A stretch of DNA of 64,000 nucleotides. Origin: Cloeon dipterum (lineage: Eukaryota; Arthropoda; Insecta; Ephemeroptera; Baetidae). Positions 1 through 64,000 of this stretch are shown in pieces. Location of the stretch: assembly GCF_949628265.1 (NCBI RefSeq), contig NC_088787.1, forward strand, positions 12,762,501 to 12,826,500, read 5' to 3'. The notes below the pieces were generated by a model that worked only from the letters and a program-made list of their open reading frames with translations, had not been told where the DNA came from and did not search any database. The translations under genes and the position numbers were made by a program. Positions within the stretch are counted from its first letter, which is position 1, and each line of letters opens with the position of its first letter.

Positions 1-1640
1 AGGGGTCATTTTTTTCCATAGGGAGGGGTCATTTTTTTCCATAGGGAGGGGTCATTTTTTTCCGAAGGGAGGGGTCATTTTTTCCCTAGGGAGGGGTCAT
101 TTTTTTCCATAGGGAGGGGGTCATTTTTTTCCCTAGTGAGGGGTCATTTTTTTCCATAGGGAGGGGTCATTTTTTTCCGAAGGGAGGGGTCATTTTTTTC
201 CATAGGGAGGGGTCATTTTTTCCCTAGTGAGGGGTCATTTTTTCCATAGGGAGGGGTCATTTTTTTTCCATAGGGAGGGGTCATTTTTTTCCATAGGGAG
301 GGGTCATTTTTTTCCGAAGGGAGGGGTCATTTTTTCCCTAGGGAGGGGTCATTTTTTCCATAGGGAGGGGTCATTTTTTTCCATAGGGAGGGGTCATTTT
401 TTCCCTAGTGAGGGGTCATTTTTTTCCATAGGGAGGGGTCATTTTTTTCCGTAGGGAGGGGTCATTTTTTCCATAGGGAGGGGTCATTTTTTTCCATAGG
501 GAGGGGTCATTTTTTCCATAGGGAGGGGTCATTTTTTTCCATAGGGAGGGGTCATTTTTTTCCATAGGGAGGGGTCATTTTTTTCCATAGGGAGGGGTCA
601 TTTTTTTCCGAAGGGAGGGGTCATTTTTTCCCTAGGGAGGGGTCATTTTTTTCCATAGGGAGGGGGTCATTTTTTTCCCTAGTGAGGGGTCATTTTTTTC
701 CATAGGGAGGGGTCATTTTTTTCCGAAGGGAGGGGTCATTTTTTCCCTAGGGAGGGGTCATTTTTTCCATAGGGAGGGGTCATTTTTTTCCATAGGGAGG
801 GGTCATTTTTTCCCTAGTGAGGGGTCATTTTTTTCCATAGGGAGGGGTCATTTTTTTCCGAAGGGAGGGGTCATTTTTTCCCTAGGGAGGGGTCATTTTT
901 TCCATAGGGAGGGGTCATTTTTTTCCCTAGGGAGGGGTCATTTTTTCCATAGGGAGGGGTCATTTTTTTCCATAGGGAGGGGTCATTTTTTTCCATAGGG
1001 AGGGGTCATTTTTTTCCATAGGGAGGGGTCATTTTTTCCGAAGGGAGGGGTCATTTTTTCCCTAGGGAGGGGTCATTTTTTTCCATAGGGAGGGGTCATT
1101 TTTTCCATAGGGAGGGGTCATTTTTTTCCATAGGGAGGGGTCATTTTTTTCCATAGGGAGGGGTCATTTTTTTCCATAGGGAGGGGTCATTTTTTTCCGA
1201 AGGGAGGGGTCATTTTTTCCCTAGGGAGGGGTCATTTTTTCCATAGGGAGGGGTCATTTTTTTCCCTAGGGAGGGGTCATTTTTTCCATAGGGAGGGGTC
1301 ATTTTTTTCCATAGGGAGGGGTCATTTTTTTCCATAGGGAGGGGTCATTTTTTTCCATAGGGAGGGGTCATTTTTTCCGAAGGGAGGGGTCATTTTTTCC
1401 CTAGGGAGGGGTCATTTTTTTCCATAGGGAGGGGTCATTTTTTCCATAGGGAGGGGTCATTTTTTTCCATAGGGAGGGGTCATTTTTTTCCATAGGGAGG
1501 GGTCATTTTTTTCCATAGGGAGGGGTCATTTTTTTCCGAAGGGAGGGGTCATTTTTTCCCTAGGGAGGGGTCATTTTTTTCCATAGGGAGGGGTCATTTT
1601 TTCCCTAGGGAGGGGTCATTTTTTCCATAGGGAGGGGTCA
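1..1640. repeat. Short-period satellite array, 22-24 bp unit
   Basis: About 70 head-to-tail copies of a unit reading AGGGGTCATTTTTTTCCATAGG, with T runs of 6-8 giving periods of 22-24 bp. Variants differ in the five bases after CC or in the A/T/G tail (CCATA, CCGAA, CCCTA, CCCTAGTG). The CCGAA variant falls near 62, 177, 314, 608, 723, 858, 1038, 1197, 1377 and 1536. This gives a 339 bp higher-order period on the right (858/1197/1536 and 1038/1377). On the left the 115+136 bp spacing occurs twice, offset by about 546 bp. The array runs off the left edge. Reading frames through it (RGHFF-type peptides) are a by-product of the period. Confidence 0.97.
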
Positions 1641-1945
1641 TTTTGCTGAAAAAAGTGGCCCCTATGCTGAAAAAAGTGACCCTTCATCACCAAAAAGTGA
1701 CCCTTATGCACCAAAAAGCGACCCCTCTGCACCAAAAAGTGACCCCTATGCTGAAAAAAGTGACCCCTCATCACCAAAAAGTGACCCCTATGCACCAAAA
1801 AGTGACCCCTATGCACCAAAAAAATGACCCCACTGCACCAAAAAATGACCCCACTGCACCAAAAAATGACCCCTATACACCAAAAAGTGACCCCTCTGCT
1901 TGAACCTAAGTGACCCCTCTGCCTGCACCAAAGTGACCCCTCTAC
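1641..1945. repeat. Related satellite in opposite orientation, about 21 bp unit
   Basis: About 14 copies of a 21 bp unit reading AAAAAGTGACCCCTATGCACC or a close variant (GCTG, CATC). TGACCCCTATG is the reverse complement of the AGGGGTCA and CATAGGGG parts of the left array, so the family changes strand at about 1640 and also changes consensus. The units decay toward 1945 (TGCTTGAACCTAAG, TGCCTGCACCAAAG). Confidence 0.93.
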
Positions 1946-2664
1946 TTGCCTTCAAGCCGTGTTTAATTTAACGTAAAATTTGGAAAATCTGAAATTTAAT
2001 TTTCCGTGGTCTTGATTTCATTACTACACATTTTAAAGATAAACTGACCCGCAAAACCCGCACCAAACCCGCGGGTACGGGTCCTGATTTTGCAAATCCA
2101 ATATGGCGGATTGCGGGTGCGGGTTGGCGCTAGGTTGGCGTAGTGCGGTTTGTTGCGGGTTCAAATTTTGAAAAAAGACATGGGCGTGGTTTGGGTGCGT
2201 TACGAAATAAGCGGGTTCGGTGCGGGTTTGGGTTGAAAATTTGTACCCGCGCAATGCACTAATATCTTGTCCTTTTTTCTTCTTAAGCAACATGTAACAT
2301 ATTTTGGTTTGTTTAGTTTCGCAACATCAAGTTTTAGTGGCCATTTTTGCCACATTTAATTTAACTCACAATCATTTGTGCCGACTTTTTGTAAGGGGTA
2401 TTATTAATTCGCAAGAACGCCTGCCGATAATGCATGCAGGCAACTTGGCGAGCATCAGTGTGGCGCGCGTTGCATACAACGCAAATACACAGTTATAATT
2501 ATTGCGAGACAAGTAATGGAAATGATGCTTCTGCTACTTTATCGTTTCCATAGTTAGTCAATGCTATACATCGGGGAAATGTTATTTTTTTTGCTTTTTT
2601 TATCCCTGTCCTCTTGTCATCTCGGACCGGGAAGGGCGCGCACTGCACTAGCACGAATGCTGAA
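1946..2664. other. Non-coding stretch with GC-rich low-complexity patch
   Basis: No supportable gene. Bases 2045-2250 are dominated by repeated CCCGC/GCGGGT words (for example GCGGGTACGGGT, TGCGGGTGCGGGTTGG), a degenerate simple repeat that creates a proline/asparagine-rich shadow frame on the minus strand. The rest is unremarkable AT-rich sequence. Confidence 0.5.
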
Positions 2665-3025
2665 ACCCGCGTCCCAATAACACTGCGAACGGATAACATG
2701 GGCGCACCAGGCCGCACAAGGACCCAGTCCACTCAAGGGCCACTTGCCTCCGCACCAAGGACTGCATTGAAACGCTAGACATTCGTCCCGTGAAGCCAAA
2801 TCACGCATGCTGGAAAGGCGCAAACCAGCAAGTAGCGAGTCGCCTCCCAGCCCGTTGAGCAATTTGAGCATTTCGAGTCACTAAACTAACCACTTTTTGC
2901 CATCTCTGACATTGGTTAGCCAGTATTAGATCTCTGAACTGCTCAAATACCTCCCATTGCTTTGACACTCCTGAGAAATCTGAGAATGCCTTAACAATGC
3001 GAGCCAACGGGCTGGTTTTATTTAT
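2665..3025. repeat. Dispersed repeat, copy 1
   Basis: Shares long matching blocks with 43005-43300 inside an SLC12A9 intron. Shared blocks include TCCCAATAAC, GGTAACATRGG-like, CTGGAAAGG, ACCAGCAAGT, GTTGAGCWATTTGAGCATTT, GAGTCACTAAA and CCTTAACAATGCGAG. Same relative orientation. This copy is about 50 bp longer in its right half. No coding potential or clear terminal repeats were seen, so it is probably a non-autonomous element such as a SINE or MITE. Confidence 0.8.
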
Positions 3026-3676
3026 TCTAATTGAAGAAATCCTAATGAAAATTGTTGGCAATTTTGTGCTCATTTTACTAATTCAAATTTAAATCTGTTC
3101 ATTAATCTTTTCAAGGGGCAGGAAAAACGACAGCTATGACTAGTACGCACATTACACAAAGTCACATTCTTCGATCAGTAGGGAGAAAACATTCTCCTCG
3201 CGTTTGTAGCATATAATGCAACTCATACGAACAGGAAATTTTACATTGCGTATGTGGAAGCAGGCTAAGCCACAGCTCGAATATCCGCTCTCCGACTGAG
3301 AGGCATACCAGAATCCCAAATTCCTTCGATTTCTAAATAATGTTACCATTAGTGTAAGCCATTTTCATATTTTCTGTGGTAAAATGTTTATTTGTTATTT
3401 CTTTTAGCTCCGTCTCTATTAGCGTGTAGGAAGTAGGAAATCGGAGGAGTCTGTCCAAGAAATTATTTGTTGCATGCTATTCCAAAAAATCTTTATTCTC
3501 CTTATTCTGATATTTTTCTCTGGTGCTGAGAGGTAATTTTTTTTTCCATAAATGTTCCATCTTCAACAAAATCTTTAAAATTTCGAAAACCATCTCTGTT
3601 TGTCCGCAGAATTGGTTAGAGTTGTGTTTATAGTCGAGATTTTTTTGCTTAATCTAGTGAAAATCAAGGACAGAAG

Positions 3677-5764
3677 ATGGAGAACAGACTTGATCAGGTA
3701 CCATCGCAAACCTGTAATTCAAATCATTGCGAACGAACTGACGAAATTTTGAAGGACCGACTGGCAATGTATACTGGAGGTTTTTACTATGATTGCACCT
3801 TCAGCGTGGGCAAGAACGAAAATAAAAAGGTTTCACATTTTTTTATTTTCAAATGTATAGCATTTGAAATCATCATTAATTTATTTTAGCAGAATATTTT
3901 AAATCTGGCTTTATATTTGAACGAGCCAGTTGGCTCGCATTCTTTGGCATTGCTAGCATTGTCAAGGCAATGAGAGATATTTATGCATTTCTGGGCTGCC
4001 TAACGTCACACAGATGATCAATTAAATGCCTCGAAATTCTAAAATAACTCATCGGGCTCACTTGTTCCAGCGGCAATAAGGGTCAAATGCTCGGCGTTTC
4101 ATTAAAATACCTCGGTGCGGGGAGGCGAAAAAATCGAAAAAATGGCCACGTTGGGCTACTCGGGACAAAATAAATTATTTGCTTGGCGGTGTAATTGGCA
4201 AGGTAGATGCTGAGCAATGGGTTAAAAATAACAGATAGAGATTTGCATTAAAAAATTAATGAGGTCCGGGGAAGCTCCACTAATATATTTTCATTTGAGA
4301 GTTATTTTCAATCGAGATAGATGAAATGATAACTCAAATTTTACGGTTCATCAATAAGCTAAAAGTATCTTTTAGCTGTTACCTTGATAAATGTTGCATT
4401 TTCATTTCGATTTCCAGCTGTTCAAGTGCCACAAAATAATTCTTGCCGAAGCTAGTGATGCCATTGCTAACATTCTTTTCAAAAACTTTGCTGAAGGGCA
4501 AAACGGAAAAGATGATCCTATTGTTATTGACAATAACCTCCTGCCTGAAACATTTGACTTGGCCATGAGGTAATACCTCGATAAACTTATTTATTCTAAT
4601 TGCTTGCATTGAATTATTAAAATTGATTAATTGAATTTTCAGACATATTTACGGCAATGTTGTTGAGTTTACGACTACCACGCAGGCTTGCGAAATGTAC
4701 AAATTCGCGCATAAATGGATGTTAAAGTACTTGAAGGAAGATGCTGTGAGTGCGTTGAGGAAAACCAAGGCGGACGAGATTCTATTGGTCTATGAAATGC
4801 ACAAGAGTTTAGGGGACAAAGAGGAGCAAAAGTTCTATCTACAGGTTAGAACATCAATTATTCGGCACATTTGATTATCTGAAAAAAAAATGAATTACAG
4901 AGGATCATGTCGGAAACAAGTGAGGTCCTGAGCTCTCCCACCTGGATCAAAGCATCTCCGTCAACTGTGCTTGAAATCTATGAAAAACCATCGCTCGCTG
5001 TGGTTTCCGAGAAGGATCTCTTTGAACCTCTGATCAAGTGGGGTACTGCTTATTCGGAGGCTACCGGCTCAGAGTTGCGATCCACGATTGACGGCGCCTT
5101 AAAGCACATTCGTTTCTTGACAATGTTTTGCCCCGACTTTGCAGAACTATGCGCCGAAAAGGCCAATGTTTTCAGCGCTGAGGAAAAGTTCAAGATCATG
5201 TTGAGTCTTGAACTAGGAAATTCCAAGTACATGCCGCCCGGATTCTCAACAATTGATCAATGGCGTATGATTCAGAATTACTTCCAATTGCAATTTGATC
5301 GTATTTCCCGCGTTAAAGTCACCGAGACAATTGTAAACTGCAAGTCCCCAACGTCTGGCTTCGAATTTTCAGTAAAAGGGAAAGGTAAAATTTTCTTGAC
5401 TCACGTCGATTTGATGTCTCTGCTCCACAAAAACAACCACGGAAAAGAAGTTGAATTTATTTGCCTTTTGAGCACTGATAGCTTTGATAAGATTTTGAAT
5501 GTATTTAAATATAAGGGCATACTTAACGCATACGAACCAGATGTCAAATTCGAGTCACCTGTACTTCTTCAGACAAACACTTGGTACAAAATAACTGTTC
5601 AATATCTACATAGAAATGATTTGACAACTAAACAGTTTAACTACAAATCTAGTCCCCGTTCATGGAAATGGGATTCGGCGGGCGCGGAAGTGCGTGTGAG
5701 GCTACCCTTAAGCCACGTCGACATTGTCTGCATTCAATTGTTTCATGCACCACCCTCTTACTGA
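3677..5764 (+). CDS. BTB-BACK-PHR protein, paralogue A
   Basis: Four exons: 3677-3829, 4418-4569, 4643-4844 and 4901-5764, giving 456 aa. Intron phases are 0, 2 and 0, the same as in the two paralogues near 13 and 18 kb. The N-terminal half is a BTB/POZ fold (FYYDCTFSVG, then LFKCHKIILAEASDAIANIL). It is followed by a BACK region (LREDAV-like helix, VLSSPTWIKASPSTVLEIYE, LFEPLIKWG) and a C-terminal beta-rich PHR-like region. This order is that of the BTBD1/2/3/6 family, whose BTB part recruits Cullin-3 and whose C-terminal part binds substrate; that role here is inferred. The start is the first ATG of exon 1. The donor at 3830 (GTTTCA) is weak but kept by phase and paralogue alignment. This is the most diverged of the three copies. 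Confidence 0.85.
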
Positions 5765-6967
5765 TGTTTTGGGAATAATTTTTTCCACCAATGTATTAGC
5801 AAGTAAGCATTATTTAATTTTGAAAAAACGTAATATTAGATCTATATCTCTCACTTAGTTAGTTAATAGTGCCAATTGTATCAAGCCAAATAATGAGTAC
5901 GATCGGCATTCATATTTTACTCTTCTATTTTAATAATTAATTTTGCTTTTTTGACAAAATATATTTTCATAATATCCATAATTTTATACATGTCTAATTC
6001 TTATAAAAAAGCACTCGATTTTTGGGTGTAAAAAATTAAAATGTATTACAAAAGCACATATACTGCGTCTTTATTAAAAATTTCAAACCTTAATAACGAG
6101 GCCAAATTATAAATTTATCCATTTTCTGTCCACTCGGCGTTGCAATCAAGACATTTAATATGTTAGAATGAAGATCTCCACACAAAAATTAATTGCGAGT
6201 CTTGGACGATATTGCAAAGACCCTGACCCTGATGGCCGCAGGCAGTCTCCGTTGCTTACAAGGAAGCTCTAGGATTCTATATACCTTTCAGTTTTTGGCC
6301 AAACCATTAAATTGAATTCATGTTGCTGTGTAGCCTTCCCTTATAGAGCAGGTTGTCCAAATTTGCATCCGTTCTCCGTTATGCAGATAAGTAGAGCGTG
6401 AATATATTAAAGCTATATATTTTGCTCTATATGCCAAAAAGTGATTTTCTACCAAATTTTCTTCAAAAATGCATTTCTAAATGTGTGAATGGTAGAAATT
6501 TTTCGATTCAATGATTTTGGTTTAAAAAATACCCTACTACTTGATTATTTAAAAATACAGCTTTTATATATATGTACTATAAATATAGCTTTCCCTCTTA
6601 ATTAAAATTTTTAAAATTTAACTTTTTAATTTCATAAATTGAAAATTTCTCTTTTAGGTTTGTCATGTTATAATATATAACCGTACAGTAAAAAACATTA
6701 TCATAGTCTAAAATTAAGGGACCTTTCCGAAACAGCACGGAAACGGAAGTGATATATATGTGATAAAAAATTATCAACCGCACGCCGGGCGCGGCTGATT
6801 GCACGAATGTGAGATTTTTAGATCATAATACACCCGCTGGTGGGCCAGCAGTTTCTAGTAGAATGGAAGAGACAGGGTGACAATCCAGGAAATTTTTCTT
6901 TCGGTTCGTCGGTTGTGAGACCTGAAATATATATTTTCACGCCAACGCTAACTTAACCATTTCTTTC
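5765..6967. other. AT-rich intergenic stretch
   Basis: Very AT-rich with no supportable gene. The ORF at 6598-6804 on the minus strand is a low-complexity I/K/N-rich frame without family resemblance. Confidence 0.5.
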
Positions 6968-7014
6968 GCATTTCTCCCAGGAGAACAGTAAGCTTTGCGG
7001 TAAATTTTGTGAGC

Positions 7015-7024
7015 GTGACGTCAC
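7015..7024. promoter_or_regulatory. Palindromic CRE-like site
   Basis: GTGACGTCAC contains the full cAMP-response-element palindrome TGACGTCA. It lies about 250 bp upstream of the DM13 gene start codon, in a GC-richer stretch (6960-7270) that probably holds the promoter and 5' UTR. Binding is inferred from the motif only. Confidence 0.45.
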
Positions 7025-7273
7025 AGTGAGGCGGAGTCAACGCACTGTTAGTTTGTGTTTTGCGTGTGTTATAGAGGTCAGCTGTCAACCGACTGTACTG
7101 GTACTTGGACGAGAGACAACAACAAGGATAAGAAGGAGAGGTGGTGCCGCAGTAAAGGCAATGCCCTGAGTGCCCATCCCCGTACCCTCTGCAACGGAAT
7201 TTTTGGTCCAGTTTACCTCAGAGCACCTTTTAGAGCATTTTTATTCAAGAGATCAAGCGCGTGAGACGATAAA

Positions 7274-9951
7274 ATGACTGCAGGAACGGAAAGCCTTGTC
7301 GGCCGACGCCTTGTTGTTGAGAGCCTCAAGTCGCTAGCCGTGTGCCTACTTTTCCTTCAAGGTATGCAATAAAATCAGAAATTTGATCGGGATTTTACTG
7401 AAAGCTCTGAAAAACAAAATTATTACAAATTGTAATCCACTTTAAAGTAAACTTATTACCGATAAATAAATAATGTGTAGAATCTATAAGGAAAACAGGA
7501 AATAATATCATACTCATAGTATTATAAATAAATCACATTTTTCAGCTTTTGCAAGTGGGTCTGCCCTTAAAGAACCGTATGGCGTGGAGCTGGGTGACTT
7601 TGAAGACCGAACCGGGCTTGGCGTCACTGGCAAGGTCTACGCGGTTGATGAAAAGAATCTGTACATCAAGGACTTCACCTATGATGGCAAGGAGGATGCC
7701 TTCTTCTGGGTCAGAACTGATGAAAATCCCTCAACGGAAGGCATTATTGTCAAATATCCGGAAGGAGCAAATAATACGGAGTAAGATCCAGTCACAACCA
7801 CAAGAATAGGATACAATCCAACATTTTCAGAGAGCCCCGGAAGCTTCCTGCGTTGAACAACGTCAGCTTTTTACTCAGGCTGCCGCAGAACACAACTATT
7901 AGGAGCATCAAGTCCCTGGCTGTTTGGAACCAGGAGAAAACTGTAAAGAAACTTTTTTTTTTAAAAGTAAAAAATTTTACAAACTGATTGGTTTGATAGG
8001 AAAGTCTTGGAAGCGTGGTCATTCCAAAGGATGTGGCTGTGCCCATGCCTAAAGTGCTGCCTGAGTTTTCACGGCTCGCACACGACCTGCGCTCAGGCAA
8101 CGTCACTATCCTGGACGCCAGGACCTTCCTAATTCCCGACCTGCATTACGACGGTAAAGGACCTGACGCCTACTTCATGGTCGGAACTGGGAGCAAGCCT
8201 CACGGCAAGGGCACCAAAGTCCCCAACGAGCTCGGAGAGTGCGTCCATTGCCCTTTTCCACTCTGAACTTTGCCTTAATTTGGGATTCTGACCGATAGTT
8301 TGAATGTGCTGCGCGCCTACAGAGGTCAAACCATTGCAATCCAGCTGCCAGAAAACCTGACCGTCTATAACATCGACTGGCTGGTCATGTGGTGCATCCA
8401 GTACAAGCACAATTTCGGATATGTTACAATCCCCAAGGATCTCAATGTTCCACCTGCCTTGGGACAAAACAAGATTGGGGTGAGTTCCAACAAAAATGCT
8501 CACTAATGAAATCTCACGATTAAAATAAATTATTTTTGATAATGCTGTGGTAAAAAGGGAGCTATCAACAATTAACGTGGAAGGTTATTTTTCTCTAAAA
8601 CCTAAATTTCAACCCAAGAGAAAGGATTATTCTCTCTAAATGTTTCAAAATGAGTTAATTTTGTGGTATTTTAAAATAATATTTGTGATCATCAGAGTTA
8701 GTTAAATTATTGGTGGCCCAATACAGAGATCTACAGGTACAGGAAAATCCTGTCGAGCCAGAATTTAGCTACAAGTCGATCTGTGTGCTGTGAGAGTAAC
8801 GTTGCTGTCGCAGAAATGCGAGTGCAAACGCTCAAACGAGTGACCGGCGCGCACAGGACCGTTAGCGGCAGCAGAGTGGGTGTGGCAACGTTTAACCTTT
8901 GGCGCTCCTCGGAAATGGTCCGACCAGGACTATGGGACAGTCACAATTAATATTATTTCAAAATACCTAAAACCGTTGCAAATTTACTGGAGAAATGGGT
9001 TTCATTTTATTTTTAATTCTTAGCCTAGAGTTTGTTTGAAATAAACGTTCAAAATTTTGATTTAATTTTTAATTAATTAACTTGGCTGCTCTGCTGACTT
9101 TAAGATTATTCCACCCAAACTAGGGTCAAGACAATTGACTGATCAACCCATTTATTTGCAAATAAATTCTCATCTGACTGGATAGTTTGATTTTTTAGGA
9201 GAAAAAATCGTCTTATGCTGTGGTTGTTGAAATTTTTACATTCTAAAATGTGCTACTATTTACAAAGGAAGTATTGCTCCTCGTTGCCATACTATTATGT
9301 TGTTTTCTCTCGTATTTATGTATTTTGTTAATTTTGAAGGCCACGTTTTGGTTAAAACAAAATATCACAGTGTTTAACAAGCTGTTACTTTTTCTGTAAT
9401 TTATCCATCCCTGCTCCAACGGGCAAGTAATAAAAATCCTATCTCACAATAATAATTCTACATTTAGGTGATATAGTAATTTATATTTTGTTGATGGTAT
9501 GCTGTTCGGGGAGAAGGAGAATTAAGTAAATGTATGAGTAGAAATTTAACAAACACCCAAATGAGCATGAAATTTGTGTAAAATTGCAGTGAAATAAACA
9601 GCCTGCTTAGCACTGAGGAAGTTGCATTTTTATAATTGATTCCTACCCAAAAGTGATAGCCTCTATTAGTGATTTTAATGGTATAAAATGCTCTAAAAAA
9701 TGCAAAAGTAGTATAAATTAAACATAATAATTAGCCTCCAGTTGATTTTCTCCCTATAAAACCCATAAATTGGTTTTTCTAACCGCTGGCCGATCATTTA
9801 AATTCTATTTCAATTGAACTAAATGAAGCAAATCAATCTGATTCCATTTTTTTTTTATCAATTTCAGGTTCTTGTCGCAGGGGCAACACACCACCATTTG
9901 ACTTTCTCCGCTGCGCTTTTGTCTCTTGCGACTTTTATAATTATGTATTAA
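7274..9951 (+). CDS. Secreted double-DM13 protein with probable GPI anchor (Skeletor/Knickkopf-like)
   Basis: Six exons: 7274-7361, 7546-7780, 7831-7942, 8000-8238, 8299-8479 and 9868-9951, all with GT-AG borders and matching phases, giving 312 aa. Residues about 15-34 form a signal peptide (SLKSLAVCLLFLQAFASG). Two DM13 domains follow: FEDRTGLGVTGKVYAVD to about residue 150, then LAHDLRSGNVTILDA onward. Each has the F/L-x-YDGK-x-(P)DAxF-W/M-V signature. The second ends in VMWCIQYKHNFGYVTIP, which carries the family cysteine. The last exon, only 84 nt and 1.4 kb downstream, adds VLVAGATHHH plus the hydrophobic tail LTFSAALLSLATFIIMY. That is the form of a GPI-anchor signal and not of a long cytoplasmic tail. 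Skeletor and Knk also have a DOMON domain after the DM13 pair; none is visible here. Knk-type proteins act in cuticle chitin organisation at the cell surface, and a similar role here is inferred. Confidence 0.85.
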
Positions 9952-10616
9952 TTGGCTTTACTACTCAGATGACCGTCTTTCACCTGACGGGCCTTCAAAA
10001 AATTATTTTTAGCGTACGCTTTTTGTAAGACCAAAACAACTAGTCTTGATCTAAATCTCAAATATATAAAAACAGGATAATAACCAAAGCGAAACTGTTT
10101 AAAAACTGCACTGTACTAACGATGGGTAATATTTTACAGTAAAAAGCATCAACTAATTACTTCGCATAGGTATTAAAACAAGATGCGCTCACAAATCTTA
10201 TTAGTCTGATCCAACTGAGTTGGATATATGTGCCCCTTGATTGCTTTTAAATAAATTGGTTCGCTTCGGACATCTTAAGAATAAAATTTTTAATTAAAGA
10301 AAACCATTCCCTGACTTAATAATTTGAAAAATACCATGGAAACCTAACAATCTCATCCAACAAGTTGTGTGTCAAGAAAACTGCGAGGCAGAATGAGTAC
10401 CAAGAGCCGGGTTCTTTCACAATCATAGATATATTGCTAGCTTTTTTCCTTGATATTATTGCAAAATGTTCCTCTATGATAAAAAGTTCCTCTGAAATAT
10501 CATACCAATAAAATATATAAATTGATAGAAAGCGATACAAGCAGGCAACTCGGCGAACTAAGAAAGAAGAACGCTAACGGGGTTGTCAACAAATAAATTT
10601 GTCCAAAATCAAGCAT
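9952..10616. other. AT-rich intergenic stretch
   Basis: No gene seen. It follows the short DM13 terminal exon and probably includes its 3' UTR. An AAATAAA word lies near 10250. Confidence 0.4.
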
Positions 10617-10985
10617 TTTTTATCAATACACTTGACAAAAATTCATGAGCCATTTAATTTGTGGGGTTATTGTTTTTATAATAATACTATTTATTTTAAC
10701 TTTTGGCATCTACACAAATTGACATAGCGGAGAGCAACATCAAAACGCGCCACCCCAATTGCAAATATACACACACAAAAGTAATACATAATAATCGTCT
10801 ATATAATGCTGACAAAATTCATATCGCACTATCGCAGCAGTCTATTTTTCTATTTTTCTTGCTTACGATTTTTATAAGTTTCACTTGGCTATTGTATAGA
10901 GGACAAAATTGGCTTACAGGTCAAGCCGGATCAATGAGAATTGCATCATAAAAATTAAGTGTGCCAATTTTTTCACGGGATAATG
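10617..10985. repeat. Direct repeat pair, left copy
   Basis: Matches 11493-11730 in the same orientation. Shared words include CAATACACTTG, ATTGTTTTTATA, TCTATATAAYGCTGACAAAATTC, TATCGCAGCAG, GAGGACAAAATTGGCTTACAGGTC, GAATTGCATCATAAA and TTTTTTCACGGGATA. This copy contains an extra segment of about 110 bp at 10680-10790. No ORF with family resemblance. Confidence 0.85.
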
Positions 10986-11035
10986 TCAGGGTTTTACCTG
11001 ACGATATTACGATCGCATTAATAATTCAATTCAAT

Positions 11036-11496
11036 TTATTTATTTTTTGGCATGGTCAATACAGAGAACAGGAGTAGGTATTGTTGTGCACCGATATGTA
11101 TAATGACGTGAATTTTCGGGCGCCCACAGGGGGGAGAGCGAGGGAGAAACTCAGGTACTAATAAAGGCAACGCAAGAGCCTGCGTCTCGCGAGCACGAGC
11201 ACGCAGCCTGCTCGCACCCACACATTCGTTCTCCTGACGGCAAGCGAGCAAGAGGGTAACTCTTTCGCTCCCCCGCTCGTCCCTCTGGGTAGCCAAGCTG
11301 TACTGTCGCCGCTATCAACAATAAATTGGTATGGTTTATAGTATATAACCAGGCATTTTCCCTTCTTGTCCACCCTGCACCCTTTAAAGTCAACCATGGC
11401 TAGAGGAACGCAGGCTCCGGCCCCGTGATAGCGAGAAGTCGCGCCGGCAGGGCCGATTGCACTCATTCGGCGGCCCCTGCCCCGCATCGCTGACAC
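11036..11496. other. GC-rich island between two repeat copies
   Basis: An abruptly GC-rich segment, roughly 11100-11490, lies between the two direct-repeat copies. It yields three overlapping open frames on the minus strand (up to 112 aa) with arginine- and glycine-rich shadow translations. No family resemblance, signal peptide or splice structure supports a gene. It may be an insertion or a CpG-rich regulatory patch. Confidence 0.4.
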
Positions 11497-11730
11497 AATA
11501 CACTTGCCAAAAATTTAATTTGTGTGGTCATTGTTTTTATATATAGTCTATATAACGCTGACAAAATTCGTATCGCAGCAGTTAGTCTATTTTTATATTT
11601 TTTCTTGCTTACACTATATAGAAGTTTCACTGGCTATTAGAGGACAAAATTGGCTTACAGGTCGAGCGGAATCAACAGAATTGCATCATAAATTTAGTCT
11701 GCCCATTTTTTCACGGGATATATTTGGGTA
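11493..11730. repeat. Direct repeat pair, right copy
   Basis: Second copy of the element at 10617-10985, shorter by the left copy's extra segment. Point differences are scattered, so the duplication is not recent. Confidence 0.85.
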
Positions 11731-12938
11731 GCTCCCCCCATGGAGCGAATTTAAGAAAAAGATGTGCTTAATTTGGATTCCTCTCGCCCAGTCCGATTGA
11801 AGTTTATACAAAATTTATTAGCCTAGGTCATAGTTTCTAATATATTGTCGTTCAATGTGGGTAAAAATGGGAAACTTCTGTAGAGGGAAGGGGATTATAT
11901 TGTGCACAAGTGCACGTCCTTTTTGGCCTGAATACACCCGCCGCGAGCAGAGATTGTTATTTGCTCCCATGCACCTGCGTGCTCCAGATTGAATAGAGCC
12001 CCTGCCATCTGATGGATCGCGCTAAGCAGGGGAGGTTTTTCAAGGCAAACAATTTAAGCATATAGAGACCCAAGGCAGCGGAAAAACGCCTTCTCTGGCA
12101 AACAGTGCACATAATATGTTTCGTGAAACCCGTGTGTTTTACTTGACTAATCCCTTTTATTGTACACGCAGAATTGCAATCGAAATTGCTTAGCACTCTT
12201 TGTGTCAGGATATTTTCATCTTTTTGGGTTCCAAAAATTTCATGTTTATTTTAAAATTTTGGAGTGGAATTTCACGAAAACTAAAATAAGCAACACTCTG
12301 AAAATTAACAAAATTTTCAGCATTCTTTTTTGCTTCGGCGGGCCATAATTAATTTTTATTAATATTATAAAATTGAAAAACCAGAAAATCTTTTAGTAAA
12401 TAAAAATCCTGTTCGGTCCTGTTCTGGATAAAATATTTCCGGTTCCGTGTGAAAACCCGGAAAATAACAAGATTCCGGTTTCCAGTTATATAGTTTCTTG
12501 TCTTGGAATACCATGAACCCGTCGAATTTTAACAGAAAAACACCTTAATAGTCGCTACTACTGGGGAGTTATTCTGTCTCGTGGCCCGATTAAATGCCTG
12601 GGTACGCAAAAGTTGAAACGTAAATCTAGATTAATGGCAAATTCTTGAATAATTTAATCAGTAAAGAGAAGTCCTGACCAAATTGCAATTGACACTTAAA
12701 TGCAGTACTTTGTATTGCAAGACGAAGGGAAGTTTGCATCAAATGTGCTGCATTGCATAATAAACACTTTTACCACCACGCACAGCAATAATTGAATTCT
12801 TAATTTAAACAATTAACCATCTGCTTGCATTTAGTCCGATGAGAGACGCACTAACAATTAAAACCAACCTTAGCAATTTAATATAATAATTTGACTAATC
12901 AGTTTTATTTGTCACAACAATATTTTTACAGTGTAAAA

Positions 12939-14826
12939 ATGCCCGACAGCAGTGAGTACACCGACTACAGCAGTGACGAGAGTGAAGAAAGCAATACTCA
13001 ACACCCTCAACCAACTACAAATCGATGTAAAAAATGCGAAATCACGCAAGATTTTCATCAAATGCAACTAGGATTTTATACAGAGAGCGAGTTTTATGAT
13101 TGCTCTTTCCGCGTGGGAAAAGCAGATCACATCAAGGTTGGATTTTCAATAATTTAAAATAAAATTAATGGTTTATTAAACGCAAAATATGCGTGCAACA
13201 CTCTATATTATATAAAGTTTATCAATTTTTACAAACTTTTGCTGATGCTTACCTTTTTAGCTGTACACTTTTGAAAATGATATTTAAAATCATTTCATTA
13301 TTTTCAATTTCGATTATTAAGCAATTTCCATGACTATGGTTTGTTTACAAAATATATTTACTCAAATTTATGTGTTTTATTAGGATTAAGCTGCATTAAT
13401 CCACAACATTGCCTCAAGACAATTTATCTTAAAAGCTTGGAGCACTCCATAGAGTAATTTTTTGTAAAATAGCATTTATGCTACACATTTTGATTTCAGA
13501 TTTTCAAGTGCCACAAATTAGTTCTGGCAGCACAAAGCAAAGCGTTTGCTAAAATGCTCATCGGCTACTTTTCAGAGGGGCATCTAAGTAGAGATGAACC
13601 TATTACATTTAACGATTGCAAACCAAGCACATTTGACTTGGCCATGAGGTGAAATTAACCAAATTTCTAAAAATGCAACATTATTTTAAACTCTGAAAAT
13701 GTGAACAGATTCATTTATGGCAACGTTCAAGAATTTTCGACTATTCCCATGGCTTGCGACGTGTATATATTCGCTCACAAATGGCAGTTCCCGAAATTAA
13801 AACAAGCCGCTATTAACACTTTAAGGAAGTCAAAATCGGACGAGGTCCTGATGGTTTACGAAATGCACGAACTTCTGGGTGATGTTGAAGAGAAGGAGCA
13901 CTATAAACAGGTGTGAAACTTTAAAAGTAAATATGCTTGAAAATCGATCTCAAATATTTACATTTCAGTTCATCTTGGGAAACACAAGCGAGGTTCTGAT
14001 CTCTCCATCTTGGATCCACGCATCGTCATCAACAGTTGAAGAGATTTTTAAGGAACCAGTGTTGAAATTGGCTTCCGAGATGGAACTCTTTGACGCTTTG
14101 GTCCGATGGGGTAAAGAAAATTCTGATTCAGCCCCAAACTTGCGACTGAAAATTGACAGCGCTTTGAAAGAAATTCGTTTCATGACCTTAAGTGCTCATG
14201 TCTTTACTGAATTGTGCAAATCGAATCCTGAGATTTTCAGCTTACAAGAAAAGTATCAAATATTGACTAGCATCTCAATTGGTGATGCAAAGGAAATGCC
14301 TCCCAATTTCAATAATATTTGCTACAAGCGCAGGAAGATATCAACCTTAGACTACAATTTTTTCACTGAACCACCTAAGGTTGAATCTGATACGCTAGTA
14401 AGCTGTGACTCTCCGCACTCGCGCACAATCCTCTCTTTTCATACAGATCAAGTGTACATTGAAAGTGTTGAGCTTGACTGTTTAGTCATGGAAAAAAACA
14501 AAGGACTAGAGGCTAATTTGATTTGCTCCGTGACTGAGTATAAGTCTGGCAAGCAGGTGGCTGTTGTCAAGTTCAAAGGTCTGATACACAAAGATCTAAG
14601 AGTGTTGCATTTTCCTCGGCCAGTTCCGATTAAGAAAAAGACGTATTACTCAATATCTGTTGAATATTTGAACCAAAACCCATTGTGCTCGAGAAAATAC
14701 AGTTATGAACCTGGAACTGTATGTTGCGCCGCTGTTAAAAAAACAAATCTTCAAATTACTGTGAAACAGAAAGATTTGGATTTTCACGTCGATTTGAACA
14801 AAATAAGGTTGCTCGTCCTTCACTAA
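12939..14826 (+). CDS. BTB-BACK-PHR protein, paralogue B
   Basis: Four exons: 12939-13136, 13500-13648, 13709-13910 and 13969-14826, giving 468 aa. The ATG at 12939 (MPDSSEYTDYSSDESEES) lies in the same context as that of paralogue C. A short acidic serine-rich N-terminus is followed by BTB (FYTESEFYDCSFRVGK, IFKCHKLVLAAQSKAFAKML), BACK (ILGNTSEVLISPSWIHASSS, LFDALVRWGKEN) and a PHR-like tail. AATAAA follows at 14860. Exon 4 opens with FILGNTSEV, equivalent to RIMSETSEV in paralogue A. Likely a Cullin-3 adaptor by family. Frame and splice sites are intact, so there is no sign of decay. Confidence 0.88.
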
Positions 14827-14859
14827 AGCTGCGTGAGTAAATTTAATAACAGCAATATG

Positions 14860-14865
14860 AATAAA
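14860..14865 (+). terminator. Poly(A) signal, BTB paralogue B
   Basis: AATAAA 33 bp after the stop codon. Confidence 0.6.
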
Positions 14866-15220
14866 CGATTTGTTTTTATTTCATACATAGTACTCCCATT
14901 TCCCATTGAAAATAACGATGAATAAGTAATATAAGTCAAATTATCAAAGGCCAATGAAAAACTTTAGATTAAAATATTTAAATCTAAAAATATAATACTC
15001 TGAATAAAATAAAGGAAAGGTTCCTGATGCACGACTTTGTTAATCAACACTTCATGCTCTTTTGCAGCTTGATTTTGATTATATATGAAATTACAAACTC
15101 ACACGGTATGTCAATGTCAAATCCAAATCACTTAACACTGCAGTGAGGGCACTCGATCCTCACTCCTTTTTTTGGCTACTTCCAAACCTCCCTGCAGTAT
15201 CCCCCTAACCCTTTCGACGG

Positions 15221-16914
15221 CCTACCAGAAAAACCTCGGCGCAAACAAATTTTCCTAATTTGTTCGTATGTCGTGACGTCGTGACACTGCTCCTCGGCTT
15301 GACCTGCCACAACGCGGGCCTGCAGACCCGAGGACCACCGTTTTATGTATATAAAATTGACTTACTCGATATAGGGGCGCCGCGTTACCCGTGTCTATAC
15401 ATCGTGTGCGTCGCGAGCGTCGATCCATCCTAGCGCGGCGTGTCCCTGAAAACTGACGTGCCGAGCAGTGCATGCACGCTGCCGCGGTGGCTACCTCTCA
15501 CGATCGTTCGTCTCTCGTAATTATTGCTATTTCTCTCTGCATATATACAGGCGCACGCTGGGGCAGATCAGGCCGAGGCGTGTCACGGACGGCATCATAG
15601 TATAAAAATATTTTCTCGAAAAAAAAGTTTGAGGCTGTTTCCTGGATGTGGGGGTGTATGGGGCATAGTTGCTCGACCGCTGATCTGCAATAAAAAATTA
15701 CTTTGAACCTAAAGGAGGAACTCGAGTATTCTTCGTTCATATATAGGAGAGGAAAAGAAAAATTGTTATGAAATTTCTTGAATTTGTGTATGAATTATAG
15801 GATTGCATTGGCAACATGTTACATTTTAAACCAAAATTTTTGGTAAATTAGAAAATTAGAGAGAATTTTGAGTGAAAACTTTAACTGCACACATTTCTTT
15901 GAACAAATGAAGAGCTGCCCAGCAAAAATCCCAGGTTATCCCATTCAATTCAAAAGACTAATTGTCTAAAAGGATATATTTTTTACATTTCGTCTAGATA
16001 AGCGAGCCCTAAATGCGCTTTCATTATCTCTTGGAATCAATTTGGACTCGGGTATTTTATTATAACATATTTTTTTTTATTAGAATACATTTTTTTCTTC
16101 TATTATATTATATTGTCAGCTCTTCAAGGGTACAGGCTCATGAATGGGGGCCGCAACCAGTGGACAGTAAATTTCTGAAGTTAAACAGCTTACTATATTA
16201 TAACACAGCAGAAGAAGCTGCAGTAGTTCATTCATATTGGAAAAAAGCTGAGTCATGCAACCGGTGTTGCAAGAGGGTTTGTCAGGTTGCCTATAATAAG
16301 CTTCACTCGCAGGAGTTAAACCATCGTTGGTAATGTGTTTGAATGAAAATGTGACTGACCAATAGAGGCAGCAGCGAGCGTGATGCCAGCGGACAGCGTT
16401 ATAGTACAGTTGTAGCGCGGCCTTCCGTTAGTCTAGGGGTGCGTCTCACGCGGCTTAATTTCTTCCCAGGACTTCGGTGATGTCAATTCTCTATTGATTG
16501 TATCGCAAGTGCATACCCCTGTAGCTGCAGTCGTGTAAGTACAATTTGCGTAGCCTATTCACGATATATATACATATATCAAGTCTTTTCATTTAACGCG
16601 TGCGTGCAGCGGCCAAAAGCTTATAATTTCCCCATAGACCGACCCATGCGGCAGAGCCTTGTTTTAAGGCGCCGCGCAAACCTATCGATTAGACGATTAG
16701 AGCTATTTGCAGCTAATTCCCATCCGAAACAAACCCAAAATTTTCCAGTTGCGGCGCCCGTCCTCCGGTGGACCGGACTGGATTGCGTCAGATCTAATAT
16801 AAATTTTTAAATAAAATTTAGTAATAGTTCAATTTCTAAATAAAATTAAATAAAAATTTGAATAATTTTTTTAAATAAAATTTAACCATATAACCCCAAT
16901 ATAGATTCAATTAT
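15221..16914. other. Spacer between the two BTB duplication units
   Basis: Not shared with the duplication. The left part (15240-15500) is GC-rich and CpG-rich with no coherent gene. The rest is AT-rich. ORFs of 60-106 aa occur on both strands but show no family features and no splice support. Confidence 0.45.
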
Positions 16915-17890
16915 CAAAGTGGGCAATGGATTATATTGTGCACGTCCTTTTTGGCCTGCTCGAGTCCCCTCGAAGTGTCATTGCACCCTGAATACACCCT
17001 CCGCGAGCAGAGATACTGTTATTTGCTCCCATGCAACTGCGTGCTCCAGATTGAATAGATCCCCTGCCGTCTAATGGATCGCGCTAAGTAGGGGAGGTTT
17101 TTCACGGTGATAATAAAAACGCGTATACCCAGCAAACAAGAGACACCCACGACAGTGGACAGGGAGCCTTTTGTACGATCGGCGACCTACCTGCTTCTCT
17201 TGCAAACAGTAGACGCTTACCTTTTTCATTTTGTGACACCCGTTTGCTTTTTACTTGAAACATTGCTCATCGAACGCAGATTTGTGTCTCGGTTCGATGA
17301 TTTGGTGCAGGCTGCTTAACTGACGGTGTACAATAGTTTTTTAAAGCATTTCCATGGCACGCATGTGATAATTTCAGGATGGTGCTCGCAACATTTTTGC
17401 GAGAAATTCCACTTAGAAACTCAGAGAAAATACGAGTTTTTTTGCTGTTTGAATTCGTTGTCACCCCTCAGTAACTATCAAATTTAAAAAATTCAAAAAT
17501 TTCACACTCTTTTAGAATCGTTTGGACCCACCATGAATGTCTGAAGGGCTTTGGGTTGTTTCTACCCTCCACCCAAAATATTGCCACATTTCTAAACCTT
17601 TGAAAAAGTAACAACTTCGATCAGTATAGGATATTAAAATTAAATTAGAGTGTGTTGAAATGAGACGAACCACCCATAAAAATTAAAGATATGTTGCAAA
17701 TTTTTTATCGTGCGTTATCTTTTGGTATATATATATTGAGATAGGTTAATTTATGATTTAGATTTTATTGGTTTCGTTTCTTAAATGCAAGACGGTGGGA
17801 AGTTTGCATCAAAGGCGCTGCATCGCATAATCAATCAATCGATTAATTTTACTAATCAGTTTTATTGGTCGCACTATTTACAGTGTGAAA

Positions 17891-19658
17891 ATGCCCGACA
17901 GCAGTGAGGAGATTAACAATAGTGAAGTTGCAATCTTGCAATGCCGTCAACCAACTATAAATGAACGCAAAAAAAGCGAAATCACGCAAGATTTTCATCA
18001 AATTCTACTAGGATTTTATATAGAGAGCGAGTTTTATGATTGCTCTTTCCGCGTGGGAAAATACGATGAGATCGAGGTATAATTTTCAATAGTTTAAAAT
18101 CATTCCATTTTCGAATTTGTTTCCTAAGCAATTTTCATGAGTCTTTTTTGTTCACAAAAGTTCTTATATACTCAAATTTAGGTGTTTAGGCTATTATTAT
18201 CTTGATCAAGATTAATATACGCTGCGTTAATCCACATTATTAAGCTAATTAATCTTAAAAGTTTAGACTAGTCCATATAGTAATGTTTTTGTAAAATAGC
18301 ATATTTATGCTACACATTTTGATTTCAGATTTTCAAGTGCCACAAATTAGTTCTGGCAGCACAAAGCAAAGCGTTTGCTAAAATGCTCTTCGGCTACTTT
18401 TCAGAGGGGCATCTAAGTAGAGATGAACCTATTACATTTAACGATTGCAAACCAAGCACATTTGACTTGGCCATGAGGTGAAATTAACCAAATTTCTAAA
18501 AATGCAACATTATTTTAAACTCTGAAAATGTGAACAGATTCATTTATGGCAACGTTCAAGAATTTTCGACTATTCCCATGGCTTGCGACGTGTATATATT
18601 CGCTCACAAATGGCAGTTCCCGAAATTAAAACAAGCTGCTATTAACACTTTAAGGAAGTCAAAATCGGACGAGGTCCTGATGGTTTACGAAATGCACGAA
18701 CTTCTGGGTGATGTTGAAGAGAAGGAGCACTATAAACAGGTGTGAAACTTTAAAAGTAAATATGCTTGAAAATCGATCTCAAATATTTACATTTCAGTTC
18801 ATCTTGGGAAACACAAGCGAGGTTCTGATCTCTCCATCCTGGATCCACGCATCGTCATCAACAGTTGAAGAGATTTTTAAGGAACCAGTGTTGAAATTGG
18901 CTTCCGAGATGGAACTCTTTGACGCTTTGGTCCGATGGGGTAAAGAAAATTCTGATTCAGCACCAAACTTGCGACTGAAAATTGACAGCGCCTTGAAAGA
19001 AATTCGTTTCATGACCTTAAGTGTTAAAGTCTTTACTGAATTGTGCAAATCGAATCCTGAGATTTTCAGCTTACAAGAAAAGTATCAAATATTGACTAGC
19101 ATCTCAATTGGTGATCCAATTTATATGCCTCCAGGTTTCAATAATATTTGCTACGAGCGCAAAGAGAGGTTCAAGGTGCAATATTGTAATTTTTGCTCTA
19201 CAGATGAGGATATATCATCTGAAACGCTAGTAAGCTGCGATTCTCCGCACTCGCGCACAATCCTCTCTTTTGATACAGATCAAATGTACATTGAAAGTGT
19301 TGAGCTTGACTGCTTGGTCATGGAAAAAAACAAAGGACGAGAGGCTAATTTGATTTGCTCCGTAACTGAGTATAAGTCTGGCAAGCAGCTGGCTGTTGTC
19401 AAGTTCAAAGGTCTGATACACAAAGATCTAAGTGTGTTGTATTTTCCTCGGCCAGTTCTGCTTGAGAAAAATACGTATTACTCAATATCTGTTGAGTATT
19501 TGAACCAAAACCCATTGTGGTCGAGAAAATACAGTTATAAACCTAGAGCTGTACGTTTCTGGGACGTTTATAAATATATTTATATAAAACAGAAAAATTT
19601 GGATTCGCACGTCGATTTGAACAAAATAAGGTTTTTCGCCCTTCGCACTGGAGAGTGA
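17891..19658 (+). CDS. BTB-BACK-PHR protein, paralogue C
   Basis: Four exons: 17891-18076, 18329-18477, 18538-18739 and 18798-19658, giving 465 aa with phases 0, 2 and 0. Exons 2 and 3, the beginning of exon 4, and introns 2 and 3 are almost base-identical to paralogue B; only about half a dozen changes were seen over some 690 bp. Exon 1 (MPDSSEEINNSEVAILQ) and the PHR-like tail differ clearly. For example, the linker after MPP reads GFNNICYERKERFKVQYCNF here and NFNNICYKRRKISTLDYNFF in B. BTB, BACK and PHR order is as in B. AATAAA follows at 19667. Confidence 0.88.
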
Positions 19659-19666
19659 ATCTCTTA

Positions 19667-19672
19667 AATAAA
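19667..19672 (+). terminator. Poly(A) signal, BTB paralogue C
   Basis: AATAAA within 10 bp of the stop codon, so the 3' UTR would be very short. Confidence 0.5.
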
Positions 19673-19980
19673 TTGAATTACAACATTGATGCGTTTTGTT
19701 TTTATTTCAGACTGTCCCATTTCGTATTTAAAATCAGTCAAATTTTTGTCAAAATAGCACTTTAATTTAAAATATATTAACCAAAAATATAAAATAAATG
19801 AATGGTTCCTGCACGACTTTGCTAATCTCATTTTGCAGCTTGATTTTTTTATATGTGAAACACCCACACGGTGTTATTTATCACTTACACTGCTGCATGT
19901 GAGAGCTAAAAATTCCCCTTTCTTTTGATAAAATTTTGCTACTTCCAAGTCTCCTTACAGTATCCCCTTAACCAAAAAAA

Positions 19981-20555
19981 CCTCATCGACCTTTATGATG
20001 ACAGGAGGATGATGAATATATAAATTTAATAAAGGCTATGAAAGTATATAATATGTATACAGAATATATACCTTAAAAATGTTTTAGGCACTACCATTGA
20101 GGGCACAGACCGACATAACTCAGTTTTGCAAGGTGCTACATAATAGATTTGACTTCTGATTTGAGATTCAGATACTCTTTATATTTTGTTAAGCCAAATA
20201 TTTACTGGGGTTGGCTCTTAAAATACGTCAGGTATAGCCTTTTTTGTTTGAAACTTTTTTCATGTTGAATTTTTCACGTTTTAAACTGGTTTGATTGAGT
20301 ATGCCGTCCGTTAACTTTTTCCTTGTTCTGAAATTCTCACAAGAAAGTTGTGCTAAATATGCTTCTATTCATGATTTTTCAGTTGAATTAATCCTCGCGT
20401 TTTTCTGCCTTCATTGTATCTTGCAAACAATAAAGAATATTCATCTAAGAAATTAATTTAAAGAATTTTAATGTGTTTTTGGATTGTAACCACCGATCAA
20501 TGTTGTGTAGAAATCCTCGAAATCCTAAGCAACCTGCTCGTAAATTAATCCAGGT
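19981..20555. other. AT-rich intergenic stretch
   Basis: Nothing recognisable beyond AT-rich sequence. Confidence 0.4.
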
Positions 20556-20830
20556 GCGTGCTCTGCGAGGTGACAGCGCGGCACATCATCCCTGCCTCCA
20601 GCCACCCCTGGTGTGAACCGCTTTTGGTCGAAGCGCCTTTTCAAGCCCTGGAACGACCTGCCACATGCAGTGCACCCAATTTCAGAATTTTGAACCCCTT
20701 TTGCAGAGCCACGGCGCGGGCCAGCAGCCGCCTATATTAGGCGAGCCGCCACAGCCGCGAGATTTAGGCGGCTAAGCCGGTTTAGCCAGCAGCCGACAAA
20801 AATTGGGCGGCTCAGACCTCTACGATACCT
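20556..20830. repeat. GC-rich dispersed repeat (GGCGGCTNNGCCGG family)
   Basis: Repeated GGCGGCT, GAGCCGCC, AGCCGG and CAGCAGCC words ending in GGCTCAGACCTCTAC. Similar GGCTGGCGCGGCTGAC and GGTCTCAACCGCC patches occur at 25080-25275 and 25930-26215. Match quality is loose, so family membership is a judgement by eye. Confidence 0.45.
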
Positions 20831-20942
20831 GCCACCTATTTTGAAAGACTGCGCGACGCGTCAAAATTTCCCTTCCTTTTGCGAGCAGTTCTTTGTTGTG
20901 CAATCTTTAATTGTTGTGGTAGTGATTAACTTTTTAATTATA

Positions 20943-20972
20943 CATAATATATATATATATATATATATATAG
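20943..20972. repeat. (AT)n microsatellite
   Basis: An almost pure AT dinucleotide run (AATATATATATATATATATA and onward). Confidence 0.9.
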
Positions 20973-21164
20973 TGCAACAACGCGTCGTTACAGTTTTTTG
21001 TTTCAGTCAGTTATGCAGTTCCTTTCCTTAGCGTCACTTTATATTTTGCCACTGCTCACATATCTTTCAATTTAATCTGACATCTGACCTATATTCAACA
21101 TCAATTCAGAACGATTGTTCCCGCGCAAATCAAGAAATTCTGCAGCCTATCGCGGTTCCGCAAA

Positions 21165-24100
21165 ATGTCGTTGTTTTTGCCGCACTTTGAGGGTAAATTA
21201 ACCGGTATGTTTAGAAATCATCAATTTAAAACCGACCCACTACGTTCCTCCCTAGACGCGGTTTTTCAATTTAAACCGGTAATTATTTGATCAAGATTCG
21301 CACCGTCTTTCCGTTTTTGTTCCCTCCTTTATGTTTACATTACATCAGTAGCAGTACCATCATCATAGTTATTTGTTTCGTTCGCATGCCATCGCAGGTT
21401 CGCAGCGCGTTTGCGAGATTGCATTTTCTTCTGCAGCTGCGGATGGCATGAGCTCTGAACTGATGATGGAGCAGCAGCAGCAGCCGCACGAATTGCAGAA
21501 CGGCGCCCGGATCCTCTCCATCAACGGGCAGACGATCGTGGTGAACGGGGTCAAGATGGACAGCGGCGTGTCCGGCGGCCAGTTGTTCAGTGTCCTCGAG
21601 CACTGCGTAAGGGTAATTTATAGAACGAATTTGCATGCAGTGTCCTTCCTTTAATGTTTCAGTAATTTTGGAGATTTTAAACACGAAGTATCGAAAGCGC
21701 GTGCAGTGACCAAAATATTTGACCAACGGGAGAGTGGATAAGCCGGAAGGGCTGCCAAGAAAAACCCTGAGAATTCCCCCACCACTCCCATTAGTGCATT
21801 GGGACCAAAAATCCTGACTCTTCCAGCAGCTTTTTTAGCCGGAATTCTTTGGACACTGACTGAGTGTGTCTTCTTGGATTGCAGCAGCCGCAGGAGGAGG
21901 AGGAGGAGGCCGCGGTGGTGCAGCAAACAGAGCTGGACGGACCAGAGGGTGGCCTGCTCGTCTACTTCGACGACGAATCGAGCGAGCTGCAGAGCGTGCA
22001 GATCTCGGCCGACCAAGCGGCCGCCCTGGGCCTGGACGGCAACACCCTGCTGGCCCCCGAGCCGCCCCCACTCACCCTGCAGCAGCAGCAACAGCTGGAG
22101 AAGACGCCGCCACCGGCACCACCGCCGTGCAAGCCGGTCACGCTGTCCATTTTTCTCCCTCAGACCAAGCAGGTGGCGCCTCCACGGCCGCAGCCGGTGC
22201 AGATCGTGCCTAAACTGCCCGCCACCAGCCTGCTTACTGTGCAGCCAGAGACCAGGGTGGTACGCACCGCCATCGGGCGTGCAGACAAGGTCATCCCCAG
22301 GATCCTGGCCACGCCGACCGCGGCACCGCCCCTCGTGCCCTTCTCCAAGTCGGTTCTCAAGGTTGATATATCTAATTTTTATATCTTAGGGGGAAATATT
22401 TATTTTGCGACTTCTCACATTTGAACATCTGATTTTAACACAATTTGGCTCCATAGAAATGAATTATTATGTGGGCCATGTAGCAGAGCAGTTCAATTGT
22501 GAACAATGGCCAAAGTTTGCGAAAATTAGGCTTTTTTTGCGATATTCGTCATATTTTTGCCTGTTTTACACACAAAAGTATTTTGCCGTGGGATTGGCGA
22601 TTGTAGACACATGAAACGACAGTCGACTTGGATCCTAGATACTTTGCTATTGTTCACAAAGGACGAGTAACAAGGATCCTAGACGATTGCTGTGCTGTAT
22701 TATGTGTCTACCATTCTTAGGCGATTTTCCAGTACCTAGTAGCTTCTCACAATGAAACACAAATTCGAGTTGAGAAAAAATAAAACCAGACTTCATCCGT
22801 GTTGTTTCAATTTCGTCGTTTTAAATTCTCGACCAGTCTTGACGTCATCAAGTACGTCCTATTCATGAGGCATTTGAGGCTTGGTTTTATTTTTTCTCAA
22901 CATGAATACATCCTCAAGTGGTCGCTTATTTCAAAATTTACAAATTCGAGTGATGCAAAAATCGCTCTAATACTCGATGTTCCACAATCCGACCAGCTGG
23001 TTTACAGAAAATTCGAAAAATCCTTCTTCGCTTTACTTGAAATACTTTCTATATAAATTAGGAAAAGCCACAAATTTCCAAGGTTGCTGCTTTATTTTTT
23101 GAGAAAATTGGCTCAAAAGTTAACATGCTAATCAAGCACCATCTCCCTACATACTGCAAAACCACGATTTATTTCTCAATTTAAGGAATTTTTATCAAAA
23201 TTCGCACAACATCGGATAGATTGCGACGAGAGGGATTGAAAAATCAAGCATAAATATCGTTGACAAACTGAGAAATTTGACAAAAGCTAAAATCTAACTG
23301 TTCCTCGGTCTTGATTTTATAAGATATAAACTGTTGCTAAACTATGCAAAATGTTGTTCATTGTTGGCCTGTGTAGCTCTACTTAAAACATAATTTTTCC
23401 AGCTTTTTTAAGCCGGTGTTTGTCTGGCTTAATTAGATTTTCAGAAGAAAATTATTATTTTTTTTCCACCAAATAGAAATTTTTACACTAAAAAATACAT
23501 ACTTTTCTGAATAATACATTTTTTTAGTTTGTTAGTTAAATTTCAGTTACTTGAATCAGGAAAATCAATAGAAATACATTCTAATCTTCAAAAAAATTGG
23601 AAAATCTTCATTTTTAAAGATAATTTTGCATCTTGAAAACACCAGATTTTACCGCAGTGTTGTTTAGGACATTGCTAATATTAATGGAAAAATTAAAATC
23701 ACCCTTTTTCGTATGTTACGGGCATTTGCAGTGGCATTTTACAAGTTGGTGTTATCTGGGCACGACATTACATTTAATTTAAGAAAGAAAAACTCACTGA
23801 GAATAGGGTTAATAAGCTCAACACATTCACAAAATTTAATTTCCCATCAGTTTCTTCTCCAATTACTACATTTTAACTAAATTTTTCTAACACACAATTT
23901 AAATTTACTTATTCTTCTGAGTTAAAAGTGAGAAGTACGTGTCTGGCTATTTCATTTAAACGATTTCCAACGTCAAAAAATATTTTTCCGTCGACTGATT
24001 CATTTCAGAAAAACTTCTAAGACTGTAGAGAGTGTAGAACCTTAGAATTTGTTTCCATTTCGTGACTTTTAATAGTTAAATCCAGTGATTTTGTTTGAGC

Positions 24101-27100
24101 AAATTAAATTTACCGAAAATAGTTTCTATATTTTAGTGAAACGGCTGTAGATAGCGTCTTAAATTGGAAGTTTGATAGCCTTAGGAAATTAGTTAAATTT
24201 CACAAAATGAACAGGCTGATTTCCAGTTACGGCACCTATGCGGCGGATGAACTAGAGTGCGTGGAGTTAAGTAGTCATTTAATTAAATAAGGACAACCCA
24301 CGTCAAATTTTAAGTTTGGTAATGGGATATAGTAAATTTAATTGTTCAGAGCCAATAAGTGCATTCAACAAACCAGCTCACGACAAACTAATAATATTTT
24401 TGTAAGAAAAATCAATTAGGGACAAATGTTATTTTCGTGCTGTATGTAATTGATTGAAACGATTGTAACGACTCCATAACATTTCCAGGCGAAACCAATC
24501 GCCGTGCGACCAGTGGGCTCGAACGAAAACCCAATCAAGTTGGTGCAGCATGGGCAAACATACCACTCGATGCAACCGCTGAATCAGGAGCAGCTGAAAC
24601 AGATCTCGAGCGTGTTGCAACAGAAGCAGATTGAGACTGCTCCCAACACCAAAATTGTCTACAGGGTTGTAATGCCAGGAGCAGCTGAAAAGGTTGTTTG
24701 GAGCTAATTGCCGCCAAGGTTGGAATTAATGTTGAAATGCAGGTCGCCACTGCTGATAAGCCACTGCCGAGGAAACGGGGTCGACCAAGCAAGGTGAAAA
24801 AGGCCTCTGACGATGAGGAATACAACGAACCAGACATAACCAAGGTAGAGCTCTTGAAGTTTTTTCTGTGTTTTTTCTCACTTTTGAAACTTAACTCATT
24901 TTAAAGTAAACTCGTAGATAATTTTTACTCGATATCTCAACTAAATCGCTCATGCACCTTTGTTTTGCAAACAACCAAAAAATTAATATCCCTGAGATTC
25001 TCTCATTCTTGTAGTATTCCCTTAGTGCACTGTTTGTGTTTCAAGCATGATTGCCAAGTTTGCAAAACTATACTAATTTTTTCCATCTCCAGCCGAATTA
25101 TGGCCCAGCGGCGGTGGGTGCGCATGTTACCGGCTGGCGCGGCTGACAAAATATTAAAAGTGAAGCTTTTTAGTGCTCAAACGGTCCAAAGGGTTCGATG
25201 CCAATTTTTCTCCTGTACTTTTGGACATTTTTACAAGCGGCTGGCCGTTTGGTGTGAGACTTCTAGATAGGCTGATAAATCAGCTTTACTTATTTTTAAT
25301 CAACTGTCTTCTGCTGCCTCTTTTTTCATTTCCTTTCACTTGATATTAATCTTCCCGTGGTTTTTGCGGGGTTGGCGGGAAATTTATCCTCCTTTTCAAG
25401 GAAAAATCACAAAGAAACAAAAAAAGTAGCATGTTCACAACAATCATTGCAATTCAAGGGAGAAAAGGAGGAAAGGAAAAAGCTGATTCCGCGGACGAGG
25501 TCAGGTCGGCTGTCGCGGCCGCCACGACACATGGTGAAAGACTACAAGCGGATCCACCACCTGGATTTCGCCGAGCCAGACCTGGACGACTCAGACGGTG
25601 GCTACTCTGACTACCAAATCAGCGACTCGGAGGTGGGCGCGCCGCAAATAATCGATCCGCAAATGAGCGAGAACAACTCTCCCAACACGCTGGCTGAGGT
25701 GCAAAGAGGTGATTGCGACAAGCGTTGAAAGCGTGTTTCCTCTAACTAATTTTGTTGTTTACAGCGCCTAAAAAGTACGACTCAAAGTTCCGGTGTCCAA
25801 CCTGCGATAAAATCTATTTGGGAACGAAAAGACTGACCCAGCACTTCCAGCAGTACCCTGACCACGGCAGCGTAGACTGCGTCCCAGTACAACTGCCCAG
25901 TGGTAATTCCACCTTAAATTAATACATTTTAGAGGTCTCAACCGCCATTTAAGATGGCGGCTGGCGGGACTGGCCTAGTTGAATTTTTGCCCGGCGGCTG
26001 GCTACTTGCGCGGCTGACTATATTTAAAACGTGAAGTTTGATAATGTTTAAAACGGCCCAAAGGACCGGAAGATATTTTTTTCTCCAGCACCTTTTTAAT
26101 TTTTGACCCTTTTTCATCGGGCTTGGTGCAGCTTATTGTTAGCCATATTCATGGCGGCTTCCCACGTGACCCAAAATTTGCGGCTGGCTGAGACCTGCAG
26201 TAAATTTTTATCTTTAAGCTGTATATCCTTTCATTAAAGTGAAATATACAAATTAAATTTGTTTAAGGAAACCACTTAATGGTATTTAGATTGTTCGTTC
26301 TTGATGGGGTTGCCTTACGTTGACAGTTACAACTTGTTCTTCTCTTGAAAACAAATACTTTTTGTAGTAATTAGCATGAAAACTAGATATCTGAAGGTTC
26401 AAATGATGTCTTCGTTTCAGCTAAAGAGACCATGAAAAAGAAGAAGCCGTCAAGACCTCTGAGGAAACCTCCACTGCAAGAGACCAAAAATAAAATCAGA
26501 AATGTAAGGATCTCTCTAATTTGACTCTTACGCAAGTGCTGAGAGCGCCTATTTTTCTCTTTTATCTAGATTCTGTCCAAATGCGAGCCGCACGAGGTGG
26601 CGGAAATCGCCGGCAGTGTCGTTGCCCAGTCAGTGGACTTGTGGCATTTGTTACTGCTGAAAGTGGCAGCCAAAGACAACTCAGGTACCAGGACAGAGGC
26701 TGTGCTGCGGGAGGTGGACCAGCTGTTAGAAAAAGCAAAACACGCTCTACAGAGTACGGTTCTGAACCACCACCAAACAGATCAATTTGCCGACGCCATA
26801 GAAATCAATGTATGTACACTCAATTGATTTTTAAAATCAAACAAGAAAATTTATGATTTTTTTTTAACATTTCTTATAACGCGTTTTGAATGTGGTGATT
26901 ATTGTGATAATGATGCGTTGACGTTCTTGTAAACGTGAAATAATATGTAAAATTTTCAATTGGAGGGGGACTGGAAAATACTACAAATGACATCTCCATT
27001 CACAGATTGATTAATTTTAATTTGTCAATTTATCATTCAAATTTACTTTTTTATTACTTAATTTCTGGCTTGGATATTTTGTTATTTTAAGACTCCTTTA

Positions 27101-27732
27101 AGTTTTAAAACATATAAGAGTTTGATTTAGTTTAATGTCATCATTGAAAAAATAAGCAAATATTTCGTGAATTTTGTAAGAATTTCCAATTGAAAATTTT
27201 GCAGGTTGCGAACAGTGCTGCTGCAACGGCGCTGAACATCGCGCCAGGCTCGCTGAAAGTGGACCGGCTGGAGGACGCACGGATCTGCTGGCAGCCGGAG
27301 ATAGTGGAGAAGGAGGCGACGCCGCCAGCACTGCCTCCACTGCCGGAGCAAGTGCCTACGGAGCTGAGCTCCCTGGTGGCCGCAACGGTGGGCAGCGACA
27401 CGGATATGCTAGTGGACAGCGTGCCATCATTTGAACTGACGGCCGACCTGAAACTGGATAAGCCGCTGGACGGGACGCTGTTGTCGGACACAATGGACGA
27501 GATTGTCACCGCTGGGCTCAACAGCCTAGTCGGGGGCAAGGAGGACATCGAGGGCTTTCCGCCTGCCACCGTCTTTGACGGCCAAACGCTGGACATGGCC
27601 ATCAAGGCTGGCTGGGACAGCCTGGCCGACCACCACGCGCTCGACCAGACCGCCTTGGATGGCGCGACGCCAGTCGTCGACTTTGACGACATTAGTGAGG
27701 AGTTCAACCGCAATACACAAGCGCAGTGTTAA
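21165..27732 (+). CDS. ZNF839-like nuclear zinc-finger protein
   Basis: Ten exons: 21165-21204, 21398-21606, 21885-22361, 24489-24692, 24743-24844, 25459-25708, 25765-25902, 26421-26503, 26570-26809 and 27205-27732, giving about 756 aa. Order: short N-terminus; Q/E- and proline-rich region (exon 3); conserved LKQISSVLQQKQIE..TKIVYRVVMP (exon 4); AT-hook-like basic patch PRKRGRPSK (exon 5); TRSGRLSRPPRHMVKDYKRI plus an acidic stretch (exon 6); and one C2H2-like finger CPTCDKIYLGTKRLTQHFQQYPDH (exon 7). A lysine-rich linker and a long helical/acidic C-terminus follow. The SGR-SRPP-KDYK block followed by one C-x2-C finger is what I recognise from vertebrate ZNF839. Its molecular role is poorly known; DNA or chromatin binding is inferred. 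Exon 1 is supported by phase only; MSSELMMEQQQQ at 21448 is the alternative start. The exon 4/5 junction is uncertain (see findings). Confidence 0.72.
22362..24488 (+). other. Large intron of the ZNF839-like gene
   Basis: A 2.1 kb AT-rich intron between exons 3 and 4, GT at 22362 and CAG before 24489. No nested gene is convincing. The 85 aa frame at 22799-23056 has no recognisable features. Confidence 0.6.
25080..25275. repeat. Intronic repeat of the GGCTGGCGCGGCTGAC family
   Basis: Lies in intron 5 of the ZNF839-like gene. Shares GGCTGG..GCGCGGCTGAC, ATATTTAAAA/ATATTAAAAG, GTGAAG.TTT, AAACGGYCCAAAGG and TTTTTCTCC..AC.TTTT with 25930-26215. Confidence 0.65.
25930..26215. repeat. Second intronic copy of the GGCTGGCGCGGCTGAC family
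   Basis: Lies in intron 7 of the same gene, in the same orientation as the 25080 copy, with an additional AAGATGGCGGCTGGCGG stretch at its left end. Confidence 0.65.
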
Positions 27733-27812
27733 TTAATCATTTATTTAAGATTCTTTTGGACTTTAGTCGAGCAACTGACTGCTCGCCAGCTCTAGTCAAC
27801 GCGCTTGAGCCA

Positions 27813-27818
27813 AATAAA
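27813..27818 (+). terminator. Poly(A) signal, ZNF839-like gene
   Basis: AATAAA about 80 bp after the stop codon, in the convergent interval with eEF1-delta. Confidence 0.6.
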
Positions 27819-28621
27819 TATTTTTTCAATTGTAAATGACATCATAGTTTTTATTTTACACAACATACTCAGTTTCTCTTGCTCCCTGAATCAGCATTCC
27901 TCCCCTTCCTTTAATACATATTACATAAATAATACATATTTTCTGTTAATTTGGTTGTTTTGAAATTCACCATGACTGATTCAGCTTAAAAAGGTGCTTC
28001 CATGTCAGTGCTATTTTGCTGACAAACCCTGGATTTTATATCTGACTCGGGCAAGTTGCAGGGAAGGGAAACCTGTTATTTTTTAAGTGTCTACGATGTC
28101 TGAACTTCAGAAAGTTATAGATGAAAATTCAGAGGTTCAGAGAGCTGGGAGTTTGAACTAGCTAGATACTGGATTCTTTTAAACTTTTGAAATTTCATGT
28201 TATAATCCAAGCCAAACAGATATGCATGTCTCAAGAGAACTTACTTTAGTTCTTATAAAGCTATGTCCGCCTTCTCTCTGGATCATTGTGAAATAAGCTT
28301 TACTTCTCGGTGCTGTTGGACCTTCACGTGTTTAATCTCTAATGGTAATCTTATTATTAGCAGATCTGCAAATAGCAACAATTTTTGTATGCCTCTGGTA
28401 TAAATCAAAACAGGTTTGAATTAGTTCAATCATACACCAGTATTTCTGTCACGTTTTTTATAGATTTTGGACACAGAGTGGACACAAACAGAAGTTTGGT
28501 GTTGCAACACTACGTTAAGAAAACAAATCGCAGCAATAAAGCAATGGCAGCTGGAAATGAGGGGATTCAATCAAACTTCGAGTTGGTCTTATGCATGAGT
28601 AAGCCGCCCCTGCAGTTTCAA
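27819..28621. other. Convergent intergenic interval
   Basis: Between the ends of the ZNF839-like gene (plus) and eEF1-delta (minus). No gene seen. It probably holds the eEF1-delta 3' UTR. Confidence 0.5.
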
Positions 28622-31416
28622 TTAGATCTTGTTGAAGGCTGCAATGTCTACACTTTGAACCTGGAAAAAGACAAGAGTATGAGTCGATTGTAATTCAAAC
28701 AAGGCGAAGTGGAAACTCACGTAGTCCTCATTCGATTCGATCTGCTCTGTGAGCAGATCAACGGACACCTTCTCGTCCTCGATCACGGCCGAGATCTGCA
28801 GCTTGTGGATACCGTAGGCGAGCGGCACCTTCTTGGACGCGCCCCACAGAAGACCGTCCATCTCGATGCTGCGCACGGCCTTCTCCAACTCAAGCATGTC
28901 GGTCTCGTCGTCCCAGGGCTTCACGTCCAAGATCACATTTGACTTGGCGATCAGAACTGGCTCTGGAGGAGAGAAAGCATATGAAATTAGCCTGACCCAA
29001 AAATTATTTAAAAGAATCTCAATTTATGTTTATTCTGAAGGTTAGAAAAATAAATAATGACAATGATTTTGCCTTCCTCTTCGATGGGTGGCTGCAGGTT
29101 GTCCAAAACAGAATTTGTTCAACAGGCAAAAATTAACTGTTAAGTTACTCATTAAATTACAAACGGTGGAAACCAAGAAAATTATCAAAAATTTAGTGGC
29201 TCTTAAGATAGATTTGAAAATTGTCATTTCTTCGGTGTTAAAGACAAGTAAGGAAAGGTGAAAGGCCTAATTTACCTCTTTAATTTTCTTTCCAACTCGT
29301 CACTAAGAGCTTCAGTTTAATTTAATTAATAGAAAACTGCAGATTTTTTTATTATTCTACAATGGCTAATATTTATTTTCAAACTTACTCTTGGACTTCT
29401 TGGCCGCGTACTCTGCAAGCCTCTGTTCCCTGACCTGCTTGGCCGACTCATCTTCCTCCTTGAAAGTTACAGACAAATAAATCAAGCCACTGCAATCATT
29501 GGAAGGAATATTTTTGTACATCAGAGGAACCGAAGAGGTCAACGTCGTCATCATCGTCTTTTGGCGCTGGCGTAGCCTTCTGTGGGGCGGCAGGCTTGGC
29601 TGGCGCTGCTGAGGTCTTTGGTGCAGAAACCACTGAGCTAGACTTCTTTTCCAGCTCGTTCAGCCTCTTCTCAAGGGCATCTTGCGACTTCTGCATTTTC
29701 TCCACCACTACAAAAGTCGATACATCCATTTTTTAGATTGTTTTATCATAAATATGGATTTTTTTCTCCAAGGGATTTCCAAAATAAGTTTTTTTCTATC
29801 ATTTTTTGAGATTCTACGAAATATCGTTGGATAAATTTGTAACAAAAGGGAGGAGTCCCAAAATTATGAAGAGGTTTTTTTCGTTTTCCGAATGTAGGAC
29901 AATAAGAAATAGAGAAATACAAACGTACACTTGCGGAGCCCCTCATTTTCTTTCTCCAAGCTGACGATTCTGTTGACCAGGTCAGTGCCGCCCTGGTTGA
30001 CGGCAAAGGTCGAAATACGATCCACCTACAAAACCAGGAATGAAGTCGCCGCAGCAAAAATTTCGGGAAGGGGGGAGCGAAAGAAAAGAAAGAGTCGGCA
30101 CTTGTAAATTTAAAAATAAGCAACAATTCCGTAAAAAGTAAAAAGCGCGTGCGAATTTCGCCCAATGAATATGAAAATGAAATAATGCAGAGCTGGAATG
30201 GAGGCCCGTGTCCTACTCACACATTCTAGGGAGGTTTTAATGTGTTGGCGCGCCCTGGCTACCTCGCTGGCGAGACTACTTTTTTCGTCTGCTTGGTTAT
30301 TAGCAGGAGGCGAAGGACCCTACACCGAAACAGATCAAGTATACAATTTGCAGTCAGAGTCGATCAGTTATCAGCTATCAATTCAAAACACAGACACACA
30401 CAAACGCAACTATGCAGCTGGGGGATGGGAAGATTAACGCAAGATTAGTGCTTAACTTAAAATTCCCATCTCCGGTGGATGAACGAAAGGAATAATTACG
30501 AAATAATCATGGCTACACACATCTAGTAGTCTAAAAATACATGCGAACTGGGAGACATGCAAATAATTACAGAAAAACAACTTGCTCGGCTAAAAATCAT
30601 TAAAATACAAATGAAAATCACACAGGTAGACAAAAAAGAATTAATATTAATGATGAGTAAAACGGACAAAAATCATAAAAAAAACTGTGACGGACGAAAC
30701 GTGCTGCAAAATAAAAATTATAAAGTCTGCAGCTGCCAATAACAAGCGGTCTCAGGTTGTGACCTTATCGGGCTCGGGGCTCTGCTTCTTGCCCTTCTTG
30801 TTGACCTCGTTCTTCTTCTCCTTGGTGCTGGCCTGTTGCGGCTGCGGCTTGGCCTTCTCGGGCTCGGCCGCGGCTACCGGCTGCTTGGCGGCCGGCTGCG
30901 GCTTGGGGGCTGGCGGCTGCGCGGCGACGGCCGCTGCCGCCGCCGGCTGCTGAGCCTTGGCTTCCTGGGCATTGTTAGTGGAATTGTTATTCCGTTTGCG
31001 GCGCTTCTTTTTCTTGTCCGCGGCAGCCGCAGAGGACTCTTCGCTGGCCTGGGGCGGCGGGGACTGCAGTTTGGTTTCGGGCATGTTAGTGCAGAAGGAA
31101 GGAGTTGTTAGCACCTCTGGCTGTGGAGGAGTCCCGCTGCTGGTCGAGCAGAAAAGCTTGCGCAAACAACCCAACAATCAATGGTCACACGCGAGACACA
31201 AGTGAGAGAGCAGAGAGAGAGGGGACGGACAGAGAGACAGTGAGAAAGAGACTGCTATTTGGTTGGTTCGTTTGTAATGAACGAACAGTCGGTCGCTCTC
31301 GCTCGGTCGGCGGGCCCGATTTATACCTTGGCGAGCCGCTCGAAGTGCTGCTTCTCGGCGTCCTCGTACTTGTACTTGTCGGCCCAGTTCCTCTCGTAAA
31401 TCAGTGGCGAGCTCAT
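28622..31416 (-). CDS. Translation elongation factor 1-delta (eEF1B-delta)
   Basis: Minus-strand exons in coding order: 31327-31416, optional cassette 30764-31120, 29929-30025, 29520-29707, 29389-29458, 28721-28962 and 28622-28660. Without the cassette the protein is 241 aa. The N-terminal [20 protein letters not shown] resembles the family's first exon. Exon 29929-30025 carries a leucine-zipper heptad ([18 protein letters not shown]). Next come the alanine/proline linker, the acidic [17 protein letters not shown], and the C-terminal guanine-exchange domain with [21 protein letters not shown] and the invariant ending [10 protein letters not shown]. The protein reloads eEF1A with GTP during translation as part of the eEF1B complex in the cytoplasm. 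The zipper-exon donor is placed at 29928 (GTACGT) because only that choice keeps frame into the next exon. Confidence 0.93.
30764..31120 (-). CDS. Candidate symmetric cassette exon of eEF1-delta
   Basis: 357 nt, open, entered in phase 0 after CCACAG and left in phase 0 at AAG|GTCACA. It would insert 119 residues between the N-terminal and leucine-zipper exons. The content is low-complexity: [15 protein letters not shown], a basic run KKKKRRKR that looks like a nuclear localisation signal, then an Ala/Pro/Gln/Lys-rich tail ending KKQSPEPDK. If the donor is not used, translation stops four residues later (VTT then stop at 30752), giving a short alternative C-terminus. The donor is weak, so both outcomes are open. 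Confidence 0.55.
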
Positions 31417-31986
31417 GCTAGTAGCGGATCTGCTGATTGTTACGCTAGAGTTACTAAAAAGTACACACACGGTCGCAGACGTTGTTGCAATACACGCAGC
31501 CTCACAAACAAACCGAACGCCTGCCAAAACTTGCCACACCGAGCTAACTCGAAGGGCAAATTCATCCAGCAGGCGGCCAATCAGTTGCGGATGCCGCGGT
31601 CGGCGGCGGGACGGCCGCGGACAGCCGAGTATCAGAGAAAACCGGCATCGAACCAACCTGAGTATGAGCCTGTGATGGATCGGTCGTACGAAAGAACGTG
31701 CTTGGGGCTTGGGCACCGCAGCGAGAACAAAATCAATGTGGCATGCTGCGTTGCCACATCCTACCAACCTGGGAACCTGCTAGTGCTGCTGTCGACACCA
31801 GTCTTTTTATTGGTCAACAGCTGGGCAACGCAGCACCATTTGTCCATTTGTTTGATCCCATTGGTCGACGAATTATAAACACAAACACAACTGTTCCGTC
31901 CTCGCGCCAAGTGACGAGAATCGGCGTGCAAACACAATTTATTAAGAATCATTCCGACTCGCTTATGTATTTTCTCCGATTTGACA
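31417..31986. promoter_or_regulatory. Divergent promoter of eEF1-delta and the CHRAC1-like gene
   Basis: 570 bp between divergent start codons, with a GC-rich core near 31590-31630. A CCAAT box lies at 31576 (GGCCAATCAG). Inverted CCAAT boxes occur at about 31809 (TTATTGGTCAAC) and 31858 (CCATTGGTCGAC). A bidirectional promoter is inferred from the layout. Confidence 0.55.
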
Positions 31987-32515
31987 ATGGCCGCGAACGC
32001 TAATTCGAAACAGGTTTACAAAGGAGGACTTCAGCTGCCTATCTCGAGGATAAGGACCATCATGAAGAGTTCCCCAGACGTGGAAAACATAGGACAAGAT
32101 TCTCTCTTTCTCATTGCTAAAGCAGCGGTATGTTAGCCCACCGTCGAATTATATAATTATAACACAAAATTAAATTTTGCAGGAGTTGTTTATTCAGACA
32201 TTGGCTCAACGAGCTTGTGAAGATTCAAAAGGACTTAAGGATATTGGCTATAACCACGTTGCTGAGGTTATTCAGACCGACGACGAATACGATTTCCTTA
32301 GAGGTATACACTACACAACCACAAATAGAAGCTGATGGATTTATCTTTATTTTTTGTCCTTGACAGAAATCCTGCCAAGAAAAGTTAAGGTGAAAGATAT
32401 TCCTGGTCTTGAGTACAAAACCGAGGGCGATGAGGAAGGAAGTGACGAAGAGGAGGAGCCTACTGAGGAAGGTGCAGAGGAGCAGGGTGTAAGCGAAGGA
32501 GAGGAGTCGTCTTAA
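31987..32515 (+). CDS. Histone-fold protein CHRAC1 / Chrac-16
   Basis: Three exons: 31987-32127, 32183-32303 and 32367-32515, giving 136 aa. The histone fold begins at GGLQLPISRIRTIMKSSPDV and continues IGQDSLFLIAKAAELFIQTL and ACEDSKGLKDIGYNHVAEVI. The LPISRIRTIMKSSPDV block is characteristic of CHRAC-15/16. The C-terminus is a strongly acidic tail (EGDEEGSDEEEEPTEEG). Family members pair with a second histone-fold subunit in the CHRAC chromatin-remodelling complex. AATAAA follows at 32567. Confidence 0.93.
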
Positions 32516-32566
32516 TTTTTAAAAATTAATTGCTATTTATTTCGTGCATGAAGGGTAATTAAAGTC

Positions 32567-32572
32567 AATAAA
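32567..32572 (+). terminator. Poly(A) signal, CHRAC1-like gene
   Basis: AATAAA about 50 bp after the stop codon. The convergent TMEM199-like stop is only 129 bp from the CHRAC1 stop. Confidence 0.65.
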
Positions 32573-32644
32573 AGATGTTGGGATCAACTTTAAAAACAGA
32601 TTATAATTGAAACGACATTACACCCCTAATACAAAAAAATCTAT

Positions 32645-33396
32645 CTAGTCTTGATGAGGCTTGCCATCTGGTTCTTTCTTATTGGGTCCAAGCTCCTCTG
32701 GAATGCCAAATTCTGAGAAGTGCAGATGGCGCAGCAGGAAGTAAATCTCGGCTACACCAATGACGACTGAGAAGAAGGTGCCCCAAAGGAGCCGAAAGCC
32801 CAGTTCAAGCTCGCCAAAGATGAGTTCAAGGCCAATGACGCCAAAAGCAAAGCCTGCGATGACCGACAACAGGAATTGGCCAACCCAAATCAGTTGCCGG
32901 TTGATCTGCTTCATCTGGAATGCTATGCTCTCCTCTGGCTCTTTCCGCCTTGTCGCATCAACGCTCTGAAGAAATGGAATATTAAAAATTACAGGACGGA
33001 AAAAACAAAAATAATATAAATAAATCAATATTATCACTAAATTATTATTGCTATGTAATAATAAAGACAACTCACCTTGGTCATTTGGCGGTATTCGCGG
33101 GCCTCCTGCTCCCTGCGAAGACGCTGACAACGCGCCTCCAGCTGTGGATTCCTCGGCTGCTGCTGTGGTTCAGGCAGCTCGATGGTGAAACCCAGCTTCT
33201 TGATGGACACGCCAGCTGCGTTGGCTCGCTTCTGCAGCCAGGGAAAGTCGTCTGCGCACAGCCTGTCCTCGCTTCCTGAAGTAAGTTGCTTTATCATCTC
33301 GGGCACAGGCTCGACGGCGGCGTCCGCCTGCTCCTTGATGAAAGCAAGCAGCGCTTCGCTCGGCTTCAGCAACAGGGTGTAATCAGTGGTAATCAT
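32645..33396 (-). CDS. TMEM199 / Vma12-like V-ATPase assembly factor
   Basis: Two exons, 33076-33396 and 32645-32965, of 107 and 106 codons plus stop, giving 213 aa. The cytosolic N-terminal half (LLLKPSEALLAFIKEQ) is followed by a charged helix (CQRLRREQEAREYRQMTK). Two membrane spans follow (LIWVGQFLLSVIAGFAFGVI and LLWGTFFSVVIGVAEIYFLL), then a short hydrophilic tail. This matches the Vma12/TMEM199 family of ER-Golgi membrane proteins that help assemble the V0 sector of the V-ATPase. The start codon lies 11 nt after the stop of BLOC1S5 on the same strand, with A at -3, so it may be the second cistron of a shared mRNA. Confidence 0.85.
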
Positions 33397-33407
33397 TTTC
33401 GTGTTTA

Positions 33408-36400
33408 TCAGTTTTCAGTTAGGTGCAGCTTCTGCTCCAGTTGCCTGTAGTAGTCGCTCAGTTCTTCCTCTCGCTCTTTGAAAGTTTTGTCCACTCGGGC
33501 GCACTTCTCGCCCATATCACGAATGAACGCCTCCCACTCAGCCTTGCGCCCCTCGCGCTTCACCAACAGTGCAACGTCCTGTAAAATGGTTCAAAACACT
33601 GAAGAATGGCCCAAAGTTTCTTGTTTATTAAATTCAAAATATTTTGCTAGGATAAGATATTAAGAAAAATGAATTTACTAACAACTGATTCCTCTTCTTC
33701 TCCTTTCTCGAGAATACTCTCGCACATGCCAACCGTCACCTCAAGGTTGGAGTTGAGGATGGACAACTGGTTGCCACTTGAGTTCTTGATCTTGTCCACC
33801 TGGTAGTCCTTTATCTCAGCAACCTGCTCCAAAACCTTGAAAATTCGCTCAACTTCTCGGTCTTCTCTTTTCTCCTGTAAACACATTGATATAAGATTGC
33901 ATGGACCGAGACAATTAAAATTACTCATGGTGTGGCTTTAAACATCAAATTTTCCTACAATTTCTAACATTCCAAGTATTTTCATACATTTTAAAAACAA
34001 TTTTCAAAACAGACGAGTAGTGAAAAACTGCGACTATTTTCACGTTTTCATTTTATTTGGTCACTATTCACAGTCAAGTCTTTGCTTAAGTAGCTGCACA
34101 GTCTGGTCCACATTGTGCTGCATGACGTGGACCCCTTTAAGAGTGAGGGCGACGAGCTCATTGACGCCGTCGGCCGTGAGGTCGAGGTAGAGCAGCGAGT
34201 AGATGGGGTTTGCGAGCGTCATGCGCTTCAGCAAATGCCACTCCTTGACGCGCTCGCACTGCTTGTATATGAGCAGCTCCTGGCCGTAGGTGCCGATCAT
34301 GATTTCGAGCCGGCCGTCCATGTCCACGTCGGCCAGCAGCACGCACAGCGCGATGTCATGGCTTCCGCTCTCCGGCAGTCCGTGGAACTCGGACAGGCCC
34401 TGCTTTAGCACGTTTGAGTACACCACCGACGGGGACAGCGTGCTCGTCACCACCAGATCCAGCGACTCGTTGTCCAGCGTGAACAGCCGCACCGAAGACA
34501 GCGGACCGCTGTAATTTTTTGTGTGCGTTGAGAGCACTGTGTTGGACGCTACATCCACCTGCACATCAGTCATTTATTAAGTTAGTTGCTGATTTAATTT
34601 TTTCCATTAAGTAAATTTGAAAAAAAAAACGTCTAAAGTGGATCGATACATAGCGACAGGATGGACAGATTTCAAGTAAGGAAACAGTCCTCACCATTTG
34701 AAAAGCATGCTAACTCTACTTTTGGATTCAACTGAATTTTAAATGATGAATAAAATTCATGTATTGGAAACAACAATTTTCCGGGATTTTGCGGTATCAA
34801 TCGTCTTTAAATCAAGGAGCAGACATCATAGATATGCATTTCATCACAATTAATTAAAATAATTTTTATGCTGTCGCACCTGAGTGAGGAGGAGGCAACC
34901 TGACTCGCAGGCGAGCGCTGTGATGCGTCTGTCCTGCTCAAGCGAGTAGACGACGTCAATCCAGAGGACGACACCGCAAGAGAGCTCATACAGCTCTGGG
35001 AAGAGCGGCTGCAGCGGCTCCTCCTGGTAGCAGTGGTTGAGCTTGTCCTCGCGGAACAGATGGATCTGCTCGTCACCGCCAGAGAGCAGCCACACGATCT
35101 CGCGGCTGGCGGGAAGCGGTGTGTGGAACAGGTGGTACGGTGCGAACGACAGCTCGAGCGAGAAGCAGTTCTGGGCGACGCTGTCGAGCAGCGAGTCGCC
35201 CGCCTCGCCCCATTCCGAGTAGACGTTGAGGAAGGTCTGGCTGGGCGTGGGCCGGCCGGCCATCGCTGGCTTGACGATCGTGATGCCGACCACCAGGTCG
35301 TCGGCCTGCGTGTGGAACGCGTCCAGGGCGATGATCTCGGCGCCGTTCGGGATGTAGGTGAACGGTACCTCTTTGACCGAGGCCTGGCACTGCTCGCCCG
35401 GCAGACTCTGCAGCTCCAGCGAGAAAACCTTGCGCCGCAGCGACGCCACCAGCAGGCGCCGCGCGCCACCCACGCCCTCCACCGTCGCCAGCGAGTACAC
35501 GTTGCCCTGCGAGGGCAGCGGGAAGTAGTGCACGTCCGACAGCCCGATCATCGTCCCTGCGAACAAGCCACCACGAGTGTCAGAAGTCGCGCGCGTGCTT
35601 CCAGTTCAGGGCAAAGATCAAGGCATGCACCACAAAAACACTCGAGTCCCGCACATTTTGTTGCGTGAAAATTTTTAATTAGAGTTACAGGAATATTCGG
35701 TTTTATAAAAAAAATAACAATTATGTTTTAATCACACACTTTTGCTTTGTGTAAATGGTCATCAAAAGATCAGCAGTGAATTTTTTCAGTGCTTGCTGAA
35801 CGGCATCAATTGGCGTGGAAGGTGGCGTCGGCGTCGTCGGTGGCGACCTGCTTGTGGGCGAAGTAGAGGAAGCAGATGGAGGAGAGGGCGCTGACGAGGA
35901 AGATGACGTCAAACCAACGGTGGTAGAAGTTGAACTGCAGGTCACCGAGCACCTGCGTGATGATGGTGCGGTACTCGGCCGGCATGTTCATGCGCATCAG
36001 CAGCACAGAAGAGACAAAGTACATGCCCATGATCTGTGCAAGCAACAGCACAATCACGTTGGACGACTTGCTGCTCGAGATGGCATAGAAGAACTTGGTC
36101 AGCGTCAGCAGCAGCCCGCGGATCGAGGTGACCACAATGCAGCCGACCAGTAGGAAGGACACGTGCTGCGACCAGAAGGCCACGTCCACATCCAAGCCCA
36201 GCCAGTGCACAGCGATTTCAAGGCCACGGGTCACTGGGTCTTTCTTGCCCACGCGGTCGAACACGATGTTGATCGTCGAGATGAAGATCTTCCATGTGCA
36301 GTACAGGGAGAAGAAGTAGCCTAGCAGGTTGAAGTACCTGAAATCAAGCCAGTAATGAAGCGAACCATTCGTTGACAAAATGCCAAACAAGTAATTTAAT

Positions 36401-38066
36401 TATCCAGGCGCTTCCAAAGAGAAAAAAATAATGTATCAGAGGACACATACTTGCCCTGCCAGGTCTTGGCCCACTCGACGCGCTCCTGCATGTTGCGCAT
36501 GCTGTGCAGCTCGAGGAAGAGCTGCCTGCTGAGCTCCTCAAGGCCCCTTGCCTCGGATTGCAGCTGCCGCACATTCTCCGTTGGGGCTGACACTGAAGAT
36601 CGGAACAGGCCCCAAAGACCGGATGCGCCACCAGTGGTGCCAGGAGCCACTGCAGGCCGCTTGCTGGCCAGGGCGATGCGCTTTTTCTTGGCCAAGATCA
36701 TGTCCATGGTCTGCAGGAGCTTTCGCTCGAGCGACTGAACGTCTGAGTCTTGCACCTTCATAATGGAATTTCATTAGATTTCTTTATTATTTCAAAATAA
36801 TTAGCATTAATTTAAAAAATTAAGAAGAATGGGTTTAATTATTTTTCAATTTTAAACAATTTTTATTTTAAGTGTTTAAACTCTCAAAATTGTTTTAATA
36901 TCGTGCGAGATTAATTTCTTTTGTAAATCAAATTGGAAATTTTATTATTTTCAAAGCTATACTGTTGCATAAAATATTATTTAAATTCGTTTCTTATAAC
37001 AAATCTGCTAGTAAATTATTTTGAGAAATCAGTTAAATTAGCACCTTGCGCATGAAGTAGGCCATGGAGGTGTAGGGGTAGTTGACGGCGCCAAAGCCGG
37101 ACAGCACGGCCATGATGGTGACACCGATGACGCCAACCCTGCTGATGGCCTGCTCGATGGAGAAGAGGCCTTTGCTGGGGCTGAGCAGCGGGAAGGGGTC
37201 GCCGAGGCGCCAGAAGAAGTAGCTGAACGCGAGCCACACGATGATGGTGAGCGGCCGCACCCATCGGTCCCTGACGAAGCTGATGCTACGCACGATGAAG
37301 TAGCCTATGTAGAAGGGCACCAGCACGATGGTCATGAAGAGGATGAGGTAGAGCACGAAGTGCCACTGGAAGTAACGCGTGCTCTGATCGAGGAAACCGA
37401 CGATCTCGAAGATGATCAGCTCGAACAGCGTGCACGACAGCGAGAAGGTGGCCGAGAAGAGCAACTGCACCAGCGCGTGGTGCACTTCGTAGTCGCGGAA
37501 CAGTTTTTTCACGAAGAACACCCAGCCGCCGACGAAGAAGCCCACTTGCGAGATCAGGATGATGCAACTGTCCTCCAGGAAACCCATTTTTTTCGCTATC
37601 AACCGAATTCAAACGCACAGCTGCAAAGTTTTGCTCGACTGTTACACACACTCGGAATGGGAAAGTGAACCTGCTCAGGGGCCCGGAACCTAAATACGCA
37701 TTAAATCTCGACCACACCAAGAGTAGAAATTCAACGTCATGGCTTGGAAACACCGGAACCGAAATGGAAACCGGAGAGCTAATAATTATAAATCAAATTC
37801 CGAATCCGTCCATTTAGGTTCCAGTTCCGTTCCATCGCATTAATTGGCTGGTTTACCTCGAACTCCTTCAGGAAGAATTTCACCTCTCCTTGCACGAAAG
37901 GCCTGTGATCAAACAGTCTCGACCAGATTTCGCCGACGTCTAAAGCAAACGCTTATCACTCAACCACATCATATGGATAGGTCACATGACATTTAAAATA
38001 AAATGACCGATCAAAAATTAATACATTACTTCAGCCTCTTTACGAACCTTTAGGCAGTGAGGTCAT
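33408..38066 (-). CDS. BLOC-1 subunit 5 (muted homologue)
   Basis: Four minus-strand exons: 38048-38066, 37857-37939, 33683-33874 and 33408-33578. Phases are 1, 0 and 0, giving 154 aa. The exon at 37.9 kb encodes DVGEIWSRLFDHRPFVQGEV and KFFLKEFE. Exon 3 continues EKREDREVERIFKVLEQ. The last exon has RKAEWEAFIRDMGEKCARVD and a coiled-coil end. The DLGEI-SRLxDHRPxxQGE-KEFEEKR order is the BLOC1S5 signature, so exons 4 kb apart belong together. Intron 2 (33875-37856, 3,982 bp) contains two complete same-strand genes, GPHR and KPTN. BLOC-1 acts in biogenesis of lysosome-related organelles and endosomal sorting. A start at 33928 reading through the exon 3 acceptor would also be open, but lacks the conserved N-terminus. 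Confidence 0.88.
34064..35551 (-). CDS. Kaptin (KICSTOR subunit)
   Basis: Two exons, 34880-35551 and 34064-34558, phase 0, giving 388 aa. Matches kaptin along its length. Landmarks are SQGNVYSLATVEG near the N-terminus, then VPFTYIPNGAEIIALDAFHT, LVVGITIVKP, FLNVYSEW, LDSVAQNCFSLELSFAPYHL, WLLSGGDEQIHLFREDK and LFPELYELSCGVVLWIDV. The C-terminal part has DVDMDGRLEIMIGTYGQELL and LDLTADGVNELVALTLKGVH, the FG-GAP/beta-propeller-like repeats. Kaptin is part of KICSTOR, which tethers GATOR1 to lysosomes in amino-acid control of mTORC1. The exon 1 start at 35551 follows an AG, so a 5' UTR exon may exist. The gene lies entirely within an intron of BLOC1S5. Confidence 0.93.
35806..37587 (-). CDS. 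Golgi pH regulator (GPHR/GPR89)
   Basis: Three exons: 37045-37587, 36451-36755 and 35806-36337, giving 459 aa, close to the family's usual length of about 455. The multi-spanning N-terminal half begins MGFLEDSCIILISQVGFFVG. It has WRLGDPFPLLSPSKGLFSIE and GVIGVTIMAVLSGFGAVNYP. A cytosolic loop with coiled coil follows (SLERKLLQTMDMILAKKKRI, VRQLQSEARGLEELSRQLFL). The C-terminal membrane block has LGYFFSLYCTWKIFISTINI, VFDRVGKKDPVTRG and ISRQ-type segments to CFLYFAHKQV. Members are Golgi anion channels that support lumenal acidification. The gene is co-oriented with and nested inside the large BLOC1S5 intron, 254 bp upstream of KPTN. Confidence 0.95.
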
Positions 38067-38966
38067 AGCCTGGACTCATTGAAATTTCCAACCGCAATGT
38101 ATAGCAGCCCTTATTCCAAATTATTTCCGTCAGTTTTACATCTCCACGTCTGTGTTTACCGTCCAGCCCACAAAAAACAGTCTGGTGTCTAATGTCAGCA
38201 ACTATGGAGGATCAGCTGTACCTGGCTGTACCGGAGCGGGAGCTTTAAATTTCTCATGGCAGGAACCCATAGAGAAACTGGATTTTTAAATATGGCGGCC
38301 TGCGGGCCGTATCTTCTACGATTCCCCTGGTGGCTAACAACTGACTGACTCAACCTGGGGCTGGGTGAGAAGTGGAGTGGAAAGGAAGGGAGAAGGGGGT
38401 GCTTTTTAATAAGAACGAGAGCTACTCTCATGACCAAAATTATAAAAAAATGCTAAAATATAAAACCTTTTATTTTTAAAACGACAAGAAAAAATGTAAA
38501 TTTTTGCTTTTTACCTTATTTTTTTCAGTTAAGTTTCTATATATTTTATGATAATAATGAAGTCCATTTTGCCCACTCTGCTTCTTCGGCTTTATCACTC
38601 ACCTTCATAAGAAAGTTCTACTCGTTGCAAATTATAAAATCTATTCCTATTGATATCTAATTTAGAATGGAAAGGCTGTTATCTTGCAGAAAAAACTAGA
38701 TTTTATTATTTTTGCTGTGCAAAAGAATTATCCTTTATCCGTCCATTGTTTACAAATATATGTACTCACATCAATGGAAATTTAAGAATTTAAGATAAAT
38801 ATACATAGATCCAAATTAATCACATAACATTATGTGTTTAGCAAACGTAATAAAATTCATAAATTAATAACAACACAATACACGACGTGTTGATTAACAA
38901 GAAAATTAAAATTTAGTCTTTATATCGCAGTAGATATCCAATTTCCCCCATGACAAAAGATGTGCA
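38067..38966. other. Intergenic stretch
   Basis: About 900 bp between BLOC1S5 exon 1 and the SMCO4 stop, AT-rich toward the right. No gene seen. It probably includes the BLOC1S5 promoter (left) and the SMCO4 3' UTR (right). Confidence 0.5.
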
Positions 38967-39155
38967 TTACGAATCCATCACCACCTCCACCCGGGGCCTA
39001 GTCTTGAAATACACGAAGGCGACGAGCAGCATGAACAGACCGGCGATGACGGGCACCACCACAGTGAAAACCTTTTCCTTGTTCTCAATGAACTCCTTCT
39101 TGCGCTCTTTCTTCTGCTTGTTCGTCTCCTTCACTTTTCCCTTCAACTGACGCAT
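38967..39155 (-). CDS. Single-pass membrane protein SMCO4
   Basis: A 62-residue single-exon CDS beginning MRQLKGKVKETNKQKKERKK. One transmembrane segment (VFTVVVPVIAGLFMLLVAFV) is followed by YFKTRPRVEVVMDS. The MRQLKGK start, basic coiled stretch, single span and xTRP motif match vertebrate SMCO4, which is of similar size. Function is unknown. The ATG lies 22 nt after a TTTTTTTTTCAG acceptor on the minus strand, so a 5' UTR intron is likely. Confidence 0.9.
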   Translation of the reverse strand: MRQLKGKVKETNKQKKERKKEFIENKEKVFTVVVPVIAGLFMLLVAFVYFKTRPRVEVVMDS

Positions 39156-40135
39156 CTTTCAATCTTGTCAAGATTCCCTGAAAAAAAAACCCCAAAGCTA
39201 TGAGAAAAATTAAGATTTTTTGCCCGATTATCCAACCTTCCGTTGTCGTTGATAAACCAAATAACTACTGCTGGTGTCGGAGCTCGTAAATGGGCAGCCT
39301 TATCCAATTTGCCACGTGGTTGTCGGGGGAACTGCGAAAATTGTCAGCTATGGTTGTAAACAAAGTGGGGCAACAACCTTCAAGAGAACTGCCCTTGATG
39401 CTGTAGCTGCCGACAGTGCCGACCATACAAAATAAAAATACATTTAAAAGGCGACAACAGCGCCTCCCCCACTTCCATAGTTTTGCTTTGATAAAGAGCC
39501 TGCGTTTGAATTTTGAACTATGCCTTTTTAGAAGATGGTTTTGACGGTTTTGACAAAGGCTACGAGTGTTCTTAATATTTCATTAATTATTTCTAGAACT
39601 TTCATTTGTACTAAAGTATATCCTAAATCAATCAATTGTTTTAGGTGCAAAATACACGCTTTACTTTGAAAAATTTGAGTAATCCAGGGTTGTCATTATT
39701 TTCCCCTTCTACTCTGTTGCTTACACACCACCCCCTCCGTCTCCGTGAACCGTGACTCATTGTCAGCTGGAGAAGGAATACGCTCACGCTCACGCTCAAC
39801 GCTGAATTCGCTGTCAAATTTTGGAGGTTCGCCGTTCGTCATCAGTGGGTGTAAACACCAAAAGAATAATGCTGCACTGCTTCTCTCCGATGACGAAGAA
39901 TCTCGCTTAGTATTCCTCTCAGTAAGCTTTTAATCTAGTTTCACATGGATTTATATATTAATAAATTGACAAATTATTATCATCACGGAATAAAACAATT
40001 TGCAAGTTTCGACTCGGCTGGACGGTTGCGTTTTCTCCGCTCTGCTCGGGTGACTCGCGTTTCCTTTGGCACTGTTTGTGTAACAATTTTCACTTTTGCA
40101 GGTCGCGTCTTGCAACTTAGAACTCAAACTGAGCG
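39156..40135. promoter_or_regulatory. Divergent interval of SMCO4 and SLC12A9
   Basis: About 980 bp between divergent genes; it should hold both promoters and 5' UTR exons. A CAG acceptor at about 40101 lies just before the SLC12A9 start, which suggests a 5' UTR intron. No coding frame here has family support. Confidence 0.45.
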
Positions 40136-43100
40136 ATGCTTGCACCTGAGGTCGGCTCCACCAATTCGACGAACAATGCATCGGGCTTCGGGGAGCCGCG
40201 CAGTGAGAAATATCCCCTTATCCGGCAAAGGGGTTTGTTATCAAGTTTCCAGGGCATGTTTGAGACGCCCAACGAGGCAAACACGCTCGGCACCTTCGCT
40301 GGGGTCTTCAGCCCGGTCGCATTGTCCATGTTCAGCGCGCTCCTCTTCCTCCGAGTTGGTCAGTGCTAAAATCTACTTCCGTTTTCGGTTTATGTTATCA
40401 GTGCTTCCGTCAAGGCAGATGAGTCAGAGATACAATTTTTTATATATTTATTATAACTGAAAAATTATGGAATTTCGGTATGTGAATGAACTTATGAGGA
40501 TCATACTGCATTGCAGGATTCATCGTTGGAAACGCGGGACTGCTGACGACACTGCTGCAGTTTCTAATTGCTTACTGTATTCTGGTGTTCACCGTCGCGT
40601 CAGTTTGCGCAGTTTCCACCAATGGAGCTGTTGAAGGCGGAGGCGCTTATTGTATCCTTTTCTGATGACTAATTTGAGGGATTAAAGTCACTAAAAAGAA
40701 GCTAATAACGGTGGCTTGAAAAACTACAAAAAATATTGCCTACAAATTTAAAAAAAAGAAAACCTGCTGTTTAATCCCCTGGTGGAATTTAAATTAAATT
40801 AACGCAACATTAATGGTCTTAAAAATTATCAGAATATATATAAATATTGTTTTTACGCTTCCTTGACCGTGTAAACAGTCATGATCAGTCGAACGCTGGG
40901 CCCCGAGTTTGGAGGCTCGATTGGAACTTTGTTTTTCGTGGCTAATATCGTGAGCAGTGCCCTTTACCTCACTGGTTGCATTGAAGGCTTCGTGGACAAC
41001 TTTGCTCCTGGAGGTTTGCCCCTTCCACCCTCAATGTAATCATTGCTAAACATTCTCTTCCTCAGGGTATCTGGTCGGTGCGGATAGCGTGGGCATCCCA
41101 GATGGCCGCTGGTGGCGCTTTCTCTACTGCTCGGTGCTCAACCTGTTCAACCTTTGCGTGTGCATGGTCGGCGCTGGCCTCTTCGCCAAGACCAGCGTCG
41201 CAGTTCTGGGCGTCGTCTGTGTTTGCGTCTTTTCCAGCATCATCAGCTTTTTGGTCAAGGGCCACGCTGAGGTATATCTTTTGTTTGGAGTTTTATAAAT
41301 GTAAATTTTTTCCAAAATTCATTGTCTTTGTTCGCAGATTGAACTTCCAGACGCAAATGAACATTTCCGGAACCAAACGGCCAGTTACACGGGTCTGAAC
41401 GCGACCACCCTGCAATCCAACCTGTGGCCGCAGTACGTGCAGGATTACACAGTACCTGGCGATGAGATCACCAACTTTGCCGCCGTGTTTGGTGTGCTCT
41501 TCTCTGGCGTCACTGGCATCATGGCCGGCGCCAACATGTCTGGTTGGTTTCCTTTTTATGAATCATGTTTTATTGTTTTAGTCACTGATTAACTTACAGG
41601 TGAGCTCAGGGAACCTGGAAAGAGCATCCCAAGAGGCACCCTGTCGGCGGTGTTTTTCACTTTTGTGTGCTACGTGGTCATCAGTGTGCTCACCGCGGCC
41701 ACTTGCACGCCTAAACTGCTTCAGAACAACTACATTTTCATGCAGGTGCGGAGAGAATTTAATGTAGCAACCCTTTTTGTTTGGAAAGACCTCGTCAGCC
41801 GGACTAGTTATTAAGAGAGTTAATTTAAATATTCAGCCCATCAACGTTTGGCCTCCATTCGTGGTGATGGGCATCCTGATGGCAACCTTTTCCGCCAGTT
41901 TGAGCAATCTCATCGGATCCAGCAGAGTTTTGGAGGCGTTGGCCAAGGATAACGTGTTTGGTAACATTCTCTCTTCAATTCACAACCAAATTTTTAACTA
42001 AAGGCGCTTTCAGGTTCGTTGTTGAACGTGGTAGTTAAAGGCAACTGGCACAACAACCCTGTGGTGGCGGTCATTATTTCCTGGGCATCAGTGCAGGTGA
42101 TCCTGCTGATCGGCTCGCTCAACTTGATAGCCCAGATTAATTCAGTGCTATTTCTGCTCTCATACCTGGCCACTAACCTCGCCTGTCTGGGGCTCGAGCT
42201 GGCTTCGGCTCCAAATTTCAGGTGGGTGATGAATTTTTCTTAGCTGCCAACAAATGATTGATTGTCACTGGATATTCAAATTATTGACAAAATTGCTTGA
42301 ATTAATTTTAAACATTGTGTCTTTATGCCTCTTTGTCTCTGTAAAGTCTATAGCGAATTTTAAAGCCCTGTGTCCTGTGTTTGAAAATAGCAAGATTAAT
42401 AAGCTCCTCGACCTTTGATTCAAGGCTGTGAAACGTAGAATTTGTTATTTCTTACTTTGGGAAGAAATTATGGCAATGTATTGCATCTCAATTAATTCCA
42501 ATATTTATAATTTTACATTATTTTTTGCTGATTATTGTAGAATGCAACGAGTTTAATTCTAATTTCTGATGTTGCCACACAACAAAAGCCATAGCTTATC
42601 TTTTTAACTCGTGATTCCGCATTTCGAAAGCTGGTTTTGCTGTGCTGATAAAGGCTCATAATTAGACACACAACGTTTTTAGTTTCCCTTCGTCCTTTTA
42701 TACCAGCCAATGGTACGTAAAGTGATAGTAAAAAAAAGGTGAAAAATGCCTGCCTTTGCTTCTTGTCACTAAATGGCTTCAAGTACATGCATTTAGCAGG
42801 AAGGCGTAGTTTTATCTAAAAAATTAAGAAAGCTAATTTTACGAATTTTACAACAGCAATAAGCTATCAATTATTTAGGTTTGTATCCAAAATTTGAAGT
42901 GAAACAAAGTTGCTGGAGAAAATTAAAATTAAATATATATGCTAACTTAAGGAATTTCTGGAATTTCCACTGTAGTTAGTTTTTAACGTCTGCTCAGCAC
43001 ATCTCAGGGTCCCAATAACTGCGCTGAGCGGGTAACATAGGGCCCGAGTGGCCGCAGAGAAGCTTGGGCCCAATGTGGCCATCTTTTCGCCTCCCTGCAC

Positions 43101-45777
43101 CGAAAAATTTCCATTGATACCAGACATTTGTCCCTAAATCCGCTGGAAAGGTGCGAAAACCAGCAAGTGGCGCCTCCCACCAGCCTGTTGAGCTATTTGA
43201 GCATTTTGAGTCACTAAATTAACCACCTTTTGCTATCTCCCATTGCTTCTTGACAGTTGACACACCTAAGAATTCCTTAACAATGCGAGCGGTTTATCTT
43301 AAAATTATAAACTCATTGAACTTTAAATTTGGGCAGTTAAACATAACTCTTGTCTTTAGGGGGATAAAGGTAATTTTAATTAAAAACTTTCTAATTCCAG
43401 GCCGTCGTTCAAGTACTTCACGTGGCACACGGCGCTGATCGGTCTGATCGGCACGCTGATCATGATGTTCATAATCAACCCTGTGTACGCGTCGTGTTCT
43501 CTGGCGCTTTGCCTGTTGCTGGTGGTGGCACTGCACCTGTTCTCACCGGCCAAAGCAGCCAACTGGGGCTCCATCTCGCAGGCGCTTATCTTCCACCAGG
43601 TGCGCAAGTACCTGCTACTGCTCGACTCGCGCAAGGCGCACGTCAAGTTCTGGCGGCCGCAGATGCTGCTTCTCGTGGGCAGTCCACGCTCCGCCTGTCC
43701 GCTCATCGACTTTGTGAATGATCTCAAGAAGTCTGGGCTCTATGTGCTCGGCCACGTCAAGATTGGCACTCTGGAGGAGTGCGAGAACGACACCGCCCTC
43801 GAGGAGACGCATCACTGGCTCAGCCTCATCGACCATCTCAAGGTACATGACATGAAGAAAAACGCAGTTAAAGGGAATTAAATGACTCTGGAAGTGGTTT
43901 AAGTTTAATTTTATTCATTTAATTTTGTTGTAGTTTAAACAAATTCTTTTGTTTGCCTACTTAAATTAAAATCTGCTTTCTCCCTGATGAAATTTTCCTG
44001 CCAATTTTTTCCCAATTTTTTGCCACCTGTCTAAAATCTTTTGAGCTATTTGATAAATTTCTTGCGAGTTGATCCGCTAATTTTTTGTATCTGAAAAACT
44101 AATCATTCTTAGAGGTTTGGAGAATGTTGTAAATTTTTAAAATCATAGACAACTTAATTATTATTCCCATTTAGGTGAAAGCGTTTGTTGAACTTACGAT
44201 GGCACGGTCAGTGCGTGAAGGAATGCGGCATTTGGTGCGCTTGTCTGGTCTTGGCGCTATGAAGCCCAACACGATCGTCTTGGGCTTCTATGATAGCAGT
44301 CAGCCTAGAGATTTCCTCGCCAGGTAATTTAAAAACTAAAATATTTTAATATAACTCCTTCATTAAAAATTACCAATTCTTTATTTTCAACTCTCAAAAC
44401 CGCTGCTTCCAAGCAAAAAAAAATCACTTTAAGAATTATTTCAATTTAACCGGGTTTCAGCGCCGATTCTTCGTACCAGAGTGAAGCGTTCAGGAACATT
44501 GCGTCTCACGGCGCGCCGCTGTTCAACATGCGCGGCAGCGAGGACAACCGCATGATTAGCCCGTCCGAATACGTGGGTATAATCTGTGACACGCTCAAGC
44601 TGCAGAAGAACGTGGCGCTGTGCAGGCATTTTCACTCGCTGGACAAGTCAAGCCTGGCCAGTAGCGCCTACCGCTACATTGACGTCTGGCCGATCAACTT
44701 CTTCAACCCCTCTGAGGTCGACCCCTTTGACGCCAGCAGCCTCTTCATGCTCCAGCTTGCCTGCATCATCAACATGGTAAGTTGTGCCACGTATTTTTGG
44801 CTGATCGTTCGCTCCACCCACAATTGTACTGTTTATGTTCACTCGTCAGTCAGTGAATCAATTATTGGTTGCTGTGTATCTCTCACGTTTGTTACGTTTT
44901 ATGCCAAATTAAGGAACACAAATAAAAAATTCTGATTTGTTTAAATTTTTCCAGACACCGAGCTGGAAGAAACTGAAGCTACGAGTGATGATGTGCTCTC
45001 CACGGGACAGCATGGCCTCTGGTGGGAATTTTTACATATTTTAAAATTTAAAAAGTTTCATTTTGGAGAATTTTCAGACTTAGTAGATGAGCTTTTTGTA
45101 ATTTTTAGCAGAGCCAACCGTAAGATTTGCGTCCAGTAGTTAAATTTAATGCTGTTTTCTTTCAGGATCTCAGGTTGAGGAGGTGCAGATCGAGCCCGAC
45201 CTGAACCAGATGGAAAGGAAGATGCAGTATCAGCTGCAGCAGCTTCGCATCACCGCCCAGCTGCACAAGGTGTCTTGGGAGATCCCCAGCGAGGCCCAGC
45301 AAGGTCCAACGCCGCTCCCCACTGTTCAGCATATGCAGGGGTAATTTCACCGTCCAACTTCATCAATTTTTATCTCATACCTAAGCTATAATATTTATAA
45401 TTAATTGAGATTCTACATCATACCAAATTTAATAATTTAAGAATGATAACCTTTTTATCTTCAGTATTTTTTAGTTTGGTAAGGAACTATTTGAGGTATG
45501 AGCAAAAGCCTAGTTCAGCTAGTTAAATAAACGGCAGGAGTTTGTTTATCTCACTCTTGACCTTTTTGCTCTCTGCCACAGGATTAACCACCTGATTCGG
45601 CAGCGTTCGGACAACAGCGCGGCCATCTTCGTTTACCTGCCGAGTCCCCCAGAGTTAGTACATGGCGAGAGCGCGGACGCAGAGGCTTATCTGAACCTGC
45701 TGACTGAACTGACGCAGGGCTTGCCGCCAACCGTGCTGGTGCGTGGCGTCAGCGCCGTCATCTCTACCACCATTTGA
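40136..45777 (+). CDS. SLC12A9 cation-chloride cotransporter family member
   Basis: Fourteen exons: 40136-40358, 40517-40651, 40879-41013, 41066-41271, 41338-41542, 41600-41745, 41837-41960, 42014-42221, 43401-43842, 44175-44323, 44461-44776, 44955-45021, 45166-45340 and 45582-45777. These give 908 aa, near the usual 914. The short N-terminus leads into [20 protein letters not shown]. Twelve predicted membrane spans follow, with the SLC12 motifs [40 protein letters not shown] and [20 protein letters not shown]. The long cytosolic C-terminus has [15 protein letters not shown] and [20 protein letters not shown]. The arrangement is that of SLC12A9 (CIP1) and not of the NKCC or KCC branches. SLC12A9 is a poorly understood transporter-like protein. 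All intron phases agree. Intron 8 (1.2 kb) holds a dispersed repeat. Confidence 0.95.
43005..43300. repeat. Dispersed repeat, copy 2
   Basis: Partner of 2665-3025, inserted in intron 8 of SLC12A9, in the same orientation as the host gene. Lacks about 50 bp present in copy 1. Confidence 0.8.
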
Positions 45778-46338
45778 CCAGAGCCTACGTTCGAAAGCAT
45801 TTCCAGTGTGTAGACCTGACCTGAACAAATCGGCAATCGTTTTATTCTGTGAGAAAATTCATGAAAATTTTTATGGCAAGACTCTCTGTGAAGATCAACG
45901 TCTCTTTTATGAGTTTCCAAATTGTTGTGCACCTCTTGGATGTTGAAGCGCAGGATTCGAATTTGTGTACCACATTTCCAAAGCATAAAAAGACTATGTC
46001 TATCGGTCGGCTGTGTTTTGTTCACTTTGAGACGCTTCACCGACCGATGCATCTCCAATTTTTCCAGACCATGAGCTTTAATACGAATAATATGTGTATT
46101 TTAGAGTGATACTATAACTTATAATAATTATTACGTTTGTCTTCGGAAATTATAATTTATTGGAAATCCTGATGCAATACATATTATATAGATCATAAAT
46201 ATAAGTTAAAACACTTCTTTTGGCTTTTTCACTAAATTTTATCTCTTCCATTAATGCTATCACTGCGAAATGTGTATTTTTGTGTAGCCATAGTCAAACT
46301 CTCATATAATATACTGATTATAATGCAAGCTTTGCATC

Positions 46339-46344
46339 AATAAA
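46339..46344 (+). terminator. Poly(A) signal, SLC12A9
   Basis: AATAAA about 560 bp after the stop codon, at the end of an AT-rich 3' UTR-like stretch. Confidence 0.5.
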
Positions 46345-47160
46345 ATAACTATTTTTCAAAAATAAACTTCCATTTTTAATGCGTTTGCGTGCACGTTGCA
46401 ATGTGAGAATCTGAGCGATGTTTGGGGGTCGATTGCTAGCGGAATTTACTCGTGTCTCAATTCGTTTTTATTTCTCCAAACAAGTCATATTTATTATTTT
46501 ACAAATATTTAAAGTCAAGAAAGCAGCGTGTATTTCAATGACGGATCCATTAGGATTTGGAAGCTTTCCGACTCGCCCATTAGCATTGGATGGTATAGGG
46601 ACAGGGACGCCGGGACGCGTAGTTCTATAGAGTGGTTCATGACACCGCAAGTTATTTAAAAAAAATCGAGAAACATTGCTCAAAAGAATCGGGTGAAGAT
46701 TAAATTTACCATGGAAAACGACTATTATTGTTGATGAAATCAGAACAAAATTAACGTTTTTATAGTAAATCAAACACTCATTATTTTTTAATGTTACACG
46801 GACCGATTCTATAATGAAAGATTAGCGTACAAGAGATTTCCATTTCCGCGCGCATCTGCAGCGAAAGGGCCGAAAGGATACTGCGCGGCGGCGGCGTTGC
46901 AACTCTGGCCGAAGTTTGCTGCCCTGACCTGACACTATAACCGCGTGCTGTCCTACGATCTGGCAACGCCAGCCCGCTGTGCAATGTGATCAACCAGGCC
47001 CTCATCCAACGCGGGCTGTTAGTGGTTGGCTTTGTTAGTACCTTTCATTTTAAGAGAATTTTGCATGTGTAAACTCTGATTGAAAATAATTTCAATTCGA
47101 AGACATTCACTGAAATTCAACGCTGGAGAAAGCTATCAACGCATAATTATATATATTATA
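46345..47160. other. Intergenic stretch without recognised gene
   Basis: A GC-richer patch at 46840-47030 gives only shadow frames. No splice structure or family match was seen. Confidence 0.4.
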
Positions 47161-47281
47161 GTCTTATTGGCTTCTCCCGCTTCTCCGAAGTCCCTTCCAC
47201 TTCCACTTCCTCCAAGCAGTGCCTGCTGTTAGCCAATGAGATGGCGGGATTGTGTCACGTGACTGCTCGAACTGCCCACTG
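47161..47281 (+). promoter_or_regulatory. Promoter-like block with CCAAT, YY1-like and E-box motifs
   Basis: Contains AGCCAATGAG (CCAAT box, about 47231), GATGGCGGG (YY1-like, about 47240) and the 10-bp palindrome GTCACGTGAC (47254-47263), which includes a CACGTG E-box. It lies immediately before a perfect hairpin and 0.5 kb upstream of a signal-peptide-like exon. A promoter is inferred. Confidence 0.4.
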
Positions 47282-47338
47282 TAAGGACGGTATAACTAGG
47301 ACTGGCGGTGTCCGCCAGTCCTAGTTATACCGTCCTTA
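47282..47338. repeat. Perfect 27-bp inverted repeat with 3-nt loop
   Basis: Arm 47282-47308 (TAAGGACGGTATAACTAGGA then CTGGCGG) is exactly complementary to 47312-47338, with loop TGT. No mismatches. See findings. Confidence 0.97.
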
Positions 47339-47784
47339 GCCCACTGCTTCACTGTTCTTGCTGGATATGAGCAGATGTCTCTACTGTCGTCTGCCCAAGC
47401 TGTAGCTTTCTTCCCAGACTAAAGAGGCACTTTTCGAATGCGAATTTCTCGGTTGTTTTATTTTACGCAGTCACGATTTCGACTTATTACATATATATGT
47501 ATGTTGTATATAGATATATCAACTCGTGCGCTTTCGTTTGACACCAATTGAGACGCTGATGGCTTCAGTAATGCGGACACGGAGTTGCAAACGAAAACTT
47601 ATTAAACACGGGAAAAGACAGGGACCGCGCAGGGCCAGGGCGAACGCAACGCGCGTCAGTCTGCTAATAATCCGCGCAACTCTGAACATAATAAGAACCC
47701 TACTCGAATTTGGCCAAGAGTACGTATGATGTATGTATGTAGATTAGATTGAGAGAATAATACGTGACGGCCCGGGTGCCATAG

Positions 47785-47941
47785 ATGGCCCCGGCAGAGT
47801 CAGTATGTGACCGTCTGCTCGGCGTGCTGCTGCTGCTGTCAGTCGCAGCTTGCGTTGTGTTTGTTCGGGTGGGCTGTGCGTCGAGTGTCCCGTATTTTAG
47901 TGCGACCCCGACCACCCTGAGCTCCTTCCTCGTCCAGCCCG
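47785..47941 (+). CDS. Candidate first exon with signal-peptide-like sequence
   Basis: ATG at 47785 opens MAPAESVCDRLLGVLLLLSV followed by AACVVFVRVGC, a hydrophobic segment resembling a signal peptide or anchor. The frame reaches CCCG|GTAAAC at 47942, leaving in phase 1 with a split glycine codon. No matching downstream exon was identified, so the gene is unknown. It sits in a CpG-rich patch. Confidence 0.3.
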
Positions 47942-49264
47942 GTAAACAGAAATCAACCATTAATTCTGCGAGCATGCGTCCCCACGGCCCACTGCGTCCA
48001 TTTAGGCGTGAGGCGGCCCGCCGAGGGGGCCGTTTCCTCCCCCGCGGGGACACGCACGACTCAATCAGGAGATTGTCTCACGGCTGATTTATTAATCGGA
48101 TGATTTAGACTTCCGGCGCGCACTTCCAGCCGCGATTTCCGCCCGCTAAATGCGGTGAGCGCCGGCAATCGGGCGGTTACCACCTGTTGCACCGACTCCA
48201 TTCATCTCGCGAGCCGCATTTAGGCAAAAATAGCACTATTCTATTGTATACTTCAACCAGGGTGAAGCAGAAGGGTTAACTAATGGACAAATTACAGTTT
48301 CCGCCGGGTTAATCATCTCGCCACTTCAGATATTATGAAATATATGGGTGGCGAAAACTTAAGAAAAGTTTAATTTTACCATAATAGAAAAATGCAAATA
48401 ATGCCAAGATAATTTTTTAGCAAAACAGACATGTTTAAGGGAAATTCCTCGCGACTCATCCTATTTTATTACGGTACTGGTTCTAACTATTTTTCACATT
48501 TATTAAATTGAGAACCATAAATAATTTAAATAATTGTATATATATTTAAAATAGCTTTAGAAGTTTTAATACTATTTTAAGATAATTATGATAACAACTG
48601 AAATTCCCTATGAACAAATAAAAAAATCATTATTTCAAAATCATGACCTCTCCCCTCTTAAAGAACACAGCACTGTAATCTTCATTTCTTCATTCAAAAA
48701 GTGGTCAGGAGGAAGTATAATAAATAATAAAATACCATTATTATGAATGTTCTTACCGTGAGATGGCAGGGTTGATAAGTTAAACAGAGTTGTCACTGAT
48801 AAAAGCGGTGGAAAATAGTATCACGACGGACAAACAGTATTCTGCTTCAATTTTCATCTCCTTTTTTAATGCTATCAAAGAGAACTTTTAATTTCTAGCT
48901 ACAAAAAAATCAATTTTATTTTGTTGTCTTAAACCTTTTATAATTCTATAGATTTTCATTTAATAGCAAATAATTCTGATGTTTAATTTGAATTATTACA
49001 GATTTTTACGTATTTTAATGTTGTGTGTTTTCTAATAGTTCACATTATTTTAAATCAAAATAATTTATCAATATCATTTTCAGCCAATAAACAGATCCTA
49101 TATTGTATTTTTTACTTTGATTGAAGAGTTTTATGCAGAAAATTAAGCAAAAATGCAGGAAATTTTAAGTGTCACTAATTTTATTCAATTTACAAAAAAT
49201 TAATTATAGCTTTCGCATCTTTTTTTGAGTAAAATATTTCATTTTTCAGGTTTCAGGCTTCAAA
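47942..49264. other. Intronic or intergenic AT-rich stretch
   Basis: GC-rich until about 48230, then AT-rich with no coding signal. Confidence 0.4.
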
Positions 49265-49370
49265 ATGGGGAAGGTGGACGAGGCGCGAGCCACTTCAGCC
49301 ACAAGTCCACTGACAGACGCGAGCAAGATGCTGGAAGCGGCGCTGCAGCAGATGGATGGCATCATTTCAG
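49265..49370 (+). CDS. Liprin-beta N-terminal exon (partial gene)
   Basis: ATG at 49265 opens MGKVDEARATSATSPLTDAS and continues KMLEAALQQMDGIIS, ending in phase 1 at CAG|GTTAGC. The DAS-MLxAAL-QMDGII-G block is the conserved N-terminus of liprin-beta (PPFIBP1/2), a coiled-coil and SAM-domain scaffold partner of liprin-alpha at cell contacts and synapses. A TTTTTCAG acceptor lies just upstream (49242-49249), so a 5' UTR exon is likely. The expected next exon (SLRALHLVEDLR-like) is not visible by eye in the remaining 14.6 kb, so the rest of the gene is probably beyond the window. Confidence 0.7.
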
Positions 49371-50027
49371 GTTAGCCCTGGCCGAAATTAGCCTTTTAAC
49401 CATATTAAAATGCATGCCTTTAAGCCTTGAACGGCGAGAGTACCAATTAAATAAAAGCCGAGGTTGAAAGCACTTCTTACCAAATTAATAAACTCGCGGA
49501 TCTAAACAATTAAGAAGTATTAACCATACCGTCATAGATACATGTTTGTATTTTACCCAATTCGGATATCTTTGCTGACGAGGGATGATAAGACGACAAA
49601 GCTAGCGAATTTTGAGGGGACGAAATTCTCCAATAATATAATTATTAACGAGGTCACCGTAATTATCAGTATTTATTAAAATACATATTATCAAGCAACC
49701 GATGAATAGATTTTGAATTAGTAATGTTCAAATGAAAACATCATTTCTGTGTCATATTTTCCAAGAGAAAAATTAAAACGCACATCACATGATTATGAAA
49801 ATTTGCGGTGACAACTGAGAATCTTTGACTGTTTTTTGCGTGAATGCAATCGTGGGGAATGTATCGATGACGGAACCCGTCGGCGCGGTGTCCGATTTCC
49901 AGCGCCGCTCGTTCCCTTGCGAAACGACGACGGTCGTTGACACGGACTTTATCACCACCTGGCTGGCGCCCTGATTACGCATTCGTGCGTTCTTGGCCGC
50001 AGTCTCGGGACAAACGCCGGCCGGAAA

Positions 50028-50079
50028 ATGCCTCCCAGCATTCTAAGAAGCTTTCGCAGGAGCATCAAAAGCAAAAAAG
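50028..50079 (+). CDS. Candidate alternative first exon, basic peptide
   Basis: ATG at 50028 gives MPPSILRSFRRSIKSKK and ends at AAAG|GTAGGA in phase 1 with a split glycine codon, as the liprin-beta exon does. Preceded by a CpG-rich 5' UTR-like stretch (49840-50020). Assignment to the same gene is inference from phase and strand only. Confidence 0.35.
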
Positions 50080-50516
50080 GTAGGAGCTCCTAAACCGATC
50101 CGAAAATTAGATTTTGCCAAAATATGAGCAACAGAATTTCACTCCAAATGCACTCCAAATATTGAAAACTTGAATTAGGCACGTGAAATTTTTCATTTAT
50201 TAATTAATTTGCATGTTAAACTTTAAAAAAATAATTAGGCAATTAACTGCACAAAATATCGAGTTCATAATTATGTTTCTTCTCATCATTTAAAAAGATA
50301 AATATTTTCGGCACGTTAAAGGGCCAAACTATAGCGCAGAACTTGGCGAATTTCGTAATTTAGAGGCAAAAGGGGCGACCCTTTGCGAAGGGTGCGTGCG
50401 CATGGGCGTGGAGGTTGCGGGGGCGGACCGTGGGGCCGGTGAGCGGCGAGGCAGTCGGCGGGCGAGGCTGCTTGGAGGCGGTCGCAGGCTGCGGCGTCGG
50501 GGGCGGCAACAGGTGC

Positions 50517-50616
50517 ATGTCTGCGTCTACTGCCGACAACAACAACGGCGGCGCCGACGTCGGCGCCGAGTGGATGGCCCGCTGGTGGTGTCTCGTCTGC
50601 CACAAGCACAAAAACG
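50517..50616 (+). CDS. Candidate alternative first exon, Trp/Cys-rich peptide
   Basis: ATG at 50517 gives MSASTADNNNGGADVGAEWM then ARWWCLVCHKHKN, ending at AACG|GTCAGT in phase 1. It lies at the end of a strongly GC-rich island (50380-50616). The C-x2-C-H-x-K-H ending is unusual. It could be an alternative liprin-beta start or an unrelated gene. Confidence 0.35.
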
Positions 50617-52452
50617 GTCAGTCTCTGGGCTTTGAAGTGGTCTGTTTTTTTTTTATTAAGTCTCGAAAATTTGGCCTAGTTTCATAGGATTTGTTAATTT
50701 TATTTATTTCGGCTGCATGAATGGGCTAGACAGTTTTCGGGAATTTAAATCCCTGGGTATTCAATCGCATTACGTCCAAGGTATAAATTGTTTTAGATGC
50801 ATCGGCATAAGGCAAGCGCGTTAATAAAATTTTAAAAAAGGCTTTAAAACTAACGAGACGATCGAGTTATTTTGAAATGAAAAGTATGAAAGTTTAAAAA
50901 TAAATTGGACTACAAATCTCATTTAATAGAACTCATTCAGATAAGATTCGCGCTTGTTAGTGGGTAGTGTAAATCAATAACAAAGTGACTTCATGTAAAT
51001 TAAAAAAAAAAATTGGGGCTGTGTCTGTGAGTAGCAGATATTCCATTTTCTCTCTACAATACTTCAGGGCATGGCAAAAAGCTAAGCTGAAAGAAAAACA
51101 GACGCAATCAAGTGACTTGAAAATACTTATAAAATATAAGAAAATTCAGAAATTTTCCAACCGTTTCGATGGATTTTTTCGATTTTAGAAGAATTTACCT
51201 AGACATACAAGACTGATGTATAATTTTTCGTGACTATAAATCGGTTGATTTATAAAATTTTTGCAGGCCAAAACGAAATAAAAAACAATTTGACTGTGCT
51301 GCCTTATTAATCATGTTCTCTGCATTTTAGGTAGATATTTTTTTTATCAAGTTTGAAATATATTTGAGTAAAAACAACTGCCTACGCTGGGAATGATATT
51401 AATTTTTATCAAATGATACAATTTTGAAACACACTGATTAATTAAAAACAATATTATCAATTTTTGATAGACGGCAATGAAGGCTGAAATGCGCAAGGTT
51501 GTCGCAATTAATTCATTTGAAATTAAATATAGATTCTTCGGTGTATGGCGAGCGGTTTGTTTTTCCTATTTCTACATCAACTAGTTGCTGCTGGCTACAG
51601 CCCTCATTCATGGGCTGCGATCATAAAGTTTGTTAGTAAATTGTAAAGGGCGTAATAATTCACCATGTTGCTTTAAAATAACTAATATTGATTTGAAATT
51701 TATTAACAAACTCTAATTTTAACTCATGATTCCTTCTATAGGGCTGTAACCAACAGCCGAACTAGTTGGGCAGAACATTTTCGTATAAATAAGGACAAAT
51801 TAAATAGCTGAAAATACACCGAGGTAGCTGCTTTTAATTTCAACTGAAAAACAATATCGTCATTGCGGCTACACTATTTGCACAGCTTTTTATATTACAT
51901 TGGTCGGAGTGAATGAATTAACATTTACAAAACTAAAAGTATGTCAACATTTTTGTTTGTTTGCCGATGGTTATGCACTTGAGTTAAACTCCTTCCAACT
52001 CCAAACATGTTAAATTGGAATAAAGTTGAAAGTAAACATATTTTGTTTAAAACATATATTATTGACTTAATCGACTGACTGTTAAATAAATAATGACTTT
52101 TCTAAGGTTGGTTTCATTTGACATATTGGACGATTTTTTATTTTAATTTAAAATTCTGGAAGATATAGGCAAAAAGGATGTATTCCTGAATTACTTCCAA
52201 AAAAATCATCAAGAATATTGTTTAAATCATTATTATGCTTATTTATTGCCTTCAATACATAAAGAACATTAAAAACCCAAGGAAATGTCAAGAAAGCTAG
52301 CAATAAAATGCAAAAAACGACGAATTACATTAGCTTATTTTCTTCAAATTATTAAAGCTGTAAATCACGTATTTTGTCATCTCAAAATTCAAAATTTTTC
52401 TTGTGTCTAACATTCTGCCGCCACATTGCGTGTTTCCAATTTGTCTCGAGTC
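50617..52452. other. AT-rich non-coding stretch
   Basis: 1.8 kb, strongly AT-rich; no gene seen. Confidence 0.5.
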
Positions 52453-52932
52453 CTAAGTTGATAGAGAATTCGCCAGGCGTGAAGACGTCTTATAATAGTG
52501 GTCGCTGTTAAAACGACCATGCTTCTCAACCTCCTCCTCCTCTTCGATCTTCTCCAATCTCGGTCTTTGATATAAATTTGTTTTCCTAGTTGGAAATCTG
52601 TGAGCATCCCTTGCGTGCTCCTTTAAAGAATTGCCAGGCACGCGATCTTGCTCCTCAACCTTTTCATCTTCCTCCTCGTAGATCGTCTCCAGCCTCGGTC
52701 TTTCATGAAAATTACTTGGTCTTCCAATTGGATGACTCTGCCAAGATGGTGGACGTCGGTGAACATCCCATGCGTGCTCCCTTAAAAACAACAAGGACAA
52801 ATAGGAATTGCAGTAAGTGCACTGCACCCAATCCAATTTCTTAAATTTCGCAGCAAGTCCATTAAAATATGATCTTTGTCCCTCTTGGAAAACTTCGATT
52901 CGATATTTTCTTCCAGGTGGACACCACTGCAT
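52453..52932 (-). pseudogene. Out-of-frame C2H2 zinc-finger region of the ZAD-like gene
   Basis: Open frame overlapping the 3' part of the 52782-53693 gene in another phase. It carries CTYCNSYLSLLFLREHAWDVH, a C-x2-C-x12-H-x4-H finger. A degenerate echo follows (NSLKEHARDAHRFP), and acidic repeats RPRLETIYEEEDEKVEE and RPRLEKIEEEEEVE. The in-frame upstream gene has a similar echo (DFLKEQCSGVHLEE), so both frames look like one ancestral coding region. Either a frameshift broke the gene or a 41-nt intron joins the frames (see findings). Confidence 0.5.
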
Positions 52933-53693
52933 TGCTCTTTCAAAAAATCAGCGGCAATCGTGGATTTGCATGCTGCGGTGTCCTTTTCCTCCTTCTCTTT
53001 TGACTCAGAGTTTAGATTTTCCGAAGATTTAAGTTCCAGTTCATCATTGTTGCATTTCACCAAATTTTCCTCGTCCTCTTTTACACAATCTTCCTTGTTG
53101 GATCTTGCACTCTTTGGTGTCGTAGATGCCCTCCAATTTTGGTTTCCTGGAATTCAAAATAAATCAGTATTGATGAAAATTGGTTATTGAAAATGACAGA
53201 AACGTATTATTTTCAAGACATCCTTCCTATTCAAATTCGTGTCAATAGGAAATAATATGAATTTGTTTCCACGTGATAGTTGAAAGGCTGTATTTAATGT
53301 CCTGTCAAGGATTATTGTTTTTATATTTTCAACAAATGAAATTTCAATAGTTTCAAAATAAATGTTATTTTCTTTTTAAAAAGAAAATGGTAAATTTAAT
53401 ACATATACCGAATGGCAAACGTAGCTCATCGCTTAAGTTCTCGGAAAATTCATGGAAGGTCGAGTTGAGTCTGAAACCAAATACACATTACCAATTTTCA
53501 TCTAAAGTGTTTTTCGTCTCTCTTACTTGGCCTTATCAATGCAAAGGTGGCAGAGGACGTCATCCTTTGCGACAATTTGGCTGTTGGCATCGTCAATGCT
53601 GTGGAGCTCGCTGTCATTCGCGACGAAAGACATGACATTAACTTTGGCTTCGTCCAAAGGGCGCCGGCACAATCGACATCTAATGATTTCCAT
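52782..53693 (-). CDS. ZAD-like zinc-binding protein
   Basis: Three exons: 53527-53693, 53409-53470 and 52782-53146, phases 2 and 1, giving 197 aa as read. The N-terminus MEIIRCRLCRRPLDEAKVNV has a C-x2-C pair and DDVLCHLCIDKAKLNSTFHE has the second. This is the two-CxxC pattern of ZAD domains that start many insect zinc-finger transcription factors, although the spacing is shorter than usual. The rest is charged (KSSENLNSESKEKEEKD). The frame ends soon after the finger-like DFLKEQCSGVH, where the true zinc finger continues in another phase. DNA-binding function is inferred and may be lost. Confidence 0.6.
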
Positions 53694-55563
53694 TTTCGTC
53701 TGTTTGGCGACGGTGCGATCCCTGAATTTAAAAAAAAGCAGCAATATCGCGAGCTCTCTAATGAACTGATGCTTCTGCTTGCTCTAGCCCGACGTAAAGT
53801 GTTGGAATTCTCATGCGCAGGAAGAAAAGAATTGTTTGGAATATTTGTTTGCGGTCAAAGGTCTGTTTGCTTGTATTTTGATCATTGTTTGCATTGGTTG
53901 TTTTATTTTTAAACGAGCCCTAATGATCTGATTTGAGAGACTGTCCTAATTCAGAAGTAGTAGGGAGTTTCTTAAATTTCCGATTTCAGTAGGAATTTAG
54001 CGTCAGAAAAATCAGGGATGTCCTTGGAACATTCATAGTTTTATAAAAAAATGTGTTTTCTTCAATGAACTATTACTATTTGTTCAGTAACGACACACAT
54101 TGGACATTGATCATAAAATTCAAGATATTTTTACTTGTAAAATTTCACAAATTCATGCATAGATCAATTCAATTTTTGCGAAATGCGCGAGGCATCCGTT
54201 TAATTCGGTGCCAATTTGGGCGAGAAATGCGAAGGAGAGCGCCAATCTGGCTCCTTGGAGGCAATTAAAAGGGGTGATTGGCGTCACTTCCACCCCTTCG
54301 CCTCCACTTGCGCCCCTGAGGGCTGTTCTAGCTGTTCTGCTGATGAAGGGCCTTGCTGGAAATTAATTCGTTTCGTTAATTGCGCTCACGAGCTGCTGAT
54401 GGGACGTTCGCCTCATTTGCCAAAGTTTGCTGCTCACGCGAGTGGAACAGGTGTTGATAACTTTGTTTCGCATTTTACACCCGGCAGTTTTCTTCAGAGC
54501 AGAAACTTCCTCGTTTGTTTCTGCTCATGCGAGTTAAAAAATAAATAGTACAAAAGCATGGAAATATATCATCAATACTGCTTTCTTACTCAGTTTATTC
54601 CAGATATTTTTTGTCATAAGTTCATTTGAAGAATAAATTATATGATTTTATTTCAAGTCAACGCACATGCACCCATGCTTCTCTACCCGTTCTTTCTTCG
54701 TCACTGTGACAACGCCAACAGAAATGTCGAAATCGAGAACGAGTTGCGGAAAACTCATTCGTCTCGTGCGACGAAAATGATGTGTCGCGTTGCGGGCCCG
54801 CGGCTTTGTTTCGATTAATGGCTGTTCCCATTGTTGCGCAAGCCAAAATGCTTCATTTCAACGTACAACAGCAGCCGCAGCTGAAAAACTATGGACATAT
54901 CATCCATCGGATTTTTTGCTGTGTAATCTAGTAACGTTAGAAAAAAACGAACATTATTGTATACTAGTTTCAAAGTAATCTTTATTATGGTTCTGCAGGG
55001 CTATTTTATCATTATTACTATGGCTCATTTCAGATAAAGTTTAGGTAGATAAACAATGTTTTAAAAGCCAACGAGCCATTTTTAAACCTTGTAGCTCGTC
55101 AAACACATATGTTAATTAAGACTTTTAAATTTTCGAACTTTTCCTTGGGAATTCCTGGTGAAATGCATCCGAAATTCAAATAAATCGGAACACAATGTGT
55201 CAAGTAAATATTCGTCAGCACTAATGTATTAAAAAGACTGAATTGCACTATAAAACATTAAATACCACGCAGCATCTGACGCTTTAACGTGTTTGTGTTT
55301 GTCAAATTTTCTTGAAAAAGCAAATTTCCTTCTTTTCAAAATTACGTAAGTAAAAATATTATTTATTTGTCTCAATTGAGGCCGAAACTTGTTTTCTTGA
55401 TTTTATTGCTTTAAGGGGGTAAATTGAAACACATTTTCATTTCAATTTTGTTTTATTTCAATAATAATAATTATTGTCGTTTCATTCACGTTGTTCCAAT
55501 ATGCACTACTTGCTTATGTAACATTTTATATTAAAATTTGATTTCAAACCGAAAATCGCGTAT
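53694..55563. other. Non-coding stretch
   Basis: 1.9 kb. ORFs at 53547-53912 and 54216-54548 on the plus strand are antisense shadows or unsupported frames. A GC-richer patch at 54210-54470 has no recognisable gene. Confidence 0.4.
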
Positions 55564-55914
55564 TTAAAATTGCTTTTTGATGTGGTTGTTGTTGCCGTGA
55601 TCAGAATCGTAATCGCTGTCCGAGCTGAATTCAGCATCTGAGTCCTTTCTGAGCCCGAGTGCGCGGCCCATTTGGTGGATGTCTTCTAAAACGGACTGCA
55701 AATTGTTGCTCAACGTCTCACTGTCGCTTGATTCGTCACTTTGGTCGATTTTTTCAGTCTTTTTCGATGTCCCACTTGTGTTGCCTCTTCGTGGGTCGTT
55801 GGTTTTTGACGCAATATTTTCGGGATTCAAATCAGGCAGTGTCAACCTTAAATATTTTTGAAATTTGAGTTTCCGTGGTCTGCTCTTTGGTGATGGATGC
55901 CTCTCGTTCTCCAT
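55564..55914 (-). CDS. Small unrecognised acidic/serine-rich protein
   Basis: A 116-residue open frame from ATG 55914 to stop. Basic N-terminus (SPKSRPRKLKFQKYLRLTLP), then SER/ASP-rich segments (KTEKIDQSDESSDSETLS and EFSSDSDYDSDHGNNN) around a helical LQSVLEDIHQMGRALGLRKD. No signal peptide or membrane span. The skewed but non-repetitive composition suggests a real gene. No family recognised. A nuclear or phosphoregulated protein is possible but unproven. Confidence 0.5.
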   Translation of the reverse strand: MENERHPSPKSRPRKLKFQKYLRLTLPDLNPENIASKTNDPRRGNTSGTSKKTEKIDQSDESSDSETLSNNLQSVLEDIHQMGRALGLRKDSDAEFSSDSDYDSDHGNNNHIKKQF

Positions 55915-56116
55915 TTGGTATTTTCTAAAGTTTGTGTTTGCTTCATCAGCAGTGTTTTTATACGAAATCTGAAGTTTTACTCACATGAAGCAGCAGCGAC
56001 TGTTGATTATTTCTGACCTTGTTCGACAGTCTTGTTCAAAGCACTGAAACCATTAACAATAACATAATTACTATCGTTATATCAACATTATTTATCGCCA
56101 CATTTTCATATAACAA

Positions 56117-56159
56117 TTATTCGAAGTGTGGTGTGGTCTCCACACCACACTTCGAATAA
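56117..56159. repeat. Perfect 20-bp inverted repeat with 3-nt loop
   Basis: Arm 56117-56136 (TTATTCGAAGTGTGGTGTGG) is exactly complementary to 56140-56159; loop TCT. Confidence 0.97.
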
Positions 56160-56377
56160 AATACGACATTAATAGATAACACTAGATGATCAAAAAAGTA
56201 GAGCTTTTTATTTAAATCAACTCTGAAACAAAGGAAACGCACGACACTTTAACTAATCAACTGAGAAAATTTCAATGCTCACATTCTTCTTTATTTAGCA
56301 TTACGATTCTGGAAATTTATTTCCTGCTTTACAATTAAATAAACCCCCATTTTTGCCAAGTTAATTTTCATTTCAAT

Positions 56378-56695
56378 GCAGCTCCTGTTTCGAGTTTCGA
56401 CTTAAGCGCAAATTGGCAGCTGCGGTCCCTCGGGGGCAATTGATGCGGATTCTGCATAATTGATGCAAATAGCTGCCGCATAATGGACCGCGTGCGGATG
56501 TAGGTGCCGCTTTAATTAAGGTGCTGGTGCCAAAGAGCGAAATGCCAGCCAGCCTGCTGTCTTTGTTTGCCGACGCTGCGCGGCCAGCGATGCCCTCCCT
56601 TATCTGCAACTCGCCAGCCTCCGCACTCGGGGAGGTGACAAATATCGCGCCCGAGCAATTCCCAAAGCTCGCGTGGATGCGGGGTCAGAAACTTG
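56378..56695. promoter_or_regulatory. Possible enhancer block
   Basis: A GC-shifted island in AT-rich DNA containing ATGCAAAT (56463-56470, the POU octamer), several CAATTGATGC/GCATAATTGATGC words, TTAATTAA, and GCAGCTGC-type E-boxes. Frames through it lack gene features. Role is inferred from motif clustering alone. Confidence 0.3.
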
Positions 56696-59600
56696 CAACT
56701 TATAGTTCTCTCCGAATGCCCAACTTTTATTTAGGTTTAGCGACTAATTGTAAGAAATTGCGTTTGTAGTTTGTATTTCATCGACCACTCTGGCTTGAGG
56801 CTCAATCCCACACCTTTTGGGACAGCCTGAAGTTGGAAAATATGAAACTTTTTGTTTTATATCGGGTACTTTTTGAAAACTGTTTATATATTGATTGATA
56901 TGAAAACAAGTTTCTTAAATTTTGGATGCGTATGTGATGACTTTTTGCTGATGATTTTTCGTCAAAGGAGCTCCAGGTGGTCAAGTAGAGGCAGTCCACA
57001 AGATTTTTTTAAATTATTTTCGATACAAAAGAACTGTGAATTCTCTCATTGTCAGCAGACGTCAATTAATTTTTTTTTCTCCTACGAAAGAGAAATTTAA
57101 GCCTCCATGTTTCACAAATAAGCTATTGTTAGCCTTGTTTCAATGTTACGCTTTTTCTGTCTTACTCCTAGGCAAACTGAAGATCGTTTTTCACGTCCCT
57201 GGAGCAGCGTTGTGCTGATAGATAATGAAGCGGGCGGCGTATTAACGCACTGTTTGTGCGCGCACCATTTATCATTAACACACACACGCCGGAGGCCTTT
57301 GCTCAAACCCGTGCATTTCGCTCTTTCGACACCTGACAGCCCTACGCAGCCCGCAAATGGAGTTCCGCCTTAAGTTTCTCTTTGGAAGTTGTGCTCTTGA
57401 TGGATTATTCTCACGCAAAAGTTTTTTAGAAATAATTTAGCTTACCACTAATTTAAACATTTTCATGTTTATTTTTCACTCGTCACTTAAAATGTAATTG
57501 GATTTTGAGACAGTTAATTTTTTTCTAATTTGTGCGAAAACAACAATCTTTTGTGTTTTTAAAATTCATTATCTGGCGAAATTTGAAAGCAGGTTCACCC
57601 GCCGTTTGGCATTTTGATAAAGTGTAAAGCGAGTGTTGGCGGAATCGATCTCGAGAGTTTCGGCTGCTGGCAATCCATTTGTGAATCCAGCCAGCATATC
57701 CAGCCGCGGGAGCGCATATAATGCCGAAGCAATTTCGCCAGCGCTCTGGCCGCACAAAAAATTGCTCCCCCGCGAGTCCCGCAGGACAAAAAGACGCCGT
57801 CGGGCTGAATGCGCGAATTTTTAATATAGACTCTGTACTTTTTCGTTGCGAATGAGGAGGAAGAGGCTCTCTCGGCAAAGGCAAAAGCACCCATCGATCT
57901 CCCGCCGCTGGAAGAAAGGAAAACGCGGGAATCCGAGGGCTGGGACTCGAGGGGCGCCGCTTTTGCTCGCAAAAACAAAAACATTTCACTCCACCTTCCG
58001 GTCCAGTGTGCTTTGACAATACAAATCTGCAAATTCGAGGTGAACGAGGAAAAAAATACGAAATATACCAAGGGAAAAATGGTGAAAGTTGAAACAGGGC
58101 ATTTTTATGAAGACGGAACATTTTTAGTTGTTAATGCCAAGAGGTAATTATTATTTATCTAGGGTTTATCTAAAATTCTACAAAAAAAGTTATGCCATGT
58201 TCAGCTAAGCTTAGCCTTCCATTTTCACATTTTTTTTTAGTTCTCATGCCATTTTCTTTTTAATTTTGACACGAGGTGTGGGTGTGTGGGAGCGAGAGGA
58301 TGCTTTTTGTGCCGTGTCGCCGCCAGATTTGGGCAATTTCGCTTGGCGCGGCGCCGCATGATTAGATTGCCTCCGCGCGCACCAGATGAGCCGCGTGTTT
58401 GCTCACTAGAAATATGATGTGAGTGTGTGAAAGGAAAATGGACTGGCCGACGCACACCGAGGAATTTGTGCCGGCGGAAAATGGCTTCGATTATATTTCT
58501 CATTTTGACCGGCGCAAGAATTTTTTTATCGGCGCAAGAAAAACGAGCATAACAATAGTCATTATTAGTTTCCCTTTTCATAGAGAATAATTCCCAGAAT
58601 TGTTCACATTGCGTTTCTGCTGTTTCATAGAAATGGTAGAAATGATTTTGGGCGTTATAAATTTTTAAAGACTTTCATTAAACAGTCATAGTTTTTGTCA
58701 AAATATTTTGATTCAATTGTTTCACATGAATTACAAATTAAAATTATTATCAATTTTGAAAATGGATGGAATTTAATATTTTTCTTTGGTGTTTTTTTAA
58801 TTTATTTGAAAATTGTCGGCTTTCCTCCGTGCCATGGCAAATTGAGACCGATATTCAGACATATTGATCTATCAATTTTTCGCTCCGTTTGACAGCAAAC
58901 GCGCGCTTTGGCTCGCGTGTCGGTTGTCGGCGTGAAATCAGTGTGAAAATAAATTCGGTCGTGAAGTATTTTATTTTGACTCAACAATAATGGGCCAATA
59001 GGCGTCGTCGGACGCCACCTGCAGATTCTCCAATGGATCGATCGACAAGAGCACACGCACTCCGCGAGTGCATTAGACAGATGGACAGAGAGGGAAAGAG
59101 AAAAGACGAGGAAAAGCCCTTTTGCCGGTGTCACCTGCCGGCTGACAAGCAAATGCGTGTTCGCTCCGCACTCCCAACAGAAAAAGCCACCCCTATGGGT
59201 GCCACATATTTATCCTGACGAGATCGAAATATGTCGAAACGGTTTGAGACCATTAAAAAGATGGAAGGGAGGAAAAAATGTTGAGCACGCTGTGATATAC
59301 GAAAATCATAGGATGTGTATTACATTCAATTAAAATAAGTTCGTATAAAAATGTCGATTGTTTCAATAAAAATATCTTTTGAACCTATAGCTTGAAAATA
59401 ACTTCCGCTTCATACTCAAAGTATCTAAATTTTAAAACCTCTACTATTTTAGTTAGTATGTAAACACTTGAGGTTGGTTGTTCCATGTATTTGAATTAAA
59501 ACCTCGTTGCTTTTTAAAATCTATTTTTTTTCTGAAAACTCTCTTGAGCTGCTCAAAAAGAATTAATTAAAATAATGTCATCCAAATCTAGCGCGTTTTT

Positions 59601-62306
59601 ATTCATTTCCCGGGGGTGGCTACCCTAGACCATGTTCAATTTAAGGATTTTCCGCCGTTGCGTTCGCATGTGTCACTGTGTCGCATCTCTCTCCTTTCGT
59701 TCGCTTCTCTCCAAAGGCGCAGCAGTCAGTCCATCTGATATTTACGAGCACTAGGCCAGAAACAAGACAAACTATAGTGTTTTTGCGCCCGATTCAAATC
59801 TGTTTTATTGGCTCTCTTTCCTTCTTAACCCTTTTGACGTAGAATCGGCACGGAAATTCGCCTAGTGGAATGTCTTGCAAGGACGAACCCCCGATTCCCG
59901 GTCCTCGGACAGGGATAAAAAGAGCAAAATAAAAAAAAAATTGCGGAAATATAGCTCGAGTTGATCTATAAGTATTTTGATACAATAAATCCAATAAATT
60001 CATCGAGGCAATTTAACCTTCAGTTCAGACCAAGGTTCGCAAAACCAGCATTTTTCCGGAAAAAATACTGCATTGTAAAAACTTTTTTCTGCAATTTTGT
60101 TCATTTTTATCGAAGATCTAAGATTCTCATGATTGATGACCAAAAATAGGGATTTTTACAAAATTATTATAAAGCCACTGGTTTCACCAAAAGACTGAAA
60201 ATTTGTTCACTCGTAATTTGAACAAAATTGTTGATTTTTTTGTGAGAAATGTGACCTTTTCGGGGTTAAATTCAAAAAATGTTGGAAAAATAATAACTCG
60301 TGGTTTTTTCCCAGCTGTTTTTTTGCGCAAATTTGGCGGACCCTGATTCATTCTGAGAACAAAGAAATGCCAAATTGAAATCCACAAAATAATTTGAAGG
60401 CTTGCCTCTCTCTCTGAACACTCGCTTGCTATTCGTGCGTGTGTGAGAATCATAAATTTTCCAACTCGCAAAACAAACAAACATCAAACGTGAGCATATT
60501 GTTAGCACCGTTAGAAATTGGAACACGATCCTCGTTTGACGTTTGCATTTTGCATAATACCGTTGCAAGTTCATCAATAATGCATTCCATTTATGGTTTA
60601 CTTTCGCACTTTTTGCTAAATTTGATGCATGTGTCTTTCGTTTCGGAAAACAATGTATCCCCATTTAAAAATTAGGAGTTTCAGGCTTTTGCGTGGCGTC
60701 GTTTTGTGCGTTATCTAGTGTTTGTTCAGCCTTTGCCCGCGGACGACTGATTGCGAATCGCACGTCGGCGCGTGCTGCCGCATGAATCGAGCGGCTCATT
60801 TGTTATGTGCAGTGCGCCGCGCGAGACGACAGACCTTTTCGCCTTTTCTCGCCAGCGCAAATGGAATTACGCGGCGTGGCGTCTGACTCCACCTTACACC
60901 CCACCCAACCCCGACTGCGACGCGACTTTTCGCCAAACATCTGTTAAAATAGCTTTACTGATCAGAAAATTAAAAATTAATCAGTCTTAAATGTTGAAAC
61001 TTGAACCCCAGAATTTTACAGAGTATAACTGGGCAATTTTTGCTTTCATTGATGTAATAAACTGAGAATCATATTCCAATTAACACGTTTTCCTCAAGAA
61101 TTACAATTTCTTCGCGCTTGATTAATTTTTTATCACCTATTTTCTTGTTAATTTAGGTTTGGAACCTTAAATTTTGATAAAAAAAATAATTTATTGCCAC
61201 GTACCTTGCATTGAGCACACTGCAAGCACCCAAGTCTTGACGCTGTCTGGCTAATTCGCAATTTTACCTCACCAGCTTGCAATCTAATTGCCATTCTCGT
61301 TCCTTTGTTTTTCAAATATATTTACATGTCCACGTGCCTGGCCCCCCTGCGTACCAGGGTCGCCACAACACGAGCTTAGGGGAACCTTTTCTTAATTGAA
61401 GGTTACAAAATACCGGCAGCGGGTTCACATATTTTCTAGCTGGAGGTTCCATCTCTATTGTAAATAACGAAAATTTTGTATCTTGCCCGTCCCAAATGCG
61501 ATCTTTTTCATTCCGTAAAAAAGGCAGCTTTAAAGTTGGAACCACTCGCGTTTGCCGCACTTTAAAGTGGAGCAGGCAGTTAGGCAAGCGCGACTCGCAG
61601 CTGTTGTGCAGGTTGCGCACTTTCCGTGTCCGTCCCTCTTTCGCGGCAAATCGGCCTTTATCTCTGCAAATCCCTTTCGTGTTTCGCGGATTTGCCTAAT
61701 TTACGGGCGCACCTGTATTTACGAAAGCCCTTCAGCTGCACCGCGCTAAAGTGGAATTTGCCACTGCTAATGACGCTCGCTGACGAACAGCGAGGGTTGC
61801 CACTTGCCGACTTGAAAGTTGCACAAGGAAAATTCGCCGCGAAAGCATACGTAAGCGAACCGTAAAATTTAAATCTTAAAGCAAACATATATCTCTTGCA
61901 GATAAACGGAAATTTTTGCACCCATAGTAAATTTCTCAAACTGATATTATTTTTGTTCATGGGGACTTGCGTATAAACTAAAATTCTTTGAACTCATCAA
62001 GCTTTTGATATCTTTTCAACGAGATTAATAGATTGTTGCAAGGTAAACGCACATTTGCAGGCCAATGTTTTGAAGAAATTTATTTAATACGGTTGACATG
62101 AAACGCAGTTATGCAAAAAGGCACACCAACTAAATCTATAAATTATCTTCAAAATATAAAACACGATTCGGAAATATTTCAGTTTGTGAATCGTGTCCTC
62201 GTCCTGTGAATGTTAAAGCATAATTATGAATAAATTATATTTAAAAATGTACATTATTTAAATTAAATTGTAGCTAAAATGACGAATAGTTTCACTTGAA
62301 ATTAAG
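56696..62306. other. Long gene-poor interval
   Basis: AT-rich DNA with GC-richer patches at 57560-58060, 58260-58520, 58850-59220, 60680-60950 and 61320-61860. Open frames in these patches overlap one another on both strands and lack domains. No RNA gene was recognised. It may be liprin-beta intronic DNA with regulatory patches. Confidence 0.4.
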
Positions 62307-63161
62307 TCATTGCTTGGTCTCTTTTTCCTCGCCTTCTTTGAGTTTTTTCAATGGCCATTTGTGAACCTTGGCCACTTCCTCGTCTGTTCTCAACGTCAGC
62401 TGTTGGTTGAAAAGGAAATCAAACCCGTACTCGAAAGCCTGAGTATTTCTGAATCTGAATGTGTCCTCCTCTTTCTTTCTCTCTTCAGTCACATTGATCG
62501 CGTGACCGGGTCTTTTTGGCCCATTTTTTGGGCCCAAGTCAACTGACCTTTGATCTGAAGGAGGTAATGTCTTCATGCTGGGATCTGGACCTGTAGGCAT
62601 TGTATCCCATAATTCAGAATTGAATAAAAATTCGAAAATAATTTCATTTGTACCTGCGGCCTCATCAGGCATTCCTGGCATGTCTTGACCCTTTGTATTA
62701 GATGAAACAATCGGACACTCGTGGTGAGTGAGCATGAATTTTAGCACCACATTATGGCAATCCGGACATATAATTAAATGGTCTACGTCTACCCCAGCAG
62801 GGATTGCTGATTCCACACCGTCTATGTCGAAAAAGAAGAAGGGTCTCATTACCATTTCTGAGTGCCCTACATCTGCGTGTTTGTAAATTTCGTCAGGGTT
62901 CATCAGCTCGTTGCAAATCAAACAGAATCCTGCTTTACTTTCAGCCAGAATTGAGAGATCCCCTGATTTGTGCGAAAACAGAGGTTAAAATGCTAAATTC
63001 ACAATCATAGTAATCGTATGTGTTATACCTGCGATGAACTTGAGCAATCCAGGCGCATCTTTGGGATTATTGTTTTTATAAAAGACATAAGCTGTTCTGC
63101 AGTAAGTGCAGCACATTTCTTCAAGGGGATTATTGCAATATTTGCATAACACCTGCTCCAT
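62307..63161 (-). CDS. Unrecognised multi-zinc-ribbon protein
   Basis: Two exons, 63029-63161 and 62307-62962, phase 1, giving 262 aa. Exon 1 opens MEQVLCKYCNNPLEEMCCTY and has C6-x2-C9 and C18-x2-C21, a zinc-ribbon pattern. A second module is C58-x2-C61 with H73 and H78 (CLICNELMNPDEIYKHADVGH). A third is C110-x2-C113 with H124, H125 and C127 (CPDCHNVVLKFMLTHHEC). The C-terminal half is charged and ends in a lysine/glutamate-rich tail. Splice sites (GCAG|GTATAA and ATCAG|GGG) are good. No named family recognised. Nucleic-acid or protein binding through zinc modules is inferred. Confidence 0.65.
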
Positions 63162-63203
63162 TTTGATATTAAAAGACCGGGATCGTAGTCAAATGAGAAA
63201 CAA

Positions 63204-63404
63204 ATGACCCGATTGAGGCGAAGAATGCCAGAGTACACCAGTGGGAGTGTAAAAGATGTTGTGCGTTTCCGGGATAAATTGTTAGCAGGATTAAAAAATT
63301 GTAAGAATTCTAAGCGCTCGTGTCATTTTAGGAGCAATGCAGAAAATACTCGTTGGAATTCATTTCGGACTGCAGCGACAACTCCCAAATATAAACGAAA
63401 TTAA
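63204..63404 (+). CDS. Possible small basic protein, divergent from the zinc-ribbon gene
   Basis: A 66-residue frame opening MTRLRRRMPEYTSGSVKDVV, rich in Arg/Lys/Asn, ending PKYKRN. Its ATG is 42 bp from the divergent ATG at 63161, so at least one annotated start or one of the two genes may be wrong. No family match. Confidence 0.25.
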   Translation: MTRLRRRMPEYTSGSVKDVVRFRDKLLAGLKNCKNSKRSCHFRSNAENTRWNSFRTAATTPKYKRN

Positions 63405-63794
63405 ATTTTTATACTATATACGTTTATGAAATGATTGCGACAGACTCCAATTTGTTTATAACTGACTTAAAAAAATAGAATTAACTTACCAGAGTTGTGA
63501 TTGTAATTTCTACGGCGAGGCTTGTGAAAAATACCACATTAAAAAATGTGCAGCAAGAAAATTGACTTTGAGAGAAGCAAAAAAAATTGTAAAAATTGAT
63601 AAATTGTAGATTTAGTGTTGCACGCACATTGCGTTTAATTAATCATCGATTGATTATTAGATTCAAATTTTGGTTTATTACGGATCAGCAGGGCAACTGT
63701 GCCCCATACATCCACATCCAGAACTTAACAAAAATATTTCATTCATTTCATTTTATTGGACACCATCGGTGTACAACTAAAGTCAATTACAAAT

Positions 63795-63980
63795 TTATTT
63801 ATTATAACGGAATGCTTGTGATAAAGTTAAAGGTTTTTTGACACAGTCTAGTAAATGGTACATACTAGAAAGCAAAGAATCACAATAAATACATTTACAA
63901 TTAGCGGTGACTTCGAGATGAAAACATTTATGTGAACAGACGAGGAAATGATAGCCATGAAAAGAATATCTAGTTAACAT
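63795..63980 (-). CDS. Possible terminal exon of a small zinc-finger gene (right edge)
   Basis: Open frame ending at 63795 whose middle part CIYCDSLLSSMYHLLDC has a C-x2-C-x8-H-x3-C spacing, resembling the degenerate fingers of the 52.5 and 62.3 kb genes. An ATG lies at 63980, but upstream exons may lie beyond the window. Support is compositional only. Confidence 0.3.
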   Translation of the reverse strand: MLTRYSFHGYHFLVCSHKCFHLEVTANCKCIYCDSLLSSMYHLLDCVKKPLTLSQAFRYNK

Positions 63981-64000
63981 AGCCCTGTCTTTACAATTTG

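Follow-up and report, generated by a model that had tools for sequence, protein, structure and literature searches.

GPHR and KPTN lie complete, on the same strand, within one intron of an apparently dicistronic BLOC1S5-TMEM199 unit in Cloeon dipterum

How can a gene be expressed when two complete genes of the same orientation lie in the middle of it? This question is raised by BLOC1S5 in the window analyzed here, a stretch of 64,000 nucleotides of the mayfly Cloeon dipterum, where the two parts of its coding sequence stand about 4 kb apart. The pieces of the BLOC1S5 gene model are as follows.

38339-38348, minus strand: two overlapping initiator-like TCAKTY hexamers (from 38348 and 38344), a possible host start, from a motif scan
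38222-38270, minus strand: BLOC1S5 coding exon 1, alternative (MGSCHEKFKAPAPVQP, phase 1), donor CAG/gtacag, 6/9
38048-38066, minus strand: BLOC1S5 coding exon 1, preferred (MTSLPK/D, phase 1), donor AAG/gttcgt, 7/9, and Pfam
37857-37939, minus strand: BLOC1S5 exon 2 (DVGEIWSRLFDHRPFVQGEVKFFLKEFE), Muted positions 2-30 together with exon 1, acceptor ctttag and donor GAG/gtaaac
33875-37856, minus strand: BLOC1S5 intron 2, 3,982 bp, host to GPHR and KPTN, between exons that join in frame
33683-33874 (donor at 33683, or 33686), minus strand: BLOC1S5 exon 3, Pfam Muted, acceptor tttacag/GAG
33408-33578, minus strand: coding part of BLOC1S5 exon 4, stop TGA at 33410-33408, from the spliced model and Pfam Muted

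After splicing, the model reads without interruption from the start to the stop codon and covers positions 2-146 of 146 in the Pfam Muted profile, with 158.9 bits for the preferred exon 1 and 157.3 bits for the alternative. Taken alone, exons 1 and 2 give 55.6 bits over profile positions 2-30, and the frame running from 33928 through exons 3 and 4 gives 87.3 bits over positions 29-146. Since the two pieces are complementary on the profile, they are best read as parts of one gene. Indeed, exons 2 and 3 join in frame at KEFE/EKR with consensus splice dinucleotides. A first-pass annotation had placed DVGEIWSRLFDHRPFVQGEVKFFLKEFE at 37939-37857 of the minus strand and EKREDREVER from 33874; both positions are right, the latter following directly after atgtgtttacag, and the 3,982-bp intron that it drew from 37856 to 33875 is exact. 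Its upper bound of 38066 fits the small first exon MTSLPK/D. Between 38965 and 37940 there are 14 open candidates for a first exon, and the donor of this one scores highest among them. The spliced frame is open with the alternative exon as well, and the exon at 38048-38066 is preferred; the Pfam gap is small, and two models remain. The annotation had also allowed for BLOC1S5 to initiate at 33928 or to take its N-terminus from a different exon. This is disfavored, because Muted positions 2-28 and 70 bits would be lost and no other N-terminal piece was found in a search of the assembly in which the best candidates were scored. Nor did genome searches with the exon 2 DNA and with the spliced protein, in which again the best candidates were scored, turn up a second copy of either; the protein query carried the longer (alternative) exon 1. 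Against PDB, the sole match of BLOC1S5 was to a repeat protein with an E value of 0.041, which is chance. The initiator-like hexamers are weak evidence for a host start, since the motif occurs 1.6 times per kb on the minus strand.

Within intron 2, the first-pass annotation had recognized three GPHR and two KPTN exons on the host strand. Pfam and PDB matches bear this out, and the entire coding sequences of both genes fall within the intron, together with two possible poly(A) hexamers.

37587-37045, 36755-36451, and 36337-35806, minus strand: GPHR (Golgi pH regulator), three exons, Pfam GPHR_N and ABA_GPCR
35727-35732, minus strand: ATTAAA, a possible GPHR poly(A) signal, from a motif scan
35551-34880 and 34558-34064, minus strand: KPTN (kaptin, KICSTOR), two exons, PDB kaptin chains
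34052-34057, minus strand: AATAAA right after the KPTN stop, from a motif scan

The GPHR product of 459 amino acids matches Pfam ABA_GPCR (8.4e-42) and GPHR_N (3.4e-27). The KPTN product of 388 amino acids matches PDB kaptin chains over residues 11-385 (E 1.4e-74), and in Pfam it matched FG-GAP alone, below threshold. Each is the only full-length copy among its genome matches, the other five GPHR matches being partial. A search of collections of genome contigs and viral contigs with GPHR found no relatives. The remaining introns at the locus measure 104-321 bp, and the host intron less the span from the GPHR start to the KPTN stop comes to 458 bp. As promoter markers, initiator and TATA motifs were too common to decide, and a clear promoter pattern was not found in the CpG profile.

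The first-pass annotation had missed what follows BLOC1S5. Only 11 bp separate the last base of its stop (33408) from the ATG of TMEM199 (33396), and BLOC1S5 is the upstream frame.

33076-33396, minus strand: TMEM199/VMA12 coding exon 1, Pfam Vma12 4.9e-27
32645-32965, minus strand: TMEM199/VMA12 exon 2, stop TAG, Pfam Vma12
32536-32541, minus strand: AATAAA 3' of the TMEM199 stop, the first AATAAA or ATTAAA after the BLOC1S5 stop, from a motif scan

The same scan found neither hexamer between the BLOC1S5 and TMEM199 stops, and the host looks like a dicistronic BLOC1S5-TMEM199 unit. How TMEM199 would be translated as a second frame is less simple. Eleven nucleotides are short for reinitiation, and two further in-frame BLOC1S5 AUGs precede the TMEM199 frame, both of which count against such a unit. 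Out-of-frame AUGs, whose depletion would point to leaky scanning, are not depleted to a significant degree if the longer exon 1 is used (one in BLOC1S5 against 1.9 expected, P 0.39); a plain count with the preferred exon 1 gives none in 476 nt. A TMEM199 promoter could also lie inside BLOC1S5 exons 3 and 4, which would count against the dicistronic reading.

A further feature stands near the head of the unit, in the first intron of BLOC1S5.

37981-37990, minus strand: CLEAR-type MITF/TFEB motif GTCATGTGAC in BLOC1S5 intron 1, the sole exact 10-mer match in the window

It contains the 8-mer core TCAYRTGA described in PMC10452791. The same paper gives the Drosophila gene CG7071 a CLEAR motif 275 bp 3' of the start site and describes an enrichment in first introns. 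The 8-mer occurs five times in the 64-kb window against 3.6 expected. Among V-ATPase subunit loci of the same genome, three of the four scanned carry it, 160, 326, and 683 bp 5' of the first matched exon, which makes three in the roughly 11.5 kb of upstream sequence covered, against about 0.9 at the window rate. On these counts the support is modest, and the closeness of the motif was noted after the fact. We infer that the motif is a candidate site for control of the host. It could serve GPHR instead, whose start codon lies 394 bp downstream.

In light of this arrangement, we consider it probable that a dicistronic BLOC1S5-TMEM199 host gained a GPHR-KPTN tandem block in its intron 2, in all likelihood a few hundred bases long beforehand, and that it reads through the block and splices around it. 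The host transcription unit would start upstream of 38.07 kb and end after 32.54 kb, and RNA polymerase from the host promoter would cross both guests. This model obliges host transcription to pass two poly(A) sites and host splicing to leave out five exons. With the donor at 37857 joined to the acceptor at 33874, the guest exons and their poly(A) signals would leave with the intron, and the mature host mRNA would carry BLOC1S5 and then TMEM199. GPHR and KPTN would presumably be expressed from promoters of their own within the intron.

Other readings account for parts of the same evidence. An open frame (MSNFNC...) begins at 33928, just 5' of exon 3, whose frame it shares, AATAAA and ATTAAA hexamers stand between the BLOC1S5 halves, and the unspliced run-on of exon 2 forms a 59-amino-acid frame that matches Muted with 58.8 bits over positions 2-49, so without a profile penalty. 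These would suit a host that the GPHR-KPTN insertion has cut in two, exons 1 and 2 giving a short product and a promoter near 33.9 kb giving TMEM199 and a truncated BLOC1S5; premature host termination is also described as possible with tandem nested genes (PMC3192792). However, sequence conservation persists in both halves, as do the splice sites where the two profile matches meet, whereas a broken gene should decay unless the event was very recent, and we regard such a break as unlikely. The block might also have been misplaced in assembly, and further decayed copies of it do occur in the genome, but these are fragments with 67-88% identity, carried within a transposon. Moreover, the collinear order GPHR, KPTN, BLOC1S5 3' part, TMEM199, and downstream sequence, pooled from several copies that leave the exon 2/GPHR side uncovered, records the same neighborhood, and we give an assembly artifact hardly any credence.

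A single promoter upstream of 38 kb could instead drive BLOC1S5-TMEM199, GPHR, and KPTN, with alternative splicing and the choice of poly(A) site separating the products much as with a shared leader. All four products belong, we presume from their families, to the sphere of lysosome/Golgi acidification and lysosomal signaling, which would fit, as would the CLEAR motif near the locus head. An acceptor-like cag ends at 35557, just 5' of the KPTN start, and by eye the frame would be kept if the alternative BLOC1S5 exon 1 were spliced to it, although an in-frame join arises by chance in one case of three. The 269 bp upstream of GPHR offer enough room for a promoter, and a TATA-like sequence at 35707, 156 bp 5' of the KPTN ATG, also speaks against a single unit, though such sequences occur 1.7 times per kb. 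We judge one shared promoter to be very unlikely. An operon-like lysosome/acidification module is likewise improbable; in it, one CLEAR (MITF)-controlled head would serve all four genes, and splicing across the intron, versus use of the inner acceptors or poly(A) sites, would set the balance among products for V-ATPase assembly, for control of Golgi pH, and for KICSTOR/mTORC1 signaling.

Same-strand nesting, the core of the first-pass interpretation, is well supported by the sequence, and it has precedents. At the ChAT/VAChT cholinergic locus a same-strand guest of related function lies in a host intron, as here; that locus has a shared leader, which is hypothetical here. The human gene TXNDC12 hosts KTI12 in an intron. 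KTI12 is described as a tandem nested gene (PMC3192792), and as in that class the guests here run in the host direction within an intron, which the host has to transcribe in full and then remove; unlike KTI12, they are two multi-exon genes sharing a single intron, and their host seems to be dicistronic. In Drosophila about 6% of genes are described as nested, frequently in the opposite direction (PMC3786989). The 2mit gene in tim2 is likewise a complete protein gene in a host intron, yet it lies on the opposite strand (PMC3786989), while GPHR and KPTN share the strand of their host. The host itself resembles the Drosophila muted (CG34131)-CG7071 unit, in which two gene identifiers share one transcript, CG34131 being the upstream frame of 157 amino acids and among the upstream frames with conserved peptides (PMC2276209). 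Muted is also described as part of a bi-cistronic unit, with CG7071 as the Tmem199 homologue (PMC10452791). Here too the two families follow one another with BLOC1S5 first, and a CLEAR-type motif stands near the head; unlike the unit as described in those papers, this one is interrupted by GPHR and KPTN. If the reading is true, this suggests that the dicistronic BLOC1S5-TMEM199 pair occurs beyond the flies described there (PMC2276209, PMC10452791). No literature on BLOC1S5 nested with KPTN was found. The combination of two multi-exon guests with a seemingly dicistronic host makes this locus a variant of the same-strand nesting already known, unusual and not unprecedented.

If the preferred reading of a host that splices around its guests is true, the transcript of one promoter has to cross two complete genes that are foreign to the host, both with poly(A) signals, and only then reaches exons of two other proteins, one of which, TMEM199, has scant space for a separate promoter. 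The locus would then be a compact natural test of splicing versus premature polyadenylation, and of whether nested neighbors become coregulated. Elsewhere in the window, Rfam at the gathering threshold and ARAGORN gave 0 matches each, and 6 of the 30 open frames compared with Pfam have a family. Decayed genomic copies of the locus are carried by a transposon family on four large contigs.

In the first-pass annotation BLOC1S5 was interrupted by an intron of 3,982 bp, within which GPHR and KPTN lie on the host's strand, and the minus-strand sequence, exact positions and spliced models confirmed this to the base. The relevant features are as follows.

38066-38048, minus strand: BLOC1S5 exon 1, preferred (MTSLPK/D), best donor, 7 of 9
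38270-38222, minus strand: BLOC1S5 exon 1, other candidate, donor score 6
37981-37990: GTCATGTGAC, CLEAR-type motif in BLOC1S5 intron 1, from a motif scan
37939-37857, minus strand: BLOC1S5 exon 2, ending ...KFFLKEFE, donor GAG/gtaaac
33874 (start), minus strand: BLOC1S5 exon 3, EKREDREVER, preceded by atgtgtttacag

Exons 2 and 3 meet in phase 0, with the reading frame after splicing open as far as the TGA at 33410-33408. This openness alone proves little, because 70 of the 237 AG dinucleotides from the exon 2 donor to 33400 also open frames of at least 60 codons, mostly within the guest coding regions. The argument for a single BLOC1S5 gene is instead the homology that spans the splice. With the longer exon 1 (38270-38222), exons 1-2 alone matched positions 2-30 of the 146-position Pfam Muted profile (PF14942) at 55.6 bits, and the spliced protein matched positions 2-146 at 157.3 bits; a protein starting at 33928, the alternative start just upstream of exon 3, and running through exons 3-4 matched positions 29-146 at 87.3 bits. 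The two parts abut on the profile at the splice-site position. Exon 2 by itself is not proof of its donor, since its unspliced continuation scored 58.8 bits over positions 2-49 and so incurred no profile penalty. In the 190-Mb genome, read as an insect's from its gene content (10 contigs, of which C1 to C4 are 36-43 Mb each), with only the best candidates scored, the spliced protein gave four matches, all at the present locus, and the exon 2 DNA gave no match besides itself.

Fourteen pairings of an ATG with a donor between 38965 and 37940, none spanning more than 400 bases, lead into exon 2 with the frame open. From donor quality and a small gain in the Muted score (158.9 bits over 157.3 with the longer exon 1) we prefer 38066-38048 to 38270-38222, and the upper bound of 38066 in the first-pass annotation fits this candidate. 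The two models differ only in residues before the conserved aspartate. Directly upstream of BLOC1S5, on its strand, is a single-exon SMCO4-like gene (38967-39155, minus strand; Pfam DUF4519, 3.2e-26).

Both guests look complete. GPHR (459 amino acids, three exons) matched Pfam ABA_GPCR and GPHR_N, and KPTN (388 amino acids, two exons) matched PDB kaptin chains at 1.4e-74. Subtracting the span from GPHR start to KPTN stop leaves 458 bp of host intron, and the remaining introns of BLOC1S5, GPHR, KPTN and TMEM199 are 104-321 bp; this residue is compatible with a host intron of ordinary size that took up a block of two genes, a direction of events that we infer.

The earlier interpretation holds in outline and is incomplete in that the host is apparently dicistronic with TMEM199. 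The TMEM199/VMA12 frame (Pfam Vma12, 4.9e-27) starts at 33396, 11 bp 3' of the BLOC1S5 stop. No same-strand AATAAA or ATTAAA lies between the BLOC1S5 and TMEM199 stops, the first being at 32541; another lies at 33629, within BLOC1S5 intron 3. On how the second frame, TMEM199, would be translated, a test for depletion of out-of-frame AUGs in BLOC1S5 with the longer exon 1 gave no signal. In Drosophila, according to an excerpt of one study, CG7071 and CG34131 are different gene identifiers annotated for one transcript. CG34131, 157 amino acids long, is its upstream frame and is listed among frames reported to be conserved and under purifying selection (PMC2276209). An excerpt of another places Drosophila muted in a bi-cistronic unit and gives CG7071 as the Tmem199 homologue (PMC10452791). 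The BLOC1S5-TMEM199 pair of the window therefore looks like a member of this unit, here with the two guests inside. As a same-strand nest in an apparently dicistronic host, the locus is a variation on arrangements already known. A small spliced protein with an acidic tail (31987-32515, plus strand), which by eye resembles a histone-fold protein of the CHRAC1/POLE4 type, converges with TMEM199, the two stops being separated by 130 bp.

Most likely, host transcription would cross GPHR and KPTN, the donor at 37857 would pair with the acceptor at 33874 and so remove the guests, and these would be driven by promoters of their own. Partial loss of host transcripts would be expected, since in human the hosts of tandem nested genes can suffer intron retention, exonization and cryptic polyadenylation as a result (excerpt of PMC3192792).

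A DNA transposon family carries copies of part of this locus. When GPHR and KPTN were searched against the genome, additional partial matches turned up inside its elements, which are about 5.5-6.3 kb long in the seven copies with both ends. Positions within the genomic stretches are as follows.

L022 1485-7257; L023 2625-8392; L024 2976-8670; L025 3006-8706: element copies
L026 1835-7289; L027 2324-8593; L029 1559-7064: element copies
L013, L028, L030, L031: further element places

The inverted ends (CCCCAGGTGCC...) are 33 nt and 91% complementary in L022, and six of the seven copies have, by eye, a 2-bp target repeat. The elements hold collinear, internally deleted genomic pieces of 36365-32389 at 67-88% identity, a block of roughly 4 kb that takes in the end of GPHR intron 2, KPTN and also the region beyond the TMEM199 stop; the BLOC1S5 intron 3/exon 4 region is in five copies and TMEM199 in one. 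Two subfamilies differ in internal deletions. The block was seen in eleven places on C1 to C4 (L013 and the ten 10-kb stretches L022-L031), 10 of them with the left end (exception L030), which occurs at 14 places genome-wide on C1 to C5 (16 matches). The family captured genomic DNA of the locus, not a transcript, which suggests that GPHR, KPTN, the 3' part of BLOC1S5 and TMEM199 were already neighbours at capture. The block excludes BLOC1S5 exons 1-2 and is uninformative on them. Judged from L022 and L023, 99.9% identical over 5.77 kb on different contigs (G000:C2:1425484-1431256 and G000:C3:1957624-1963391), this element's movement is recent, although no transposase was recognised on reading the open-frame lists of L022 and L026.

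BLOC1S5 acts in lysosome-related organelles, TMEM199 in V-ATPase assembly, GPHR in Golgi acidification and KPTN in KICSTOR at the lysosome. These functions are related, and on that ground the four genes might form a co-regulated module, which we consider improbable. The BLOC1S5-TMEM199 pairing seems inherited, so an explanation is needed only for how GPHR and KPTN came to lie there, and chance insertion suffices for that.

The motif TCACATGA/TCATGTGA is reported from the 5' region of V-ATPase genes, with first introns enriched, and 275 bp downstream of the Drosophila CG7071 start site (excerpt of PMC10452791). The window has five occurrences of the 8-mer TCAYRTGA where 3.6 are expected, so what is informative is its position alone. 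As a control, V-ATPase loci found by Pfam PF01813, PF00137 and PF03179 were scanned, the subunit names being our reading of the hits. Counting upstream from the first matched exon, the 8-mer lies at 326 bp in the locus read as D, at 683 bp in c and at 160 bp in c''; it is absent in 2.8 kb at the locus read as G, and within 1.5 kb of a fifth locus with a c-subunit domain (C2:19.77 Mb, perhaps mitochondrial ATP synthase). For the loci read as D, c, c'' and G the total is three in about 11.5 kb upstream, where the rate in the window would give about 0.9, which is modest support. The candidate at 37981-37990 could just as well act on GPHR, which lies 394 bp downstream. A fully palindromic CLEAR/E-box type site, GTCACGTGAC, lies at 47254-47263, about 9 kb from the locus.

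Elsewhere in the window, plus-strand open frames at 13852-14823 and 18681-19655 (324 and 325 amino acids, 4.8 kb apart) both carry a BACK domain at residues 37-121 and are probably tandem-duplicated kelch-type genes.
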